Origin: Acidobacteriota bacterium
Lineage (GTDB): Bacteria; Acidobacteriota; Blastocatellia; Pyrinomonadales; Pyrinomonadaceae
Assembly: GCA_020199835.1 (NCBI GenBank)
Contig: JAIVJV010000011.1
Coordinates: forward strand, 1 to 64,000
DNA: 64,000 bases
Direction of reading: 5' to 3'
The notes below the pieces were generated by a model. The model worked only from the letters and a program-made list of their open reading frames with translations, searched no databases and was not told the DNA's origin. Below are positions 1-64,000 of the stretch, one piece after another. The position numbers were made by a program, and so were the translations under genes. Each line of letters opens with the position of its first letter. Within the stretch, counting starts at the first letter, position 1.

Positions 1-125
<125 letters not shown>

Positions 126-411
126 AGTTTGTTCTCTGGAACATTATCTGTTACTGGTTCTTTCGTTCAGTTTCGATAATGACTCTTGCGAGTTTTAGAC
201 GCGAACTTTATCGCTCGCGTTTTGACTCTCAAAGGTCTTGAAACGGACACGCTCTATCTAGTTTTCAAACATCGATTCCAAATTGTTATTTGGATTGCCT
301 TACAGACGATTCAAACTCGCCCCAAGCAAACGGGGATATTAACCAACGTCCCCAAGTCTGTCAAGCGAGCCTGATTAATTTGTCCTACTGGCCGCTCCCT
401 CGTTAAGAGGA
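126..411 (-). promoter_or_regulatory. rRNA operon leader with boxA-like antitermination site
   Basis: This roughly 285-nt gene-free stretch lies between the promoter at 418-445 and the 16S 5' end. On the minus strand, the complement of about 256-274 reads TTTGAAAACTAGATA, resembling the TTTGAAAACT boxA of Firmicutes rRNA leaders, so it may be the NusB/S10 loading site. The ORFs that can be drawn here are short, overlap the rRNA and show no protein features. RNase III processing stems probably lie here but cannot be assigned by eye. Confidence 0.5.
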
Positions 412-417
412 AGGGGC

Positions 418-445
418 ATTATAGGGACAAAAACCTCATTGTCAA
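418..445 (-). promoter_or_regulatory. Consensus sigma-70 promoter of the rRNA operon
   Basis: On the minus strand there is a perfect -35 TTGACA (complement of 440-445), a 16-bp spacer and a perfect -10 TATAAT (complement of 418-423). Transcription would start near 411 and run into the 16S gene. A small A/T-rich palindrome at 464-482 (CAATGA, 7-nt loop, TCATTG) sits upstream where an UP element would be expected. Both hexamers match consensus exactly, as is usual for rRNA promoters. Confidence 0.9.
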
Positions 446-527
446 TACCTCACTTCTCTTGCTCAATGATTATTTTTCATTGGCTCGTGAGGTCCCCCTT
501 TTTCGGAGGCAGGGGCTTAGATGCGTT

Positions 528-1127
528 TTATGCTCGCGGGTTGTCTAAATTTTTATAGTACGTTCCGCGCTCACATCCGCGACAAACAACGCTGCCATCC
601 GGCCGCATCACCTCGCGCCCATCGTTCACACCTTCTTTACAAACAACACAAATCACTCGTGAACGAGGAGTGCCCGGAGCATCCATTTCATCGAGCTCTA
701 GAGCGACCATCTCAGAAGCAAATAATTCTTCATCCGTTGCCTCCGAATACGCTTTAAATTGACGCTGCTTTTTATTCGCGATCGACGCGAATCTTTCATC
801 AGCTAACGCGCGCGAACTCTCGCGCGCAACGACACGCACCGCTTTGTTCGTTTCCGTATTCAGAAACGTTGCCGCTACCTTGCCGTAATCAACATACTTC
901 AAAGATCGTTTTCCCAAACGCACACCCGTCGCGGCACTGACCGCATCAGTCATGCATCGATCGATCTCCACCCAGACGATCGTTTTCTTACGATCCTTAC
1001 CGCGTGGATCCTCGAGGCCGGCCAACCGGCAACCGAGTAGCGCCATTCGCGCGCCAAGCAACTGTCCCGCGCACATGTGGCCGTGCAGCCGCTCACACTC
1101 GATCAATATCTCTTCAAGCGACTGCAT
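528..1127 (-). CDS. FmdE/FwdE-family protein with C-terminal zinc ribbon
   Basis: This 199-residue protein resembles formylmethanofuran dehydrogenase subunit E. The family hallmark HGHMC is at residues 15-19, in an N-terminal domain to about residue 130. The C-terminus carries a zinc ribbon with C160-x2-C163 and C182-x2-C185. In methanogens the subunit belongs to a Mo/W enzyme; in bacteria stand-alone homologues have unclear roles, probably connected to molybdenum or metal cofactors. Its start overlaps the end of the MobB-like gene by 14 bp, so the two are likely co-translated. That partner supports a molybdenum-cofactor connection, which remains inference. Confidence 0.8.
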   Translation of the reverse strand: MQSLEEILIECERLHGHMCAGQLLGARMALLGCRLAGLEDPRGKDRKKTIVWVEIDRCMTDAVSAATGVRLGKRSLKYVDYGKVAATFLNTETNKAVRVVARESSRALADERFASIANKKQRQFKAYSEATDEELFASEMVALELDEMDAPGTPRSRVICVVCKEGVNDGREVMRPDGSVVCRGCERGTYYKNLDNPRA

Positions 1128-1689
1128 TGCCTGCGCCTTTCGTTTCCCGGCAATTACCTAGACACCGGATACGCTCGATCAGTTTCATCAAATCCTGCGG
1201 GTGCTCGCCTGATTGGTAAATGGCGTCCGCCCGATCCAGCACCTGCTTCGCAGACTTCTTGATCTTTGTCACATCTCCGCCGCGCCGAACCATCACAAAA
1301 AAATCCACGTCCCCAAAATTCGTAAAACTGTTGCCTTCGACAAACACGCCTTCAGCTTTCACACGCGACAGCGCTTCCCGAATACCTGATCCAACCTGAT
1401 CGTCGGTCGCAATCAGCCAGTGAACGTTTGACGCGCCCGCGTCCCAGTAACGTCCCGTATCTTTTGCCGGTTCGTACGTAGCTTCACGTCCCGAACGCAC
1501 TACCGGCTCGGCCGCCAACAGATGACTCACACAACACGCGTGCGGATCTTTCCCGCACGATCGATAGTGCCCGCGAGTTGTCTTGATTGCTTCCCAACCC
1601 GGAAACGCAGCCAGCAGCTCGCACATCAACGTCGTCTTTCCAACGTCGGAAGTGTAGCCGCCGATACCGATGACGAGTGGCCGGTCCAT
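1114..1689 (-). CDS. MobB-like P-loop NTPase (molybdopterin-guanine-dinucleotide type)
   Basis: This 191-residue protein has a Walker A loop at residues 10-20 (GGYTSDVGKTT) right at the N-terminus, the arrangement of MobB and related small GTPases. MobB helps MobA attach GMP to molybdopterin. Unusually, it has a cysteine cluster at C45, C52 and C53, suggesting a bound metal or disulfide. The gene sits 4 nt after the SH3 lipoprotein gene and overlaps the FmdE-like gene. It could be a specialised metallocofactor chaperone rather than a true MobB, since no mobA or moa genes are in view. Confidence 0.7.
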   Translation of the reverse strand: MDRPLVIGIGGYTSDVGKTTLMCELLAAFPGWEAIKTTRGHYRSCGKDPHACCVSHLLAAEPVVRSGREATYEPAKDTGRYWDAGASNVHWLIATDDQVGSGIREALSRVKAEGVFVEGNSFTNFGDVDFFVMVRRGGDVTKIKKSAKQVLDRADAIYQSGEHPQDLMKLIERIRCLGNCRETKGAGNAVA

Positions 1690-1693
1690 GTAT

Positions 1694-2830
1694 TTATCTG
1701 CGGCGCCTGCCGCCCGTTCCGAGATTCGGAGGGGTGATCTTCAAAACTCCACGCGCGTCTTTGTAAACGGTAAAACGCACCTCTTTCACTTCTCCGCCCT
1801 CTTGTTCCTGCAAACGGATGGTGAACGATTTGTTATCGCCGTTTCCTTCAATCCGCGCCGGCAAATAGCCGCGCAAATCAGGACTGCGATACGCGGTGTA
1901 GTGTTCCTGGTTTCGTTTGTCGTAACCCAGCACGTAAATGCGATCGAAATCCGGTTCGTCAACTCCCTGCTGCCGGTTTGAAATGCTCTTCTCGAGGATC
2001 ATCCAGCTTCCCGGCTTTCCGTCCCGCGCGCCATCTTTGTCGGCAGCGTTGTTATCCTTCGTGTCACCGTCCAGCCGCTGCCACGCAACAAACTCGCGGC
2101 CACCGCGATAAAAGATGATATCGCTCGGCACCGACAGCTCGACCTGCTTGCCGTAAATCCAACCTGCCGGCGCGGGCGATGCATTTGGCGGCAGTCTTAC
2201 TCTATACCAGAGCTCGTTCGCTTGCTCTTCTTCCGCCGGCTCATCGGCCTGCCGTGCGCTTCTCGTGGAACCCTGCTGCGCGCTGCCTGCCTTCGGCGCC
2301 ACGTCACTCTCGATCGACTCCGACGACTTCGGTTTCGGAACACGCTTCCAACCCACGATCTCGAAACTCGAACCACTGTCGAGCCGCATCATGATGTTTT
2401 CGTTGTCACTGCGATCCGGCGTTAGTCGCAGGTTCGAGCTGGCGCGTAGCTGACCACTGGCCTGCGCGGGAATATCCTTATCCTGCTCGGCAATTTTTCG
2501 CGACTCCTCGAGCACGTCCTCCGGCATCACGTTGCGTGCTTCTATCCAACCCTCAGTCGCGTCTTCGTCGCGCGCTTTGACGCGCAGCCAGCGCTCTTTT
2601 CTCGTGTTGTCACTTGGGTCGGCAACATCGGTCGACTCGAGTATCTCGACGCTGTCGCCGCGATTCACTTGCAGCAGATCGGCAGCGACGACGGCTGTCG
2701 AACTACGTATTTGAGCGCGACGCGCAACGATGACCCCGGTGCTGCTCTCCGACGCGAGGGTTCGACACCCGAGCAGGAGTAGTGGAAGAACGAAAACGAC
2801 GCAGGTCTTAATTGCTTTTATGTGCATCAA
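1694..2830 (-). CDS. SH3-domain lipoprotein, function unknown
   Basis: This 378-residue protein starts with a lipoprotein signal ending in a lipobox (LLLLGC, Cys22). Two bacterial SH3-like modules follow: one at about residues 30-105 (RAQIRSSTAVVAADLLQVNRGDSVEIL), a second at about 125-235 interrupted by a polar low-complexity stretch. The C-terminal third is not recognised. SH3b modules usually bind cell-wall peptides, so it is probably tethered in the envelope. The ATG is 1 nt beyond the stop of the upstream M61-like gene, implying translational coupling. No enzymatic motif is visible. Confidence 0.65.
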   Translation of the reverse strand: MMHIKAIKTCVVFVLPLLLLGCRTLASESSTGVIVARRAQIRSSTAVVAADLLQVNRGDSVEILESTDVADPSDNTRKERWLRVKARDEDATEGWIEARNVMPEDVLEESRKIAEQDKDIPAQASGQLRASSNLRLTPDRSDNENIMMRLDSGSSFEIVGWKRVPKPKSSESIESDVAPKAGSAQQGSTRSARQADEPAEEEQANELWYRVRLPPNASPAPAGWIYGKQVELSVPSDIIFYRGGREFVAWQRLDGDTKDNNAADKDGARDGKPGSWMILEKSISNRQQGVDEPDFDRIYVLGYDKRNQEHYTAYRSPDLRGYLPARIEGNGDNKSFTIRLQEQEGGEVKEVRFTVYKDARGVLKITPPNLGTGGRRRR

Positions 2831-2831
2831 T

Positions 2832-4244
2832 CTATCGGTAGTAAAGCGATTTCAGTAGCTGCTTTTGGTCGGCAAAGAGCGCTTTGAGATCAAGCTCCCG
2901 TTGCCCCTGAATGTAACTCTTCGCGAGATCCGCTCCGCCCGGAGTCGAGCTCAGCAACTGGATTATAACTTCATTTCCATTCGCGGGCTGAGTCGCCGGC
3001 CGCGCGAACAGTCTCTTGTAAACACTCCCCAACCACATTTTCCCGCTTGAGTCTTTCCTGATCGCCAGGTCGTACAGGAACGCCACCAATACTCCTTTGT
3101 CGTAAACGACCGAGTTGCCCGTGGTCCAGCGACGTTCGGAAGCATCGATTAACGAAAGCTCGTCGCGTCGCGAAAGATACGCATTGTAAACACGCCCGAG
3201 TGTCGCTAAATATTCGTTTCGATCGATGAACTTCAACTCCAGCGCGGTCACAAGCGCCGTGTAAAGCGTGAAGCCTTCGAAGAACCAGTCGTAGTCACCT
3301 TGCAGCCACAGCGCATTTGGCACCCAAAGGTGCAACAGCTCGTGCGTAAAAATGATTCCGAGTTGACCGCGCCAGTTCGCGATCTTCGCGTGCGGATCCA
3401 TCAACAGAACTACGGTTGACCCGCGCGTTTCAGCACGCCACTTCACCGAGCCCGTCGCCACGGGCAAAGGAGCAATCATCACCGTGCTTTTCGACTTTAA
3501 TTTGAAGCCGGTCAGCTCGAGATACTCCTCCAACACTTTCGCCGCGACTTTCATGACCATCCCCTGGTCAAACGGCCACGCGCCAGTGATCAGAGTTTCG
3601 ATCACCACTCCATCAACGGTCTTCGATGCACGTCCCAGGCTTGTTGCGAGAAGGAAGATCGCGTTCTCCGGTGCAACGACGCGATACTTGATTGGACCGC
3701 CCGATCTCTCGTCAACTTCGATTGTTGACGCAACTCCCCAACCGCCGGATAGCGAGAACTCCACCAGAACATCCGTGAGTTGGTGCGGCAGTAAATCCGC
3801 CAGCATCAGAAAGCCCAAGTCGCGCGTAATCCAACTCACGTGCGCCACATCGCCGGCATTCGGCAGCGGCAACTTCACGACGTAATCGATCGTTTCGGCG
3901 CTCGCGCCGACTCGAAACTCTCCCGTCACGATCTTTTTCGCGCCCAGATCCACGCCGCCGGGGCCTAACGCGCGAAACTGCTCGACGCGGTCCGCGAGTC
4001 CAAGCACTCCAGCATATGCGTTCCGAAACGACCACTCGTTACCCGCCGGCAACGACTCAATCCGTATCCCCACCTCACCCGGCGACGAAACGGTGATCTT
4101 CACTGCTGGTTTCGCCGCCGCGGAGCCGACACCAAACACACCGCACCAAAGCGCGAAAACTACGACGCAGAATTGCCTTTTGCAGACGCCTCTCAGTACA
4201 ATTCCTCCGCCCCAGAATCTAGCACAACCGTTACGGACCAGCAT
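2832..4244 (-). CDS. Secreted M61-like (glycyl aminopeptidase family) metallopeptidase
   Basis: This 470-residue protein has a hydrophobic signal segment at about residues 24-44. The zinc motif HELLHLW is at 301-307, followed by EGFT with the third ligand Glu323, which is the HExxHxW plus downstream Glu pattern of peptidase family M61. The upstream region looks like the family's N-terminal beta domain. The drawn ATG overlaps the ATG of the divergent gene at 4243, so the true start may lie slightly downstream, before the signal peptide, using a non-ATG codon. It heads a minus-strand operon with the SH3 lipoprotein, MobB-like and FmdE-like genes. Confidence 0.75.
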   Translation of the reverse strand: MLVRNGCARFWGGGIVLRGVCKRQFCVVVFALWCGVFGVGSAAAKPAVKITVSSPGEVGIRIESLPAGNEWSFRNAYAGVLGLADRVEQFRALGPGGVDLGAKKIVTGEFRVGASAETIDYVVKLPLPNAGDVAHVSWITRDLGFLMLADLLPHQLTDVLVEFSLSGGWGVASTIEVDERSGGPIKYRVVAPENAIFLLATSLGRASKTVDGVVIETLITGAWPFDQGMVMKVAAKVLEEYLELTGFKLKSKSTVMIAPLPVATGSVKWRAETRGSTVVLLMDPHAKIANWRGQLGIIFTHELLHLWVPNALWLQGDYDWFFEGFTLYTALVTALELKFIDRNEYLATLGRVYNAYLSRRDELSLIDASERRWTTGNSVVYDKGVLVAFLYDLAIRKDSSGKMWLGSVYKRLFARPATQPANGNEVIIQLLSSTPGGADLAKSYIQGQRELDLKALFADQKQLLKSLYYR

Positions 4245-4611
4245 GTTCGCTCGAATGAAACACCAGAGCGCAAACTTCTCGCGTTGGCTCAGCCTGCTGC
4301 TGGTCGCCCTTATTTTCTACGGCACAACCGTCGAAGCCGCGCACCGGCACGGCCGCATCCTATCGTCAGCACCGGACGCCGCTTCGCACGTCGATAACGA
4401 ACAAACAAAGAACCTCACCAACAGCAGGAGCGGGTGCAGCGACTGTCTTATCTGCCAGTTGCACCAGAACCTCAGCACCACGCTGATCGCGCTGCGATTG
4501 CTCGATCCGCCGACTCAGGCGCCACAGCGCGTGGAGATCGTCGTTCCGCGAGATCTCCTGTCACAGAACGTTGGCCCAGTCTCTGGACGAGCGCCACCGT
4601 TTATCTCCTAA
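4243..4611 (+). CDS. Small secreted Cys/His-rich protein (DUF2946-like), probable metal-handling partner of the TonB receptor
   Basis: This 122-residue protein starts with MFARMKHQ and has one hydrophobic segment (about residues 14-31). It then has HRHG (34-37) and a C65-x2-C68-x2-C71-x2-H74 cluster. The layout of N-terminal helix, His pair and CxxCxxC resembles DUF2946 proteins, often encoded beside copper or zinc TonB receptors. An ORF extending upstream to 4093 runs through the divergent gene and is not needed. The Cys/His cluster and location suggest periplasmic binding of a transition metal; this is inference. ATG at 4255 is an alternative start. Confidence 0.6.
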   Translation: MFARMKHQSANFSRWLSLLLVALIFYGTTVEAAHRHGRILSSAPDAASHVDNEQTKNLTNSRSGCSDCLICQLHQNLSTTLIALRLLDPPTQAPQRVEIVVPRDLLSQNVGPVSGRAPPFIS

Positions 4612-4707
4612 ACCAATTCGTCACTCGTGCTTATTCACTTCGCCTGCCGCAAACGCGCGGCGGGACGTGACTTGAGCTAAGCCTTAATTGGATCTCGGGA
4701 GATAAAC
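4599..4707 (+). promoter_or_regulatory. Structured leader sequestering the ribosome binding site of the TonB receptor gene
   Basis: Nested inverted repeats cover the gap before the receptor gene. GTTTATCTCC (4599-4608) pairs perfectly with GGAGATAAAC (4698-4707). Inside lie CCAATT (4613-4618) with AATTGG (4686-4691), GTCAC (4620-4624) with GTGAC (4667-4671), and a GC-rich hairpin at 4641-4663. The outer stem contains GGAG, the only good Shine-Dalgarno for the ATG at 4710, and its other arm lies in the last codons of the upstream gene. Folding would block initiation. No cobalamin-type box was seen, so no known riboswitch class is claimed. Confidence 0.5.
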
Positions 4708-4709
4708 TA

Positions 4710-6902
4710 ATGATAATTCAACGTTTTCTTTTCGCATTCATCGTACTGGTGTTTAGCGGTTTGCCCGTATTAGGCCAAGCGAACGCAACGCTCCGCGGCA
4801 CCGTAACACTCGGCGAGACCGGCAAACCTGTTCATCACGTTCTGATCACTATCCTGCAACTCAAACGCAGCGTCGACACTGACGAAGCCGGTAAATACCA
4901 ATTCACCGATGTTCCTCCGGGCAGATACGACGTGGTCGCGCATCTCGATCGAATTCCCGATTCCGTGAAATCGATCGACGTGACTGCGGGCGCGGAGGCT
5001 ACGCTCGATTTTCGGATCGACCTCGCGGGCATACGCGAGCAAGTGACCGTGACCGCAACGGGCACGGAACAATCGCTCAGCAGTTCAATTCAATCCGTCG
5101 ACGTGCTGGGTTCAGTCGAGCTGGCGAAAAAAAGTCCCGTTTCGCTCGGCGAAGCACTCGATGGCGAACTCGGCGTTGCCAAGCGCAGTTTCGGACCCGG
5201 CACGGCAAGACCCGTCATTCGCGGTTTTGATGGAGATCGCGTGCTTGTCCTGCAAGACGGTAATCGCGTTGGCGGACTCGGTTTTGAATCAGGCGATCAT
5301 GCCGAACCCGTGGATGTGCTGACTGTTGAAAGAGTGGAAATCGTCAAAGGTCCGGCGACTCTGCTTTACGGCAGCAACGCGATCGGCGGCGTCGTAAACA
5401 CGATCTCAGGGCACGACTCGCCACATCACGGCGCCAACGGTTACATAACAGGTCTCGGCAGCACGAACAGCGCGCAGGCGGGCGGCAGCGCTGGCTTCGA
5501 ATTTGGCACCCAACGCTGGCTCGTGTGGGGCAACGCCGGCGGGCAAAGATCTGGCGACTACGACACACCCATCGGCAAAGTGCAGAACTCGTTTTCGCGC
5601 GAAATAAGCTCGGCGGCGGGCTTCGGCTTCTATCCCGAGAAAGCGTTCTTTAGTTTCAACTACAATTTCAACAAGCGCCGGTACGGCATTCCGTTCGATC
5701 CGAATGAACCCGATCCGGAAATCGTCGAGTTGAATCCGCGGCGTCACAGCGTCGAACTTCGCGGCGGCTTTCGCGAGAATCCATCATTCGTCCAGGCCGG
5801 CACGTTCTCCGTTCAGTACAACAACTACACGCACGCGGAAATCGAGTCGCTAACGGGTGAACTCGGCACACAGTTCAAAAACAACACGACCACCTACCAG
5901 GGAATCTTCGACCAGCGAAAGATCGGACATCTTTCCGGCCGCTTCGGTTTTTGGGGCTCGCATCGCGACTTCTCTGCTGCGGGCGAAGAAGCGCTCGCGC
6001 CGCCGACGAAACATAAGACTTTCGCCGTATTTGGACTTCAGAACCTCGACTTCGAAAAAGTCGCTTTGCAGTTTGGCGCACGACTCGAAACTAATCGTTA
6101 TCGTCCGGAAGCGACTGAGGCGCGCGGCCTACTCCCCGATCGAAATTTCACTGGCTTCTCAGGCGCGGCCGGCATTCGCGTGAACACGTGGAACGGTGGC
6201 GCGCTCGTCGCCAATTACTCCCACTCGTATCGCGCACCATCGCTCGAAGAGCTTTATAACTTCGGCCCGCATCCAGGCAATCTCGCGTTTGAAATCGGCG
6301 ATCCAAACCTCGTGCGCGAACGCGGCAACGGCCTCGACTTCGGTGTGCGTCACTCGTCGAGGCGCCTGCGCTTTGAAGCAAACGGCTTTTATTACCGCAT
6401 CAAAGACTTTGTATTCCTCGCGCCCACGGGCGACGTCGAAGACGGTCTCATCGTCGCCAACTACGACCAGGGCGGCACTCGTTACGCAGGCACCGAAGCC
6501 CGCTTCGAAACGCAGTTTCATCCAGCGGTATGGCTCAATCTCGGCCTCGATCACGTGAACGCGGAACTCACCGAAACAAATACCCCGTTGCCGCGCATTC
6601 CGCCGTTGCGCGTGCGCGCCGGACTCGAGTTGCGCTTCAAAAGTCTGCTGCTAAATCCCGAGATCGTGATGGCCAATCGTCAGGATCGGCTTTTCCCGAC
6701 AGAGACGCCTACCGCGGGTTACGCTGTCGCCAATCTTTCCGGCTCGTATTTAATCGCGGGACAGCATCGCGCGCATATTATCGCGTTTAACTTCTTCAAC
6801 ATGGGCGACACGCTGTATCGGAATCACCTGTCCTTCATCAAGCAGTTTGCGCCGGAGATGGGTCGCGGATTTCGCGTGACGTACACGTTGCGCTTCTTTT
6901 AG
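4710..6902 (+). CDS. TonB-dependent outer-membrane receptor, ZnuD-like, with N-terminal carboxypeptidase-regulatory-like domain
   Basis: This 730-residue receptor has a signal peptide (about 1-23), a carboxypeptidase regulatory-like beta-sandwich (about 25-105), a plug and a C-terminal barrel ending in Phe. The plug motifs TARPVIRGFDGDRVLVLQDG, GDHAEPVDVLTVERVEIVKGPATLLYG and NAIGGVVN match the zinc receptor ZnuD and relatives more closely than siderophore receptors. It would import a metal or small ligand with TonB-ExbBD energy. It lies 98 nt after the small Cys/His protein gene, suggesting one operon for metal uptake. The substrate is inferred, not shown. Confidence 0.85.
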   Translation: MIIQRFLFAFIVLVFSGLPVLGQANATLRGTVTLGETGKPVHHVLITILQLKRSVDTDEAGKYQFTDVPPGRYDVVAHLDRIPDSVKSIDVTAGAEATLDFRIDLAGIREQVTVTATGTEQSLSSSIQSVDVLGSVELAKKSPVSLGEALDGELGVAKRSFGPGTARPVIRGFDGDRVLVLQDGNRVGGLGFESGDHAEPVDVLTVERVEIVKGPATLLYGSNAIGGVVNTISGHDSPHHGANGYITGLGSTNSAQAGGSAGFEFGTQRWLVWGNAGGQRSGDYDTPIGKVQNSFSREISSAAGFGFYPEKAFFSFNYNFNKRRYGIPFDPNEPDPEIVELNPRRHSVELRGGFRENPSFVQAGTFSVQYNNYTHAEIESLTGELGTQFKNNTTTYQGIFDQRKIGHLSGRFGFWGSHRDFSAAGEEALAPPTKHKTFAVFGLQNLDFEKVALQFGARLETNRYRPEATEARGLLPDRNFTGFSGAAGIRVNTWNGGALVANYSHSYRAPSLEELYNFGPHPGNLAFEIGDPNLVRERGNGLDFGVRHSSRRLRFEANGFYYRIKDFVFLAPTGDVEDGLIVANYDQGGTRYAGTEARFETQFHPAVWLNLGLDHVNAELTETNTPLPRIPPLRVRAGLELRFKSLLLNPEIVMANRQDRLFPTETPTAGYAVANLSGSYLIAGQHRAHIIAFNFFNMGDTLYRNHLSFIKQFAPEMGRGFRVTYTLRFF

Positions 6903-6957
6903 AACGAATTTCTGTGAACTGACGAAACTACCGGAACGTATTGCCCAACAGTGCGCT

Positions 6958-6986
6958 TTGACACGGCGAAGCAGGCCACCTAGAAT
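6958..6986 (+). promoter_or_regulatory. Strong promoter for the microprotein-VWA-purH operon
   Basis: TTGACA at 6958-6963 is separated by exactly 17 bp from TAGAAT at 6981-6986. Transcription would begin near 6993, about 50 nt before the microprotein start at 7045. It is the only good promoter seen before a chain of six plus-strand genes with very small gaps. Confidence 0.75.
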
Positions 6987-7044
6987 TACCGCTTGCTTTG
7001 CTCAGAAATTTCCGCTCTTGGCCCAAAAACCCGAGGATTAAGCC

Positions 7045-7122
7045 GTGAGTCTGGTCAAGATCATCGTCATAACGATCATCGTGCTTCTCAGCATCCTCCT
7101 CTTCGGTCGTTTTTACGTTTAG
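7045..7122 (+). CDS. 25-residue single-pass membrane microprotein
   Basis: A GTG start with the Shine-Dalgarno-like GAGG 9 nt upstream opens a frame of 25 codons ending at TAG (7120-7122). The product begins MSLVKIIVITIIVLLSILLF: a short Lys-containing N-terminus, about 15 aliphatic residues and a basic C-terminal tail, the plan of a small inner-membrane protein. It lies about 50 nt after a strong promoter and 11 nt before the VWA gene, so it would be the first cistron. There is no homology evidence; a leader-peptide role is also possible. Confidence 0.5.
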   Translation: MSLVKIIVITIIVLLSILLFGRFYV

Positions 7123-7133
7123 CCGAAAGGTTG

Positions 7134-8120
7134 ATGTTGTTACGTGTTGTCCTTGCTTGTCTGGTAGCCTTTTTCCTCCTCGGCTACCAGGCAATAAACG
7201 CATTTGCGCAGGAAACCGTTGATGAGGACGAAGTCCTTCGCGTCAACACCGAACTCCTTCTTTTCCCCATCCGCATTCGAGACAAAAAAGGCCAGCCGGT
7301 TGCCGGTCTGACTGAGAACGACCTGACGCTGAAAGATCAGGACAAGGTTACAACTGGAATCTTTTTCCAGGCCGGCACGGACCGCGTCGCGCTTCTCTTC
7401 GCACTCGATCAATCAGGCAGTCTGCGCGAAATCATTTCACAGCAACGCGACGCAGCGCTCTCGCTCTTTTCGCGCTTCAGCGATCGCTCGAGCATCGCAG
7501 TGCTGCGCTTCGCGGATACGAGTTCACTGGCGACACCGTTTACCAGAGACGTTGAAGCGGCACAGGCTGGTTTCAGGTTCTCAGCCGGCCGCGACCAGCG
7601 AACCGCAATCTTTGACGCAGCGGCCAAATCGGTTGCGGCGTTTGACTCCCTTCCTCGTGTGCGCTCCGAGCGACGCATCGTAATACTCATCAGCGACGGC
7701 CTCGACAATCAGAGCCGGACCTCGGCGGATAGCGCTATCAATACCGCGATCAAGGAACGCGTGTCGTTCTACGTGATTCACCTGCCACTCTTTGAACCAC
7801 GCGACGGCCGTCTCGCCGTGCGCCGTCCGAGCAAAGGGTTTCGTGAACTCGCGGAGAAGACTGGGGGGAAGTATTTCCTCGTCGGGAACGAGAAGTCGCC
7901 CCTCGAGCCGCGCTCGAACGATTTAACTAAAATTTTTCAAGCCATCGAAGACGATTTGAAAAGTCAGTATCTTCTGGGTTTCTATATAGCCGAATCGGCA
8001 CGGGACAATCGCAAGCACGTTTTCTCCCTGAGTTTGAAACCGGAAGGCGTCGAGTATTCGGTAGGCCCGTTCGGGTTCTCACGTTCGCATAAGTTTATGT
8101 TCAACCAACCACCCAAATGA
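7134..8120 (+). CDS. Secreted VWFA-related protein of the acidobacterial type
   Basis: This 328-residue protein begins MLLRVVLACLVAFFLLGY, a signal peptide ending near NAFAQ. An Ig-like segment (VNTELLLFPIRIRDKKGQPVAGLTENDLTLKD) follows, then a von Willebrand A domain with an intact MIDAS DQSGS and a downstream SDGLDNQS. This matches the VWFA-related family expanded in Acidobacteria. GAAAGG sits 6 nt before the chosen ATG; the longer frame from 6993 runs through the microprotein and is unlikely. Its last codons overlap the purH start (ATGA). It probably mediates adhesion or protein assembly in the periplasm; no partner is known. Confidence 0.8.
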   Translation: MLLRVVLACLVAFFLLGYQAINAFAQETVDEDEVLRVNTELLLFPIRIRDKKGQPVAGLTENDLTLKDQDKVTTGIFFQAGTDRVALLFALDQSGSLREIISQQRDAALSLFSRFSDRSSIAVLRFADTSSLATPFTRDVEAAQAGFRFSAGRDQRTAIFDAAAKSVAAFDSLPRVRSERRIVILISDGLDNQSRTSADSAINTAIKERVSFYVIHLPLFEPRDGRLAVRRPSKGFRELAEKTGGKYFLVGNEKSPLEPRSNDLTKIFQAIEDDLKSQYLLGFYIAESARDNRKHVFSLSLKPEGVEYSVGPFGFSRSHKFMFNQPPK

Positions 8121-9661
8121 ACGCCATCAAACGAGCCCTTATAAGTGTTTCCGACAAGACTGGGATCATCGACTTCGCTCGCGAACTCAAACATTTCAAC
8201 GTCGAGATCATCAGCACCGGCGGCACTGCAAAAGCGCTGCGCGAAGCTGCTATCGAGGTACGAGACATTTCTGACGTCACCGGGTTTCCGGAAATGATGG
8301 ATGGCCGCGTGAAGACGCTGCATCCGCGCGTTCACGGCGCGCTGCTTGGTTTGCGTGACAACCCGGAGCACGTGGCGGCGATGAACCAGCACGGCATTGA
8401 ACCGATCGATATGGTGGTGGTGAATCTTTATCCCTTTGCGGAAACGATCAACCGCCAGGGAGTCACGCGCGAGGAAGCGATCGAACAGATCGACATCGGT
8501 GGTCCAGCGATGATCCGTTCCGCAGCAAAAAATTCCGACGCCGTCGCCGTGGTCGTCGATCCCGCGCAATATCCGCTTGTAATTCAGGAGCTACAGCAAC
8601 ACGGCGGCGCCATCTCAATCCCCGTCCTACAACGTCTCGCGGCAGAGGCCTTTCAGCACACAGCGCAATACGACGCTGTTGTCAGCTCGTACCTGGCGGG
8701 CTCAACGCTCATGCCCGCGCGCATGACTTTGTCGCTCACGAAGCTCGCGGATTTGCGCTACGGTGAGAACCCACACCAGGTCGCTTCGCTCTATCAAAGC
8801 CAAATGGGGCAAACCCAAAACGGCGGTGGACTCGCCAATGCCACGATCCTCTCCGGCAAGGAGATGTCGTTCAACAACTACGTTGATGCCGATGCCGCCT
8901 GGCAACTCGTCTGCGACTTTCGCGACACCGCTTGCGCCATCATCAAACACACAAACCCGGCGGGCGTTGGGCTTGGACAGACGTCGGCGGATGCCTACGT
9001 CAAGGCCCTGGCAACGGATCCCGTCTCAGCCTTCGGTGGCATCGTTGCTTTCAACACACGTGTGGACGAAGCAGCCGCGCAGGAAGTCACGAAGATCTTC
9101 ACCGAAGTCGTGATCGCACCCGATTACGACGCGGCCGCGCTCGAACTCCTGCAAACGAAAAAGAACCTGCGCGTGATCCGCATGAGCTCAGTCGCACGCG
9201 CCGAAGAACTCCAGTTTCGACAAATCTCCGGCGGCATGCTGGTCCAGTCCGCCGATGTTCACGAGTTGAGCAAACATGATCTAAAGATCGTTACCGAACG
9301 ACAACCAACTGACGAAGAGATCCGTGCGCTGCTCTTCGCCTGGACCGTCTGCAAGCACACGAAGTCAAACGCGATCGTCTACGCGCGTACCGATCAAACC
9401 GTGGGCGTCGGCGCCGGACAGATGTCACGCGTCGATTCCGTCAAAATCGGAGCGATGCGCGCGCAACTTCCCGTCGCCAGATCCGTACTCGCTTCAGACG
9501 CGTTCTTTCCGTTTCGCGACGGCTTGGACGAAGCTGCGCGTCACGGCATCACGGCCGTCATTCAACCCGGCGGCTCGATGCGCGATAAAGAAGTCATCGC
9601 CGCCGCGAACGAGCACGGGCTCGCAATGGTCTTTACAGGTGTGAGGCATTTCAAACACTGA
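8117..9661 (+). CDS. purH: Bifunctional AICAR formyltransferase / IMP cyclohydrolase
   Basis: PurH performs the last two steps of de novo purine synthesis: formylation of AICAR with 10-formyl-THF, then ring closure to IMP. The 514 residues match the usual length. The N-terminal cyclohydrolase (MGS-like) domain shows [19 protein letters not shown] and the [10 protein letters not shown] block; the transformylase domain shows [20 protein letters not shown] and the KHTNPAGVG block. The ATG overlaps the VWA stop by 4 bp. It belongs to the plus-strand operon that continues into an M48 peptidase and fabI. Confidence 0.97.
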
Positions 9662-9665
9662 TATT

Positions 9666-10634
9666 ATGAGCACCAACATGGCTGACAACGAGAACTCAAT
9701 TCGCTGCCGTTACTGCGGCCAACGGAATCAAATCCGTATCGATTCAAGCGACGCCCGCTGCGGCCGCTGCCGTTTGCCGCTTTCCGACGAGCCACACAAA
9801 AAATTCGCGCGGCTCGACAAGGAGCAATACATCCATCCCGCCGACGCCCGCGCGCTCGCCGCGTTGCGGGCGATTCCGGGAATCGATACCGCGCTCAAGA
9901 AACTGCTCGCGGTAACCGGCGAATCAGCCATCCGCGTCATCTTCACCGCCAGCGCGGTGAAGGTCACGCCGACACAGTGTCCGGACCTTTACGCGAAGTT
10001 GCAGATCGCGTGCACGACGTTGGGCGTGGACATGCCGGAACTGTTCGTGCAACAGAACCCCGTCGTCAATGCGTTCACCGGCGGTGTCGAACGTCCCGTG
10101 ATCGTTCTCTACTCGCAACTAATCGAGCGTTTGAGTGATGACGAAGTGCTGGCAGTGGTCGCCCACGAAGTCGGACACATTCACGCCGAACACGTCCTTT
10201 ATCTAACCGCCGCACGTTTGATCGAATTTCTCGCGAAGACTGCGGTGCTCGCTTCGCCCTTGGCGTTCATCATCAAAGAAGTCCTGACCATGAGCATGCG
10301 CGCGGCACTGCTCGCGTGGGCACGAAAGGCCGAACTCTCTTGCGATCGAGCGGCCTTGCTGGTCACTCAGAATGCCAACGTGATCGGCCGCACGATGATG
10401 AAACTCAGCGGCGGCACCTTCGCTTCCCGCGTTGATTACGATCAGTTTCTCGCGCAAGCTCGCGACTTTCAGAAGAACTACGACGAGAAGGCGCTCGATC
10501 GCTTCTGGGCCGACGTGATCACTTCCGGCTTGAGCCATCCGTTTCCGGTGTGGCGCGTCTCGGAGATCTTGCAGTGGGTCGAAAGCGGCGAATACAAAGC
10601 TCTCATGACTTCACCTGAAAGCGCGGCAGCATAA
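9666..10634 (+). CDS. M48-family metallopeptidase with N-terminal zinc ribbon
   Basis: This 322-residue protein starts with a zinc ribbon (C14-x2-C17 and C32-x2-C35). The peptidase M48 zinc motif HEVGH is at about 167-171, with a downstream Glu in the helix RKAELSCDRAAL. One or two hydrophobic helices after HEVGH suggest membrane association, as in HtpX. It would degrade damaged membrane or periplasm-facing proteins. It starts 5 nt after the purH stop. The cytoplasmic zinc ribbon fused to an M48 domain is known in soil bacteria, but its substrates are not known. Confidence 0.85.
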   Translation: MSTNMADNENSIRCRYCGQRNQIRIDSSDARCGRCRLPLSDEPHKKFARLDKEQYIHPADARALAALRAIPGIDTALKKLLAVTGESAIRVIFTASAVKVTPTQCPDLYAKLQIACTTLGVDMPELFVQQNPVVNAFTGGVERPVIVLYSQLIERLSDDEVLAVVAHEVGHIHAEHVLYLTAARLIEFLAKTAVLASPLAFIIKEVLTMSMRAALLAWARKAELSCDRAALLVTQNANVIGRTMMKLSGGTFASRVDYDQFLAQARDFQKNYDEKALDRFWADVITSGLSHPFPVWRVSEILQWVESGEYKALMTSPESAAA

Positions 10635-10652
10635 GCTGTCAGCAAACATTTC

Positions 10653-11417
10653 ATGCTGCAAAACAAAAATGGCATCATTTTCGGCGTGGCCAACAAGCGC
10701 TCGATCGCCTGGGCCACCGCCCAGGCACTGCACGACGCCGGCGCGCGACTGGCTTTCACGTATCAAGGCGATCGTCTCAAAGAAAACGTCGAGGGTTTGA
10801 CGAACGACGCAATGCCCGGTTCCTTGCTGCTTTCGTGCGACGTGACAAAACAGGAAGAAGTTGACGAAGCGTTTCGCCGTGCCGGCGAAGAGTTTGGCCG
10901 GCTCGACTTTTTAATTCACAGCATCGCTTACGCGCCGCGCGAAGCACTCGGCGGCGAGTATCTCGACACGAGTCGTGAAGCGTTTCTGACTGCGCTCGAG
11001 ATCAGCGCTTATTCGCTGGCCCAACTCTCACGCGCCGCGGCGCCGCTGATGACCGAAGGCGGCAGCATCGTCACGATGTCTTACTACGGCGCGGAAAAAG
11101 TCGTGTCTGGTTACAACGTGATGGGTGTCGCGAAGGCCGCGCTCGAAGCAAGCACGCGTTATCTCGCCAAGGATCTCGGGTCACGCAACATTCGCATCAA
11201 TGCCATCAGCGCTGGTCCAATTCAAACACTCTCCGCACGGGGCGTCGCCGACTTCAGCACCATGTTGAAACATCACGCCGAACGTGCGCCACTCGGGCGC
11301 AACGTCGAAGCGCGCGAGGTCGGAAACACCGCGGTCTTTCTCTGTAGCCCGATGGCGTCGGGCATCACGGGCGAAGTTATTTACGTGGACTGTGGTTACA
11401 ACATCATGGGTATCTGA
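10653..11417 (+). CDS. fabI: Enoyl-[acyl-carrier-protein] reductase (NADH)
   Basis: FabI reduces trans-2-enoyl-ACP in the final step of each fatty-acid elongation cycle. The 254-residue SDR protein shows FabI-specific features: the nucleotide loop GVANKRSIAWATAQ, SIAYAP, and the Y-x6-K active site in SYYGAEKVVSGYNVMGVAKAALE. Length and motifs fit FabI rather than FabL or FabK. It sits 18 nt after the M48 gene, and its stop touches the TTG start of the following LOG-family gene. Confidence 0.95.
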   Translation: MLQNKNGIIFGVANKRSIAWATAQALHDAGARLAFTYQGDRLKENVEGLTNDAMPGSLLLSCDVTKQEEVDEAFRRAGEEFGRLDFLIHSIAYAPREALGGEYLDTSREAFLTALEISAYSLAQLSRAAAPLMTEGGSIVTMSYYGAEKVVSGYNVMGVAKAALEASTRYLAKDLGSRNIRINAISAGPIQTLSARGVADFSTMLKHHAERAPLGRNVEAREVGNTAVFLCSPMASGITGEVIYVDCGYNIMGI

Positions 11418-12191
11418 TTGGCGAACATCGACGAAGACCAAAACGACGTGGAGATGGGCCGCGCGCTCCCCGGCTCGACGCAGGACGAGCAGCTGCTCGA
11501 GAGCCCGCGTCCGGACGAGTTTACGCACACGGATACATGGCGGGTGTTTCGGATCATGGGCGAGTTTGTCGAAGGTTTCGATGAGCTTGCGACACTCACT
11601 CGCGGCGTCTCCATCTTTGGCTCGGCGCGTTCCAAACCCGGCGCCCCGGATTACGTCGCTGCACAGGAAACAGCGGCGCTCCTCGCCGCGGAGGGTTTTA
11701 CCGTGATCACCGGTGGTGGACCGGGAATCATGGAAGCCGCTAATCGCGGCGCGTTCGAAGCCGGCGGTCTTTCCATCGGCTGCAACATCGAACTGCCTTT
11801 CGAACAACGACCCAACGCCTATCAAACGCGCAGTCTGAAATTCAAATACTTCTTCGTGCGCAAGATGATGTTCGTGAAGTACAGCCTCGGTTTCATCATC
11901 TTTCCCGGCGGGTTCGGCACTTTTGACGAACTCTTCGAGGCGCTCACGTTGATCCAGACGAAGAAGATCCGCAACTTTCCGGTGATACTGGTCGGCAGTA
12001 GTTACTGGAGCGGTTTGCTTGAATGGTTGCAGCAGGTCGTGCTAACAGATGGAAAAATCGGCGAAAACGATCTCGCTATGTTTCAGGTGGTGGACACGCC
12101 GCAGGAAGTGCTCACGATCGTAAATCGCGCTCAAGACTCACTCGACGAATTAGACAAATTCGTTTCCGGCGACATTCGCATTCCCAGTTGA
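11418..12191 (+). CDS. LOG-family nucleotide 5'-monophosphate phosphoribohydrolase (TIGR00730)
   Basis: This 257-residue Rossmann-like protein has the LOG signatures GGGPGIMEAANRGA (substrate loop) and PGGFGTFDELFEA (catalytic Arg/Glu region). LOG proteins hydrolyse AMP or cytokinin nucleotides to base plus ribose-5-phosphate. The start is a TTG directly after the fabI stop; no ATG is available before conserved sequence. The N-terminal 50 residues are acidic and poorly conserved. The 3' end overlaps the convergent cutA gene by 61 bp, so antisense interference is possible. Substrate is not determined. Confidence 0.9.
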   Translation: MANIDEDQNDVEMGRALPGSTQDEQLLESPRPDEFTHTDTWRVFRIMGEFVEGFDELATLTRGVSIFGSARSKPGAPDYVAAQETAALLAAEGFTVITGGGPGIMEAANRGAFEAGGLSIGCNIELPFEQRPNAYQTRSLKFKYFFVRKMMFVKYSLGFIIFPGGFGTFDELFEALTLIQTKKIRNFPVILVGSSYWSGLLEWLQQVVLTDGKIGENDLAMFQVVDTPQEVLTIVNRAQDSLDELDKFVSGDIRIPS

Positions 12192-12514
12192 GGTTTCACA
12201 CTCTCACTGAGCCAATTGAGGTAGGGTTGAGAACCGGCGACAATCGGGACGGCAACGATCTCAGGCGTTTCATAGCTGTGTAAAGCCCGCACTTCTGTTT
12301 CGAGCTCCGCAAATTTTCCGGCCGTTGTTTTGACTATTAAGAGGTTTTCCGACTGGCGTTCGATTTGGCCCTGCCAGCGATATACCGACTCCATCTCAGG
12401 CAGAATCTGCACGCACGCGGCGAGGTGTGCGCCGACGAGGAGATCAGCGAGGCGCGTTGCTTCTTCGCCACTAGCGGCCGTCAGAAAAACTACGATTGGA
12501 TCGTCGTCCGCCAT
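12131..12514 (-). CDS. cutA: CutA1-type divalent cation tolerance protein
   Basis: This 127-residue protein matches the small trimeric CutA1 fold: VVFLTAASGEEATRLADLLV, LAACVQILPEMESVYRWQGQIE and YETPEIVAVPIVAGSQPYLNWL are the three hallmark blocks. CutA1 was linked to copper tolerance in E. coli, although its biochemical role remains uncertain. A Ser/Asn-rich tail of about 20 residues extends beyond the core and is encoded in the overlap with the LOG-family gene. Its start shares 1 nt with the stop of the DUF2007-type gene. Confidence 0.92.
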   Translation of the reverse strand: MADDDPIVVFLTAASGEEATRLADLLVGAHLAACVQILPEMESVYRWQGQIERQSENLLIVKTTAGKFAELETEVRALHSYETPEIVAVPIVAGSQPYLNWLSESVKPQLGMRMSPETNLSNSSSES

Positions 12515-12897
12515 TACAGCTCTTCATCTTCGTCAACTGGTCCACCGGTGAGCGGCGTGGCGTCGCCGCCAAAAAACGCGTTGTAGAGTTCCGTTGCGCG
12601 GTCTGCGTCTCGCTCGTCAACGAAGATCTCCGCGCCCTGGTCGGTTGCCGATAACAACGGTGAAAATGCGTCGGCGCCGCCGGATTTCACGACCGACCTG
12701 ACGTCGTTTTGCGCGAGGATGTCATTGACCATCTCGGCTTCAGCCGGCGAGCCGAGTTTAATCAAAGACACGAAACGCGCCTCGCTGCTGTCGTGCAGGG
12801 TGTTCTCCGGCGTCAAACGTTCGACCAGCGGCGATTCATCATCAGGACAGCGCGTAATCCCTGCTTCGTATTCCGATTCACACGTGGGGCAAAACAT
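12514..12897 (-). CDS. DUF2007-type protein with N-terminal zinc ribbon
   Basis: This 127-residue protein begins with half of a zinc ribbon (MFCPTCESEYEAGITRCPDD). It continues with a DUF2007-like ferredoxin fold (FVSLIKLGSPAEAEMVNDILAQNDVRSVV) and an acidic tail. DUF2007 proteins are called putative signal-transducing proteins, without a demonstrated activity. TAATG-type coupling to cutA suggests co-expression. A hairpin at 12930-12956 separates it from the upstream pfkB-like gene. Confidence 0.7.
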   Translation of the reverse strand: MFCPTCESEYEAGITRCPDDESPLVERLTPENTLHDSSEARFVSLIKLGSPAEAEMVNDILAQNDVRSVVKSGGADAFSPLLSATDQGAEIFVDERDADRATELYNAFFGGDATPLTGGPVDEDEEL

Positions 12898-12929
12898 TCG
12901 AGCGAACCCCCCTCTCAGCTTTGTGTTTC

Positions 12930-12956
12930 GCTTTGCCAGCTCCGCTACGGCAAAGC
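12930..12956 (-). terminator. Hairpin directly downstream of the PfkB-family gene
   Basis: GCTTTGCC (12930-12937) and GGCAAAGC (12949-12956) form an 8-bp stem with an 11-nt loop touching the stop codon of the kinase gene. No uridine run follows on the minus strand, so it is a weak terminator; an mRNA-stabilising 3' stem or another copy of a dispersed palindromic repeat is equally likely. Confidence 0.35.
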
Positions 12957-13880
12957 TTAGGCTTTCGCCTCAAACGGTATCTCATCAAAATGTGTCATTC
13001 GTTTGAAGGCGCGAAAACGATCGTTGATTTCCTCGTGCGTGAGACGGCGCACGCGGGCCGTGCCAAACTCTTCAACGTTGAACGACGCCATTACTGACCC
13101 AAAGATCATCGCCCGCCGCATCGCGTCTTCATCGAGACGCTCCTGGCTCGCGAGATAACCCATGAAACCACCGGCAAACGTGTCGCCCGCGCCGGTCGGA
13201 TCAAAAACCGACTCCAGCGGATACGCCGGAATGGCGAAATAACTGTCGGCGGTAAACAACGCCGCACCGTACTCGCCGCGTTTGATGATCAGCGCTTTTG
13301 GTCCCCAACTCAGAATGGTTCGCGCAGCTGTGATGAGATTCGGGATGCCGGTGAGCTGGCGCGCCTCAGCGTCATTGATGATCACCACGTCCACGACGCT
13401 GATCGTGCGCAGCAGCGAGTCCTTCGTGTGCTCGATCCACAAGTTCATCGTATCGAGCGCGACGAGCTCCGCGTCAGGCATTTGTTCGCGCACGCCGCGC
13501 TGCAAGTCAGGTTGAATATTGCCGAGAAACAAGAGGCGCGAACGTTTTGACTCTTCCGAAAGTTTTGGCTGAAAGTCAGCGAACACGTTGAGGTCGGTAA
13601 AGAGCGTGTGGGCGACGTTCAGGTCATAATCGTAACGCCCACCCCAGCGAAAAGTTTTGCCGTCCTCGATGCGTTCGAGATCGTTTATGTTGACCCGACG
13701 CTCCTCGAAGATGTCGTAGTCAGTAAAATCACCACCGACCACACCGACGATGCTGACGTTCGTAAAGAAGCTGGCTGCAATAGAAAAGTGCGAGGCAGAG
13801 CCACCAAGCATCTTCTCGCACTTCCCAAAAGGAGTTTCAACTGCGTCGTAGGCTACGGAACCAACAACCAAAAGGGACAT
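12957..13880 (-). CDS. PfkB-family sugar/nucleoside kinase
   Basis: This 307-residue kinase has the PfkB N-terminal signature LGGSASHFSIAASFF and the C-terminal ATP/anion-hole signature DPTGAGDTFAGGFMGYL, with the catalytic Asp in GAGD. PfkB kinases phosphorylate sugars or nucleosides. A short beta lid (GKTFRWGGRYDYDLNVA) is consistent with a nucleoside or ribose-like substrate. An MTA phosphorylase gene two genes upstream makes adenosine or a methylthioribose product plausible, but this is inference. The start overlaps the preceding stop (TAATG). Confidence 0.85.
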   Translation of the reverse strand: MSLLVVGSVAYDAVETPFGKCEKMLGGSASHFSIAASFFTNVSIVGVVGGDFTDYDIFEERRVNINDLERIEDGKTFRWGGRYDYDLNVAHTLFTDLNVFADFQPKLSEESKRSRLLFLGNIQPDLQRGVREQMPDAELVALDTMNLWIEHTKDSLLRTISVVDVVIINDAEARQLTGIPNLITAARTILSWGPKALIIKRGEYGAALFTADSYFAIPAYPLESVFDPTGAGDTFAGGFMGYLASQERLDEDAMRRAMIFGSVMASFNVEEFGTARVRRLTHEEINDRFRAFKRMTHFDEIPFEAKA

Positions 13881-14371
13881 TAGGGTTTGGCCTCGAGTGC
13901 GCGCAATTCTTCGCGCGCCTGTTTTGCATAAGGACTGCTTGGATAATCGTTAACGAGCTTCGTCAGATAATCGCGGCCCATCTCGCGAAACTGTTCCGCC
14001 GTCAACGTACGCTTCTGACCACCGTCGAAAGTCACGTAAAGATCAGGGCTCTGCTTCCCTTTCTTTTCAGCCAGCCACAAACTGCTCTGGCCCGCCATCA
14101 GGAGCACTTCTTCAATCTTCGCGAAGGTCGGATTGCCGGCGATGATCTCTTCACAACGTTTGAGCGCTGCCACGTAGGCCTTCTTCAACTTGAAGTAGTT
14201 ACGCGCAACGTCAAGATTGTGCTGCGAGTCTCTTTCGAGATCGGGATCGCGCAGCGTCGATGGATCGGGACCCGTGCGAACGCCCTGCGCCCGCGCACCC
14301 GGCGCGGAAACAAACAACGCCGCCACGACCACGAGTGTCAATATTAAACTAGCTTTTATTACCTTGGGCAT
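13880..14371 (-). CDS. Secreted BamD/TPR-like helical protein
   Basis: This 163-residue protein has a signal peptide (MPKVIKASLILTLVVVAALF, ending near ARAQ). Helical repeats follow, ending in the TPR-like block YLTKLVNDYPSSPYAKQAREELRAL typical of BamD/YbgF-like proteins. There is no lipobox. It probably mediates protein contacts in the periplasm. It lies between a tandem-repeat region and the PfkB gene, to which it is coupled by TAATG. Confidence 0.6.
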   Translation of the reverse strand: MPKVIKASLILTLVVVAALFVSAPGARAQGVRTGPDPSTLRDPDLERDSQHNLDVARNYFKLKKAYVAALKRCEEIIAGNPTFAKIEEVLLMAGQSSLWLAEKKGKQSPDLYVTFDGGQKRTLTAEQFREMGRDYLTKLVNDYPSSPYAKQAREELRALEAKP

Positions 14372-14386
14372 AACTCACCTCAAAAG

Positions 14387-14466
14387 AGCTTGGAACTTTG
14401 AGCTTGGAACTTTGATCTTTGTGCTTGTACAAAGTTCAAACGTCAAAGCACAAAGTTCAAACGTCA
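14387..14466. repeat. Intergenic repeat array with direct and inverted copies
   Basis: Two perfect tandem copies of AGCTTGGAACTTTG occupy 14387-14400 and 14401-14414. They are followed by the inverted pair CTTTGTGCTT (14417-14426) and AAGCACAAAG (14446-14455). Two perfect copies of CAAAGTTCAAACGTCA lie at 14430-14445 and 14451-14466; the last includes the stop codon of the MTA phosphorylase gene. CAAAGTTC is the complement of GAACTTTG, so the whole block can fold on itself. Confidence 0.85.
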
Positions 14467-15345
14467 CCCCTGATACTTTCTGATGATTGCTTCCAGCTTT
14501 TTTGTTGTCGCTTCGGGCCAAAGATTTGGCGCCGTGAAGATCGCGTGCTGCAAAGCCGAGCCACATTTGCACTTGCGCTCGCTGTCCTTCAGCCGCTTGA
14601 TCGACTCACGCAGAATAATCTGCGCGTTGCGGACGTTCTTGTTCAAATATTCAATTACGGTTTCGACGCTCACAGCGTCGTGCCCCTGATGCCAGCAGTC
14701 GTAATCAGTCACGAGCGCGAGCGTTGCGTAACAGATTTCGGCTTCCCGCGCGAGTTTCGCCTCCTGCAAGTTCGTCATGCCGATGATGTCCATGCCCCAC
14801 GAGCGATAGACATTCGACTCGGCGACACTCGAAAACGCCGGTCCCTCCATGCACAAGTATGTGCCGCCGCGATGCGTCTTCACGTCAGCGACGCTGCATG
14901 CTTGCTCCAACACGTCGCCCAGGTCAGAACAAACCGGATGTGCAAACGACACGTGCGCGACGATGCCGTCACCGAAAAACGTAGACTCACGAACGCGCGC
15001 TCGCGTGCGATCAAAAAACTGATCCGGAATCACCATGTCGAGCGGCGCGTATTTCTCCTGCAACGATCCCACCGCCGACGCCGACAAGATCCTCTCGACG
15101 CCCAGCAACTTCATCGCATAGATGTTCGCGCGAAACGGAACTTCAGTGGGCGTGAATCGATGTCCGCGGCCATGACGCGGCAGAAACGCTACGCGTTCGC
15201 CTTCGAGAGTTCCCACCGCAAACGAATCGGACGGATCACCGAACGGCGTGTCTACTTTGACTTCTTCAACCGCTGTGAACTCCGGCATCTGGTACAAACC
15301 GCTGCCGCCAATGATGCCAAAGCGCACCCTCGGTAGATCGCTCAT
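14464..15345 (-). CDS. mtnP: S-methyl-5'-thioadenosine phosphorylase
   Basis: MTAP cleaves methylthioadenosine with phosphate to adenine and methylthioribose-1-phosphate, recycling the polyamine/SAM by-product. The 293-residue product begins [20 protein letters not shown] and shows family blocks [41 protein letters not shown] and [16 protein letters not shown]. The longer frame to 15414 lies wholly inside the upstream MBL gene, so the ATG at 15345 (4-bp overlap with that gene) is preferred. The stop codon is inside the 14387-14466 repeat. Confidence 0.92.
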
Positions 15346-16202
15346 TGAAGCTCCTCGTCCTCTGCGCGATAAGGAACAGGAACGAACTCCTTCTCGCCTT
15401 CCGTCAATCGACAAACCGGCTCATCCGCGTCGTGGTAGAACAGACAGAGCCAATTATTCTGTGCCGCCTCGGGTAACAGCCGCTTCTTCGCGGCGAGCGT
15501 TTCCACGGGATAAAGATCGTAGCCCATGATCCACGGCAAACGCAGATGCGCTCGCGTCGGCACTAGATCGGCAAAGCCGAACATCGTCCGGCCATCGCGT
15601 TGTAGGCGCCAACACTGCATCGAGCGATTGTGCCCGGCGATAGTTTCCATCGTCAGACCCGGCAGGACTTCGTAATTCGCTTCTTGCGGTTCGAGCTGGC
15701 CCGTTTCAAGGAGCGGCCGCCAGTTGTCCGGCAGATAACTCGCGCGATCGCGCTCGGTCGGATGTTCCGCATGGTCCAACTCGGCACGCGACACGAGGTA
15801 ACGAGCGTTGGGAAATGCCGCTACAGCGTTGCCTAACTGACTGAGCTTCGTGTTTCCACCTGCGTGATCGAAGTGCAGGTGAGTGTTGATGACGATCGAC
15901 ACCTCGTCAGCCGAAACACCCGTTTGCATAAACAGCGTTTCCGCCAGCGGCCGCACACGATCGATGCCGTACATGCGGGCGTGTTTATCCGGCCACTTGT
16001 CGCCGATGCCGGTTTCGATCAGGACCTTCTCCGCGCCGGTGTCGACAAGCACACAGTTCATGTTCATGCGGATGCGATTCTCGTCGTCCGGCGGGCACAC
16101 CTGCGACCAGAGCTTGCGAGGGACCACGCCAAACATGGCCCCTCCATCAAGTCGGAATTGAGCATCCTGAATCACATGAACCGTGTAGTCGCCTATCTGC
16201 AT
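15342..16202 (-). CDS. Metallo-beta-lactamase-fold hydrolase
   Basis: This 286-residue protein has the MBL-fold zinc motif [10 protein letters not shown] at about residues 106-115, a later metal-binding AGHNRSM and [11 protein letters not shown] near the fourth metal-ligand region. The family includes lactonases, thioesterases and other hydrolases; the substrate cannot be told from sequence. It overlaps mtnP by 4 bp and lies 37 nt after the parvulin gene in a long minus-strand operon. No signal peptide, so cytoplasmic. Confidence 0.85.
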
Positions 16203-16239
16203 GGTTCATTGAGGGACGTCCGCAGATCTCGTGCCCACT

Positions 16240-17526
16240 TTAGTGCGGATTCGCGGGCGTCGACTTCGGTTGCTGCTTCGGTTGCTCTTGCGCCGGCGGT
16301 GCTTGCTGCGGCTGCTGGCCGCCCGGGGCGCCAAAGCCCGGAGGCAGGCCCTGCATCGGCTGCTGCTCAGGTGCTTTCACCGTGTAGCTGTCGGCGACCT
16401 TCACGTGCGAACGAGCGACGATGTCGTCGAGAATCTTCTTTGCCTTTTCCTGTTCGACAGCGCTCTTGGCCTTCGCGCGTCCGGTCTGTGGTGGACCACC
16501 AAACGGATTGGCGCTCGGCTCGCTGAACAGAATGTGCCGTGCGTGCACCGTCTCTTCGGTCTTGCCGTCTTTGGTTTCGGTCTTTCGATCTTCAACCTTG
16601 ATGATGTGGAAACCGAACGGAGACTGCACCACATCGCTGATCTCACCTGGCTTCAACGCAAACGCAGCCTTCTCAAATTCAGCTACCATCTGGCCACGGC
16701 CAAACCAACCGAGGTCACCGCCTTTGTCTTTGCTGCCGTCGGTCGAAAACTCCTGAGCCAGTTTCGCGAAGTCTTCGCCGCCACGCAGCCGTTTTAAAAC
16801 TTCCTCGGCCTGCACGCGTTGCTTCTTGTCGGTATCCATTTCAGGATGGCTCGCAAGATACGCGGTGACTTCCTCGTCAGTCGCTTCCATCTTCTTCTTC
16901 AGATTGTCCATCGCGTACTTTTGAGCGAGCAGACGAGCGTTTTGTAAGAGCACCTGCAACCGGACTTGTGGTTTCTTGTCCAGGCCCTGCTCGGTGCCTC
17001 GTTTCTCGCCGAGGTACACCCGGCCGACTCGCTGCTTGAACTGGTCGAGCTCCTCTTGCGGAATCTGCTGCGCAGCAAACTGCGGATCCTTGGCCTTTAT
17101 GTCGGCGATGAGCTGCTGAAACTTCTGCTCGTAGGTTGCGTCTTTGAAGAACTGGTTGACTTCGTCGTCGGTGACGTTTGGCCCGTTCTCGCCCTGCTGT
17201 TCGAAATAGTAAGTAGCGATAATGCTGGCGCGTTGCAGCTCGAGCTGCCGTTTCATGTCGGGCGCTTTGTCTATGCCGTGCGTCTGCGCTTCTTCGGCCA
17301 GCGCCAGCCAGCGACGCAATTCCTGTGCGAAGTCCTTGCGGGCAGCTTCGTCGGCGGCGAGGCGCGCGCGAATCTGCACCGGCTGCTCTTCGGCGATCAC
17401 AGCCATGTCTTCAGAGGTTAACTCGACCGGGCCGACCTTTCGTGCCTTAACCTGCCAGAAGATCAAACCCGCGCAAAAAATGAGTGCGACAGCGGCTGCA
17501 ATGAGAGCCTTTCTTGTTGAGTTCAA
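16240..17526 (-). CDS. Membrane-anchored parvulin-type peptidyl-prolyl isomerase (SurA/PpiC-like)
   Basis: Protein of about 428 residues with an N-terminal membrane anchor ([19 protein letters not shown]), a SurA/PrsA-like helical chaperone region, and a parvulin domain ([21 protein letters not shown] to [13 protein letters not shown]). A Pro/Gln-rich tail follows. It would fold exported proteins in the periplasm. A TTG at 17524-17526 with the good ribosome site GGAAAGG 10 nt upstream is preferred; the drawn ATG at 17622 would force a 74-bp overlap with the epimerase gene and adds a Cys-rich segment unlike the family. Confidence 0.85.
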
Positions 17527-17548
17527 AACTATATCCTTTCCTAAAAAA

Positions 17549-17944
17549 CTATTGATGCTGCACCAGTTCGAGCAGCACGCCATTCGTTGACGACGGATGA
17601 ATAAAAGCGACCAGACAGCCACGCGCGCCTACGCGTGGTGTTTCGTCGATGAGCCGTGCGCCTTTCTGCTTTAACTCCGCCAGCGACGCTTTGATGTCGC
17701 GAACTTCAATTGCGATGTGATGAATGCCCGGGCCACGTTTGGCCAGAAACTTACCGACCGCCGACTCGGCGCTCAACGGTTCGAGCAACTCCACGTGCGT
17801 GTCCCCAACCGGCAACATGCAAACTCTGACGCCTTGCTCCGTCACCTCTTCCGTCGCGTGAGGTTCGAGCCCCAACGCATCGCGCCAAATCGCCAGACCT
17901 TCGTCGATCGTGGGCGTGGCAATACCGATGTGATCAACCTTCAT
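17549..17944 (-). CDS. mce: Methylmalonyl-CoA epimerase
   Basis: This 131-residue glyoxalase-fold enzyme shows the epimerase signature [29 protein letters not shown] and [14 protein letters not shown] with metal-binding His, His and Glu. It interconverts (S)- and (R)-methylmalonyl-CoA in propionate and branched-chain catabolism. It lies 3 nt downstream of meaB, which encodes the GTPase chaperone of methylmalonyl-CoA mutase, giving strong pathway support. The mutase itself is not in the window. Confidence 0.95.
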
Positions 17945-17947
17945 CTA

Positions 17948-18889
17948 CTAGCTTTTAATTAACTCCTCAACCGCAGAATAAGGGTCTCGACGCCGGGTTG
18001 CAACTTCATCCGCGAGCCGTTCAAGCATAGCAACCGAGGCATCTGATGCCAAAACTCGCGCCAGGAGTCGCTCGCGCAACAATTCAACAATCCGCCAGCG
18101 GGCGATCGCACGGCGTCGTTCGCTACTGGCCGGCGCGCTCAACTGCGTTTGCCGAAATTTGTCGATCGCGTCTGCGAGGGCTGTGAGGCCCTGATTTTCC
18201 GTGGCCACAGTCTTCACAATCGGCGGGTCCCACGCGTCACTCCGCGAGGTCAGCGACAACAGCGCTTCCAACTCCTTCTCGGTGGCGTAAACACCATCGC
18301 GATCGGCTTTGTTAATCACGAAAATGTCCCCGATTTCCATGATTCCGGCTTTAATCGCCTGGATGTCGTCGCCCATTCCGGGCACCAGCACCACGACCGA
18401 GACGTCCGCCGCCTTGACGATCTCGACCTCGTCCTGTCCAACACCGACTGTTTCGACGATCACTTTCGCGTAGCCAGCGGCGTCGAGGATCGCCACTGCG
18501 TCCACAGTCGCGCGTGCGAGTCCACCGAGATTGCCGCGGGTGGCCATCGAACGAATGAAGACGCCTTCGTCCAATCCCAACGTCTGCATGCGGATCCTAT
18601 CGCCGAGAATCGCGCCGCCGGAAAACGGGCTGGAAGGATCGACGGCGACGATGCCGACGCGTTCGCCGCGCTCGCGATAAAGCAGCGCCAGCTTATCAAC
18701 CAGCGACGACTTGCCCGCGCCCGGCGCGCCCGTGATGCCGATTATTAAAGCGCCGCGCGAGAGGCCGTAGATCTCCTTCATCAACGCCGCGGCGTCGCTC
18801 GCGCCGTCTTCGATCTTCGAAATCGCACGCGCGACTGCTGCCGGTTCACCACTACTGACGCGCTGGGTAAGGCTGTTAGTTGCCATCAC
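17948..18889 (-). CDS. meaB: Methylmalonyl-CoA mutase-associated GTPase MeaB
   Basis: This 313-residue G3E GTPase loads and protects the B12-dependent methylmalonyl-CoA mutase. Seen motifs are the P-loop GAPGAGKSSLVDKL, the switch region with DPSSPFSGGAILGDRIRM, ETVGVGQDEVEIV and the NKAD specificity motif. Length is normal. It is the middle gene of the acyl-CoA dehydrogenase-meaB-mce block, spaced 3-5 nt from each neighbour, so production is presumably coordinated. Confidence 0.96.
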   Translation of the reverse strand: MMATNSLTQRVSSGEPAAVARAISKIEDGASDAAALMKEIYGLSRGALIIGITGAPGAGKSSLVDKLALLYRERGERVGIVAVDPSSPFSGGAILGDRIRMQTLGLDEGVFIRSMATRGNLGGLARATVDAVAILDAAGYAKVIVETVGVGQDEVEIVKAADVSVVVLVPGMGDDIQAIKAGIMEIGDIFVINKADRDGVYATEKELEALLSLTSRSDAWDPPIVKTVATENQGLTALADAIDKFRQTQLSAPASSERRRAIARWRIVELLRERLLARVLASDASVAMLERLADEVATRRRDPYSAVEELIKS

Positions 18890-18894
18890 CTGAA

Positions 18895-20040
18895 TCAGAC
18901 TTGCCGCAACACCTCGCGAGCGATGATGATCCTTTGAATCTCCGACGTGCCTTCACCGATGGTGCAAAGTTTCGAGTCGCGCCAGTATTTCTCGGGCGGA
19001 TAGTCTTTCGTATAACCGTAACCGCCGTGGATCTGAATCGCCTCTTCACAAACTTTGACGCTGATCTCCGAGGCATACAATTTCGCCATCGAGGATTCTT
19101 TCGTTGTCTTCTTTCCCTCGTCCTTGAGCCACGCGGCTCGGTACATCAGCAAGCGCGCAGCGTCGATCTGCGTAGCCATGTCGGCGAGTTTGAATTGAAT
19201 CGCCTGAAACTCCGAAATCGGTTTGCCAAACTGCTGCCGCTCCTGCGAGTAGCGCACTGCGGATTCGAACGCACCCTGCGCGATGCCGACCGCGAGCGCG
19301 GCGATCGAGATGCGTCCGCCATCGAGTACTTCCATCGCGTTGACGAATCCATGTCCTTCTTCGCCGAGCAGTTGATTGTCAGGCACAAAGCAGTCTTCAA
19401 AAACGACGCTTGCTGTTTCCGACGCGCGCAAGCCGAGTTTGTTCTCTTTCTTCGACGGCGAAAAACCCTTCATGCCTTTTTCGAAAATGAACGCCGAGAT
19501 GCCTTTGCTGCGTTTTGCTTTGTCGGTCACAGCCATCGCTACGCACGTGTCACCGTGAATCGCGTGCGTGATAAAGTTCTTTGAGCCGTTGACGATCCAT
19601 CCACCGTCCGAATGCACTGCGTTTGATTTCGTCCCTGACGCGTCGGAACCGGCGCTCGGTTCCGTCAGGCCCCACGCGCCCAGGTGTTCACCGCTCGCGA
19701 GTGGCACGAGGTACTTTTTGCGTTGCTCTTCAGTGCCGTATTTATAAATGTGATTCGAGCACAGCGAATTGTGCGCAGCGACTGAAATTCCGACCGATCC
19801 ATCCACACGCGAAAGTTCTTCGATGATGGTCGCGTATTCGACGTAACCCATTCCCGCGCCGCCGTACTCCTCGGGAAAGATCACGCCGAGCAATCCGAGT
19901 TCGGCCAGTTTCGGCATCAACTCGATCGGAAAGTGCTGCTCCTCGTCCCACTCCAACACGTGAGGCGCGATCTCCGACGCCGCGAACTCGCGGACACTGA
20001 ACTTCACCTGTCGTTGTTCTTCGGTTAATTCAAAATGCAT
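18895..20040 (-). CDS. Acyl-CoA dehydrogenase
   Basis: This 381-residue flavoenzyme matches the acyl-CoA dehydrogenase family end to end. Blocks seen are [18 protein letters not shown] (FAD/substrate), [29 protein letters not shown] and the C-terminal [19 protein letters not shown] plus [18 protein letters not shown], which carries the catalytic Glu of the short-chain group. Location beside meaB and mce suggests a short or branched-chain acyl-CoA substrate feeding propionyl/methylmalonyl-CoA metabolism; butyryl- or isobutyryl-CoA are possible. Confidence 0.92.
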
Positions 20041-20045
20041 ATCGT

Positions 20046-20792
20046 TTAGGTCCGTTTTCCCCTGTTCTGCGACTTCATCAACCGCGCCGCTTCCGCGGGC
20101 GACAGCAGACGATAATGGGCCGGCTTCAAGCCCTCGTCCGTCAAAAACCCGATCCGCACCCTCCGCAACTTCAACACAGAATGACCTATCAACTCAAACA
20201 TGCGCCGGATCTGTTGGTTGCGGCCCTGGTGCAGCGACACCTCGTACCACGCGTTTGTCTTCGTCTCGCTCAGCTTCGTGATTTGCGCGGGCGCGGTGCG
20301 CGTGCCGTCTTCCAGCACCACTCCTCTTTTCAATCTTTGGATCGCGCCGTCAGGCGGCACGCCTTTGACTTTAACTTCGTAGACCTTCTCGACGCGATTG
20401 CGCGCGGCGGTTACGTAGTTGGTGAAATCACCGTCGTTAGTGAGCAGCAGCAGACCTTCGGTGTTGAAGTCGAGCCGGCCGACCGGATGCAGGCGTCCGA
20501 GGTTTGGCGGCAAGAGTTCCGTAACCAGCGGGCGTCCTTCCGGATCCGAAACACTCGAGAGATAACCGCGTGGCTTGTTAAGTAGAACGTAAACCTTGTC
20601 GCGTGCTTTGAGTTGAGGGTTGATGAGCTTGCCGTTTACTTTGATGTGATCGCGTTCGGGGTCAGCTTTCGTGCCAAGCTCTTTGACGACTTGTCCGTTC
20701 ACCGTCACCCGGCCGGCGACGATCAGTTCTTCGGCGTGCCTGCGCGAGGCGATGCCTGCCGTAGCAATGAGTTTTTGCAGTCGTTGTTCCAC
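20046..20792 (-). CDS. rluB: 23S rRNA pseudouridine synthase (RluB/RsuA family)
   Basis: This 248-residue protein has an N-terminal S4 RNA-binding domain ([24 protein letters not shown]) and the RsuA/RluB catalytic motif [17 protein letters not shown] with the nucleophilic Asp. The [19 protein letters not shown] block is also typical. RluB modifies U2605 of 23S rRNA. Its position immediately after scpA-scpB is the conserved order in many bacteria, supporting RluB over RsuA. Confidence 0.93.
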
Positions 20793-20798
20793 AAGTCA

Positions 20799-21590
20799 TT
20801 AAGCTCCGCCGCTAAGATCGTGAAAGTCTTCGACGCTTGGCAACTCCGTTAGATCCTTCAGGCCGAATTGCAGCAGAAATTCCTTCGATGTTCCGTACAT
20901 CATTGGACGCCCCACCGTCTCTTTTCGTCCCTTGGCGACGATCAATTTTTTATCGAGCAGGGTTTTGATTGCCGAGGGTGACTGGACGCCGCGGATTTCG
21001 AGGATCTCGGGAACGGTGATCGGTTGCCGGTAAGCGATAACGGCCAGTGTTTCGAGCGACGCGATCGATAGTTTCGCGCTCGGTCTTGTTTTTAGAAACG
21101 CGCGCACGTGCTCGTGAAACTCGGGACGCGTGGCGAACTGCCAGCCGCCGGCGACTTCGCGCAGTTGTAACCCGCTCTGGCGCGCGTTGAACTCCTCGGC
21201 TAGTCTCGAGAGTGACTCTTCGACAACCGCTTTGTCCAGCTTCAACACGTCAGCGAGAATTTTCGCACTGAGCGGCTCTTCGGAGACAAAGATCAAAGCC
21301 TCGATGATCGCGGATCTTTCCGTGTCGCTCTGCGGTGACGCTATAGGTCCATCATCGGGAACCTCTGCGTCCATGGCAGCCGCCGACTCCTCTTCAGCTA
21401 GCAGCGCTTCCAGTTCGCGGCTCGCTTCTTCGTTCAGAGCCGCTTCATCGACCGGCTGCTCTGAACCGGCTGAGCTCTCAACGTTCGTCGCCGCTTCATC
21501 CACCGATCCACCTGGCGCATCGACGGTCTCTGCATCCATCGCATCCGCGGTGTCTGCGATAGTCTCCTGAGTTGTGTGATTGTTTTCCAT
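20799..21590 (-). CDS. scpB: Segregation and condensation protein B
   Basis: ScpB is the winged-helix kite subunit of the SMC-ScpAB condensin. The core (about residues 85-250) shows IIEALIFVSEEPLSAKILADVL, LREVAGGWQFATRPEF and AYRQPITVPEILEIRGVQS. An acidic, Glu/Ala-rich extension of about 80 residues precedes the core and is not part of the family domain. scpA lies 3 nt upstream, rluB 6 nt downstream. Confidence 0.95.
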   Translation of the reverse strand: MENNHTTQETIADTADAMDAETVDAPGGSVDEAATNVESSAGSEQPVDEAALNEEASRELEALLAEEESAAAMDAEVPDDGPIASPQSDTERSAIIEALIFVSEEPLSAKILADVLKLDKAVVEESLSRLAEEFNARQSGLQLREVAGGWQFATRPEFHEHVRAFLKTRPSAKLSIASLETLAVIAYRQPITVPEILEIRGVQSPSAIKTLLDKKLIVAKGRKETVGRPMMYGTSKEFLLQFGLKDLTELPSVEDFHDLSGGA

Positions 21591-21593
21591 CAG

Positions 21594-22442
21594 TTAGGCT
21601 GCCGCGCGGGCTACGATATCGCCGAAGGTTTCGCTTTGGAACAACCTCACCTCCGTGGTCCTGACTAACTCCAGCACCGACAAAAACGCCAGCACAAGCT
21701 CGCGGCGCGATCTGGCGCGTTCAAAAAAAACGCGCAGGTTCAGTTCGCCCGCTGACATGACCATGTTGCGTAAACGTTCCAGCATCTCCGCCATCGTGAT
21801 CTCTTCCCGCTCGATCTCCAGCAACTTCTCTTCTTTGTGCCGCGTGAGAATGTCCTGGAAAACTTTGAGCAGATCGAAAACGCCGACTGCGACTTCGGGA
21901 TTGTTCTTGTCAGTTTCCAACTCGGCGCGCTTGAACACGGCCCGCTCGACGGTCGCGCGCGTCCACAACATCTCCGCCGCGGCTTTGTACTTCTGATATT
22001 CGAGCAGTTGGTTCACAAGGTCGCTGCGCGGATCTTCTTCCTCCTCCGCCGCCGCTTGCGGATCGCGCGGCAGCAGCATCTTCGTCTTCAACTCGATCAA
22101 CGTCGCGGCCATCACGAGAAAATCTCCCGCGACCGCGATGTCGAGTTCCTGCATCACGCGCAGGTAACGAAGATATTCATCGGTGATTCGCGCGATCGGA
22201 ATGTCGTAGATGCTGACGTGCTCCTGACGAATCAGGTGCAGGAGCAAATCGAGTGGACCTTCAAACTCGCCAAGCAGGATCTTTAAATCGTCCGTAACGT
22301 CGTCAGAAACGATATGCGGCACCGCACCTGCGACGTTCAGCGGGGCAGCGGCGGATACTTCCGGCCTCGCTGCGCCCTCGACGTTCAGCGTCGTCGCGTC
22401 ATCGCGTGCTTCAACTACGGCTTCAGGCGTGTTTTCGTCCAT
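21594..22442 (-). CDS. scpA: Segregation and condensation protein A
   Basis: This 282-residue kleisin subunit bridges SMC heads and binds ScpB. The family start LGEFEGPLDLLLHLIRQEHVSIYDIPIARITDEYL lies at about residues 57-90, followed by VAGDFLVMAATLIELKTKMLLP. The C-terminal winged helix contains VLAFLSVLELVRTTEVRLFQ. A nonconserved 55-residue N-terminal extension mirrors that in ScpB. Tight spacing with scpB ensures co-production. Confidence 0.95.
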   Translation of the reverse strand: MDENTPEAVVEARDDATTLNVEGAARPEVSAAAPLNVAGAVPHIVSDDVTDDLKILLGEFEGPLDLLLHLIRQEHVSIYDIPIARITDEYLRYLRVMQELDIAVAGDFLVMAATLIELKTKMLLPRDPQAAAEEEEDPRSDLVNQLLEYQKYKAAAEMLWTRATVERAVFKRAELETDKNNPEVAVGVFDLLKVFQDILTRHKEEKLLEIEREEITMAEMLERLRNMVMSAGELNLRVFFERARSRRELVLAFLSVLELVRTTEVRLFQSETFGDIVARAAA

Positions 22443-22447
22443 TCGTA

Positions 22448-23443
22448 TTAACGCTTGAGAGATCCTGTCAGTCCGGTGCGTTCGAAAACCTGTTGCAATG
22501 TCGCGCGCGCGATCCGGCTAGCCTTCTCGCGGCCGCGTTCCAGAATTTGATCGAGCTCGTCATCACTAATCTCTCGCACCCGTTGTTGAAAGGGTTTCAG
22601 GAACTCAATCGTCGCTTCGGCTAGATCCCCCTTCAACTGCGCGTACCCTTTACCAGCGAAATGGTCCTCGACCTCCGCCGCACTCTTACCCGTAATCAAA
22701 TGGTAAACCTCGAGCAGGTTGTTGATCGCCGGACGCGACTCATCAAACCGAATCTCAGTACCCGAATCAGTCACCGCGCGTTTGAACTTCCGTACCACCG
22801 TGTCAGAATCATCCATCAGCATGATGCGGCTGTTCGCGTCGTCGTCAGACTTCGACATCTTCTTCAACGGATTCGACAGCGACATGATCTTCGCGCCGAC
22901 TTTCGGAATGTAAGCGTCGGGCACGCGAAACGTCTCGCCATAATCGCGGTTGAAACGGATCGCGAGGTCGCGAGTCAGCTCCAGATGTTGTTTCTGATCG
23001 TGACCGACGGGCACCAGATCAGTCTGGTAAAGCAGAATGTCCGCCGCCATCAAAACCGGGTAATCGAGCAGTCCGGCAGTGACGTTTTCCTGTTGTTGCT
23101 TCTTGGCCTTGTCTTTGTACTGCGTCATGCGCTCGAGCTCGGAGATGCGAACGACGCAGTTCAAAACCCACGTTAACTCCGCATGCTCCGGCACGTCTGA
23201 CTGAATGAACACAGTCGAGACTTGCGGATCGATTCCGACCGCGAGATAGATCCGCGTCAGGTTTCTCGTGCTTTCAGTTAACAGCTTTGGATCGTGAGTA
23301 ACAGTGATCGCATGCAGGTTAACTATGCAGAAGAAACTCTCGTACTCGTGCTGCAATGCCACCCAGTTCTTGAGCGCGCCGAGATAGTTTCCGAGGTGAA
23401 CGTTGCCGGTGGGTTGCGCGCCGCTGAAGATTCGTTTAGTCAT
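22448..23443 (-). CDS. trpS: Tryptophanyl-tRNA synthetase
   Basis: This 331-residue class Ic synthetase has the HIGH-like motif PTGNVHLGNYLGAL at about residues 11-24 and KMSKS at about 194-198, with GHDQKQHLELTRDLA for tryptophanyl-AMP formation. Length is normal for bacterial TrpRS. It is placed between an M50 protease gene (7 nt upstream) and scpA (5 nt downstream), an order seen in several phyla. No T-box-like leader was noticed. Confidence 0.96.
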   Translation of the reverse strand: MTKRIFSGAQPTGNVHLGNYLGALKNWVALQHEYESFFCIVNLHAITVTHDPKLLTESTRNLTRIYLAVGIDPQVSTVFIQSDVPEHAELTWVLNCVVRISELERMTQYKDKAKKQQQENVTAGLLDYPVLMAADILLYQTDLVPVGHDQKQHLELTRDLAIRFNRDYGETFRVPDAYIPKVGAKIMSLSNPLKKMSKSDDDANSRIMLMDDSDTVVRKFKRAVTDSGTEIRFDESRPAINNLLEVYHLITGKSAAEVEDHFAGKGYAQLKGDLAEATIEFLKPFQQRVREISDDELDQILERGREKASRIARATLQQVFERTGLTGSLKR

Positions 23444-23450
23444 GCGTCGA

Positions 23451-24110
23451 TTACAAGAGAGAAACGACGAGCCTTACGATCGGCCCGATAATCGCGCCGA
23501 AGAAACCCATGTACATCAGCACCATCAGAATGATGTAGCCGTATTGCTCGAGTGTCGCCAGAATCGGCTGCATGCTTTCCGGCAAAAACGTTTCCAGAAC
23601 TTTGCTGCCGTCGAGCGGTGGAAACGGAAGCAGATTGAACACCGCCAATGAGATGTTCATGATCAGCAGATACTCGAGAAACAGTCCCACCGGCTCCTGC
23701 AAACTGTCGGACATGGTCCAATAGATGCCCGTCCGGAACAGGACTTTGAGAATGATGAACGCGATGGTCGCGATTAAGATGTTTGCCAAAATCCCCGCGA
23801 TCGAGACCATCACGTTGGCGAGATCTTTGTTCCGCCAACGAAGCGGATTGACCGGTGTCGGCTTGCCCCAACCGATCAGAAAGAAACTGCCGCCCATCGC
23901 CGAAACGATAAAACCGACGATCGGAATGAGCAGCGTGCCGATCGGGTCCGTATGTGCAACGGGGTTCAGCGTGACGCGTCCCAATAGCCGGGCCGTATCG
24001 TCGCCGAACTTCCAGGACATCCAGGCGTGTGCCGCTTCGTGTGCTGAAATCGCAAGCAGCAGCACGACCATGTAAATGATAAGTCGGGGAATCAGTTCTT
24101 CTGGATTCAA
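23451..24110 (-). CDS. Site-2 protease family (M50) membrane metalloprotease
   Basis: This 219-residue integral membrane protein has the intramembrane zinc motif HEAAHAW at about residues 23-29 and the distal NLLPFPPLDGSKV motif providing the Asp ligand. There are about five to six hydrophobic segments and no PDZ domain, so it belongs to the small rhomboid-sized S2P group rather than RseP. It precedes trpS. Substrate unknown; many such proteins release membrane-tethered regulators. Confidence 0.9.
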   Translation of the reverse strand: MNPEELIPRLIIYMVVLLLAISAHEAAHAWMSWKFGDDTARLLGRVTLNPVAHTDPIGTLLIPIVGFIVSAMGGSFFLIGWGKPTPVNPLRWRNKDLANVMVSIAGILANILIATIAFIILKVLFRTGIYWTMSDSLQEPVGLFLEYLLIMNISLAVFNLLPFPPLDGSKVLETFLPESMQPILATLEQYGYIILMVLMYMGFFGAIIGPIVRLVVSLL

Positions 24111-24171
24111 GCGTGCGCTCGCATTCTCAAACTCGCAGGTTTAATAATTTGTTCAACTTAGCACTCTCTAC

Positions 24172-25200
24172 TTAACCCGTCAAAAGCGTGCCCTTGATCT
24201 GCATCGGCAGGCTATACACCGAGTCGATCGAAACGACCGCCATTTCCCCTGCCGAGCTAAACGCCAATCCGATCAGGTTCACACCGGCAACTACGACTTT
24301 CGCATCGAGCCCGTTCGGTGAAATCCGCACGATGCCGCGCCGCCCGCGCAACGATGCCGCCACGTACAAATTTCCGTCGGTGTCGAAAGCAAGCCCTTGC
24401 GGCCGTCCGAGGCCCTTAAAGAACACATCGATCTGTCCGTCAGGATCGATCCGCCAGATGCAGTCGGAGCTCGTGACGGTTGGACCAGTCACATAAAGCG
24501 CCTCATCAGGACCAAACGCGAGATGAAACGCCGACACGGATGGCTCGATTTGCGCCCACGCACGTTCCTCACCAATGCCGTTCACTTTGTAAATCGCGCC
24601 AGTGCGATCGCCAACGTACATCACCCCCTTACGATCGAACGCAATGCCGCTGGCGACACCAAGATTTCGTGCGAACGCGACTGCTTCCTTGAACGGAGTG
24701 ATCTTGTAGACCACGCCTTCGAGCCGGCTGGTGACGAACATCTCGCCTTCCGCATTGAAGGCAATGCCAGTGGGATTCGGAATGTCGCCGGAGTACTCGG
24801 TGACTTCGCCGCTGGTGTCTATGCGAAAAAGCGTGACCGGCAGTTCCTCACCGCGCGATCCCGAGCGCGTGACAAAGAGCGCGCCGTCATCGGGATCAAA
24901 CGCCGGGTTCGCCACCGGATGCAGATCGCCGGCGAGTTTACGTGCGAGGGTCAGTCTAACCGGTTCGCTAACTGCGTCGCCGCTTTGTAACCTGACGTCA
25001 AGCTGGCCGCCTTTCGTTTCGGGAACAAGTGCAAGCACGCGCCGTGGTCCAAGCGCGACGATTTGCGCAGGCATATCACCGACCAGCACCTCGCATTCTT
25101 TCGGATCTCGGGCATCGAAGCCGGTGCAATCGATGATCACCTCGCCTCCGGCAATCGCGTAGACCGGATCTAACCCCGTGATTTTCGCAGGAGTGGCCAT
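24172..25200 (-). CDS. IPT/TIG plus NHL/SMP-30-like beta-propeller protein
   Basis: This 342-residue protein starts with an IPT/TIG-like beta-sandwich (ITGLDPVYAIAGGEVIIDCTGF). A six-bladed propeller follows, with repeated strands such as IPNPTGIAFNAEGEMFVTSR, VASGIAFDRKGVMYVGDR and RPQGLAFDTDGNLYVAAS, typical of NHL or SMP-30/gluconolactonase folds. There is no clear signal peptide. Enzymatic activity cannot be assigned. It is divergent from hflX across a 90-bp gap and may head the long minus-strand operon. Confidence 0.75.
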   Translation of the reverse strand: MATPAKITGLDPVYAIAGGEVIIDCTGFDARDPKECEVLVGDMPAQIVALGPRRVLALVPETKGGQLDVRLQSGDAVSEPVRLTLARKLAGDLHPVANPAFDPDDGALFVTRSGSRGEELPVTLFRIDTSGEVTEYSGDIPNPTGIAFNAEGEMFVTSRLEGVVYKITPFKEAVAFARNLGVASGIAFDRKGVMYVGDRTGAIYKVNGIGEERAWAQIEPSVSAFHLAFGPDEALYVTGPTVTSSDCIWRIDPDGQIDVFFKGLGRPQGLAFDTDGNLYVAASLRGRRGIVRISPNGLDAKVVVAGVNLIGLAFSSAGEMAVVSIDSVYSLPMQIKGTLLTG

Positions 25201-25233
25201 AAAAGCCGTTCATCATACGATGCCACTAGATCG

Positions 25234-25260
25234 TTGTCTAATTGCTGCCTATGGTATAAT
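25234..25260 (+). promoter_or_regulatory. hflX promoter with perfect, extended -10
   Basis: A perfect TATAAT lies at 25255-25260 preceded by TGG (extended -10 TGn). TTGTCT at 25234-25239 is the best -35, with a 15-bp spacer. Transcription from about 25267 gives a leader of only about 24 nt before the proposed ATC start at 25291, with AAGGA at 25277-25281. Confidence 0.7.
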
Positions 25261-25290
25261 TCGCGCCCGGAATAGGAAGGAACTAGAGCC

Positions 25291-26991
25291 ATCACTAGCG
25301 TTCTCGGCAACACGCTTGGGTTAAAACCGAATCAGATCCGGCGCATCGAAAAGCTGTACAGTAGGCGCATACCTCCTCGCCAGATAGTCACTCCCGAATT
25401 TGCCCGCCAGGTGAGCGAGTTGTCTCACGAAACACGCAGACAAATCGGCGCGCTGATCGATCGCAAAGGTCACGTGCAATACGTGATGGTCGGGGACAAT
25501 CGCGGTATCGAGTTGCCTGACTTCAAACGCGTCCGCGTCGCTTCCGGACGGTTTCGCGGATTGCGCTGCGTTCACACGCACCTGCGCGGCGAACCACTTA
25601 CGCAAGACGACCTGACTGACCTCGCGCTGCTGCGACTCGATCTGATGGCGGCTATCGACGTCGAAGCCGAAACCGGTCTGCCCGGACTCGTGCGCGCGGC
25701 ACACCTGCTTCCGCTTCATGCCGGTGACCTCGAAAGCACGAGCACGCCGGATCTTTATTCGTTCCTCGATCCGCGCGTCCCTTCGCAACTGGATCTCGAC
25801 TTCCTTGCGCTCATCGATTCACTCGAAGAAGAGATGGCGCGCAACCGCCGCACCGCATGGCGTGCGGAAGTGCGCGATCGAACGATCCTCGTCGGCGTGG
25901 CCACTGGATCGCTCGCCGATGCTGAAGAGTCGATGGCCGAACTCGCGGAGCTCGCTACGTCAGCCGGAGTGATGGTCCAGGATCGAATCATTCAACGCCG
26001 CGGCGCGATCGACCCGCGCACAGTGCTTGGCCGCGGCAAACTCGACGAACTGATTATTCGGGCGCTACAACTAGGCGCCGACATGCTCGTCTTCGATCGC
26101 GAACTCTCGCCCGCACAAGTCAGAGCGTTATCTGAAGCCACCGATCTGAAAGTGATCGATCGTGCCCAACTGATACTTGACATCTTCGCGCAACGCGCCC
26201 AATCGAAAGAGGGCAAAATCCAGGTCGAACTCGCGCAGTTGAAATACCTGCTGCCACGTTTGATCGCGGGTCAGGATTCTGCGTTTTCACGACTTGCAGG
26301 CGGTATCGGCGGCCGTGGTCCTGGTGAAACAAAACTCGAAACTGATCGCCGCCGCGTTCGCGATCGCATCAATCGTCTCGAGAAAGAGATCGAGTCGCAA
26401 CGACAACGACGCCAGGAACGCCGCAAAGGCCGTACGCGTCAGCGGTTGCCGGTGATCTCGATCGTCGGTTACACAAACGCCGGCAAATCGACGCTGTTGA
26501 ATGCGCTGACGAAAAGTGAAGTACACGCCGAGCAACGCATGTTCGCCACGCTCGATCCGACTTCGCGGCGGCTGCGTTTGCCACGCGAACAGGAAGTTAT
26601 CATCAACGACACTGTCGGTTTTATTCGCGCTCTGCCGCCTGACTTGCTTTCCGCTTTTCGCGCGACGTTGGAAGAGATCAGCGACAGCAGTTTGCTCATT
26701 CACGCTGTCGATATTTCCCATCCGCGCTGGGAGCAGCAGGTTCAGTCAGTCAAAAGAATATTGTCAGAGTTGAAGCTCGCGGATATTCCGGCCATTCTTG
26801 CGCTTAATAAGGCTGATCTGCTCGAACCGGAAGCAGTGGAAGCGGCAGTGCGCCAGGCGCGGCAACTACTCGATAACAGCAGCATCGTAGTGATCTCGGC
26901 AGTTAACCCCGACAGCCTCGGCGGGCTACTCGAAGAGGCCGGCGCAGTGCTGGCGCGAAACCTGAGCGCCGCGTTGTCGCGCATCGCATAA
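25291..26991 (+). CDS. hflX: Ribosome-splitting GTPase HflX, apparently initiated at an AUC codon
   Basis: HflX is a stress GTPase that splits stalled 70S ribosomes. Motifs: GYTNAGKSTLLNAL (G1), NDTVGFIRALPPDLLSAFRATLEE (G3/switch II), LNKADLL (G4), and the HflX-specific GGIGGRGPGETKLETDRR. The conserved N-terminal segment reading TSVLGNTLGLKPNQIRRIEK is encoded in frame from 25291, but that codon is ATC; no ATG, GTG or TTG exists between the stop at 25273 and the GTG at 25411. AAGGA is 9 nt upstream. Starting at 25411 would delete 40 family-typical residues. It overlaps the next gene by 1 nt. Confidence 0.9.
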   Translation: MTSVLGNTLGLKPNQIRRIEKLYSRRIPPRQIVTPEFARQVSELSHETRRQIGALIDRKGHVQYVMVGDNRGIELPDFKRVRVASGRFRGLRCVHTHLRGEPLTQDDLTDLALLRLDLMAAIDVEAETGLPGLVRAAHLLPLHAGDLESTSTPDLYSFLDPRVPSQLDLDFLALIDSLEEEMARNRRTAWRAEVRDRTILVGVATGSLADAEESMAELAELATSAGVMVQDRIIQRRGAIDPRTVLGRGKLDELIIRALQLGADMLVFDRELSPAQVRALSEATDLKVIDRAQLILDIFAQRAQSKEGKIQVELAQLKYLLPRLIAGQDSAFSRLAGGIGGRGPGETKLETDRRRVRDRINRLEKEIESQRQRRQERRKGRTRQRLPVISIVGYTNAGKSTLLNALTKSEVHAEQRMFATLDPTSRRLRLPREQEVIINDTVGFIRALPPDLLSAFRATLEEISDSSLLIHAVDISHPRWEQQVQSVKRILSELKLADIPAILALNKADLLEPEAVEAAVRQARQLLDNSSIVVISAVNPDSLGGLLEEAGAVLARNLSAALSRIA

Positions 26992-29312
26992 TGGGACTTC
27001 GTCCACGATTCAAAACTCCATTTAGCCAAGCTCGTGACAAGCTACTAGCCTATGTGATTCGTCCGTTCATGGTTTTTCAACCACGAACGCGGTTCCTCAT
27101 CGGCTGCGCTCTCCTCGTCACGCTCACCACGCTACTGCTAGTCACCGACTACTCCTCGAGTTTCAATCAAATTTACAAAGAAGGCGAAGTGCTCGCGCGT
27201 GATATCGTCGCGCCCGCGGACATCACCGCGCTCGATGAAGCTGAAACCGAACGCAGAAGAACAGCAGCGCGTGAAGCAACGCGGCCGACGTTTAATTTCG
27301 ACTCCACCCGCGCGGAAACATCGGTGCAGAGTTTTCGCACCGATTGGGAATCACTGCAAAAACAGATCGCGCCTAACAGGAACATCTTCACCGAAGCAGA
27401 TCTCGACCGCCTGGCTTCAATACTTCGCGAAATCGCGAGTGGGTACATTTACGACGACGCCGATGCAGAGCGGTTGAACCAGGAGATCGTCCTGGTGGAC
27501 GTGCGCAGTCCGGCATCGCAACTGATCGTGCCGGCACCGCGAACGCGCATGGTGTCGCTGTCTCGCGCGCGCCAGGATCTCGGGTTCAGAATTCTCAACC
27601 TGCGAGACTGGTCACCCGAACAGAAGAGCGCGTTGACTACAGCACTGACGCCGCTAATTCGCCCGAACGTAGCGCTCGATCAAACCGCGACCGCAACGGC
27701 CCGCGAAACGGAAGCAAGCCAGGTAAAACCCGTCGTCATCACGTTGAAGCGCAACCAGGTGGTGGCGCGTGAGGGCGACACAATCACGCCGACGATCGTG
27801 TCGCAGATCAACGCGATCAAGAGTGTCAGTCAGGGCAGTCGTGGTTGGCTTAGCATCCTCGGTCTGCTCGTCGTGGTAAGCGCCGTCTACTGGGCGGCCT
27901 GGAAGTTTGCCGAACACCGCCGCGAAAGCGCGCTCAGCATCAGCAAGCAAAAAGCGTTTGCGCTCGTAGGTTCCGCCATCCTGGTGCAAACCGCGTTGAT
28001 GAAAGTCGGGTTCATGTTTGGCGACAGCGTCGCGTCGAGATTCCAGGCGCCGTTCAACGATCCGCTTATCTGGAACTTCGCGATTCCCTTCGCCGCCGCT
28101 GCGCTGCTGGTCGCGATGCTGGTAGACACGCAACTCGCTTTTCTGGCGGGGATGATCACCGCCCTGTTTGCCGGCATGCTCGCGCCCGGCGGAATGCAGA
28201 AGGCGCTGTTCGCGATGGTTTCGTGTTCCGCGGCAATCTATGGCATCGGGCGTTATCGCGAACGCCAGTCAGTGACCCTTGCGGGCCTGCTCGTCGGTGG
28301 AGTTAACGTGGTCATGGCGGTCGCACTGATCGCTTATTCCGGACAGCCGTTGACGCTCAGAACGTTTCTGATGGCCGTTGGCTGTGGAATGGCCGGCGGT
28401 CTGCTCACGGCGGTCTTTGCGGCTGGTGGATTGCCGATCAATGAGTCGCTGTTCGGCATCCTGACTGACGTCAAGTTGCTCGAGCTTTCGAATGCGGATC
28501 TGCCGGTGCTTGGTCAACTCGCTTTACGTGCTCCCGGCACGAATCAACACTCGCACGCGGTAGGCCAACTCGCGGAAGACGCGTGCCGTGCGGTCGGCGC
28601 AAACCCGCTGCTCGCGCGTATCGGTGCGCTGTATCACGACATTGGCAAACTTGCCGCGCCAGAGTACTTCGTCGAGAACCAGCAAGGAGACAATCCACAC
28701 GATCGTCTGCGGCCTTATCAAAGCGCCAAGATCATCACCAGCCACGTGACATACGGCTCCCGTCTGGCGAAGGAGATCGGCCTGCCTCGGAAGATCGCCG
28801 ACTTCATTCCGCAGCATCACGGCACGAGAACACTTCACTACTTCCTGCGCAAAGCACAAGCACAGGCAAAACCAAACGAAACAATCGACGAGAGCGACTT
28901 CCGTTATCCCGGACCGAAGCCGCAGTTTAAGGAGGCGGCGATCATGATGTTGGCAGACTCGTGCGAAGCCGCCGCGAGATCGCTGGCGCGTCCCGATCCG
29001 GAAAACATCCGCGCGATCGTTGTGAAGATCGTCGATGCGATCATCAGCGACGGGCAGCTCGACGAGTGTGACTTGACGTTGCAGGAGTTAACGACCATTC
29101 GCGAAGCGACGATCAGCGCGCTCACCGCGATCTACCACGCGCGTATCGATTACCCGGGATTCAATCCGCCGGCAATCACTGGCCCGTTGCCCGCAGCCGA
29201 GATCGACAGCGAAGAACGGGGCGTCAGCTACAGCAAGCCATCCGAAGTTCCGATTAGTCGTGGTGGTGAAGTCGAGGATGAGGCGCTGCCGCGCAAAGTC
29301 GGCAAACGTTAA
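26991..29312 (+). CDS. 7TM-HD (PgpH-type) membrane phosphohydrolase
   Basis: This 773-residue protein has one N-terminal TM, a large extracytoplasmic region (about 60-290), seven TMs (about 295-490) and a cytoplasmic HD domain with HSHAVGQLAEDA, ARIGALYHDIGKL and HHGTRTL. The architecture equals PgpH, which hydrolyses c-di-AMP, hence a role in second-messenger turnover and osmotic control is likely; direct proof is absent. The ATG overlaps the hflX stop (TAATG), so the two are coupled. The C-terminal 50 residues are variable. Confidence 0.88.
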   Translation: MGLRPRFKTPFSQARDKLLAYVIRPFMVFQPRTRFLIGCALLVTLTTLLLVTDYSSSFNQIYKEGEVLARDIVAPADITALDEAETERRRTAAREATRPTFNFDSTRAETSVQSFRTDWESLQKQIAPNRNIFTEADLDRLASILREIASGYIYDDADAERLNQEIVLVDVRSPASQLIVPAPRTRMVSLSRARQDLGFRILNLRDWSPEQKSALTTALTPLIRPNVALDQTATATARETEASQVKPVVITLKRNQVVAREGDTITPTIVSQINAIKSVSQGSRGWLSILGLLVVVSAVYWAAWKFAEHRRESALSISKQKAFALVGSAILVQTALMKVGFMFGDSVASRFQAPFNDPLIWNFAIPFAAAALLVAMLVDTQLAFLAGMITALFAGMLAPGGMQKALFAMVSCSAAIYGIGRYRERQSVTLAGLLVGGVNVVMAVALIAYSGQPLTLRTFLMAVGCGMAGGLLTAVFAAGGLPINESLFGILTDVKLLELSNADLPVLGQLALRAPGTNQHSHAVGQLAEDACRAVGANPLLARIGALYHDIGKLAAPEYFVENQQGDNPHDRLRPYQSAKIITSHVTYGSRLAKEIGLPRKIADFIPQHHGTRTLHYFLRKAQAQAKPNETIDESDFRYPGPKPQFKEAAIMMLADSCEAAARSLARPDPENIRAIVVKIVDAIISDGQLDECDLTLQELTTIREATISALTAIYHARIDYPGFNPPAITGPLPAAEIDSEERGVSYSKPSEVPISRGGEVEDEALPRKVGKR

Positions 29313-29322
29313 AAGCAACCAT

Positions 29323-29808
29323 TCAGAAACGATCCCGCAGTTTGCCGTAAGTCTCTTCCAGCGCTTCCGGAATCACGCGCGACTCTCCAACTGTAGTCAT
29401 GAAGTTCGTATCGCCCGACCAGCGCGGCAGCATGTGGATGTGCAGGTGATCTGCAATGCCCGCGCCGGCGGCGGAGCCGAGATTCATGCCCATGTTGAAG
29501 CCTGACGGCGAATAAACGTTACGTAGCGCCGCTTGCGCTCGCTTCGCAAGGTCCATCATCTCGTCCGAAATCTCTTTCGCGATGGAATCAAACTCGCTCG
29601 TGTGCAGGTAAGGCACAACCATCAAGTGGCCCGTGATGTACGGATAGAGATTGAGCACCACAAACGCATGCTCGCCGCGGTGAAGAACGAAGTTAGTCTC
29701 GTCGTCGTCCGGCTTGGCCGCGATGCGACAGAAGACACAAGCCTCTGCTTGTGAATCGACTCCTGACGCTATGTAACTGGCACGCCAGGGACTCCACAAT
29801 CTCTGCAA
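29323..29808 (-). CDS. HIT-family nucleotide hydrolase/phosphorylase
   Basis: This 161-residue protein carries the histidine triad HLHIHMLPRW at about residues 129-138 and the N-terminal LWSPWRASYIAS with CVFC typical of the Ap4A phosphorylase-like HIT branch. These enzymes act on dinucleoside polyphosphates or nucleoside phosphoramidates. It is convergent with the 7TM-HD gene (10-bp gap) and 23 nt downstream of the HU gene. Confidence 0.88.
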   Translation of the reverse strand: MQRLWSPWRASYIASGVDSQAEACVFCRIAAKPDDDETNFVLHRGEHAFVVLNLYPYITGHLMVVPYLHTSEFDSIAKEISDEMMDLAKRAQAALRNVYSPSGFNMGMNLGSAAGAGIADHLHIHMLPRWSGDTNFMTTVGESRVIPEALEETYGKLRDRF

Positions 29809-29831
29809 TCCGATATTCCTCGCTGGTTGAA

Positions 29832-30185
29832 CTAAAGGATAGGGGGCTGGCGAGTCTCGTCCGTGAGGTTTCGTGAGGAGCTTGCCTGTGAAGCCTGAGC
29901 GGCTGCGTTGTCGTCGTTGATGAGTTCTTTCAGTTCTTTGCCGGGTTTGAAGTAAGGAACACGTTTCGCGGGGATGCTGACCGGATCGCCGGTCTTGGGG
30001 TTTCGCCCGCGGCGCGCGCCGCGCTCACGCACGCGAAAGCTGCCAAAGCCACGCAACTCGATCTTCTCGCCCTGGTTCAAGGTCTCAATGATGCTTTCAA
30101 ACACGATTTCGACTAAGCGTTCCGCGTCCTTCTTGGTCAGTTCTGCCGCTCGCGCTACGTCTTCGACGAGTTCTGCTTTAGTCAT
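29832..30185 (-). CDS. HU/IHF-family DNA-binding protein
   Basis: This 117-residue protein has the full HU/IHF fold: MTKAELVEDVARAAELTKKDAERLV, then ELRGFGSFRVRERGARRGRNPKTGDPV including the DNA-inserting arm with RNP. A 25-residue polar tail extends beyond the usual 90-95 residues. GAGGTGAGG upstream is a strong ribosome site. Without a partner it is likely a homodimeric nucleoid protein; IHF-alpha-like features are not decisive. A short dyad (GGTTA, 3 nt, TAACC at 30242-30254) sits upstream. Confidence 0.92.
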   Translation of the reverse strand: MTKAELVEDVARAAELTKKDAERLVEIVFESIIETLNQGEKIELRGFGSFRVRERGARRGRNPKTGDPVSIPAKRVPYFKPGKELKELINDDNAAAQASQASSSRNLTDETRQPPIL

Positions 30186-30327
30186 GCCTCACCTCGGTAG
30201 TTCTAAAATCGAGTTTTTAATTAACGTCTTGATAATAGCGAGGTTACGTTAACCGTACACTATCAGAAAAAGAACGAGTCGGGCAAGACTGTCCAGGAAT
30301 ACGCGGATTGTGATGGGTGGGCCAGAA

Positions 30328-32163
30328 CTACTCGTCGCCAGTCTCTGCTTTGCTCAGACCAAAGTCGGCCAGCTCGCCGAGCGACGCCATGCCACCGCCG
30401 GCCTCCGAGGAATAGATCTTCGTGTCGACGATCGGTTCATCCTTGCCCACTGCGCGCGCCGAAAGCCCAATCTTTTTGGTGTCCGGATCGATGCGCAGGA
30501 TTTTGAAATCGAGATCCTGTCCGAGTTGGACCACGTCTTCGGGTTTCACTACGCGCTCCTCAGAAAGCTCGGAAATGTGGCAAAGACCTTCCAGATTGTC
30601 GTCGAGTTCGACGAAGGCGCCGAAGTTTGCAAAACGTGCGACCTTGCCGCGAACGACGTCACCCGGTTTATGTTCGTTGGTGAACTTCTCCCAGGCATTT
30701 GGCTCCAGATCTTTAATGGACAACGACAAGCGACGGTTCTCGCTGTCGATACTGGTGATGACGGCGTCGATCTCCTGTCCTTTCTTCAGCACTTCGCTCG
30801 GGTGCTTGATGCGGCGTGACCAGGAGATGTCTGAAACGTGAACCAGCCCGTCGACTCCGTCCTCGATCTCGATAAACGCGCCGAAGTCGGTCAGGTTTCT
30901 GACGCGCCCGTGGACGCGCGTACCCACGTGATAACGCTCGTGCAGCGTCTGCCATGGGTTTTCCTGAACCTGCTTCATGCCGAGACTGATGCGACGTGCT
31001 TTAGGATCGACGCTCAGGACCTCGACTTCGACCAGGTCGCCGGGATTGACGACCTTGCTCGGATGTTTCACGCGCTTGGACCAGCTCATTTCGGAAACGT
31101 GGACCAGTCCTTCAACGCCGGGCTCGAGCTCTACGAAAGCGCCGTAATCGGCCACGCTCGCGACTCGTCCGTTCATTCGCGCGCCGATGGGGAAGCGCTC
31201 TTCCACGCTCGACCACGGATCCGGCAGCAGTTGTTTGTAACCCAGGGAGACGCGCTCGCGTTCGCGATCAAACTTCAACACCTTGACCTGAATCGTGTCG
31301 CCTACTTTGAACAACTCATTTGGATTCTGGAGCCGGCCCCACGACATGTCCGTCACGTGCAGCAAGCCATCGACACCGCCGAGATCGACGAATGCGCCGT
31401 AGTCGGTGAGATTCTTGATCTGACCCTCGACAACAATGTCCTCTTCGATCTGCAGGAGCGTTTGATCCTTGCGGCCAGTGTTCTCCTGTTCGATCACGGC
31501 CTTGCGCGACAGGACCACGTTCGAACGTTTGCGGTTCAGCTTTATAACTCTCGCTTCAATTGTCTGGTTGCGCAGGCTATCGAGATTTCTTACGGGGCGC
31601 ACGTCTACTTGGGAACCGGGCAGGAACGCGGCAATGCCGTCGATGTCGACGCGCAGACCACCCTTGATGCGATCGACGACACGGCCTTTAACACTCAAGC
31701 CTTCGCGGTACGCCTTCTCCAGGTCGTCCCACGCTTTCATGCGCACAGCGTCAGCGCGCGACAGGACCGGGAGCCCGTCGGCGGTTTCCATGCTCTTGAC
31801 CAGCACTTCCACTTCATCGCCGGCTTTGACGGTGAGTTGGCCGTTCTCGGTAAACTCCGCCGGGTTAACGATGCCTTCCGACTTGTAGCCGAAATCGATC
31901 ACGACACCGCGTTCGCTGAGACCGACGACCGTGCCGCGCACGACTTCGCCTTCTTCGAGGGTCGCTTGTTCCTGTTCGAACTGATCGAGAAGTTGTCCGA
32001 AATCGACGTCGCCGGTTGAACGTGACTCGTCGTCGACGTCTGTTTGAGTTGCGGTTCCGGATTGAGAAGCCATCGTGGTTCGCTGCGGTTGAGTTTCGGC
32101 GTTGCCGGAAGTTGTTTGGTTATCGCCCTCGCTGTTATTCAGCTTCGGTTGTTCACTGGACAT
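30328..32163 (-). CDS. rpsA: 30S ribosomal protein S1
   Basis: The product of about 611 residues contains six S1 RNA-binding domains; domains 3 to 6 are marked by GQIKNLTDYGAFVDL, GRVASVADYGAFVEL, GRVRNLTDFGAFIEI and GKVARFANFGAFVEL. S1 binds mRNA leaders and the 30S subunit. The start at 32163 (MSSEQPKLNN) is preferred over 32235 because AGGAG lies 7 nt upstream of it. The N-terminal 70 residues are a Gln/Thr/Asn-rich extension. Confidence 0.95.
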   Translation of the reverse strand: MSSEQPKLNNSEGDNQTTSGNAETQPQRTTMASQSGTATQTDVDDESRSTGDVDFGQLLDQFEQEQATLEEGEVVRGTVVGLSERGVVIDFGYKSEGIVNPAEFTENGQLTVKAGDEVEVLVKSMETADGLPVLSRADAVRMKAWDDLEKAYREGLSVKGRVVDRIKGGLRVDIDGIAAFLPGSQVDVRPVRNLDSLRNQTIEARVIKLNRKRSNVVLSRKAVIEQENTGRKDQTLLQIEEDIVVEGQIKNLTDYGAFVDLGGVDGLLHVTDMSWGRLQNPNELFKVGDTIQVKVLKFDRERERVSLGYKQLLPDPWSSVEERFPIGARMNGRVASVADYGAFVELEPGVEGLVHVSEMSWSKRVKHPSKVVNPGDLVEVEVLSVDPKARRISLGMKQVQENPWQTLHERYHVGTRVHGRVRNLTDFGAFIEIEDGVDGLVHVSDISWSRRIKHPSEVLKKGQEIDAVITSIDSENRRLSLSIKDLEPNAWEKFTNEHKPGDVVRGKVARFANFGAFVELDDNLEGLCHISELSEERVVKPEDVVQLGQDLDFKILRIDPDTKKIGLSARAVGKDEPIVDTKIYSSEAGGGMASLGELADFGLSKAETGDE

Positions 32164-32206
32164 GCACACTCCTGTAGTTCCCGGTAGATTTCCCGCGCGT
32201 GTGACG

Positions 32207-32235
32207 ATCTTATCGCGCTCACTGTACCGCAACAA
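32207..32235 (-). promoter_or_regulatory. Probable rpsA promoter
   Basis: On the minus strand TTGTTG (complement of 32230-32235), a 17-bp spacer and TAAGAT (complement of 32207-32212) would start transcription near 32200, about 37 nt before the rpsA ATG. The hexamers are only moderately close to consensus. The rest of the gap to the BNR gene stop (32236-32510) holds no convincing gene; short frames there show no family features. Confidence 0.5.
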
Positions 32236-32510
32236 TCAGCGCAGGTCTTCGCTGACTGGCAGACAGTGCACGGCGGCTGTCAGTTTGTTGACCTTTGGCT
32301 TTGTCGGGAGTTGAAGCTGGCGAGGAAGCGAGCCGTTTGGATTTGGAAATGTCGAGCTAATTAGTTTCGATTACCGCCCTGCCGTTTAGTCACCCCGCTT
32401 GGTCCGACAAACACCCGCCGCCGATTTCCGGGTAGGGCGGCAATGTACACGGCTGCGCGAGCGCATGTCAAGGCAACAGCGCGCAAGTCCGTGCAAGAAG
32501 GAAATTTGTT

Positions 32511-34871
32511 TTACTGTGCCGCCGAGATCGCGTCGGAGTTTCGCGGCACGACATACACTCCAGCGGAGTGCGAGCCGACAAACAGCACGTTTGAATCGTG
32601 CGCGTCAAACGCGAGTGCCCAGATCCGTTGGCTTGGCAAACGCCGGTCTTTCGGATCGATGCGCGCCCAGGTGTCGCCACCATTTGTGCTGCGATAGACA
32701 CCGCCGCCGACGTCGCTGATCTGGTAAGCATTGCCTACGAAGATCTCGTCGCCGTTGCGCGGGTTGACGAGGATGCTCGTGAAATCGCCGAACGGAAGAT
32801 TTCCGCCGCGACGGGTCCACGATTTCCCACCGTCGTGTGAGATGAAGACCGTTTGTTTCGTGCCGACGTAAATGCGATCAGGTCGCTGTGGATCCTGCAC
32901 CACCGTGTTTACCGGCATGTCCTGCGGGATTCCCTCAACCTGGCGCCACGTGCGGCCGCTGTCACGCGACACGAGTAAGCCGGAACTGGGCGTTCCGACG
33001 TAGATTGTTTCCGGCTCTTTCAGGTTCGTGGAAATACAGGTGGTTCGCGGATCGAAGCTGCCGTATGAAAGCTTCTGCCAGCCTTTGCTTGGATCGAGAC
33101 TGCGATAAAGACCGCTGTTGGTTGCCGCAAGATATCCGGGTTGCTGCGCGTCCACGTCGAACGTATGGACCAACGTATTTACCGCGTCCGCGAGAATCAG
33201 ATTTGACGGGTCAGACGCCGCTGGACCAGTTCCCGCGCTGATACCGAGAGCGCCAAGCGTAATCGCGTCGAGCTTGCCGGTGGCCGGCAGGTGTCGATCG
33301 GTCTGAAACCTTTTGACCGCGATGGTTGTGGATGGACCAGCTTTGCCGTCGGGTTCACCGAGGTGATACCCAGCACTGACTAACGCTTGCTGCGCCTGCA
33401 GCACAACCTCGTTAGCAACCGGGCGACTGCGACCGCGCGCGGTGGTGGCCGGTTTGCTGGTTTTCTTCGCCGGCGCTTTCTTCTTTTCGGTTGTGGTTGG
33501 AGACCACACAGGCGCCCACGTTGCACCGCGATCCAGCGACCGATAGACGCCGAGGTTAGTGCCGAGATAAAGCAGGTTCGCATCGCGCGTGTCCTGCACG
33601 ATCGCATACGTGATCAAACGTGAAGGCATGTTGCGCATCGACGGCCGCCACGATTCGCCGTTGTCGTTACTGACAAAGAGGAAGCCGCCGCCGGTCGCGG
33701 TGTTGATCGTTGACGCATAGACACGATTGGGAGTTTCTCGATCAGACAGAATCGCGTACGCGAAGCGCCCGCTGAAGCCGCCGTTGGTTGGCGTGAACGA
33801 CTTGCCCCCATCGTTGGAAACCATAATGCCGTAGTTATTGGTTCCGATGTAGATCATGTCCGGACGCGACGGATGCACGGCTATCGAGTTGATCTCGAGT
33901 TGGCGCGAAGTGGTGACCATCCACGAGTCGGCATCACCGCCTTTGTCGGACCGCCAGAAACCCTCAGTGGTGCCGGCGAACACCATGTCGGGCACCGACG
34001 GATGCTGCAGGATCGCGCGAGTGCGGCGCGACTGCGAGGGAATCCCCTGCACCTTGCGCCAACTCTCACCACCGTTCTTGCTTTCGTAAATACCGCTGCA
34101 CGCTGACGCAATAACGTGATTGGGATCCCGCGGATCGATGTCGATCGCGAAAACATCAGAGTCGTCGATCATTCCGTTTCTGATCGACTTCCATGTCTCA
34201 CCGCCATCACTCGATTTGTACGGCAGCCAAAAGGTACCCGCGTAGATCGTGTCAGTGGTGCGCGGGTCGATTGCGAGCGACTCGACGTGGTGTAAGCCGG
34301 GCACTTTGCTTGTTGGAAGTTGCTTCCACGTCTCACCTGCATCGTCGGAGCGATAGATGGTGTTGTACGTGCCGGCGATGAGCGTGTTGGGATTCGATTC
34401 GGACTGAGCGAGCGAATGAAGCGCCTCGTTCTTCAGCTCCGCGCTTTCTTTCCACGTAACGCCGCCATCAACTGTTTTGAAAAATCCTCCCGGCTGATCG
34501 TGCCGGTGTCCCCCGACGTAGATCACGCGTGGATTGCGTGGATCCACAATGATGTTATCGAGAAAAATTCTGGGTTTGCCGAAGTTGTAGAGCAGTCGCC
34601 ATTGGCGGCCGGCGTCGCTGGATGTGTAGATCTGGCCGTCGAGAGTACCGAAGTAAAAACGATCTGGATTTGAAGGATCGACTACGAGGGCGCGCACGTC
34701 GCCTCCCGGAGGTCCGGTGGTGCGCCAATCGTTTGAATAGAGCGCGGGATCCGCCGCGTCGCCATCCGCGCGGACTACGCCCACGTTGAGAGCAAGACCG
34801 AAGCAAAACAGCGCAAAGAAGGCAATGACCAGGGGGAGCCGCACAGCAATTAATTTCATCGTTAATCTCAT
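32511..34871 (-). CDS. Exported BNR/Asp-box beta-propeller protein with inserted peptidoglycan-binding domain
   Basis: This 786-residue protein has a signal peptide (about 1-35) and more than ten BNR/Asp-box repeats of the S-x-D-x-G-x-x-W type (TSSDAGRQWRLL, SSDGGETWKSI, ESKNGGESWRKV, VSNDGGKSF and others), forming one or two sialidase/sortilin-like propellers. A peptidoglycan-binding domain (ALVSAGYHLGEPDGKAGPST, then AVKRFQTDRHLPATGKLDAITLGALG) is inserted at about 480-550 behind a Lys/Ala/Thr-rich linker. No glycosidase catalytic set was identified, so a structural or binding role at the cell wall is likely. ATG at 34859 is an alternative start. Confidence 0.8.
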   Translation of the reverse strand: MRLTMKLIAVRLPLVIAFFALFCFGLALNVGVVRADGDAADPALYSNDWRTTGPPGGDVRALVVDPSNPDRFYFGTLDGQIYTSSDAGRQWRLLYNFGKPRIFLDNIIVDPRNPRVIYVGGHRHDQPGGFFKTVDGGVTWKESAELKNEALHSLAQSESNPNTLIAGTYNTIYRSDDAGETWKQLPTSKVPGLHHVESLAIDPRTTDTIYAGTFWLPYKSSDGGETWKSIRNGMIDDSDVFAIDIDPRDPNHVIASACSGIYESKNGGESWRKVQGIPSQSRRTRAILQHPSVPDMVFAGTTEGFWRSDKGGDADSWMVTTSRQLEINSIAVHPSRPDMIYIGTNNYGIMVSNDGGKSFTPTNGGFSGRFAYAILSDRETPNRVYASTINTATGGGFLFVSNDNGESWRPSMRNMPSRLITYAIVQDTRDANLLYLGTNLGVYRSLDRGATWAPVWSPTTTEKKKAPAKKTSKPATTARGRSRPVANEVVLQAQQALVSAGYHLGEPDGKAGPSTTIAVKRFQTDRHLPATGKLDAITLGALGISAGTGPAASDPSNLILADAVNTLVHTFDVDAQQPGYLAATNSGLYRSLDPSKGWQKLSYGSFDPRTTCISTNLKEPETIYVGTPSSGLLVSRDSGRTWRQVEGIPQDMPVNTVVQDPQRPDRIYVGTKQTVFISHDGGKSWTRRGGNLPFGDFTSILVNPRNGDEIFVGNAYQISDVGGGVYRSTNGGDTWARIDPKDRRLPSQRIWALAFDAHDSNVLFVGSHSAGVYVVPRNSDAISAAQ

Positions 34872-35029
34872 CCAGGGTTTTCGTCGTTCGGAGCGCCGTC
34901 GCTCACCTTGACGCTAGTTTATTACAGTTTCATTACTTTGTGTCTGAAAAGCTGGGGGTGACGCTAGGATGCCGCACTGACGAAGGTCAGTTGCACTTTG
35001 GGCGGGGTAAGAACGTGGTGCGAAGAACG

Positions 35030-35063
35030 AACGGGCGATGTTCTCCTAAGAACATCGCCCGTT
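35030..35063 (-). terminator. Perfect 15-bp hairpin downstream of the OmpA-like gene
   Basis: AACGGGCGATGTTCT (35030-35044) and AGAACATCGCCCGTT (35049-35063) are perfect complements with a 4-nt loop, 45 nt past the stop of the OmpA-like gene. A mixed T-rich tail (TCGTTCTTC) follows on the minus strand, so it is probably a transcription terminator separating this gene from the BNR gene. A palindromic repeat is the alternative. Confidence 0.6.
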
Positions 35064-35107
35064 ACGGTTTAGAGTTGGTCAGCGTTTAGCCAATCCAACT
35101 GGTTATT

Positions 35108-37654
35108 TTACTCCTCATCGCCTCGCCGCCGTCGCGGAGCAGGACGTCGCCTGCATTCCGGACATGGCTCAACGGCGCCGGTAGTATCGACCGTGGGCGC
35201 TGCTGCACCTGACGGCACGATCCAGAGCTGAACTGTCAGTTCTGAACGGCAACCACCATCGAGGACCGTGATGCGGCCAGCTTCGATACCACGCGTATTG
35301 ACGAGATAGTCTTTCGCGCGGTCTCCACGCTGTTGACCCTCACCGACACAGCTACCGTAAACGATAATCGTGCCTGTGGCGGTCGGTTCGTTTTGCAGCT
35401 GGATAGCGAAGTTGTCGAGTCTGGCCTTCTCATCGTTGAATCTGATGTTGCCGTACTCGTCAAACTTGCGAGCCTGCTGTGGCGGCGTTCTGACACTCGT
35501 GGTGCAGGACGCTGTGGTGCCGGTGCAGCTCGGATCCGCGCCACCAATGCTGACGGTCGCGGTCACGCTCTGGCCGGCGAGATTAGCCGTATCAACCGTG
35601 ATCGTCGAAGTGCCCTGACCACTGCTGATCGTGCCAGCGGAAACTGACCAGTTGTAAGTCCACGTTGCTCCCGGCGGACCCTCCCTAACGCTAGCCGTGA
35701 ACGTGATGGGTTCATTCGGACCAACATCGCTCGGGCAGCTCACCGAAACAACCGGGCACGGCGGCGGCGGCGCCACGCAGCCCGTGCAGTCGGCTACCGT
35801 TACGGTCGCGGAGCCACTGACTTTGTGCAGGTTACCATCGTCTACTTCAACGGTAGCCGTGTAGGTTCCATTGGCAACACCACTCAGGTCCCAGGTCACC
35901 GAACGGCCTTCGCCGGTCAGGCGGCCACCGGTTACCGACCAGGTGTAGAGCAACTGATCGTTATCCGGGTCACGCGCATCTGCCGTCAACGTAACTTCAT
36001 TGCCGGTCGGCGTACAGGTCGTTGAGCTGGTTCCTGGCGGGCACGGCCGCAGCAACGAGCTGATTGAAGTTGTTGCAGTCACCGTCGGCGCTTGGTTAGG
36101 CGGCGCCGGTGGAGTTCTGGCATTGCGTCTGCCGATCCAGAACTGGCCGATGAAGCCATTGTGCTCTTCCGAGAAGAGGAAACCGGTTGGGAAGCCCTGT
36201 GTGGTGACGGCGCGCGTTGTGCCGGGAACTACTACGAGCGTCTGGCCACCTGGCGGACGATTCCGAACCACGACGTTAGTGATCTGCTGAATATCCACGT
36301 TGAAGTCAGTCGGATTGAAGTGATCCATGTCCTGCGGATTCAGGTGCCGGCGGTAAGCCAGACCGAAACCGAACCAGCGACGCGGATAAATCTTTACACC
36401 GCCGAGGAAATCAACGGGATTGTTATTGAACGCGTTTGGCGTTCGGCCACCCACGTACTGAGTGGAACGAACTTCAATAATCGGTTGGAAGTGTTCGTTG
36501 ACCGGGAAGTCGAAACCGACGCCGGCGATTAACTCATCCGGGCGATCCAACAACACGAAGTCGCCGCCCAGACCTTTCGGATTACTGTTCAGGATGTAGC
36601 CACCGTTGGCGGAGACGTTCACGTGCCGGTGCAAACGGCCATCGACGAAGCCGATAAGACCGAAGTCACCGAGATCGCCACCCGGACCGGCGCCGCGCTG
36701 CATCTGGTTGAAGCCGGAGAACTCGTCAGCTTTGTCCGGATACCAGCGATAGAACGGAATCAATCCCACACCCAGCGGATTGTTCGGACCGGTGAAGCGA
36801 ATCTTTGCACCAACAACGAAGTTGGTAAGACTGCTCTCGCCGTACAGGCGATTGACGAACGGCGCGTCGGCCAGGTACGTCGGTGCGGTAGTAAACGTAA
36901 TCGGCACCCTGATCGGAAGCGTTAACACGGTCTGCGGCAGCACGGTTGTCGCCAGCACGATGCCCGGCAGAATGCTGCCTACGGGTGAACCGATGCCCGG
37001 GAAGTTGTCAGCCGAACCAAACGTTCCGCTGTTGGGCTGCACGACCGGTGGTCCAAGCAGCGCATTGAAACCCGGAAAACCAAACTGCTGTCCGATCTGC
37101 CCCGGGCCCTGACCAAACGTTCCAGCGGAGCCCCCGACGAACGGGAACTGCACGAAGGGCTGGTTCCCCTGCGGACGGAACACAGCCGTGCCCGCGAGCG
37201 TGCCGACGTTCGGCCCTGAAGGCGCAAGCACGATAGCCCCGGGACTGCACAACACCGGGCTGCCACAGAACAACTGCGAGTTGGGCAGATAGAAGCCGGA
37301 AAGATTCGACGGGTTGTTAACTTTGATTCCGCGATAGCCGTTAGTCTTGAAGAAAACCTCGATATGGTCATTGAGGCCAACGTTGAAGCTCAGCGGAATG
37401 TCAGCGATATCGACATTACCTGGATCACGATCATAATTGCTATAGGCAATGCTGAACGTGAACTCGCCGCGACGGAGCGTTGAACCGTCGTAAATAGTAA
37501 AAAGCCCGGTTGGTCCACCTTCTGGACCACCGGTACCTACTGCTGGAGACTGATTGCGCGGGTCTCTCTCCGACCTGATAGTCTGTGCTGATACTGCGGC
37601 ACACAGCACCAACGATACGAGCGCAGCTAAGAGCGCTCTGTTTGCGAGTCTCAT
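35108..37654 (-). CDS. Large outer-membrane protein with Ig/PKD-like domains and OmpA-like C-terminus
   Basis: The mature form of about 848 residues starts with a signal peptide (MRLANRALLAALVSLVLCAA, ending AVSAQ). About 450 residues rich in Gly/aromatic beta strands look like an outer-membrane barrel. Two Ig/PKD-type domains follow (YTWSVTGGRLTGEGRSVTWD and TYNWSVSAGTISSGQGTST). An OmpA-like segment comes next (FDEYGNIRFNDEKARLDNFA to GDRAKDYLVNTRGIEAGRI), then a basic tail. It may link the outer membrane to peptidoglycan. The start at 37654 is supported by AGGAGGA 5 nt upstream. The leader is about 235 nt long. Confidence 0.8.
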   Translation of the reverse strand: MRLANRALLAALVSLVLCAAVSAQTIRSERDPRNQSPAVGTGGPEGGPTGLFTIYDGSTLRRGEFTFSIAYSNYDRDPGNVDIADIPLSFNVGLNDHIEVFFKTNGYRGIKVNNPSNLSGFYLPNSQLFCGSPVLCSPGAIVLAPSGPNVGTLAGTAVFRPQGNQPFVQFPFVGGSAGTFGQGPGQIGQQFGFPGFNALLGPPVVQPNSGTFGSADNFPGIGSPVGSILPGIVLATTVLPQTVLTLPIRVPITFTTAPTYLADAPFVNRLYGESSLTNFVVGAKIRFTGPNNPLGVGLIPFYRWYPDKADEFSGFNQMQRGAGPGGDLGDFGLIGFVDGRLHRHVNVSANGGYILNSNPKGLGGDFVLLDRPDELIAGVGFDFPVNEHFQPIIEVRSTQYVGGRTPNAFNNNPVDFLGGVKIYPRRWFGFGLAYRRHLNPQDMDHFNPTDFNVDIQQITNVVVRNRPPGGQTLVVVPGTTRAVTTQGFPTGFLFSEEHNGFIGQFWIGRRNARTPPAPPNQAPTVTATTSISSLLRPCPPGTSSTTCTPTGNEVTLTADARDPDNDQLLYTWSVTGGRLTGEGRSVTWDLSGVANGTYTATVEVDDGNLHKVSGSATVTVADCTGCVAPPPPCPVVSVSCPSDVGPNEPITFTASVREGPPGATWTYNWSVSAGTISSGQGTSTITVDTANLAGQSVTATVSIGGADPSCTGTTASCTTSVRTPPQQARKFDEYGNIRFNDEKARLDNFAIQLQNEPTATGTIIVYGSCVGEGQQRGDRAKDYLVNTRGIEAGRITVLDGGCRSELTVQLWIVPSGAAAPTVDTTGAVEPCPECRRRPAPRRRRGDEE

Positions 37655-37777
37655 CGCATTCCTCCTGCGAAATGAGTAATAAAGAATTCGATGTAATAGT
37701 GCCGCCGTACCGAACAAGTACGATAACACCTTGTCGCCCCGGAGGCCCCAACTACACTGTCAAACCACTGAACCGCT

Positions 37778-37793
37778 TGGACCACTAGGTCCA
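37778..37793 (-). promoter_or_regulatory. Hairpin in the long leader of the OmpA-like gene
   Basis: TGGACC, a 4-nt loop and GGTCCA form a perfect 6-bp stem in the roughly 235-nt untranslated leader between the promoter at 37898-37925 and the ATG at 37654. The rest of the leader shows no gene. It may be an mRNA structure or an operator dyad. Confidence 0.4.
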
Positions 37794-37897
37794 GCGGCGA
37801 CGCTCGGACTGCGATGTAAACAGAATACTTCGGCCTTTCTCGCAGTACTCCATCTTCACGAATACGCTATACCCGAGTGCTACTTACTGGTTCACTT

Positions 37898-37925
37898 CTT
37901 ATAGAAAATGAACGCCCCTTGTCAA
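37898..37925 (-). promoter_or_regulatory. Strong promoter of the OmpA-like gene
   Basis: On the minus strand a perfect TTGACA (complement of 37920-37925), a 16-bp spacer and TATAAG (complement of 37898-37903) predict transcription from about 37891. The remaining gap to gdhA (37926-38069) contains nothing recognisable except A/T-rich sequence. Confidence 0.8.
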
Positions 37926-38069
37926 TGATTCCGTCCCCAAACCTGTCGCGCAAATATTGAGAATTCTTAACGCTGGGCCGGGTCGTAAATCCTGCCAGAC
38001 CATACTCTAACTAAAATTGGAAATCAAGCCTTTTTCACTATTTAGCAGGATTCGTTTATGTTTTTTCGG

Positions 38070-39362
38070 TCACGCGTAGAAGCCTCTCATACGTGTGTCA
38101 TAGGCCACGCGGTCTATCGCTAACATGTACGCCGCGGTCCTGGTATCGACCGAGTGTGAGTCGGCATAACGACACAGATCGTTGAAGCTCGCGACCATCT
38201 TGTCCTGCAATCTTTCGTTCACCACGTCCTCGCGCCAGAAGTATCCCATGCGGTCCTGGACCCACTCGAAGTACGAGACTGTCACACCACCGGCGTTGGC
38301 AAGAATATCCGGAATCACGAAGACGCCTTTATTGTGAAGTATTTCATCTGCTGAGGCCGTGGTGGGACCATTCGCTCCTTCAGCCAGCACCTTGCACTTC
38401 AGCTTGTCCGCGTTCTGCGAGGTGATTTGGTTCTCCGTAGCCGCCGGAACCAGCACGTCGCAATCGAGTTCCAGCAACTCCTGGTTGTTGACAAACTCCA
38501 CACCTTCGTAGTCCTCGAACGATCGCGTCGTGCGCAGGTAACGCAACGCATCCGGAATGTCGATGCCGTGCGGATTGTAAATCCCGCCGTGGATGTCCGA
38601 TATCGCTACAACCTTATAACCTGCCTGATGTAACAGCTCCGCGCCGATGCCGCCGACGTTACCCGAGCCCTGCACGACCACGCGCGTCTCGGCCGGCGTC
38701 ATCTTGAATCGCTTGATCGCCTCGTTGATCACGAACAGGATGCCACGGCCCGTCGCCTCACGCCGGCCGGACGAGCCACCGAGATCGATTGGTTTGCCCG
38801 TCACGACTGCAGTGACGGTGTGCCGCGCGTGCATTGAGTAGGTGTCCATGATCCACGCCATGGTCTGCTCGTTCGTGTTCATGTCCGGCGCCGGCACGTC
38901 CTTCTCCGGGCCGATAAAATCCAGCAACTCGGCCGCATAACGGCGCGTCATGCGCTCCAGCTCGCCGTTCGACATCACCTGCGGGTCGCAAATAATGCCG
39001 CCTTTCGCGCCGCCAAACGGCACGTTGACGACCGCGCACTTCCATGTCATCCACGCGGCGAGCGCGCGCACTTCGTCCAGCGACACGTCCGGCGAGTAAC
39101 GGATGCCGCCCTTTGCCGGCCCGCGCGCGAAATTGTGCTGCACGCGATAGCCCTCGAACACCTGGATACGTCCGGAGTCCATGCGGGTCGGAATGTAGAC
39201 CTTCAACTCGCGGTTGGGAACTCTCAACACTGCGTAAAGATCGGGATCCAGCGCCAACAAATGCGCGGCGCGATCGAAGCGCGACATCATTGATTCAAAC
39301 GGGTTCTCTTCTTTTATCTGGCGAATATCATCGACGTAGCTTGTGCTGTACATGCTGACCAT
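38070..39362 (-). CDS. gdhA: Glu/Leu/Phe/Val-family (glutamate) dehydrogenase
   Basis: This 430-residue enzyme links 2-oxoglutarate/ammonia and glutamate. Diagnostic blocks are [10 protein letters not shown] (catalytic Lys), [36 protein letters not shown] and the NAD(P) fold [18 protein letters not shown]. The start MVSMYSTSY (39362) is chosen because GAGAGGA precedes it closely; ATG at 39353 or 39374 is possible. Hexameric length class. It lies 30 nt downstream of larE on the same strand. Cofactor preference is not evident. Confidence 0.93.
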
Positions 39363-39392
39363 AAGTCCTCTCAACTTACGCGCTGAAAATTG

Positions 39393-40286
39393 TTACGACC
39401 GCTTTATCCTGATCGGCAGCACTTCGTTCATCGAGCCACTGCGGAACCCTTCAAGGTCCAACGTCACATACTTGAACCCCAGTTCGCGAAAACGCTTTGC
39501 CAGTTGCTCAAACACTTCCCTGTCCAACACGCGGTCCAACTCGGCTGGAGCAATCTCCAGCCGGACCAGCGTGTCGTGGTGCCGCACTCTGAACTCTTTG
39601 AAGCCAAACTCTCTCAAGATCTCTTCGCCACGGTCGACCTTGCTCAGTCTCTCGATCGTCACGGTGGTGCCGTACGCGATACGCGACGACAGACATGGAC
39701 TCGCCGGCTTGTCCCACGTCGGCAACCCGGCACGGCGACTCAACTCGCGTACCTCGATCTTGCTCAACCCGACCTCGATTAACGGACTGCGCACCGCGTG
39801 TTGCGACGCGGCTTTGCGACCGGGACGATAATCGCCAAGGTCATCCGTGGTTGAACCATCAACGATGCACTCGAGCCCGCGACTCGCAGCAATTGCTTCG
39901 AGCTTGGTGTACAACTCGTCTTTACAGAAGTAGCAGCGGTTCCCGTCGTTCGCGCGGTAACTCGGATTTTCCAACTCTTCTGTCTGAATGATCTCGTGAT
40001 GAAAACCGAACTGAGCAACAACGCGATCTATTTCCGCCTGCTGATACGAAGGCAAACTGGCAGAGTGTCCGGTGATGCAAATCGCCCGTGGTCCTAGTTC
40101 CGCATTGGCGATGTACGCAACGTAGCTGCTGTCAACACCGCCGGAATAGGCCACGATGACTGAACCGACAGCGCGAAAGGTCTCGCGCAACTGTTGCTCC
40201 TTCAGCGTTGCACTTTCATCTTCGCGAGTCGCACACTCGTAGCTCTCTGTCTGTGTGTGCTGGAGGTTTTGCATTGAGTGCCGCAT
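39393..40286 (-). CDS. larE: ATP-dependent sacrificial sulfur transferase LarE family
   Basis: This 297-residue PP-loop protein matches LarE, which donates sulfur from its own cysteine to the nickel-pincer nucleotide cofactor of lactate racemase-type enzymes. Seen are the PP-loop VAYSGGVDSSYVAYIA, the NRCYFCKDELY block, and DKPASPCLSSRIAYG with the candidate sacrificial Cys. larB, larC and larA are not visible in the window, so its client may be encoded elsewhere. It is co-directional with gdhA. Confidence 0.88.
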   Translation of the reverse strand: MRHSMQNLQHTQTESYECATREDESATLKEQQLRETFRAVGSVIVAYSGGVDSSYVAYIANAELGPRAICITGHSASLPSYQQAEIDRVVAQFGFHHEIIQTEELENPSYRANDGNRCYFCKDELYTKLEAIAASRGLECIVDGSTTDDLGDYRPGRKAASQHAVRSPLIEVGLSKIEVRELSRRAGLPTWDKPASPCLSSRIAYGTTVTIERLSKVDRGEEILREFGFKEFRVRHHDTLVRLEIAPAELDRVLDREVFEQLAKRFRELGFKYVTLDLEGFRSGSMNEVLPIRIKRS

Positions 40287-40374
40287 GTTAGCTCATGCGC
40301 GAACGGCACGCAAACATCAGTAGTGTCGTCGTTTGCAAACGCTTTCAGCGTTGCTCATCGGCGAGATGTTCTGT

Positions 40375-40469
40375 CCCAGGGTTGCAGCAACCCTGGGCTG
40401 AAATTCGCTAACGCCTTCGGCGTTGGTGCCTTTTGAACTTGCTAAGGTCTTTGGCGTTGGTGCCTTTTG
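40375..40469. repeat. Dispersed palindromic repeat, copy 1, plus tandem degenerate tail
   Basis: CCCAGGGTTGC (40375-40385), one central base and GCAACCCTGGG (40387-40397) form an 11-bp palindrome. It is followed by a segment containing GCTAACGCCTTCGGCGT, itself a small hairpin. The 29-bp unit starting GCTAACGCC (40407-40435) recurs with four or five differences at 40441-40469. The first 50 bp match a second locus at 56431-56477. Confidence 0.85.
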
Positions 40470-40519
40470 GTCGTTGGACGGAAATGCTAGTATCACATAC
40501 CTCCCCGGACCCGTTCTCA

Positions 40520-41968
40520 ATGCGCGTTTCATGCTGGAACAAATTCCTCCTGACGGCGAGCTGCATCCTGCTGCTTGTTTTGGGTAGCGCTGCGTCGGCC
40601 GGTGCCCAAACAGAAGAAGCATTCGGCGACGACGCCACCGATCCGGTCAGACTGTTTGAACGCGGACAGGGCGCGCACGCGCGAGGCGAGTTTGAACGAG
40701 CCCTCGGCTTTTACGAACAAGCACTCAAGGTGCGGCCCGAGTTTCCCGAAGCCCAATTTCAGCGCGGCAACGCACTCGCATCACTCGGTAAACTTCCCGA
40801 AGCAGAAGCCGCCTTTCGCGCCGCGATCTCGCTCAAGAAAAACTGGTCACTTCCCTACTCCGCACTCGGCGCACTGCTGATGCGTCGCGAACGCGACCCC
40901 GAAGCCGAACAACAATTCCGCCAGGCGCTCGCGATCGACAAACAGGACGGACTTGCGTTGCGTTTGCTCGCCGATATTCGTTTGCGCGCGGGCGACGCGA
41001 CGGAAGCCCTGGATCTTGCCAAACTCGCGACTGCGATTCCCGACGCGCCCGCATCCGCCTGGGTGGCGCTTGCACTCGCGCAAAAAGCGAGCGGCGACAA
41101 GGCCGGCGCGAAAACAACACTCGATCGCGTGCTCGCAGACGAATCGCAGAACGTTGCAGCATTGCTCGAACGTGCCGAACTCCTGAGCGACGACAAACAG
41201 TTCGACGCAGCCATGGCGGATCTTAAAGCAGCAGAGAAACTCAAACCTGGCGACAAAGTGATTGCGACGCGTCTCTTCAACACGTTGCAAAAAGCAGGTA
41301 AACCGGACGAGGCTGCGGCCGTCGCAAAAACGGCAGGTATTGAAGTTCAGCCGCGAGCCAACAGTGATGGCGTGATCGGCACTCCCGAAGAGATCGAGGC
41401 GGCAAACAGTTCGGACCCGGAGATCTCGCGCAAGGCACTGGAAAAGTTACTCAAAATGAATCCGCGCAACGCCATGCTGCTCGCGCGTCTCGGTGCCTCG
41501 TACCGTACCGACGATCCCGCGCGGTCGCTAGAATACTTTCGCCAGGCAGCACAGATAAAACCCGACTCGGCGGAATACGCGCTCGGTTATGCCGCGGCGT
41601 TGGTCCAGGCGCGCCGTTTTGCCGACGCGGTGGCGATCCTGCGGCAAGTGGTGAACAGGAATCCCGACAACTACGCGGCGCGCGCGAATCTCGCGACCGC
41701 GTTGTACGGGTCAAAACGCTATAGCGAAGCGCTGCCCGAGTATACGTGGATTCTGGCAGCGAAACCGGAAGCTGTCGTGGCCTATTATTTCATTGCCACC
41801 GCACATGATTATCTTGGAGAATACCCCGAAGCACTCGCAGCGTACGAAAAGTTTCTGGCGGCTGCGGACGCCAGAGCAAATCAACTCGAGATCGATAAAG
41901 TCAAACTACGTTTGCCTACTTTGCGGCGGCAAATCGAATTAGGAGAGGGCAAAAAGAAGAAGCCCTGA
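40520..41968 (+). CDS. Secreted tetratricopeptide-repeat protein
   Basis: The product of about 482 residues starts with the signal peptide MRVSCWNKFLLTASCILLLV and cleavage near SAGAQ. It contains about nine TPR units, for example ARGEFERALGFYEQALKVRP, LGKLPEAEAAFRAAISLKKN and LGEYPEALAAYEKFLAAAD. The longer frame to 40433 starts inside the palindromic repeat and is less likely. TPR proteins scaffold envelope complexes. It is followed within 10 nt by two small secreted helical proteins, suggesting a three-gene envelope operon. Confidence 0.8.
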   Translation: MRVSCWNKFLLTASCILLLVLGSAASAGAQTEEAFGDDATDPVRLFERGQGAHARGEFERALGFYEQALKVRPEFPEAQFQRGNALASLGKLPEAEAAFRAAISLKKNWSLPYSALGALLMRRERDPEAEQQFRQALAIDKQDGLALRLLADIRLRAGDATEALDLAKLATAIPDAPASAWVALALAQKASGDKAGAKTTLDRVLADESQNVAALLERAELLSDDKQFDAAMADLKAAEKLKPGDKVIATRLFNTLQKAGKPDEAAAVAKTAGIEVQPRANSDGVIGTPEEIEAANSSDPEISRKALEKLLKMNPRNAMLLARLGASYRTDDPARSLEYFRQAAQIKPDSAEYALGYAAALVQARRFADAVAILRQVVNRNPDNYAARANLATALYGSKRYSEALPEYTWILAAKPEAVVAYYFIATAHDYLGEYPEALAAYEKFLAAADARANQLEIDKVKLRLPTLRRQIELGEGKKKKP

Positions 41969-41978
41969 AACGGATCGC

Positions 41979-42590
41979 TTGACGTCTTTGCAACTACAGC
42001 GCGGGTTTATATTGTCGGCCACGGTGTTGCTGCTGGCGTTTGTTTGTCTTCCGTCCGTGCATGGGCAAAGCGCGGCGCAACCATCACCGACACCACTGAC
42101 CGCGCCTCCACCGTTGAAACTGATCACCCAGGAAGACAAAGCAAAACTCGATCAGGCAAAGGACACCAAGCAAAAACTTCGCACGACGATCGAGCTCGGG
42201 GGCGTGCATCTGACTCGCGCCGAACAACTCACCAACGAGGGAAACTACGACGACGCGTCCGCTGAAGTCGGCATGTATCACGCGCTGATCGAAAACGCTC
42301 TCGAAGAGCTCGCCGCACTCAAACGCGACAGCAACAAAACTCGCGACCTTTATAAACGACTGGAACTCGCGCTTCGCGCCGACGGTCCACGCCTGACCGC
42401 GATGCGACGCATCACGCCGCTCGAATTTGCAGTGTGGATCAAGAAGGTGGAGGATTTCGCGCGCGCAGGACGAACCGAAGCGTTGAACTCGTTCTACGGT
42501 CACACAGTCGTGCGGGAGCCGCAAAAGGAAAAGGCGGAAGAAAAACCGCAAGAGAAACCAAACGACAGTCCAACGCCCGAGACTAACTAA
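41979..42590 (+). CDS. Secreted helical protein of unknown function
   Basis: This 203-residue protein begins at TTG (another in-frame TTG is at 41988), with a signal peptide (residues about 8-29, ending VHGQS). A Pro-rich linker is followed by a mostly alpha-helical body (LTRAEQLTNEGNYDDASAEVG, ALEELAALKRDSNKTRDLYK) and a charged Glu/Lys/Pro tail. No family recognised. It lies 10 nt after the TPR gene and 12 nt before a second secreted helical protein. Confidence 0.65.
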   Translation: MTSLQLQRGFILSATVLLLAFVCLPSVHGQSAAQPSPTPLTAPPPLKLITQEDKAKLDQAKDTKQKLRTTIELGGVHLTRAEQLTNEGNYDDASAEVGMYHALIENALEELAALKRDSNKTRDLYKRLELALRADGPRLTAMRRITPLEFAVWIKKVEDFARAGRTEALNSFYGHTVVREPQKEKAEEKPQEKPNDSPTPETN

Positions 42591-42602
42591 CGAGTAATCA
42601 AC

Positions 42603-43172
42603 ATGATCACCCGCCGCCTATTGTTTGTTCCTCTGTTTCTTGGCCTGATGTTGTTTGCGCAGAGTGCAACCGCACAGCAGCGCGATCATCTCACGCCGCA
42701 GGAAGTTGACCTGATCAAGGAAGCTCAAATCCTCGACAAGCGTATCGACGTCTTCATCAAAGCTGCCGATAGACGTTTGCTGGTGCTGAAAGGTGGGGCA
42801 GCGGCCTCGAATCCGGCGAATGCAAAGCAGTTGAAGAAAGACTCGGAGAAGTGGGGTGAACTCCCGACCGGTTCGCGTGCGGAACTCGTGTCGGATATAG
42901 CGCGCATTCTCGACGAGGCGATAACGAACATCGACGACGTCAGCGCGCGCGACGAACGCAATCCGCTGATCGCAAAGTCACTACGGAAGCTTGGCTCAGC
43001 AGTGAACTCGATCATGGAGCAGCTCAAGCCGTTGAGCACTGAAGCGAAGACCGACGCGGAGATCGCGAGTTTTGAACTGCTCAACGAAGACGCTAAATCA
43101 ATCCTTGAAGCCGTTTCTAAATTGCCCGCTGAGGTCGAGAAGAAAGCGAAAGCAAAGAACAACAACAAGTAA
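42603..43172 (+). CDS. Secreted helical protein of unknown function
   Basis: This 189-residue protein has a signal peptide (MITRRLLFVPLFLGLMLFAQ, then SATAQQ) and a helical body rich in Lys and Glu. The segment KEAQILDKRIDVFIKAADRR echoes its upstream neighbour, so the two may be distant paralogues. It ends in a Lys/Asn-rich tail. Last gene of the three-gene plus-strand set; convergent with the M28 peptidase (7-bp gap). Function unknown. Confidence 0.7.
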   Translation: MITRRLLFVPLFLGLMLFAQSATAQQRDHLTPQEVDLIKEAQILDKRIDVFIKAADRRLLVLKGGAAASNPANAKQLKKDSEKWGELPTGSRAELVSDIARILDEAITNIDDVSARDERNPLIAKSLRKLGSAVNSIMEQLKPLSTEAKTDAEIASFELLNEDAKSILEAVSKLPAEVEKKAKAKNNNK

Positions 43173-43179
43173 TTTGTGT

Positions 43180-45303
43180 TTACTCGTGGCCGGCCTTTAA
43201 TGTTCGCGTAGCGCGCTTCACGGCTTCAACAATTCTCTCCAGCGATTCCTTCGCGTTCGCCGCATTACGGTCATCGAGCGCCTGACGAAAATCCGTCAAC
43301 GGCTGCGCTGCATAACCGGTATAAAATCCCGGTGCGTAGATCTGATGCTTGTACCACGCGCGCCCTCGTAACCCGCGCTCATCGATAAACTGCCGCTCCG
43401 CTTTCATCAACGCATCATTAATCCGCGCCAGCTTCTCTCGCTCCGACGACTTAACCGCATCCTGCCGCGCCTTCTCGATGCGCTCGGCTTCCTTCGCAAA
43501 ATCGTCAATTGCTTCGTTCATCGCTTTTTCATCGAACGAAGTCGCCAGATTGCGATGCCCCGCAATCCTTACGGTCTCACGAAAGAACGCACGAATCTCA
43601 TTCGCATAGTCCGTGTAGTCAAACGAAAGCCCGTCAGCATCAGCTAAACGCAATGTGAGCGTGCCCCAGATCTGCGCCGCCGCCACGTGATAAAAGAAAC
43701 CGGGATCGCCAAAGCGGTCCATCCAGTAAAACGAGTCGTACGCCGAATGGTAAACGCCGTAGTCGCCGCCAAAACTCATGTCAGTCGAAGCTATTCCGAG
43801 ATGCTGTAGAAACGGCGTGTAATCTGAACCCGAACCGAGTGCTCCAATCCGCGCTTCTCCAGCTGTAGCCCGCTCTTCTTCCGAACGCTGCTCGCGCGCG
43901 CGATCCTGCCACGATTGATAGACACTCTTCCCGGTTTTCGGATCCTTAACCTCTCGCGTGACCGCACGCATCAGTTTCCACAACGACGGCACTGATGACG
44001 CGCCAAACTGGTTGCCCGCAACCGCCGCGTCGAGATTCAGGTAAGCAACGGCTTTCTCCTTCAGTTCGCCGGCCAATTCTTCAACCCATTCGACCGATCC
44101 GATCAGGCCATACTCTTCGGCGTCCCAACTGCAGAACACAATCGTTCGACGCGGCTTCCAACCACGCTTCAACAACTCGCCCAACCCGCGGCCCACTTCC
44201 AACATCGCCGACGTGCCGCTATTCGGATCGACGGCGCCAAACACCCAAGCGTCGCGATGATTCCCCAACACCACCCATCGGTCCTTGAGATCCGTGCCAT
44301 CGATCCGCGCAATCACGTTCCAGATCGGGCGCAGCTTGTAATCCATATCCGTCTTGAGACGAACCTTCACATCGTTCGTTCCACCGACGTGATACGCGAA
44401 CGGCAGTCCGCCCTGAAACCCGCGCGGCCGCACCGGTCCTTTTAACGGCGCGAGGATCGATCGCGCAACGTCATAAGCGATCGGCTGGACCGGAATGCGT
44501 GTCAGGTCGGTAGCTTCTTCCGGTTTCAAACGCGGCACGCCGTCGATCGCCGGACGCCCCGGAGTTAGCGGATCACCCGGATAATCGAAAAGGTACTGTA
44601 CGGAGCCGCGTTGTCCGGAGGCTCCCGGACGCCATGGTCCTTTCGGATAAACATCGCCCTGCATGTAACCATCGTCAGCAGGATCGGAATAAATGATGCA
44701 ACCAACCGCGCCGTGGTCCTGGGCCACCTTTGCTTTCACGCCGCGAAACGAGTTGCCGTAGCGCACGATCACGATCTTGCCCTTAACCTCCACGCCCGCT
44801 TTCTTCAGGTCGTCGTAATCGTTTGGCAAACCATAGTTCGCATAGACCACCGGCGCGGTGACGTCGCCGCTCGCGCTGTAGCCGTTGAACAACGGCGTGA
44901 TCTTCGGATGCGAGGACGTTGGATCGCCGGACACAACGGTTTCGAAAGTGCTCAGCTTCTGCCGCTTTGTAGTGATTAGCTCGAGCACGGTCGGCGTGTT
45001 CGGATAGTTGAGCCATACCTTGTACTCTCTGAGATCGGCGGCGATGCCGTAACTGCGCAACTGATCGCGCACGTAAATGGCGGTGTCGTAATCTTCTTTC
45101 GTCCCCGCCATGTGCGGCTCGAGTGTGAGCACGCGCAAGTGTTCACGCGCGGATTTTGGGGCCGGGACCGCGCGAAACTGTTCTTCCCACTTGCGCTGGT
45201 CCACCGCGCGCCGCGCAGTGAAACCGTCGACCGCTGTTGTTTGGGCGAAAGCGGGTGATGCAAGTATTAGTAATTGGAGTAGAAGGCTCAGGAAGGTTCT
45301 CAT
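43180..45303 (-). CDS. Secreted M28-family peptidase (glutamate carboxypeptidase II-like)
   Basis: The product of about 707 residues has a signal peptide (MRTFLSLLLQLLILASPAFA) and a PA domain (TAPVVYANYGLPNDYDDLKK). The M28 catalytic domain shows zinc ligands in NHRDAWVFGAVDPNSGTSAM, FCSWDAEEYGLIGS, LNLDAAV and VYHSAYDSFYWM. A C-terminal dimerisation-like helical domain completes the PSMA/GCPII plan. It would trim peptides outside the inner membrane. The start at 45303 avoids a nonconserved extension. It is divergent from the zinc-ribbon gene at 45348. Confidence 0.92.
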   Translation of the reverse strand: MRTFLSLLLQLLILASPAFAQTTAVDGFTARRAVDQRKWEEQFRAVPAPKSAREHLRVLTLEPHMAGTKEDYDTAIYVRDQLRSYGIAADLREYKVWLNYPNTPTVLELITTKRQKLSTFETVVSGDPTSSHPKITPLFNGYSASGDVTAPVVYANYGLPNDYDDLKKAGVEVKGKIVIVRYGNSFRGVKAKVAQDHGAVGCIIYSDPADDGYMQGDVYPKGPWRPGASGQRGSVQYLFDYPGDPLTPGRPAIDGVPRLKPEEATDLTRIPVQPIAYDVARSILAPLKGPVRPRGFQGGLPFAYHVGGTNDVKVRLKTDMDYKLRPIWNVIARIDGTDLKDRWVVLGNHRDAWVFGAVDPNSGTSAMLEVGRGLGELLKRGWKPRRTIVFCSWDAEEYGLIGSVEWVEELAGELKEKAVAYLNLDAAVAGNQFGASSVPSLWKLMRAVTREVKDPKTGKSVYQSWQDRAREQRSEEERATAGEARIGALGSGSDYTPFLQHLGIASTDMSFGGDYGVYHSAYDSFYWMDRFGDPGFFYHVAAAQIWGTLTLRLADADGLSFDYTDYANEIRAFFRETVRIAGHRNLATSFDEKAMNEAIDDFAKEAERIEKARQDAVKSSEREKLARINDALMKAERQFIDERGLRGRAWYKHQIYAPGFYTGYAAQPLTDFRQALDDRNAANAKESLERIVEAVKRATRTLKAGHE

Positions 45304-45347
45304 AGTACAATGCGATCCAGTCTGCATCGAAAGGAAGCCGGTGATTA

Positions 45348-45914
45348 ATGGACAGTCGTTATTATCCCAACGTAGAGGCCGATGTTCCTCAACTAACTAC
45401 CGAACTGCGAACTCTTTTTGACAGCGAATATGAAGTGCAGACGTTCCAGGTCTCATCAACCAGTATGGTGCAGGCGCGCAAGTCAAACACGTTACGCGAC
45501 CTGACCGGCTTGTCTTCGGCACTGACGATCAAGATGACGCCAGAGCCCGGCGGCACGCGTGTCGAGATCGGAATGCAGAAGTGGTTTGACAAAGCCGCAG
45601 TCGCTGCCGTCGGCGCGATCGTCTTCGCCCCGCTGCTGGCGTTGGCCGCGCTCGGCGCATACTGGCAATACAAGCTTACAGAAGACGCGTGGAAGATAAT
45701 CGAAGATCACATCGCGCGCAAAGCGGGCGGCTACGTACCGCCATTGCCGGGACGCTGCGGCACCTGCGGCGCGGCGAACGTCGCGGGTTCTGACTTCTGT
45801 TCCTCGTGCGGCGCGAATTTGCGGGTGGGCCGCAATTGCCCTTCGTGCGGCGTCGCCCAAAAAGACATCTCCGCACGCTTTTGTAATCGCTGCGGCACCG
45901 CGCTGGCGGGATAA
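45348..45914 (+). CDS. Membrane protein with double zinc ribbon
   Basis: This 188-residue protein has an N-terminal SRPBCC-like or unknown alpha/beta region (about 1-80) and one hydrophobic segment (AAVAAVGAIVFAPLLALAALGAYW). Two zinc ribbons close the protein (C-GTCGAAN, FCSSCGANL; NCPSCGVAQ, FCNRCGTAL). Double zinc ribbons of this kind are common in uncharacterised bacterial membrane proteins. It is convergent with the ABC permease gene (3-bp gap). Function unknown. Confidence 0.65.
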   Translation: MDSRYYPNVEADVPQLTTELRTLFDSEYEVQTFQVSSTSMVQARKSNTLRDLTGLSSALTIKMTPEPGGTRVEIGMQKWFDKAAVAAVGAIVFAPLLALAALGAYWQYKLTEDAWKIIEDHIARKAGGYVPPLPGRCGTCGAANVAGSDFCSSCGANLRVGRNCPSCGVAQKDISARFCNRCGTALAG

Positions 45915-45917
45915 ATT

Positions 45918-47378
45918 TTAGTCGTGCCGGAGCGCCCGTACCGGATCGATGCGGGCGGCGCGCGAGGCGGGATAGAGGGCCGCGGCGATAGAAATGAGCA
46001 GCGCGAAGAGGATTGCGCCCACGGTTAGATAAAGCGGGAGATCGAAGAAGTCGATAAACGACGCGCCTTGCGGTTTGAGTACAAAACGATACGCCAAACG
46101 GTTCGCGAGTGCGGAGATTCCCCACGCCACCAGTACACCAACCACACCTCCAGTCACACCAATCACGGCCGCTTCGACAAAGAAGATCAACTTGATCTCG
46201 CGATCCTCCGCGCCGATCGCTTTCATAATCCCGATCTCGCGCGTGCGTTCGAGAATAGACATGATCATCGTGTTCGCAATGCCAAACGACGCCACCAGCA
46301 GCGAGATCCCGCCAAGCAGTCCCAACACTGAATCGATGATCAAAAACACCGTGCGGATCTCGTCCAACTCGTCGACGATCGAGAAACTGCCAAAACCCAG
46401 ATCGCTAAGTTTCTGACGTACTTCAGCGAGGTGCACGGGATCCGCGACGCGCACGACCGCAAGCTCGTAACCTTCCGACTGACCCTCGCCAAGATTTCCA
46501 CCGCGGCGCGCCAGGGCCAACGCAACCTGGCTCATGGGACCACGATGCCGAGTGGCCCAATCATGCGCCGTCGGTAAAGGAATGTAGATTCCGGCGCTCG
46601 GCATCATGCCGCGCATCCCACCCTGGCCCGCGCCCTCTCTCACTTCCGCGGCCAACACACCGGCGATGCGAAATGATCGCGTCTCAACGTCGGGCGCAGA
46701 CTCGTCTATTCCCGGATCGTCGAGGGGAATACCGAAAAAGTTTGGTGTCTCCTCTTCTTGCTCCTTCTGCGCATCATTCGACTTATCCGACGCCGGCGCC
46801 AGCAACTCAATCGTCTTGCCGATTGCATCCGCGGGTTTGTCGTAGCCGTAATCGCGAACGAACCGCTCAGACACAACGGCCTCGTCAGCGGTCGGCGACG
46901 AAATCATCCTTCCTGCCGCAAAGTTTTGAAAACGAGTTGAGGCGTTTGGAATGTTCGCGCCGCCAACAAACTGACTCAGAAGTTTGTCATTTGAACGCAC
47001 GTAAACCGTGAAGTTCACGCTCGGCTCGACATAGGCGACGCCGTTAATCGCCGCAATCTCTTTGATGCCTGCCTCGTCGAGAATGCGTGTCGGTGTACGG
47101 TTGCCACGGGCGCTGGGCTCGCGACGGCCATCATCCCGCCGCGCCGGACGGTCGAGTCCGGCAAGATTGCTAAGCCCGCGGCCGTATACCTGGATCTCGT
47201 TAAAGAAGTCGAGCGCCTTGAAACGCTCAAGCATGTTGCCCTGCAAACCAAGTCCAAACGAAACCATTGTGACGATCACTGCCACGCCGACAATCACTCC
47301 CATCGTCGTCAAGGTCGCACGCAGTTTTGCCTGCCGCAGATTTCTGAGCGCGAGATGGAGTATGTCGAGAAAACTCAT
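45918..47378 (-). CDS. MacB/FtsX-type ABC transporter permease
   Basis: The protein of about 486 residues begins MSFLDILHLALRNLRQAKLRA, the standard MacB-PCD start with TM1. A periplasmic domain (about 55-340) precedes three C-terminal TMs (LIIDSVLGLLGGISLLVASFG, AVIGVTGGVVGVLVAWG, TVGAILFALLISIAAALYP) and the ending SRAARIDPVRALRHD. The family pumps lipoproteins, peptides or drugs, or transmits force. Its likely ATPase is encoded three genes upstream at 49028-49705. The 81-codon upstream extension overlaps the HAD gene and is rejected. Confidence 0.88.
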   Translation of the reverse strand: MSFLDILHLALRNLRQAKLRATLTTMGVIVGVAVIVTMVSFGLGLQGNMLERFKALDFFNEIQVYGRGLSNLAGLDRPARRDDGRREPSARGNRTPTRILDEAGIKEIAAINGVAYVEPSVNFTVYVRSNDKLLSQFVGGANIPNASTRFQNFAAGRMISSPTADEAVVSERFVRDYGYDKPADAIGKTIELLAPASDKSNDAQKEQEEETPNFFGIPLDDPGIDESAPDVETRSFRIAGVLAAEVREGAGQGGMRGMMPSAGIYIPLPTAHDWATRHRGPMSQVALALARRGGNLGEGQSEGYELAVVRVADPVHLAEVRQKLSDLGFGSFSIVDELDEIRTVFLIIDSVLGLLGGISLLVASFGIANTMIMSILERTREIGIMKAIGAEDREIKLIFFVEAAVIGVTGGVVGVLVAWGISALANRLAYRFVLKPQGASFIDFFDLPLYLTVGAILFALLISIAAALYPASRAARIDPVRALRHD

Positions 47379-47391
47379 AATGAGTGGCGGC

Positions 47392-48090
47392 TCAGTGTTG
47401 GTTATAAACGAGATGGACGGCGTCCACGGTCCAGTCCGCCAAACTACCCGTGACAACGTCGGCGCCCACCGCGCGAAGCTCTGCTTCAGTAACCGTGTTG
47501 GTGACGCCGAGCGTTCGCATTCCGGCGCCACGCGCCGATTCGATTCCCGGCGGCGAATCTTCAATTGCCAAACATTCCGATGCCAGCAGCGGCAGCAATC
47601 GTTCACGCTGTCGCTTCTCATTCAATTTCGCTAAACCGCAGACATAACAATCCGGCGCGGGCTTGCAAACGGAAGTGTCCTCCGCAGTGACGACGACAGA
47701 AAAAAGCGGCCCGAGATTAGCGCGCTCAAACACATAACCGACTTCGGCTTTGTTCGCCATACTCACCAGACCGATTGAAAATTGCCGCGACGTCGCTTTC
47801 AAGAACGTAAGTACACCGGGAAACAACGGCAGTTCGTCTTTGATCATTTCGCGGTGTATGGCTGTCTTCGCGTCCTGCACCGACTCGAGCATCACGTCAG
47901 TAAGCGGTTTGCCGGCCTTTGCAAACATCGATCGCACAAACGTCCGATCGTCATTTCCCAGCGCGCTGAAGTACAACTCTTCCGTCACTTCAATATCGTG
48001 CGGACGCAACACGTCCGTGTAAGCCTTCATTTGAATCGTTTCGTCGTCGATGATGACGCCGTTGAAATCGAAAAAGATGGCTTTGATCAT
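47392..48090 (-). CDS. HAD-superfamily hydrolase with DxN in motif I
   Basis: This 232-residue protein resembles beta-phosphoglucomutase/phosphatase-type HAD enzymes. Motif I reads FFDFNGVIIDD, so the nucleophile Asp is kept but the second Asp (general acid/base in DxD) is Asn. Motif II (LVSMANKAEVG), the Lys of motif III (CKPAPDCY) and the acidic motif IV (AIEDSPPGIESA) are present. Mutase/phosphatase efficiency may therefore be altered. ATGA overlap with the CNB-DUF1003 gene; 13 nt before the permease start. Confidence 0.82.
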   Translation of the reverse strand: MIKAIFFDFNGVIIDDETIQMKAYTDVLRPHDIEVTEELYFSALGNDDRTFVRSMFAKAGKPLTDVMLESVQDAKTAIHREMIKDELPLFPGVLTFLKATSRQFSIGLVSMANKAEVGYVFERANLGPLFSVVVTAEDTSVCKPAPDCYVCGLAKLNEKRQRERLLPLLASECLAIEDSPPGIESARGAGMRTLGVTNTVTEAELRAVGADVVTGSLADWTVDAVHLVYNQH

Positions 48091-48938
48091 TTGGTTTGGG
48101 TTCTCATCTCCTCAAACAGTTTCGGCAAACGCTCGCTCTCCAGCACATCCAAACGCCGCAACACTTCGGCCAGCGACAACTCGTTTTTCAAGTTCACCTG
48201 GTAATCGAGATCCGCGCGCAACCGATCTTTTTCGCCCTGCCGGTTCTGCGACATCATGATGATCGGCGCTTGCATGCCTGCGATCACGGCGAGCGTGAGA
48301 TTCAACATCGCATAGGGCGCGGGATCAAAGCCACGGATCAATATCCAGGAGTTAAGCACGATCCAGAAAATGATCGCCACAAACGAGGTGATGATGAACT
48401 TCCAACTGCCGCCAAACTCCGCGATCAGGTCAGCCGCACGATCAGCCAGCGTCAGACGTGCTTTTTCTTCTTCGTTCGCGTTGCGCGAAACACGCGACCG
48501 CAACAGTTCGTCCGTGCGCCGCAAACGATCGGTCAACGCACTCAACATCTCCAGCGCCACGTCCGGTTTGGTTCTGACGAAAGAGAGAAATGCATCGCGC
48601 GACAGAACTGCGAGGCGCGAGTCTTCGATCACTTTTGCGTCAGCGGAACGCTGCCGCCCGTCAATGATCGACATCTCACCGAAAAAGTCGCCCTGGGCCA
48701 ACTCCGCGAGGGTCAGTTCCTGCTTGTCGTCGTCGTGAATGCTGATTCGCACGCGCCCGCTTTCGATCAGGTACATCGCGTCGCCGGTATCGCCTTGGCG
48801 AAACAGTCGTGTGTTCTGCGGGACGGTTTTTTCGGAAAGCAGATTGCGCAGATCTCTCGCCGCATCGTCGTCGAGTGAAGCGAAGAGCGGCACGGATCGA
48901 AGCGCTTCAAGCGTCATTTGGCTGGCGGGGTTAGACAT
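48087..48938 (-). CDS. Cyclic-nucleotide-binding domain fused to DUF1003 membrane domain
   Basis: The product of about 283 residues begins MSNPASQMTLEALRSVPLFA with GGAGGA before the ATG. A CNB domain (about 10-130) contains the phosphate-binding cassette FFGEMSIIDGRQRSADAKV, with the conserved Glu and an Arg. The DUF1003 region (about 165-280) has two TMs (ITSFVAIIFWIVLNSWILIR, LNLTLAVIAGMQAPIIMMSQ) and a coiled tail. It may sense cAMP at the membrane; a predicted adenylate cyclase lies two genes upstream. A longer frame to 49031 only translates an inverted repeat and is rejected. Confidence 0.85.
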   Translation of the reverse strand: MSNPASQMTLEALRSVPLFASLDDDAARDLRNLLSEKTVPQNTRLFRQGDTGDAMYLIESGRVRISIHDDDKQELTLAELAQGDFFGEMSIIDGRQRSADAKVIEDSRLAVLSRDAFLSFVRTKPDVALEMLSALTDRLRRTDELLRSRVSRNANEEEKARLTLADRAADLIAEFGGSWKFIITSFVAIIFWIVLNSWILIRGFDPAPYAMLNLTLAVIAGMQAPIIMMSQNRQGEKDRLRADLDYQVNLKNELSLAEVLRRLDVLESERLPKLFEEMRTQTK

Positions 48939-48961
48939 GCGATCCTCCATTATGGGGTCAC

Positions 48962-49018
48962 CTGGGACCGCAGGCGTCTCGCCTGCCTGAGTTGCAGGCG
49001 AGACGCCTGCGGTCCCAG
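48962..49018. repeat. Perfect 25-bp inverted repeat
   Basis: Arms at 48962-48986 and 48994-49018 are exact complements separated by a 7-nt loop; each arm contains CCGCAGGCGTCTCGCCTGC. It lies between the ABC ATPase stop (49028) and the CNB-DUF1003 start (48938). Read through, it would add the peptide GVSPATQAGETPAVPG to the next gene, a kind of spurious N-terminus. It could also act as a terminator or mRNA-stabilising stem. Confidence 0.92.
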
Positions 49019-49027
49019 TTTCAAAGC

Positions 49028-49705
49028 TCACAACACAACTTTTCCATCTTTCATAAACACGATGCGGTCGGCGAAGCTGTTCGCAAGTTCGTGATCGTGC
49101 GTGACCATCAGAATGGTCAAGCCATCCTGATTCACCATCTCGCGCAAGAGGCCGAGCAGCTCATGCGCACGCGTCGAATCGAGATTTCCGGTCGGCTCGT
49201 CGGCGAGCAGCACCTTGGGATTGTTTGCCAGTGCGCGCGCGATTGCGACGCGCTGCTGTTCGCCGCCGGACAACTCCGAGGGCTTGTGTTCCAAGCGATC
49301 GCCGAGTCCGACTCTCGCCAGCAACTCACTCGAACGCGCGCGTCTTTGTTGGCCGCGCAAGCCGCCAAACGCGAGGGCGAGCGCGACGTTCTCGCGCGCG
49401 CTCATCGTCGGAATAAGATTGAAGTTTTGAAAGATCATGCCGACGGAAAAACGCCGGTAGCGCGCCATCTCTTTCTTCGTAAACGGACCGAGCGGCTTCG
49501 ACGCGAAATGGACTTCGCCCTTTGTCGGGTGATCGAGTCCGCCAAGCATGTTGAGTAAAGTAGATTTCCCCGAACCCGACGTTCCCTGGATCGCAACGAA
49601 CTCGCGCTCCCCGATTTCGAGCGAGACATTATCGAGGGCCGTCACACTGTTGGTGCCCATCTGGTAAATTTTGAAGACTTCCTGGGCGGCTAAAATAGCG
49701 CTCAT
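49028..49705 (-). CDS. MacB/LolD-type ABC transporter ATPase
   Basis: This 225-residue ATPase has Walker [17 protein letters not shown], the Q-loop in [16 protein letters not shown], signature [15 protein letters not shown], Walker [14 protein letters not shown] and the H-loop THDHE. The SGGEQQR/PTGNLD set is that of the MacB/LolD/FtsE group. It should pair with the permease at 45918-47378, although two other genes lie between. Its start overlaps the cyclase stop by 4 bp. Confidence 0.92.
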
Positions 49706-51543
49706 TGCGTTTCACTGATTCGCCACAACTCGAATCGCTGATTATCAAAACCTTTCAACGACATATCAAACTCCACGGCTGACAAACGCTTCTCCGCGAG
49801 TAGCTCACGCACTCTCATGTCTTCGTAAACCGAGCCGGAGATTATCACGTCGTGCCCCGACGAAAGACCTTCGAGACGTGCGGCCATGTTCACTGTCGAA
49901 CCGAAATAATCGAGTCGATCGTTGAGAGTTACGGCGATGCATGGACCAGTATGCAGGCCGGCTTTCAACTGCAAGGGCGTGCTGCCGTCCGTGGGTTCAG
50001 CGAGCGCGCGTTGCGCTTCGAGCATCGCTTCCAGGCCGTCAACAGCGCAACGAAAAACAGCCATCACGGCGTCGCCGATTGTTTTCACCACCGCGCCATC
50101 GTGTGCGGCGATGGATTTCCGCAGCACGTCGAAGTGGTTCATGACGCGGCCGAACGCAGTGGCGTCCCCGATCTCGCGATAGAGCTTCGTTGAGTCGCGC
50201 AGATCGGTGAAGAGCACGGTCAACGTGCCGACCGAGATCTGTTCGCCAGGCCGCAATGCTTCCGCGGCAAACAGATCGCGAAACATCTGCAAGGCAGTAA
50301 CCTCCGCTGCCGTCGTGGCTTGATCGTTCCACGCCATGCGTTCGAGCATCAGCAACTGTTCGGCGCTCGTTTCGTTTCGCACGTCGAGCGAGAACTTCTC
50401 TGCTACCCGCAGCGTGTCCGTGGTCCAGTCGTGTGTGGAGAGCGTGATTCGCGCGGAGGTAGCCCCGTCGTTTGTCACGGACACGTCCTGCGAACCCGGC
50501 AGCTCGAGTGCGCGCAAGCGATAACTGCCACGTTCGAGCGGCAAGTTCAGCACGCGTGCTTCACCGGGCGGGAGCAGTTGCTGGGCCACGATGTGCGGCG
50601 TCCACTCCGGACTGCCGATGCAATACGCTTGCACGCCAACACGCCGCACCGCCGGGTTCGGACGAAACGTGAGTTCCACGTAGCGATCGAAGTTCACCTG
50701 GAAATCGATATTGCAACCGGCGCAGTGAACGTCCGTGTGAATGTCTCTCAACGAGCGGCCGGACTCCTGTGGACCACGACATAACGGACAGAGCAAGTCC
50801 CACTGAAAGTCGAGCCAGCCGACGCGCGTCGCGCGCAGACAGATTTCCAGCACGTCGCGGCGCGATTCGTTCCAGTCGTCAGCGAGCTTATAAGGACGGA
50901 TGCGCTTAACCGCGAGATCGTCGGCGCGTTCCAGAAACTCTGCGAGTCGATCGGCAAGAGCTCGTTTTTCCGACGGCAACTGCGCCTGGTCCAGATCTGC
51001 TACCAGTTTTTGTTTTAGCGAAGTGAGTCGCGCGAGATCGAATACGGACTGCGAAGTGCTCGGCAGGCTGGTCGCCTGGACCAGTCCGTCGACAGCGGCC
51101 TTGTCGTAATTTTGAATCGCGCCACGAAAACGACGAGCGATGATGAGATTCAGTTGCAATGAGATCGCGATCGCACCTGGCAGGTTTCGCGGCGTGGACC
51201 AAAGCTCGTAAATGAGGTGCGTACCGCCGTCGGCCTTTGGCGTTAACTCGGCCAGCACGCGCAGGCGCGCGAGTGGTCCTTTGTTGTAAACGCGTTCGAT
51301 GCCGAAACGAGAAGGCCTGACCCACTCGAAAGGTTGTTCTTCCCATTCGACGGGCAGGCCGTAAATTGAGAGCTTCACTTTGCGGCGCGCGTTGCGGAGC
51401 CGCGTTTGGGCGGTGTCGACTTCGATCTCGGGGACGCCGGTGTCGCGATTGAAACGGTTAGTATCAGCAATAAAAGGCCAAAGTCTCTCCGGACTCGATT
51501 TGAGATCAAACTCCCATCGTTTATGAAGCTCACGGAAAGACAT
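49702..51543 (-). CDS. SRPBCC - zinc/beta domain - class III adenylate cyclase fusion
   Basis: This 613-residue protein has an N-terminal START/SRPBCC-like domain (about 1-150, FDLKSSPERLWPFIADTNRF), a middle DUF5939-like region with CPLCRG and HCAGC, and a C-terminal class III cyclase domain (about 430-610). The cyclase has both metal Asp residues (LFTDLRDST, IGDAVMAVF), the adenine-selecting Lys (VKTIGD) and Asp (LDYFGSTVN), and transition-state Asn and Arg (VNMAARLE). It should make cAMP in the cytoplasm, perhaps gated by a hydrophobic ligand; gating is inference. Confidence 0.88.
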   Translation of the reverse strand: MSFRELHKRWEFDLKSSPERLWPFIADTNRFNRDTGVPEIEVDTAQTRLRNARRKVKLSIYGLPVEWEEQPFEWVRPSRFGIERVYNKGPLARLRVLAELTPKADGGTHLIYELWSTPRNLPGAIAISLQLNLIIARRFRGAIQNYDKAAVDGLVQATSLPSTSQSVFDLARLTSLKQKLVADLDQAQLPSEKRALADRLAEFLERADDLAVKRIRPYKLADDWNESRRDVLEICLRATRVGWLDFQWDLLCPLCRGPQESGRSLRDIHTDVHCAGCNIDFQVNFDRYVELTFRPNPAVRRVGVQAYCIGSPEWTPHIVAQQLLPPGEARVLNLPLERGSYRLRALELPGSQDVSVTNDGATSARITLSTHDWTTDTLRVAEKFSLDVRNETSAEQLLMLERMAWNDQATTAAEVTALQMFRDLFAAEALRPGEQISVGTLTVLFTDLRDSTKLYREIGDATAFGRVMNHFDVLRKSIAAHDGAVVKTIGDAVMAVFRCAVDGLEAMLEAQRALAEPTDGSTPLQLKAGLHTGPCIAVTLNDRLDYFGSTVNMAARLEGLSSGHDVIISGSVYEDMRVRELLAEKRLSAVEFDMSLKGFDNQRFELWRISETQ

Positions 51544-51561
51544 TAGCCATTGCCGATTTTT

Positions 51562-51640
51562 GATTTTCGATTGCCGATTGGCCAGCTACTTGATCGTCCC
51601 TTTGAACGCGGATAGTCGGTCAAATCGGCAATCGAAAATC
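51562..51640. repeat. Perfect 18-bp inverted repeat with extra degenerate units
   Basis: GATTTTCGATTGCCGATT (51562-51579) and its complement (51623-51640) are separated by 43 nt. Additional units of the same theme flank them (TTGCCGATTTT near 51550, GGCAATCGAAAAT at 51641-51653). It fills the gap between the cyclase start and the nuoI stop. Confidence 0.88.
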
Positions 51641-51655
51641 GGCAATCGAAAATGA

Positions 51656-52177
51656 CTAGACTTCCTTGTATTCCGAATCCACATCTTCGTGCGAGAGCGC
51701 AACGCGGTAGTTCTTCGATTGCAGTTGCTTCGTGATCAGCAGATCGTCTTTAGTCTTGAGGAGATCCGCGCGATTGTAAACGGAAAGTTCGAAGTTGTAG
51801 CCGTGCGTGATCGCGTCCTTCGGACACGCTTCGACGCAATAACCGCAAAAGATGCAACGGCCGTAATCGATGTTGTAGACCTCGGCGTAACGTTCATCGA
51901 TGCCGATTCGTTCTTCGGGCGGACGGGGATCGTCAGCCGCGACGATGTAAATGCATTCGGAAGGACACGCGGCCGCGCAGAGATAACAGGCGACGCACTT
52001 TTCCCGGCCGAGTTCGTCAACGTGCAACAGGTGCATGCCGCGATAGCGCGGCTGCATGGTGACCGGCTCGTCGGGATATTCCACCGTCCACTTGCGCTTG
52101 GGAATGTAAGACAAGGTCACGCCCATTCCCTGGATGATGGCTTTGGTCGACTCGATAACGTCAGAAATAATTGACAT
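51656..52177 (-). CDS. nuoI: NADH-quinone oxidoreductase subunit I (2x[4Fe-4S] ferredoxin-like)
   Basis: This 173-residue protein carries two 4Fe-4S motifs, CVACYLCAAACP and CIFCGYCVEACP, within the NuoI pattern (YRGMHLLHVDELGREKC; EVYNIDYGRC; CPKDAITHGYNFELSVYNR). NuoI passes electrons between the peripheral arm and quinone site of complex I. No other nuo gene is next to it, which is unusual; it lies between a DUF4190 protein and the cyclase. Expression may depend on the sucD promoter run. Confidence 0.92.
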   Translation of the reverse strand: MSIISDVIESTKAIIQGMGVTLSYIPKRKWTVEYPDEPVTMQPRYRGMHLLHVDELGREKCVACYLCAAACPSECIYIVAADDPRPPEERIGIDERYAEVYNIDYGRCIFCGYCVEACPKDAITHGYNFELSVYNRADLLKTKDDLLITKQLQSKNYRVALSHEDVDSEYKEV

Positions 52178-52198
52178 GTGCTCAGTGTAATGCCTGTG

Positions 52199-52741
52199 TC
52201 AAAAACCCCCAAAGGCTCCGACCAGCAGAAGCCAAAGGAACAACAGCCCGTACAAGAGAATCGTCAAACTTCCGGTCACTACGCCAATGATCGCCATTGA
52301 TTTTCCGCTCGTCGTGTAAGGGTTCTTTTTGATCTGCGACAACGCCATCCAGCCGAGTATTACAGCCAATACGCCTGGTATCGGCCCCAAACAACCTAAA
52401 ACAAGGCCGAGAATGCCGATAATCATCGAAGCGACGGCCAGTGTTTGACTTTGTTGATGTACCGGCCGCGCTGGTGGTGGCGGCGGTTGCCATCCCGGCG
52501 ACATCGGTGACATTGGCGGACGTTCATCGGGCGCAACCCACGCCGGAGGCATCGGTGGGTCACGCGGCAGCCACTGGGTTTCCTGTTCGGAGGCGGTCGT
52601 GACTTTCGGGTCGCGGATCTTTGGATCCCAGTTCGGGTCAACTGGTGGAGACAATTCCTCGATCAGGAGCGAACCATCGTCCGAACAGAAAGTGAGCCAA
52701 ACCTCGTTGTACTGCCGGTTACACTGCGGACAATACTTCAT
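52199..52741 (-). CDS. DUF4190-type membrane protein with zinc ribbon
   Basis: The product of about 180 residues starts MKYCPQCNRQYNEVWLTFCSDDGS (zinc ribbon with C-x2-C and one more Cys). It continues with a Pro-rich linker and ends with two TMs (LAVASMIIGILGLVLGCLGPIPGVLAVILG; SLTILLYGLLFLWLLLV) as in DUF4190 proteins. The longer frame to 52849 overlaps ndk and is unlikely. Function unknown. It sits between ndk (7-bp gap) and nuoI. Confidence 0.72.
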   Translation of the reverse strand: MKYCPQCNRQYNEVWLTFCSDDGSLLIEELSPPVDPNWDPKIRDPKVTTASEQETQWLPRDPPMPPAWVAPDERPPMSPMSPGWQPPPPPARPVHQQSQTLAVASMIIGILGLVLGCLGPIPGVLAVILGWMALSQIKKNPYTTSGKSMAIIGVVTGSLTILLYGLLFLWLLLVGAFGGF

Positions 52742-52748
52742 CTGCGGG

Positions 52749-53165
52749 TCAGACCAGTTCCAGGCGACTGAAGAAGTAACCGATTTCGATTGCGGCGTTT
52801 TCGTCTGAGTCGGAGCCGTGCACGGCGTTCTCGCCGACGGAACCGCCAAACTCTTTTCGCAGCGTGCCGGCGTCGGCTTTCGCCGGATCGGTGGCGCCCA
52901 TCAGATCGCGCCACGCTTTAACGGCGCCTTCTTTTTCGAGGGCCATGACGACGCATGGACCACTCGACATGAATTCAGTGAGTCCACTGAAGAACGGGCG
53001 CTCGCGATGCACTTCGTAAAAGCCTTCAGCCTCGCGGCGCGTGATGTGAATGAGTTTTAAGCCACGGATTTTGAAACCGCCATCAAGAATCCGTTGAATG
53101 ATCGATCCTGTGTGGCCCGCGCGCACTGCGTCGGGTTTGATGATTCCGAAAGTTAAGTTCGTCAT
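52749..53165 (-). CDS. ndk: Nucleoside diphosphate kinase
   Basis: This 138-residue kinase balances NTP pools by phosphotransfer through a His intermediate. It has the family start [10 protein letters not shown], the RPFF block and the active-site segment [20 protein letters not shown] with the phosphorylated His. Length is normal. The ATG overlaps the sucD stop by 4 bp; sucCD-ndk linkage is common because succinyl-CoA synthetase makes ATP or GTP. Confidence 0.97.
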
Positions 53166-54037
53166 TTATTTTGTACGGCTTCCTTCATTGCTTTTCCGAT
53201 GTCGGCCGGCGACTTAACGACGTGAATGCCGGCCTCGTCCAGGGCTTTCATCTTCTCCGCCGCAGTTCCCTTGCCGCCCGCGATGATCGCACCTGCATGG
53301 CCCATGCGACGGCCCGGCGGCGCGGTTTGACCGGCGATGAACGCGACGATCGGTTTGGTGACGTGCTCCCTGGCAAACGCAGCCGCGTCTTCTTCCGCAG
53401 TGCCGCCGATCTCGCCGATCATGACGATGCCGACCGTTTCCGGATCGTCCTGGAACAAGCGCAACGCATCGACGTGCGTGGTGCCGACGATCGGATCGCC
53501 GCCGATGCCGATTGCTGATGATTGGCCCAGGCCGAGTGCGGTTAGCTGGCCCACGGCTTCGTAGGTCAACGTTCCGGAGCGCGAGACGACACCGATGTTT
53601 CCTTCTTTGTGAATGTGACCGGGCATGATTCCGATCTTGCATTTGCCGGGCGAGATGATGCCGGGACAGTTTGGACCAATCAGGCGGGTTTGTTTGTCGC
53701 TCAGATACTCTTTGACTTTGACCATATCGAGCGTGGGGATGCCTTCGGTGATGCAAACGACGACGGGAATGCCGGCGTCGGCAGCTTCCATAACCGCGTC
53801 GGCAGCGAATGACGGCGGCACATAGATCACGGACGCGTTCGCGCCGGCTTCTTTCACCGCATCAACGACGGAATTAAAAACCGGAATCCCCTCGTGCGTC
53901 GTGCCGCCCTTTCCGGGCGTCACGCCACCGACAATGTTCGTTCCATACTCCACCATCTGTTTGGTATGAAACGTCCCCTCTTTGCCCGTAATCCCCTGCA
54001 CGATCAGACGGGTAGACTTATCAACAAGAACACTCAA
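53162..54037 (-). CDS. sucD: Succinyl-CoA synthetase alpha subunit
   Basis: This 291-residue subunit binds CoA and carries the phosphohistidine. Blocks seen are [21 protein letters not shown] (CoA loop), [26 protein letters not shown] and [15 protein letters not shown] containing the catalytic His. With SucC it makes ATP/GTP in the TCA cycle. Unusually, sucC lies about 2.5 kb upstream, separated by three other genes, and sucD has its own promoter at 54079-54106. Confidence 0.97.
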
Positions 54038-54078
54038 CGATAAATGCTCCTTAGTTTAGGGCTGATACAAAAGGCGGC

Positions 54079-54106
54079 AGTATAACAGTGACAACAAACG
54101 GGACAA
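54079..54106 (-). promoter_or_regulatory. sucD promoter
   Basis: On the minus strand TTGTCC (complement of 54101-54106), a 16-bp spacer and TATACT (complement of 54079-54084) predict a start near 54072, about 35 nt before the sucD ATG. A private promoter makes sense because sucD is separated from sucC. Confidence 0.6.
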
Positions 54107-54147
54107 AAGCAAGAGTCCATTTAACGCCGGTATTATTACAACTAAGA

Positions 54148-54717
54148 CTACTCACGGGCTGTATCGCGTAGGTTGTTCAATTTCTGAAGAATTTGCGGGT
54201 CTTCTTTCACTTCGACCAATGGTGAAAGACTCGTGACGATGTATTCCCAGTGTAGATTGTCTTTTCCCTGCCTCTCAATAATCGAGTTTACGTCTTGCCA
54301 ATCTTGCGGGCGGTTCGCAAAGGACTTCAGGACAATAAGATCCTCTCCCGAGCAGATGCGCAATTCAATACCAGGCAGATATTCCACCAATCGACTACGG
54401 CGGATCATCTCTGCTTCGAACGGAAGAGCAGCAAGCGAAATGTCGAAATCGACACCAGTGGGTGTTTGAACGAGTAACACCCGATGGTTTTCCGCAAATT
54501 CCTTCGCATCGGGAAGCCTCGGTTGATATGTGTCCAGAATAGTGGAAATGAACTGCTCCTCAGGTCCAAAACCAGTGAGAACGCTGACATCTACATCGCG
54601 GGTAAGGCGTGGCTCGCCCCAATGCTGCACCGCTAAGCCGCCGATAAAACAGAACTCCCACTTCAAGCTGAGACATAAAGCTTGAAATCTATGCGCCTCG
54701 GTGATCAGGTCGATCAT
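54148..54717 (-). CDS. AbiEii-like nucleotidyltransferase (possible toxin)
   Basis: This 189-residue protein has the nucleotidyltransferase core CFIGGLAVQHWGEPRLTRDVDVSV, that is GG followed by DxD, with a later VDFDISLAALPFE that could supply the third Asp. This resembles AbiEii/AbiGii-type or MNT-type enzymes that modify tRNA or proteins. It overlaps a 75-residue upstream ORF by 4 bp, in the antitoxin-then-toxin order. Antitoxin-toxin function is inference; it may be an ordinary nucleotidyltransferase. Confidence 0.72.
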   Translation of the reverse strand: MIDLITEAHRFQALCLSLKWEFCFIGGLAVQHWGEPRLTRDVDVSVLTGFGPEEQFISTILDTYQPRLPDAKEFAENHRVLLVQTPTGVDFDISLAALPFEAEMIRRSRLVEYLPGIELRICSGEDLIVLKSFANRPQDWQDVNSIIERQGKDNLHWEYIVTSLSPLVEVKEDPQILQKLNNLRDTARE

Positions 54718-54941
54718 TCTTGTGGCAGCTTGCGCAGCAGTCTTTGGAACTCAACTAAGCCGGACGTTTGCCGGTGAGGAGTGTTGCGGATTGCAGCCTT
54801 GAATGCGAGATCAAATTGTCGGATTGAATCTGGCGTGTTTGCGTTGCGGATATCGTCTCGTCGGAGATGTTCAAGTCGCGCTCCGACCACTTCCCAATTT
54901 CGCACCCACTCGCGCAGCTTATCTGTAGATGAAGATTTCAT
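54714..54941 (-). CDS. Small helical protein, possible antitoxin partner of the nucleotidyltransferase
   Basis: This 75-residue helical protein begins MKSSSTDKLREWVRNWEVVG and contains LDLAFKAAI-like helices (actual FDLAFKAAIRN) and a basic end. No family recognised. The chosen start at 54941 avoids the 26-bp overlap with the upstream RNase gene that the longer frame (54989) creates. The stop overlaps the nucleotidyltransferase ATG (ATGA). Size and order fit an antitoxin. Confidence 0.55.
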   Translation of the reverse strand: MKSSSTDKLREWVRNWEVVGARLEHLRRDDIRNANTPDSIRQFDLAFKAAIRNTPHRQTSGLVEFQRLLRKLPQE

Positions 54942-54963
54942 CGCAGCAACAGCTAAGTTTAAC

Positions 54964-56370
54964 CTACACCAGCTCGAAGCGCTCACCATACTGCGGGACG
55001 TGGACGTTCCAGCCGAAACGCTCTTTGATGTGGCCGCCCATCGCGGTTGCCGCTTCCGGTTCGCCGTGCGTTAAGAAGGTGCGACTCGGCACGCCAGTCT
55101 GCATTCCTTCCAACCAACGCAAAACCTCTTTCCAGTCCGCGTGCGCGGAGAAGCCGCCGATCTTCGCCACCCGGCAACGCACCGGCACCCACTGCTTCAT
55201 GATCTTAACTTCAGCTTCGCCGTCCAGTATGCGGCGACCGATCGTGCCCGCTGCCTGAAAACCCACAAAAACGATCGTCGCCTCGGGATCCGGAACCATG
55301 CGCAACGCGTGATGCAACACGCGTCCGCCAGTCATCATTCCCGACGCGCTAATGATCACCCGCGCGCCAGTTGCGTTGTTGAGTTTCTTCGACTCCTCGC
55401 GCGATGATGCTGTGATCATCGAGTGGGTGCGCAGTGGATGACGCTTCTGGTTCAAAATGCTCGCATATTCTTCGTCGTGCTCTTCCTTGCGATTCGCGTA
55501 GGCAGCAGTTGCCGCGGCAGCCATCGGTGAATCAACACTCACCGGCAGCACGGGAATCGCCTTCTCGTCTTCCAGTTCGCGAATCAGGTAAACGATCTCC
55601 TGCGTGCGTCCAACAGCAAACGCTGGAATAAGCACCGGCGCTCGCCGCTGCGCCGCATCGTTGATGATTCGCGCGAGAGCGACCTTCGGATCTTCCGGAT
55701 CGTGCAGCCGATCGCCATAGGTTGACTCGACTACCAGATAATCACACGGCGGCGGCGCCACCGGATCGCGAATGATCGGTTGATCGTAGTGACCGAGGTC
55801 GCCGGAAAAGAGCACCCGCCGCCCGCTGCCGTCCGCTCCCGCGCCGTCAATCTCAATGAGCACCATGCTCGATCCAAGAATATGACCTGCGGTTTTGAAA
55901 GCGATACGAACGCCACTGCCGATTTCAACCGGTTCGCCGTCGTTTGCGACTGGACGCATCAACTCCAACGACGCGTATGCATCTTTCTCGGTGTAAAGCG
56001 GAAGCGCGGGGTTGTGCCGGGTGAGTTGATGACGATTGCGGTAGTCAGCATCTTCTTCCTGCAACCGGCCGGAATCGGGCAACATGATCTTCAAGAGATC
56101 AGCCGTACCGCGCGAACAGTAGACGGGTCCATGAAAGCCCTGCTTCACGAGTCGCGGCAGGTAGCCCGTGTGATCGATGTGCGCGTGCGTGATCAGAACG
56201 GCGTTCAACGCGCGCGGATCGAACGGCGGATCTTGCCAGTTGCGTTCACGCAGCTCTTTCAAGCCCTGAAACAAACCGCAATCAACGAGCACGCGCGTCT
56301 TGTCTGCGTCAATCAAATACTTCGAGCCCGTGACCGTTCCCACACCACCCCAAAATGAAATGCTGGCCAA
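54964..56370 (-). CDS. MBL/beta-CASP-fold RNase (CPSF/YSH1-like)
   Basis: This 468-residue enzyme has the MBL motif ITHAHIDHTGYLPRL, GHILGSSMVLIE, the beta-CASP block LIPAFAVGRTQEIVYLIREL, SASGMMTGGRVLHHAL and the final GGFSAHADWKE and THGEPEAA motifs. These match bacterial homologues of the mRNA 3'-end nuclease CPSF73. It may process RNA. It lies between sucC and the toxin-like pair, inside an otherwise conserved sucCD pair. Confidence 0.92.
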   Translation of the reverse strand: MASISFWGGVGTVTGSKYLIDADKTRVLVDCGLFQGLKELRERNWQDPPFDPRALNAVLITHAHIDHTGYLPRLVKQGFHGPVYCSRGTADLLKIMLPDSGRLQEEDADYRNRHQLTRHNPALPLYTEKDAYASLELMRPVANDGEPVEIGSGVRIAFKTAGHILGSSMVLIEIDGAGADGSGRRVLFSGDLGHYDQPIIRDPVAPPPCDYLVVESTYGDRLHDPEDPKVALARIINDAAQRRAPVLIPAFAVGRTQEIVYLIRELEDEKAIPVLPVSVDSPMAAAATAAYANRKEEHDEEYASILNQKRHPLRTHSMITASSREESKKLNNATGARVIISASGMMTGGRVLHHALRMVPDPEATIVFVGFQAAGTIGRRILDGEAEVKIMKQWVPVRCRVAKIGGFSAHADWKEVLRWLEGMQTGVPSRTFLTHGEPEAATAMGGHIKERFGWNVHVPQYGERFELV

Positions 56371-56430
56371 CTTACGCTCCTTTAGGTATAGCGAACTCTT
56401 TCAGAGTTCCCAACTGCTAGTGATCGAGAT

Positions 56431-56477
56431 CCCAGGGTAGGAAACCCTGGGCTGCAATTTGCTAACGCCTTCGGCGT
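56431..56477. repeat. Dispersed palindromic repeat, copy 2
   Basis: CCCAGGGT (56431-56438), a 5-nt loop and ACCCTGGG (56444-56451) are followed by a segment containing GCTAACGCCTTCGGCGT, matching the repeat at 40375-40423 nearly base for base outside the loop. It lies between sucC and the RNase gene. Confidence 0.85.
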
Positions 56478-56555
56478 GGACGTCAATCTGCGGAAATGTT
56501 TTTCCCCTAAAAACGTCCGCTGCAGACGCTTCCCAGACAAAGTTGATGTACCCAT

Positions 56556-57716
56556 TTACGCAGCGAGACCGACGACCTTCTCCGCCGCGTCTTTCATGCC
56601 ATCAGCCACGGTGAAATTCATGCCTGACTCGCGAATCACACGTTGACCTTCTTCCACGTTGGTGCCTTCAAGCCGTACCACGACCGGCACTTTGATCTGC
56701 AAGTTTCGCGCGGCTTCCACGACACCACGCGCCACCATGTCGCAACGCACGATCCCGCCGAAGATGTTGATCAAAACCGCGCGCACGTTCTCGTCCGCTA
56801 ACAAAATCCGAAACGCAGCTTCGACGCGCTCCTGCGAAGCGCCACCACCGACGTCGAGAAAATTCGCGGGTTCACCACCGGCGAGTTTGATGATGTCCAT
56901 AGTGGCCATTGCGAGACCGGCGCCGTTCACCATACACGCAATGTTGCCGTCGAGCTTGATGTAGTTGAGATCAAACTTAGACGCTTCGATCTCCAGCGGC
57001 TCTTCTTCATTGAGGTCGCGCAGGCCGAGAAAATCCTTGTGACGAAACAGCGCGTTGTCGTCGAAGTTGACCTTCGCATCCAGCGCAATCAAACGGTTGT
57101 CTTTCGTCAACAGGAATGGATTGATCTCCATCAGCGACGCGTCCATCTGCTCGTAAGCCGCGTAGAGCGACTGCATGAACTTCACCGCCTGATTGACGAG
57201 TGGACCAGGCAATCCCAGACCGAATGCGAGTTTGCGTGCTTGAAACGGTTGAAAACCTACGGCCGGATCGATCGTCTCTTTAAGAATCTTTTCCGGAGTC
57301 TTCGCGGCGACTTCTTCGATGTCCATACCACCAGCCTGCGAAGCCATAAACACCTGCCGCCCGGTCGTGCGGTCCAACACAATCCCCAGATAGAACTCCT
57401 TGTCGATCGGCAAACCTTCCTCGATCAACAGCACCCGGACTTCGCGGCCTTCAGGTCCGGTCTGATGCGTAACGAGTTTCATGCCGAGCATTTGACGCGC
57501 GAGCTCGCGTGCTTCATCAGCGCTGCGAGCGAGTTTCACGCCGCCGCCTTTACCGCGGCCACCGGCGTGAATCTGCGCTTTCACAACCACGATCTCACTG
57601 CCGAGTTCTTTCGCCGCTTGATACGCCTCTTCGGGCGAGCGTGCGACAATGCCGCGCGGCACGGGCACGCCGTATTTTCTTAGAAGTTCTTTTCCCTGAT
57701 ATTCGTGAATCTTCAT
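56556..57716 (-). CDS. sucC: Succinyl-CoA synthetase beta subunit
   Basis: This subunit of about 386 residues has the ATP-grasp domain ([42 protein letters not shown]), [20 protein letters not shown] and the ligase domain [19 protein letters not shown]. It gives nucleotide specificity and binds succinate. The start at 57716 is the family-typical MKIHEYQ; the frame to 57821 is nonconserved. The paired sucD is downstream beyond three genes. Confidence 0.97.
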
Positions 57717-57823
57717 GCGACACTTAGACCTGTTTAGTGAATTGCGAACGGCGCACGAGTTTAGAGTTTTTCCCTCGAAGGCGCAAAGCGGTACGATAAG
57801 CCGCAATTGAACGGAGCACAAAC

Positions 57824-58291
57824 ATGAGCGAAGTGATTGTTACATCCAAAGACAACTTGCGAAATGAAGTGCGTTACGGCGCGGGCCACTCGTTCATTAC
57901 GGATGAACCCGTGTCTGCCGGCGGCGAAGACGCTGGTCCCGATCCTTATACGTTGTTACTCGCCGCGCTGGGTAGTTGTATCTCGATGACGGTAATGCTT
58001 TACGCGCGTCGAAAGCAGTGGCCAGTCGAGAGCGTGACCGTGCGTCTACGACAAAATCGCATGCACTCGAAAGACTGCAAAGAATGTGAGCAGATCGACG
58101 GTTATATTCACCGCATCGAGCGCATCGTCAGTTTCACCGGCCCATTAACGGAAGAACAGCGCACGCGCCTGCAGGAGATCGCCCATAAGTGTCCGGTTCA
58201 CAAGACACTGACGTCGCCGATCGTGATTACCGAAGCAGTAGATGACGAGACTCTCGCCGATAGCGAGGCGGGAAACTTTTTCGATGGTTAA
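57824..58291 (+). CDS. OsmC-family peroxiredoxin-like protein
   Basis: This 155-residue protein has the two reactive cysteines of the OsmC fold: [19 protein letters not shown] (Cys about 46) and [14 protein letters not shown] (Cys about 125). These reduce organic hydroperoxides. A CKECEQ segment between them is family-typical. It is divergent from sucC, with a 107-bp gap. Confidence 0.9.
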
Positions 58292-58370
58292 GAGGGCCCT
58301 CACTCGCCTTCACGATCGCCGCAACTTCTGCTTTCAACAAAGCGCTCTCCCTTATTTTGGGTGGCGCGGG

Positions 58371-58979
58371 TTATTGAATCCAACCCACTCTTCGGCGCCA
58401 CGCTAGTTCCTCCGCCCGCTTTCGGTCTACTGCCTCCGGTGTTAAGCGTTCACCGGATTCCGGTCTCATCTCGTCAAACGGGCGCAAACCGAGAGCTTGT
58501 CGTCTTTGATTCACGAGGTTCCAGTCGTCGACCGGATAAGGCTCAGTACCGTTTACGCTGTCGCGCCATTGTGTGCCATAAAGCTGGGGTAGATCTTCGA
58601 AGACGCGAATCCGATCGTCGATGTACGCGAACTGCTCGCGAGGCACTTCGCCGCGATCGCCTGCGGCCTTGATCAGATTGCGACACGCGCGCATCAAGTC
58701 AGGGTGATTGATTGAATGCTGCGCGATGCGATGTGCGGCCACCGCGCCATCATGGCCCACGAGCGACGTGGTGGGCCAACCGTGCTCGCGGATGATCTCA
58801 CGTAACCGGGCGGCATTAGCGTCGTGAACGGCCGCCATACGCGGATGATATCCCTCGAACAACGACCCGTCGGCCGCCAACTCCGCACGCACAGCCTGGT
58901 CGTGTTCATCCATCGCGATGAGTTCTGCTCTGAGCGCCTCGTTCAATACAACGCTCCGGGTGCAAATATCTGACGGCAC
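58371..58979 (-). CDS. DUF6624-type protein, function unknown
   Basis: This 202-residue protein shows the family-like blocks ELIAMDEHDQAVRAELA, NAARLREIIREHGWP, IAQHSINHPDLMRACRNLI and YGTQW. The start is GTG at 58979 without a clear ribosome site; the ATG at MDEHDQ is an alternative. No signal peptide or membrane segment. The family has no demonstrated activity, though association with immunity or toxin systems has been suggested. Isolated, convergent with osmC. Confidence 0.7.
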   Translation of the reverse strand: MPSDICTRSVVLNEALRAELIAMDEHDQAVRAELAADGSLFEGYHPRMAAVHDANAARLREIIREHGWPTTSLVGHDGAVAAHRIAQHSINHPDLMRACRNLIKAAGDRGEVPREQFAYIDDRIRVFEDLPQLYGTQWRDSVNGTEPYPVDDWNLVNQRRQALGLRPFDEMRPESGERLTPEAVDRKRAEELAWRRRVGWIQ

Positions 58980-59006
58980 GGCGAATCGACATCGTTGATG
59001 CGACTA

Positions 59007-59040
59007 TAAAAGGGAACGGCTACCGAGGTCGGCAGCCGTT
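59007..59040 (-). terminator. Rho-independent terminator of the tRNA-Pro gene
   Basis: On the minus strand the stem starting AACGGCT (59040 downward) and ending AGCCGTT (59015), with CCGA/TCGG inside and a 2-nt loop, is followed by CCCTTTTA (59014-59007). It lies 18 nt after the tRNA CCA end. Confidence 0.85.
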
Positions 59041-59057
59041 TGTTGTTTGAATAAAAA

Positions 59058-59134
59058 TGGTCGGGACGACTGGATTCGAACCAGCGACCTCACGCACCCC
59101 AAGCGTGCGCGCTACCAGGCTGCGCCACGTCCCG
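59058..59134 (-). tRNA. tRNA-Pro (GGG)
   Basis: The 77-nt cloverleaf on the minus strand has acceptor CGGGACG/CGTCCCG, D stem GCGC/GCGC, anticodon stem CACGC/GCGTG with loop TTGGGGT (U33, anticodon GGG, G37), T stem GCTGG/CCAGT with TTCGAAT, discriminator A and encoded CCA. It decodes CCC and CCU. Confidence 0.95.
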
Positions 59135-59146
59135 TTTGCACTGACT

Positions 59147-59175
59147 TAACTATCGTGCCAAAGAAGAATTGTCAA
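59147..59175 (-). promoter_or_regulatory. Probable tRNA-Pro promoter
   Basis: TTGACA (complement of 59170-59175), a 17-bp spacer and TAGTTA (complement of 59147-59152) place transcription start a few nt before the tRNA. The -35 is perfect, the -10 is weak. It lies between merR stop and the tRNA. Confidence 0.5.
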
Positions 59176-59184
59176 ACTGCGGAA

Positions 59185-59221
59185 GCTACTCACGCGACGC
59201 TACTCACGCGCCGCTACTCAC
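59185..59221. repeat. Short tandem repeat, 14-bp period
   Basis: GCTACTCACGCGAC, GCTACTCACGCGCC and a partial third unit follow one another from 59185, ending in the merR stop codon. It is two and a half copies long with one difference. Confidence 0.75.
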
Positions 59222-59757
59222 TTAGTGCGGTTCTGCGTTTCCTGCTCTAGGAGTGAAAGTAAGTCGCGCAGCTCTGCGGCGAATTGCTTCAACGCCTGTC
59301 TCTCTTCGGCTGCTAATGGCGTGACACTCGATCTGTAGGCAGCGGGCGGCGCGAAGCTCTCTGATTGCGCCGCCGAACCGTTCGCACCCGGCGAGCCGTT
59401 TGCACTCAACCCGTCGTTCGCAACGGGCGAGTTTGCAACTGCGCCGTCATTCGCAACCTGCCCATCGTCTTCCCCACCAACCTTCAACTTCCCACCGCCG
59501 CGCAACTCATTCGTCAGCCGCTTCTTCGCGCCGGCGATCGTGTATTGATCCTCGTAAAGCAACTCTTTGATCCGCAGCGCCATTTCCACGTCGCGCTTGC
59601 GATACACTCGTTGCCCCGCTCGGTTCTTCTGCGGCGCGAGCATCGGAAACTCCGATTCCCAATATCGCAGTACGTGCGCCTGCACACCGGCAAGCTCACA
59701 AACCTCGCCAATCTTAAAGAAAAGCTTTTCGGGTATAGCTACACCAGGACGACTCAT
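59218..59757 (-). CDS. MerR-family transcriptional regulator
   Basis: This 179-residue protein has the MerR winged helix ([49 protein letters not shown]) at residues 13-75. An Asn/Gly/Ala-rich repeat linker and a C-terminal coiled coil ([23 protein letters not shown]) follow. No Cys ligand set, so it is not a heavy-metal sensor. The HTH with [10 protein letters not shown] is like the MlrA/RacA-type group. Targets unknown. Confidence 0.85.
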
Positions 59758-59862
59758 GCGGTAAAAATCTCAAAATGGAGTTGCTGAGCTGGCTCGTATC
59801 GGGCGTTGCGAAAGTTGGAAGTCTACGGGCAAGTCTGCCAGCAGCCGTGCGCGTCGAGCGAC

Positions 59863-59918
59863 ATGTTACCCGCGTGAAGTTTGGCATGTCAATACTTACA
59901 TCGTGTCAACGCTTACAT
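59863..59918 (-). promoter_or_regulatory. merR promoter overlapped by a 15-bp direct repeat
   Basis: On the minus strand TTGACA (complement of 59887-59892), an 18-bp spacer and TAACAT (complement of 59863-59868) drive merR. TGTCAATACTTACAT (59887-59901) and TGTCAACGCTTACAT (59904-59918) are direct repeats with 17-bp spacing, one covering the -35; they look like an operator. The rest of 59758-59962 has no gene. Confidence 0.5.
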
Positions 59919-59962
59919 TTAGCTCGCGTCACTTAAAACATTTTCTTAAAAGTATCGTCTCA

Positions 59963-59970
59963 ACTTGGAC
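59963..59970. repeat. Left 8-bp target-site duplication (ACTTGGAC)
   Basis: Identical to 63503-63510 and directly abutting the left inverted repeat. Eight bp is the duplication length reported for IS1595-family elements. Confidence 0.85.
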
Positions 59971-59993
59971 GATGATTATATACTTGACAAAAG
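59971..59993 (+). repeat. Left terminal inverted repeat
   Basis: Matches the complement of 63480-63502 at 21 of 23 positions; differences are at positions 2 and 3. The inner part contains TTGACA (59984-59989) pointing into the element. Confidence 0.88.
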
Positions 59994-60013
59994 TATGATT
60001 CGGAGGGTAGAAT
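59984..60013 (+). promoter_or_regulatory. Inward promoter in the left inverted repeat, for the transposase
   Basis: TTGACA (59984-59989) inside the repeat, an 18-bp spacer and TAGAAT (60008-60013) would transcribe the transposase from about 60020, leaving a leader of about 170 nt. Part of that leader is overlapped by a 60-codon minus-strand frame. Confidence 0.55.
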
Positions 60014-60029
60014 CATGACTCAGTTGGCG

Positions 60030-60212
60030 CTATTGATCTTTCTTAGGTTTTTCCTCTGACTCGGCCTTATCGATCACGTCCTGTATATCCCGTTCGATGG
60101 ATTTTATGAGTTGGTCGGTTGGGACGCTCTCAATCGCCTTTGCGGGTCGCAGCGCTCGCGTTCTACGTGAGGTTTTTGCCGGAGCTTTCTTATGACTCTT
60201 ATTGACGTTCAT
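60030..60212 (-). CDS. Small basic protein of unknown function, opposite the transposase leader
   Basis: A 60-codon frame encodes MNVNKSHKKAPAKTSRRTRA followed by a helical acidic part (LIKSIERDIQDVIDKAESEE). The amino-acid mix looks natural, but it overlaps the transposase start by 21 bp and there is only a weak GAGA ribosome site. It could be a real cargo gene or an accidental frame in the transposase leader. Confidence 0.35.
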   Translation of the reverse strand: MNVNKSHKKAPAKTSRRTRALRPAKAIESVPTDQLIKSIERDIQDVIDKAESEEKPKKDQ

Positions 60213-61109
60213 ACGATGTTCTCAAGCGATGCAAAATGCCGCGAACTGCTAAAGCGGCTGCGGTGGCCCGAAGGCCCGCAATGCCCGCGTTGCAAGGGCG
60301 GTGTAGTTCAGCTTAACACGGACAAAGATCTTCTCTACTGCAAAGAGTGTGATTATCAGTTTACCGTCACGTCCAACACGATCTTTCACGATTCCCACTT
60401 GCCGCTTCTTACGTGGTTTACGTGCGTGTACTTGCTCTGTGAATCGCGCAAAGGAATGAGCGCGAATCAAATTAAGCGGATGCTCGGAATCTCTTACAAG
60501 ACCGCGTGGTATCTCTGCCATCGTATTCGCGCAGCTATGAAGATTGTCGATGCTCCGATGCTGGACGGCAAGGTTGAAATGGATGAAACCTATGTCGGCG
60601 GCAAGCGCCGGAATATGTACAAGCACGAACACGCGAGCAAGGACAAAGAGATTGTGATCGGCATCCGTCAACGTGGCGGCTCGTTGCGATTGTTTCACGC
60701 GAGCGACGTTCGCTCTGGAACACTGGCTAAGTACATCCGAGAGAACGTGAGTAAAGACGTAGAGGTATTCTTGACGGATGAACTGCCAGCGTATCAGGGC
60801 GCGGTTGCGGTCAACATGCCCGTTACGCGACATAAGACCATCAATCACAGTTCGCGCGTTTACGTTCAAGGCGACGTTCATACAAACACTGTCGAGTCTG
60901 CGTTCTCACTTCTCAAGCGCGGCATTGTTGGAACGTGGCACAGCATCTCAGCCAAACACTTGCAAGCCTATCTCGATGAAATGTCATTCCGCTTTGATCG
61001 TCGCAAGCGTTCAGACCTTTGGATCGATACGTTGCGCCACATGGTGACGGCCGATCCGCTCACGTTTGAAAAACTCACGTCCGATCCGAAACTAAAATCC
61101 GTTGCATGA
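60192..61109 (+). CDS. IS1595-family (ISXO2-like) transposase
   Basis: This 305-residue protein has a zinc-ribbon start (CPRCKGGVVQLNTDKDLLYCKECDYQF), the SKGM/HTH region MSANQIKRMLGISYKTAWYLCHRIR and the catalytic core with Asp in MDETYVGGKRR, Asp in LTDELPAY, and HTNTVESAFSLLKRGI with the Asn/Glu...Lys of this family. GGAG lies 7 nt before the ATG. All catalytic motifs are present, so it appears functional. Its TGA overlaps the next ATG (ATGATGA). Confidence 0.95.
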   Translation: MTLIDVHTMFSSDAKCRELLKRLRWPEGPQCPRCKGGVVQLNTDKDLLYCKECDYQFTVTSNTIFHDSHLPLLTWFTCVYLLCESRKGMSANQIKRMLGISYKTAWYLCHRIRAAMKIVDAPMLDGKVEMDETYVGGKRRNMYKHEHASKDKEIVIGIRQRGGSLRLFHASDVRSGTLAKYIRENVSKDVEVFLTDELPAYQGAVAVNMPVTRHKTINHSSRVYVQGDVHTNTVESAFSLLKRGIVGTWHSISAKHLQAYLDEMSFRFDRRKRSDLWIDTLRHMVTADPLTFEKLTSDPKLKSVA

Positions 61110-61480
61110 TGAAGCTGGAAATTTGGATCGCGATCGCCGGAATCGTCGTGCAAAGTATCATTGCGATTATCGGTATAGTGGTCCAATTTCGGAGCAACCA
61201 AAAGCAGATCCAGATCGCATTAGCACAAGCAAAGCCTACAGAAAAAGCTACACCGAAGAAACCTGTAAACTGGCTCAAGACGGTTCTGTTCACGCTGTAC
61301 TTATGCGGTTCGATTTGGGGTCTCGCTTCTTCCGTGTACATTTTCATCATTCACTTGCCCGCATCACCACGTCTTGTTTTCGTTGTCCTAGCATTTAACC
61401 TTTGGCTCACTTACTACAACGTTAAAAATCTAAGGCGGATCAGCCGCTGGCCGTGGAGAGGATCGCCACCCGTCAACTAA
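61106..61480 (+). CDS. Transposon-borne membrane protein coupled to the transposase
   Basis: This 124-residue protein has three hydrophobic segments: WIAIAGIVVQSIIAIIGIVVQ (about 6-27), TVLFTLYLCGSIWGLASSVYIFII (about 60-83) and LVFVVLAFNLWLTYY (about 90-105), separated by a basic linker. The ATG is embedded in the transposase stop, so translation is coupled. No family recognised; it could be a holin-like or regulatory membrane factor of the element. Confidence 0.65.
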   Translation: MMKLEIWIAIAGIVVQSIIAIIGIVVQFRSNQKQIQIALAQAKPTEKATPKKPVNWLKTVLFTLYLCGSIWGLASSVYIFIIHLPASPRLVFVVLAFNLWLTYYNVKNLRRISRWPWRGSPPVN

Positions 61481-61516
61481 CCCGCAGCTTCACCTTTACC
61501 CGTCAACCAGGATCTT

Positions 61517-61789
61517 TCATTTCAGCATCTTTCGAAAGTTCTCAAGCGTGATCCGATCATCAATGAACACGTCCACCACTAACCCGCTCACTTGACCGTA
61601 CGCGAGCAACACAAACAGACTCGGTTCGCGCTCACCTCTTTCGTATCGAGAGATCATTGCGCTATCCGGCGCAGACGGAACCTTGCCTAGCCCTGCCGCC
61701 ATTTGTTGTTGAGTCCAGCCGTACGCAAGCCGTACCTCTTTCAGCTTCTTTGCCAATAGCCTCGGCTGTGGCCGTCTTTGTCTGCCCAC
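61517..61789 (-). CDS. XRE-family helix-turn-helix regulator
   Basis: This 90-residue protein has a Cro/C1-type HTH at about 10-55 (LAKKLKEVRLAYGWTQQQMA, AMISRYERGEREPSLFVLLAY). GTG start with AGAGGTGAAG upstream, 8 nt away. The C-terminal DVFIDDRITLENF is shared with the truncated XRE frame at 62192. It probably controls element genes. Confidence 0.88.
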   Translation of the reverse strand: MGRQRRPQPRLLAKKLKEVRLAYGWTQQQMAAGLGKVPSAPDSAMISRYERGEREPSLFVLLAYGQVSGLVVDVFIDDRITLENFRKMLK

Positions 61790-61923
61790 TACGACTTCAC
61801 CTCTGGGACAGACTTGCTTAGACGGCTAATTAGCCGTATGCTGTAGGGAGTTGCTTTAGTTGTTCGTTTCGCCCAGATGAACCGGGCGATCTTCACGTAA
61901 TCATGTTCTCCGAGGTTGCTAAC

Positions 61924-62250
61924 ATGGCAAAAGCCTTTCGTAGACGCGAGTTTCTAAACCCTGAAAGAACGGGCCATACCTCATACATTCTTGCCGAAAT
62001 CGACTCCACGCACAACGGCAAGGTTATACATGGCACGAACATCATATTAATTGCGGATTGCCACCGCACCGTACGTCTGGAGTTCTTTCTAGGCAACGCT
62101 GAAGCGCGCGTAGACAGCATCGACAAAATCGATCTACTCCTCGGCATCTTTGCGCAGTACCGCGAATGTCTCAAGGCGCAGATTGAGTTAATTGACAGAG
62201 AGGAATTTTCAAGTGCGCACCGCGACTGCAAACGTAAACCCTCCAAATAG
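61924..62250 (+). CDS. Transposon-borne protein of unknown function
   Basis: This 108-residue protein begins MAKAFRRREFLNPERTGHTS after GAGG 8 nt upstream; the frame to 61903 is longer but lacks a better ribosome site. It is an alpha/beta protein with TSYILAEIDSTHNGKV, IILIADCHRTVRLEFFLGN and a helix DKIDLLLGIFAQYRECLKAQ. No family recognised. Its 3' end overlaps the truncated XRE frame. Confidence 0.65.
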   Translation: MAKAFRRREFLNPERTGHTSYILAEIDSTHNGKVIHGTNIILIADCHRTVRLEFFLGNAEARVDSIDKIDLLLGIFAQYRECLKAQIELIDREEFSSAHRDCKRKPSK

Positions 62251-62449
62251 CTATGGGCCGACTCGCGTCTCTGAATTTGAACATAGGAAACGAACACCCG
62301 ACCTCATATTGCTACTGCGCTACGCCCGTCTCGCCGGTATCCCGCTTGTATATATTGCTGATGATGATCTCGATCTACAGACATTCCAGCAAAAGCATTA
62401 TGAGATCACGGTTCCTCCTCTGATGTTTCAGAATCGGGCTGGGCTTTAG
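62192..62449 (+). pseudogene. Truncated XRE regulator (C-terminal half)
   Basis: An 85-codon frame (TTG start at 62192, GTG within) ends with RVSEFEHRKRTPDLILLLRYARLAGIPLVYIADDDLDLQTF, clearly parallel to ISRYERGEREPSLFVLLAYG of the intact XRE gene. Recognition helices 1-3 are missing, replaced by residues encoded in the overlap with the upstream gene. It likely lost its N-terminus by deletion. Its end overlaps the convergent Ntn-hydrolase gene by 44 bp. Confidence 0.55.
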
Positions 62450-63473
62450 TGTCTGGACTTGTGCGTGACAAGCCAAACAAGCGAACCGCGCCCGCTTCTT
62501 CGTCTATGTCCACATAAAGGCCAAGCGGCACGATCTGGAACGGGGCGGGTGTGTAATTCGCATCGTTGAAGGTGCGCCGCATTGCCGCCTGAGCCGATTG
62601 TTGAATGTAGTTCTCTCGCCACTCAAGCACGTAATCAATCAAGTTTTGTAAATAGCCCCTGAACTCGTCGTTATGAATGGATAAATCCGGGCACATCAGT
62701 ATCAATTCCGATAGCCGCTCATTGAAATTTGTAACGCGGCTTTCAAGCTCTTGAATAGTGTCGCGTTCTAGCGGCTGGATACCGCGATTACTCGCGATCA
62801 TGATTTGAGTATCGCCACCGATCACGTTGCTTGTTTTCTTTGCCAGCAAGAATAAGTGAATCCCCAAATTGATAGAACGATTCCTAACCCACCCCTCTTG
62901 ATACAGTCGCTCAACCTCGTGTCTGTAAATAGCCTCGTCCCAACCGATCATCGAATAGCCGCTCACGGGCTTGATTGTTGAGCCGCGCAATTCATATAGC
63001 AGCGGGTCGCTCTCGCCACTCGCGTGCTTGACGCAAAGGATAAATGCGGTGCTTTTGTCGTATGCGGGAGAGACAGCGACTTCGTTGCGATGAAAGTCCA
63101 ACAAAAGTTCGCGAATCTTGGACTTGACCGTCGCGCTATCATGCTTACCCTGCCAAGATGTTATTTCGTCCGTTAGCCGATCGGTGAACCCGTCAACCAA
63201 TGGCCCGTCACCGGAGCCGCCTATTACGAACTCGTATTCACCGGCGAGCTGTGGCCGAATCTTGTCAACACTGCAACGGTAGTCCGCATAGTAGCCCTCG
63301 GGGGTGGGAACAGTCAGAGTCTCTTGCGAATCGGCACAGATAACAATGGCGTCATAGCAACGAAACGCAGCAATTAAAGTCACACGCTTCCTCTTTCCAA
63401 GCCGCTTCTGATTCGACTGGAAACCCGTTAGACTGAATGAGGGTCGCGGCTTATAGCGCGATAGTGAGTCCAT
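62406..63473 (-). CDS. Proteasome-like Ntn-hydrolase carried by the transposon
   Basis: The 355-codon frame contains a proteasome-type core: VTLIAAFRCYDAIVICADSQETL, then SVDKIRPQLAGEYEFVIGGSGDGP, with Thr, Asp and Lys positioned as catalytic Thr1, Asp17 and Lys33. GTG at 63381-63383 has a perfect AGAGGA site 5 nt upstream and would place the Thr at residue 2, as in Anbu-type bacterial proteasome homologues. The ATG at 63473 would add 30 residues. A long helical C-terminus (NERLSELILMCPDLSIHND and more) follows. A peptidase function is likely but unproven. Confidence 0.75.
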   Translation of the reverse strand: MDSLSRYKPRPSFSLTGFQSNQKRLGKRKRVTLIAAFRCYDAIVICADSQETLTVPTPEGYYADYRCSVDKIRPQLAGEYEFVIGGSGDGPLVDGFTDRLTDEITSWQGKHDSATVKSKIRELLLDFHRNEVAVSPAYDKSTAFILCVKHASGESDPLLYELRGSTIKPVSGYSMIGWDEAIYRHEVERLYQEGWVRNRSINLGIHLFLLAKKTSNVIGGDTQIMIASNRGIQPLERDTIQELESRVTNFNERLSELILMCPDLSIHNDEFRGYLQNLIDYVLEWRENYIQQSAQAAMRRTFNDANYTPAPFQIVPLGLYVDIDEEAGAVRLFGLSRTSPDTKAQPDSETSEEEP

Positions 63474-63479
63474 AGTGCC

Positions 63480-63502
63480 CTTTTGTCAAGTATATAATCT
63501 GC
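63480..63502 (-). repeat. Right terminal inverted repeat
   Basis: Complementary to 59971-59993 at 21 of 23 positions. It carries TTGACA (complement of 63484-63489) pointing inward to the Ntn-hydrolase gene; CACTAT (complement of 63461-63466) at 17 bp is a weak -10. Confidence 0.88.
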
Positions 63503-63510
63503 ACTTGGAC
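63503..63510. repeat. Right 8-bp target-site duplication (ACTTGGAC)
   Basis: Exact direct copy of 59963-59970, immediately outside the right inverted repeat. Confidence 0.85.
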
Positions 63511-63534
63511 TCATTTTGCCGCGCAAGCTATAAT
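63505..63534 (+). promoter_or_regulatory. Promoter of the aminotransferase gene, rebuilt by the transposon
   Basis: TTGGAC (63505-63510, inside the right duplication), an 18-bp spacer and a perfect TATAAT (63529-63534) would drive the downstream gene. The duplication retained the -35 hexamer but replaced everything upstream of it. Confidence 0.55.
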
Positions 63535-63577
63535 CCCCAGTCCCAACCACAACTCTGGAAGGAACGTTTCCAAAATA

Positions 63578-64000
63578 GTGACAACCTCGCCAACGGTTTT
63601 GCGCCTGGCTTCGCGACTCACAGACGTCGGTTTTTCAGATATCGTCAAGCTTCGCAACCGCATCATGGAACTGCGGGCGCAGGGCGAAACTGTCTACCAG
63701 TTTGAAGGCGGCGAGCCGTTCATGCCGACGCCTGAACCGATCAAGGAAGCCATGACGCGAGCACTCGCGGAAAACAAGACGCGCTACGCTCCCTCCTCCG
63801 GTATTCCGGAACTGCGCGAAGCCATTGCCGAAAAACTCCGCACGCGAAATCGAATACCCGCGGAAGCGAAAGACGTCATCGTCGTTAACGGCGGCATGCA
63901 GGCGCTGTTTGGCGCGTTTCAATCGGTCGTCAATCCGGGCGATGAAGTGCTGCTGTTCTCGCCTTACTGGACGCCGATCAAAGATCTCGTGGCCCACTGC
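63578..64000 (+). CDS. Class I/II aminotransferase, 5' part (cut by window end)
   Basis: 141 codons are present, GTG start, no stop. The product contains SDIVKLRNRIMELRAQGETV, FEGGEPFMPTP, TRYAPSSGIPELREAIAEKL and VVNGGMQALFGAFQSVVNPGDEV, all typical of aspartate/aromatic aminotransferases (PLP fold type I); the PLP Lys lies beyond the edge. GGAAGGA is about 14 nt upstream of the GTG, so the start is uncertain. Confidence 0.85.
   Translation, partial: MTTSPTVLRLASRLTDVGFSDIVKLRNRIMELRAQGETVYQFEGGEPFMPTPEPIKEAMTRALAENKTRYAPSSGIPELREAIAEKLRTRNRIPAEAKDVIVVNGGMQALFGAFQSVVNPGDEVLLFSPYWTPIKDLVAHC

Follow-up and report, generated by a model that had tools for sequence, protein, structure and literature searches.

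A CruR-like gene whose end pairs with the Shine-Dalgarno sequence of a ZnuD-like receptor gene: a probable arrest-peptide translation switch in Acidobacteriota

How might a small gene of the DUF2946 type govern the synthesis of a TonB-dependent receptor encoded almost one hundred nucleotides further downstream? This question is raised by a locus of an Acidobacteriota bacterium of the Pyrinomonadaceae (assembly GCA_020199835.1, contig JAIVJV010000011.1), located in a window of 64,000 nucleotides, which is the whole stretch of DNA that was analyzed. The original prediction described four nested complementary pairs over the leader of the receptor gene and considered that translation of the upstream gene could open this structure, either by translational coupling or as part of a metal-sensing RNA switch. 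The features of the locus are collected in Table 1.

Table 1. Features of the upstream gene, the leader and the receptor gene, in positions of the window
Feature	Position	Strand	Basis
CruR-like DUF2946 upstream ORF, 122 aa, predicted metal-sensing arrest peptide	4243-4611	+	Pfam PF11162, alignment
CxxC (CLIC), predicted metal site	4444-4455	+	Both Cys invariant, 27/27
RAPP arrest motif codons; expected P site 4594-4596, A site 4597-4599	4588-4599	+	Published CruR toeprint
5' arm (anti-SD) of the outer helix	4599-4608	+	Folding; locus-specific complementarity at the same offset, 52 loci
Stop codon of the upstream ORF; T4609 adds a G-U pair to the helix	4609-4611	+	Fold, reading frame
Inner nested helices, 98-nt intergenic region	4613-4691	+	Predicted fold; conservation not found
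3' arm including the receptor SD (GGAG 4698-4701)	4697-4707	+	Fold, complementarity
ZnuD-like TonB-dependent receptor, 730 aa, presumed regulated	4710-6902	+	Plug and TonB barrel domains

The outermost stem is present as originally described, a perfect complementarity of 10 bp between 4599-4608 (GTTTATCTCC) and 4698-4707 (GGAGATAAAC) that takes in the GGAG of the Shine-Dalgarno (SD) sequence and is lengthened to 11 bp by a T4609-G4697 wobble. Its 5' arm overlaps the last three codons of the 4243-4611 gene and extends as far as the stop codon, so that the placement of the second arm in the end of an upstream metal-protein gene also stands; the GGAG is spaced 8 nt from the ATG at 4710. Further helices are nested inside the outer one in the predicted fold, as had been proposed (4613-4618/4686-4691, 4629-4638/4667-4677 with a bulge, and 4643-4650/4657-4664), and the minimum free energy (MFE) of 4590-4730 is -44.7 kcal/mol, whereas 200 dinucleotide shuffles average -30.4 (sd 3.5) and none of them matches it (z -4.1). 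Of 77 ordinary gene pairs in the host genome, two form a helix of at least 8 Watson-Crick pairs between gene end and SD and none reaches 10. At the gathering score, the sole Rfam matches of the window are the end of an rRNA and one tRNA, with no family at the leader, in keeping with the earlier remark that no known riboswitch motif is seen, and an intrinsic terminator-like site was sought between the upstream ORF and the receptor gene and not found. An origin of the structure from a repeat or mobile element was considered and rejected: a 151-bp query had no second copy in the host genome (83% complete), the only matches being four of 16-21 bp.

The upstream gene was taken from the ATG at 4243 (122 codons), the list of ORFs starting the same frame at an earlier GTG. 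Its product matches Pfam PF11162 (DUF2946) with 25.5 bits (cut-off 23.7), has a hydrophobic N-terminus as read from its sequence, and was aligned with 26 relatives, the resulting 27 proteins coming from 27 of the 30 loci of the first protein search; 22 of the 27 match DUF2946 at E 0.01. Invariant residues are L20, H34, H36, C68, C71, Q72, G115, R116, P118, and P119, and all 27 proteins keep an HxH, a CxxC and a C-terminal GR-x-PP (x being Ala or Gly), with 44 residues between CxxC and RAPP in the protein of the window. The gene before the upstream ORF is divergent and the gene after it is that of the TonB receptor. The first ATG of the divergent gene (2832-4244) abuts the ATG at 4243; the upstream ORF may therefore have a promoter that overlaps this neighbor, and a weak promoter-like site is seen at 4173-4202.

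Relatives of this gene were collected in Pyrinomonadaceae and other Acidobacteriota. The protein search gave a match in 39 of 97 related genomes, and the search with the 27-row alignment in 43 of 119 family genomes and 10 of 396 phylum genomes (the own genome being counted each time). Five weak Pfam places that neither the protein search nor the family search had given, four of them with in-frame stops, were left out. Five close relatives came from a named collection; four are Pyrinomonadaceae and the fifth is a Blastocatellia bacterium, groups that belong to Acidobacteriota. In total 57 loci were examined, that of the window included (50 family places and seven outside), and RAPP or RGPP is present in 54 of these matches, two of the other three being cut by contig ends and one lacking the motif. 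Three loci at contig ends (L157, L169, L194), one without RAPP (L178) and one of the two L181 rows, in which the next gene is 528 nt away, were set aside, leaving 52 loci (47 with RAPP and five with RGPP) in which a downstream start could be used, at 45-230 nt from the stop codon. In L181 (1-4701, G048:C47) two RAPP-bearing DUF2946 genes occur in tandem on the same strand, the second being followed by a receptor-like gene. The residues that follow RAPP are highly variable, and since 41 different tails occur among the 52 loci, a comparison of their sequences suggests that the constraint after RAPP falls on the RNA.

Alignment of the nine orthologous leaders upstream of ZnuD-like receptors with MAFFT misplaces the SD arm, as leader length and SD-ATG spacing vary, and for this reason the outer helix was tested by matched vs. 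permuted pairing. On that alignment RNAalifold predicted not a single pair, and conservation of the inner helices as one structure was not found in the nine leaders. A metal-sensing RNA in the leader would fit the strong nested fold (z -4.1), but the leader has no Rfam match at the gathering score, the nine leaders yield no consensus fold (in an alignment that misplaces the SD arm), intergenic sequences and lengths vary, and the CxxC/RAPP protein accounts for sensing; in addition, the accessible text of the study on CruR of Bordetella pertussis reports that copper was without effect on CruR termination in vitro, which speaks against sensing by the RNA there (PMC9426467). A riboswitch is extremely improbable, and this half of the original proposal is not supported, the protein having the CruR sensor motifs.

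In the matched vs. permuted test the arm was defined as the 27 nt from the second Pro codon and the initiation region as -28 to +25 of the downstream gene, with receptor starts set by an automatic rule blind to the arm, and each arm was paired with its own initiation region or with those of other loci. Own pairing over the 52 loci had a mean of -16.76 kcal/mol vs. -12.48 for permuted pairing, a value reached in none of 20,000 permutations. The result persists when each sequence cluster is represented by a single locus (mean z -10.0 for 45 clusters, -9.5 for 38) and when each of the 21 genera is (mean z -6.7 over 100 draws, which range from -4.5 to -8.5 and each give 0/2000 permutations as low), and the same test on the 77 ordinary gene pairs of the host genome gave z -0.7. 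Helices of at least 8 Watson-Crick pairs with the SD segment are found in 18 of the 52 own combinations, 136 of the 2652 swapped ones and the two of 77 ordinary pairs mentioned above. Raw duplex energy differs between the test loci and 112 ordinary gene pairs (means -16.8 vs. -14.7, p 0.002) with broad overlap, and is a weak separator, probably owing to GC content and rough ORF calling.

Among the nine orthologues with a ZnuD-like receptor, matched pairing also exceeds permuted pairing (z -3.6; 16 of 50,000 permutations). Lack of compensatory changes in homologous leaders had been named as the observation that would speak against the helix; two-sided changes, read off the best duplex of each locus, occur in these orthologues at six arm positions (-13, -12, -11, -8, -4, and -1 from the end of the stop codon), that at -1 being TAA or TAG with U or C opposite. 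Against the general picture, the arm of G011 pairs better with the SDs of five other orthologues than with its own, and in 10 of the 45 receptor-like loci the arm is little more complementary to its own SD than to those of other loci. In four of these ten (L168, L188, L195, L198), as well as in the efflux locus L197, the arm pairs with the beginning of the coding region (about 0 to +24) and not with the SD; these five loci belong to one genus and their coding-start partner is GGCTCAGAGA-like.

The position of the arm bears on how a ribosome could act on it. When a segment of 14 nt was slid from -180 to +129 of the P-site codon, with 25 to 52 loci contributing at each offset, a single peak of complementarity appeared at offset +6 (segment +6 to +19; z -10.4), with z -4.6 to -8.7 at the other offsets from 0 to +12 and all values within |z| 2.3 over the rest of the scan. 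The peak is retained in the 31 receptor loci outside the genus of the window (z -7.1) and when each of 19 genera supplies a single receptor locus (z -6.3). When the best SD helix was sought from -150 to +150, at least 8 pairs were found in 20 of the 52 loci and 17 of these 20 overlap the peak. The leading edge of an arrested ribosome usually lies 15-16 nt beyond the P site. By this reckoning a ribosome with 4594-4596 in its P site would cover the message to about 4609-4610, and thus the whole 5' arm.

For the anchoring of the arm, the search ran between -6 and +43 relative to the P-site codon, and the 26 loci (of 52) whose helix has 7 or more Watson-Crick pairs were examined. The mean arm span is +7.5 to +15.7, and the standard deviation of the arm center is 3.0 nt when measured from RAPP vs. 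7.9 nt from the stop codon (3.1 vs. 4.9 nt without L159). In L159, 15 residues follow RAPP and a perfect 11-bp arm lies at +8 to +18, that is 36-46 nt short of the point where the stop codon ends. These figures weigh against ordinary translational coupling, in which any translating or terminating ribosome opens the helix without a programmed arrest: the arm is close to the stop codon in most loci, where terminating ribosomes would cover it too, but its center keeps a steadier distance to RAPP with and without L159, the arm of L159 sits just after RAPP and well before the stop, and RAPP or RGPP is present in 54 of the 57 matches. The steadier anchoring to RAPP favors arrest over simple termination coupling and rests much on L159; because this locus carries much of the contrast, our confidence in arrest was trimmed and that in coupling raised slightly, the latter still being improbable. 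The earlier idea that an upstream ribosome opens the structure fits the evidence, in a form more specific than ordinary coupling, as the arm keeps its steadier distance to RAPP.

The effect of covering the arm was estimated as the predicted cost of opening a 10-nt segment at the SD with the arm free or covered. At the locus of the window this predicted cost falls from 14.7 to 5.3 kcal/mol, and the mean over the 52 loci from 8.2 to 5.0 kcal/mol (Wilcoxon p 7e-7), vs. a fall to a mean of 5.9 for shuffled arms (p 6e-6). The drop is at least 3 kcal/mol in 25 of the 52 loci and smaller, absent or reversed in the other 27.

The top NCBIfam match of the receptor is ZnuD (NF038289; 204 bits, below the cut-off of 950) and its nearest solved structure is that of ZnuD (4rdr). 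As the receptor falls well below the family cut-off, zinc is not established as the metal of this system, nor is copper, on the sequence evidence at hand. Within 6958-7121, 3' of the receptor gene, a good promoter-like site (11/12) precedes a tiny hydrophobic ORF, the latter read by eye. By blastp linkage the downstream proteins of the 52 loci comprise 45 receptor-like proteins and seven of the efflux outer-membrane type, labels that rest on ten scanned proteins (four efflux and six receptor-like) plus the receptor of the window; three of the six scanned receptor-like proteins have CarboxypepD_reg and a barrel domain and no plug match at E 1e-5.

Locus-specific SD complementarity is strong in the receptor-like group (z -10.6, n=45) and was not detected in the efflux group, where seven loci give low power (z -0.2); the direct comparison of both groups is suggestive only (p 0.06, n=7), and in the single efflux loci L182 and L164 the own SD pairs better than the average SD. 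If arrest signals low metal, an exporter gene with an arm in front of it would respond with the wrong sign, and absence of the arm there would make sense. In three efflux loci (L154, L180, L182) the best partner of the segment after RAPP is an element about 56-107 nt upstream of the efflux gene start and not the SD. A scheme for efflux loci in which pairing of the arm with such a mid-leader element would free the SD is not supported, since covering the arm hardly alters the predicted cost of opening the SD there.

Several known systems share parts of this arrangement. CruR is a copper-responsive upstream ORF of B. pertussis defined by CxxC and RAPP, and the TonB receptor encoded after it depends on RAPP for its expression and is switched off by copper via CxxC, according to the accessible text of PMC9426467. 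The locus of the window resembles CruR-bfrG as described there in its DUF2946 upstream ORF, its CxxC, a RAPP three residues from the end and a TonB receptor as the next gene, in the distance between CxxC and RAPP (45 residues in CruR vs. 44), and in a long intergenic region (162 vs. 98 nt; PMC9426467). They differ in that the window has a long-range helix that reaches the SD, whereas no SD-masking stem is described for CruR-bfrG in the text available for PMC9426467, where the terms "Shine" and "ribosome binding" are absent. In vitro arrest of CruR places RAP in the P site, and upstream ORFs with RAPP or RGPP before TonB-related genes are widespread in Gram-negative bacteria, as stated in the accessible part of PMC12992588, which leaves the control of the downstream gene open and describes no SD helix. 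The literature searched, in its accessible texts, gave no account of a helix that masks the SD after a CruR-type gene.

The control reported for CruR is Rho-dependent termination, the authors having judged the intergenic distance incompatible with translational coupling (PMC9426467, accessible text). Under such attenuation an arrested ribosome would protect the transcript and the helix would be incidental. This is the published mechanism of the B. pertussis system (PMC9426467, same text), yet locus-specific SD complementarity at one offset in loci of 21 genera is not expected of a helix without a role, and Rho attenuation by itself appears very unlikely at this locus; it could act together with SD masking.

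Masking of an SD by a stem is known from CutF-cutO of Rhodobacter capsulatus, which, in the accessible text of PMC9973294, likewise has a DUF2946-like exported sensor with a proline-rich end followed by a stem that masks the next SD. The predicted fold at the window, with the conservation described above, points to a comparable masking of the receptor SD. CutF-cutO differs in its CxxxC, another end motif and a multicopper oxidase as target vs. CxxC and a TonB receptor (PMC9973294), and in that copper causes stalling (PMC9973294), whereas metal would relieve arrest in the scheme proposed here; its intergenic region is given as 40 bp in the part available of PMC8456105. In SecM-secA, arrest at RAGP keeps an SD-masking stem open, but SecM senses protein export and not metal (PMC10987492, PMC7897499, both as partly available). 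The arrest peptides ApdA, ApdP, and ApcA occur upstream of protein-localization genes, and the accessible texts give no predicted SD-masking hairpin for them (PMC10951233, PMC7897499).

CutF-like genes on alphaproteobacterial plasmids were also read, in 11 of the 18 records found (L211, L213-L222; L212 holds no such gene), and ten of the 11 genes are annotated before multicopper oxidases. Counted from the first base of the codon that opens the last PP pair, the best SD complement begins 12-16 nt further on, in the C-terminal codons, in seven of these genes and lies elsewhere in four, one of the 11 having an approximate start position; five of the seven share one arm (CGTCTCCTC) and are not independent. 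As the best SD complement follows PP shortly in 7 of the 11, there are hints that an anti-SD layout after PP may be shared more widely.

Taken with the helix and its locus-specific conservation, the steady position of the arm at the expected edge of an arrested ribosome and the CruR motifs of the protein make it likely that synthesis of a metal-uptake receptor is switched at this locus by an arrest peptide, at the level of translation. We infer that the CruR-like peptide would be exported and, when metal (most likely copper) is scarce, would arrest its own ribosome at the C-terminal RAPP. The arrested ribosome would cover the 5' arm and block the helix, leaving the SD free and allowing the receptor to be made. 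Metal bound at the CxxC of the nascent chain would relieve the arrest; once the ribosome has left, the arm would pair with the SD and synthesis of the receptor would fall. Such a switch would most likely join sensing of the CruR type to SD masking of the CutF/SecM type.

The arrangement may extend to CruR-type sensors of Acidobacteriota in general, with an anti-SD arm in the footprint of a ribosome at RAPP across gaps of 95-230 nt, present before importers and absent before exporters. We lean slightly towards this generalization, the confidence placed in it having been trimmed because L159 dominates the contrast between RAPP and stop codon and the exporter result has little power. The arrest-peptide switch would offer a simple alternative to Rho for the action of an arrested ribosome on a gene 100-200 nt away, and the analysis points to the exact bases of the arm and the SD. 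It would also leave a signature that can be measured, as SD complementarity specific to each locus would stand at a single distance from the arrest motif, and the same scan may be applied to other arrest peptides whose control of the next gene is unexplained.
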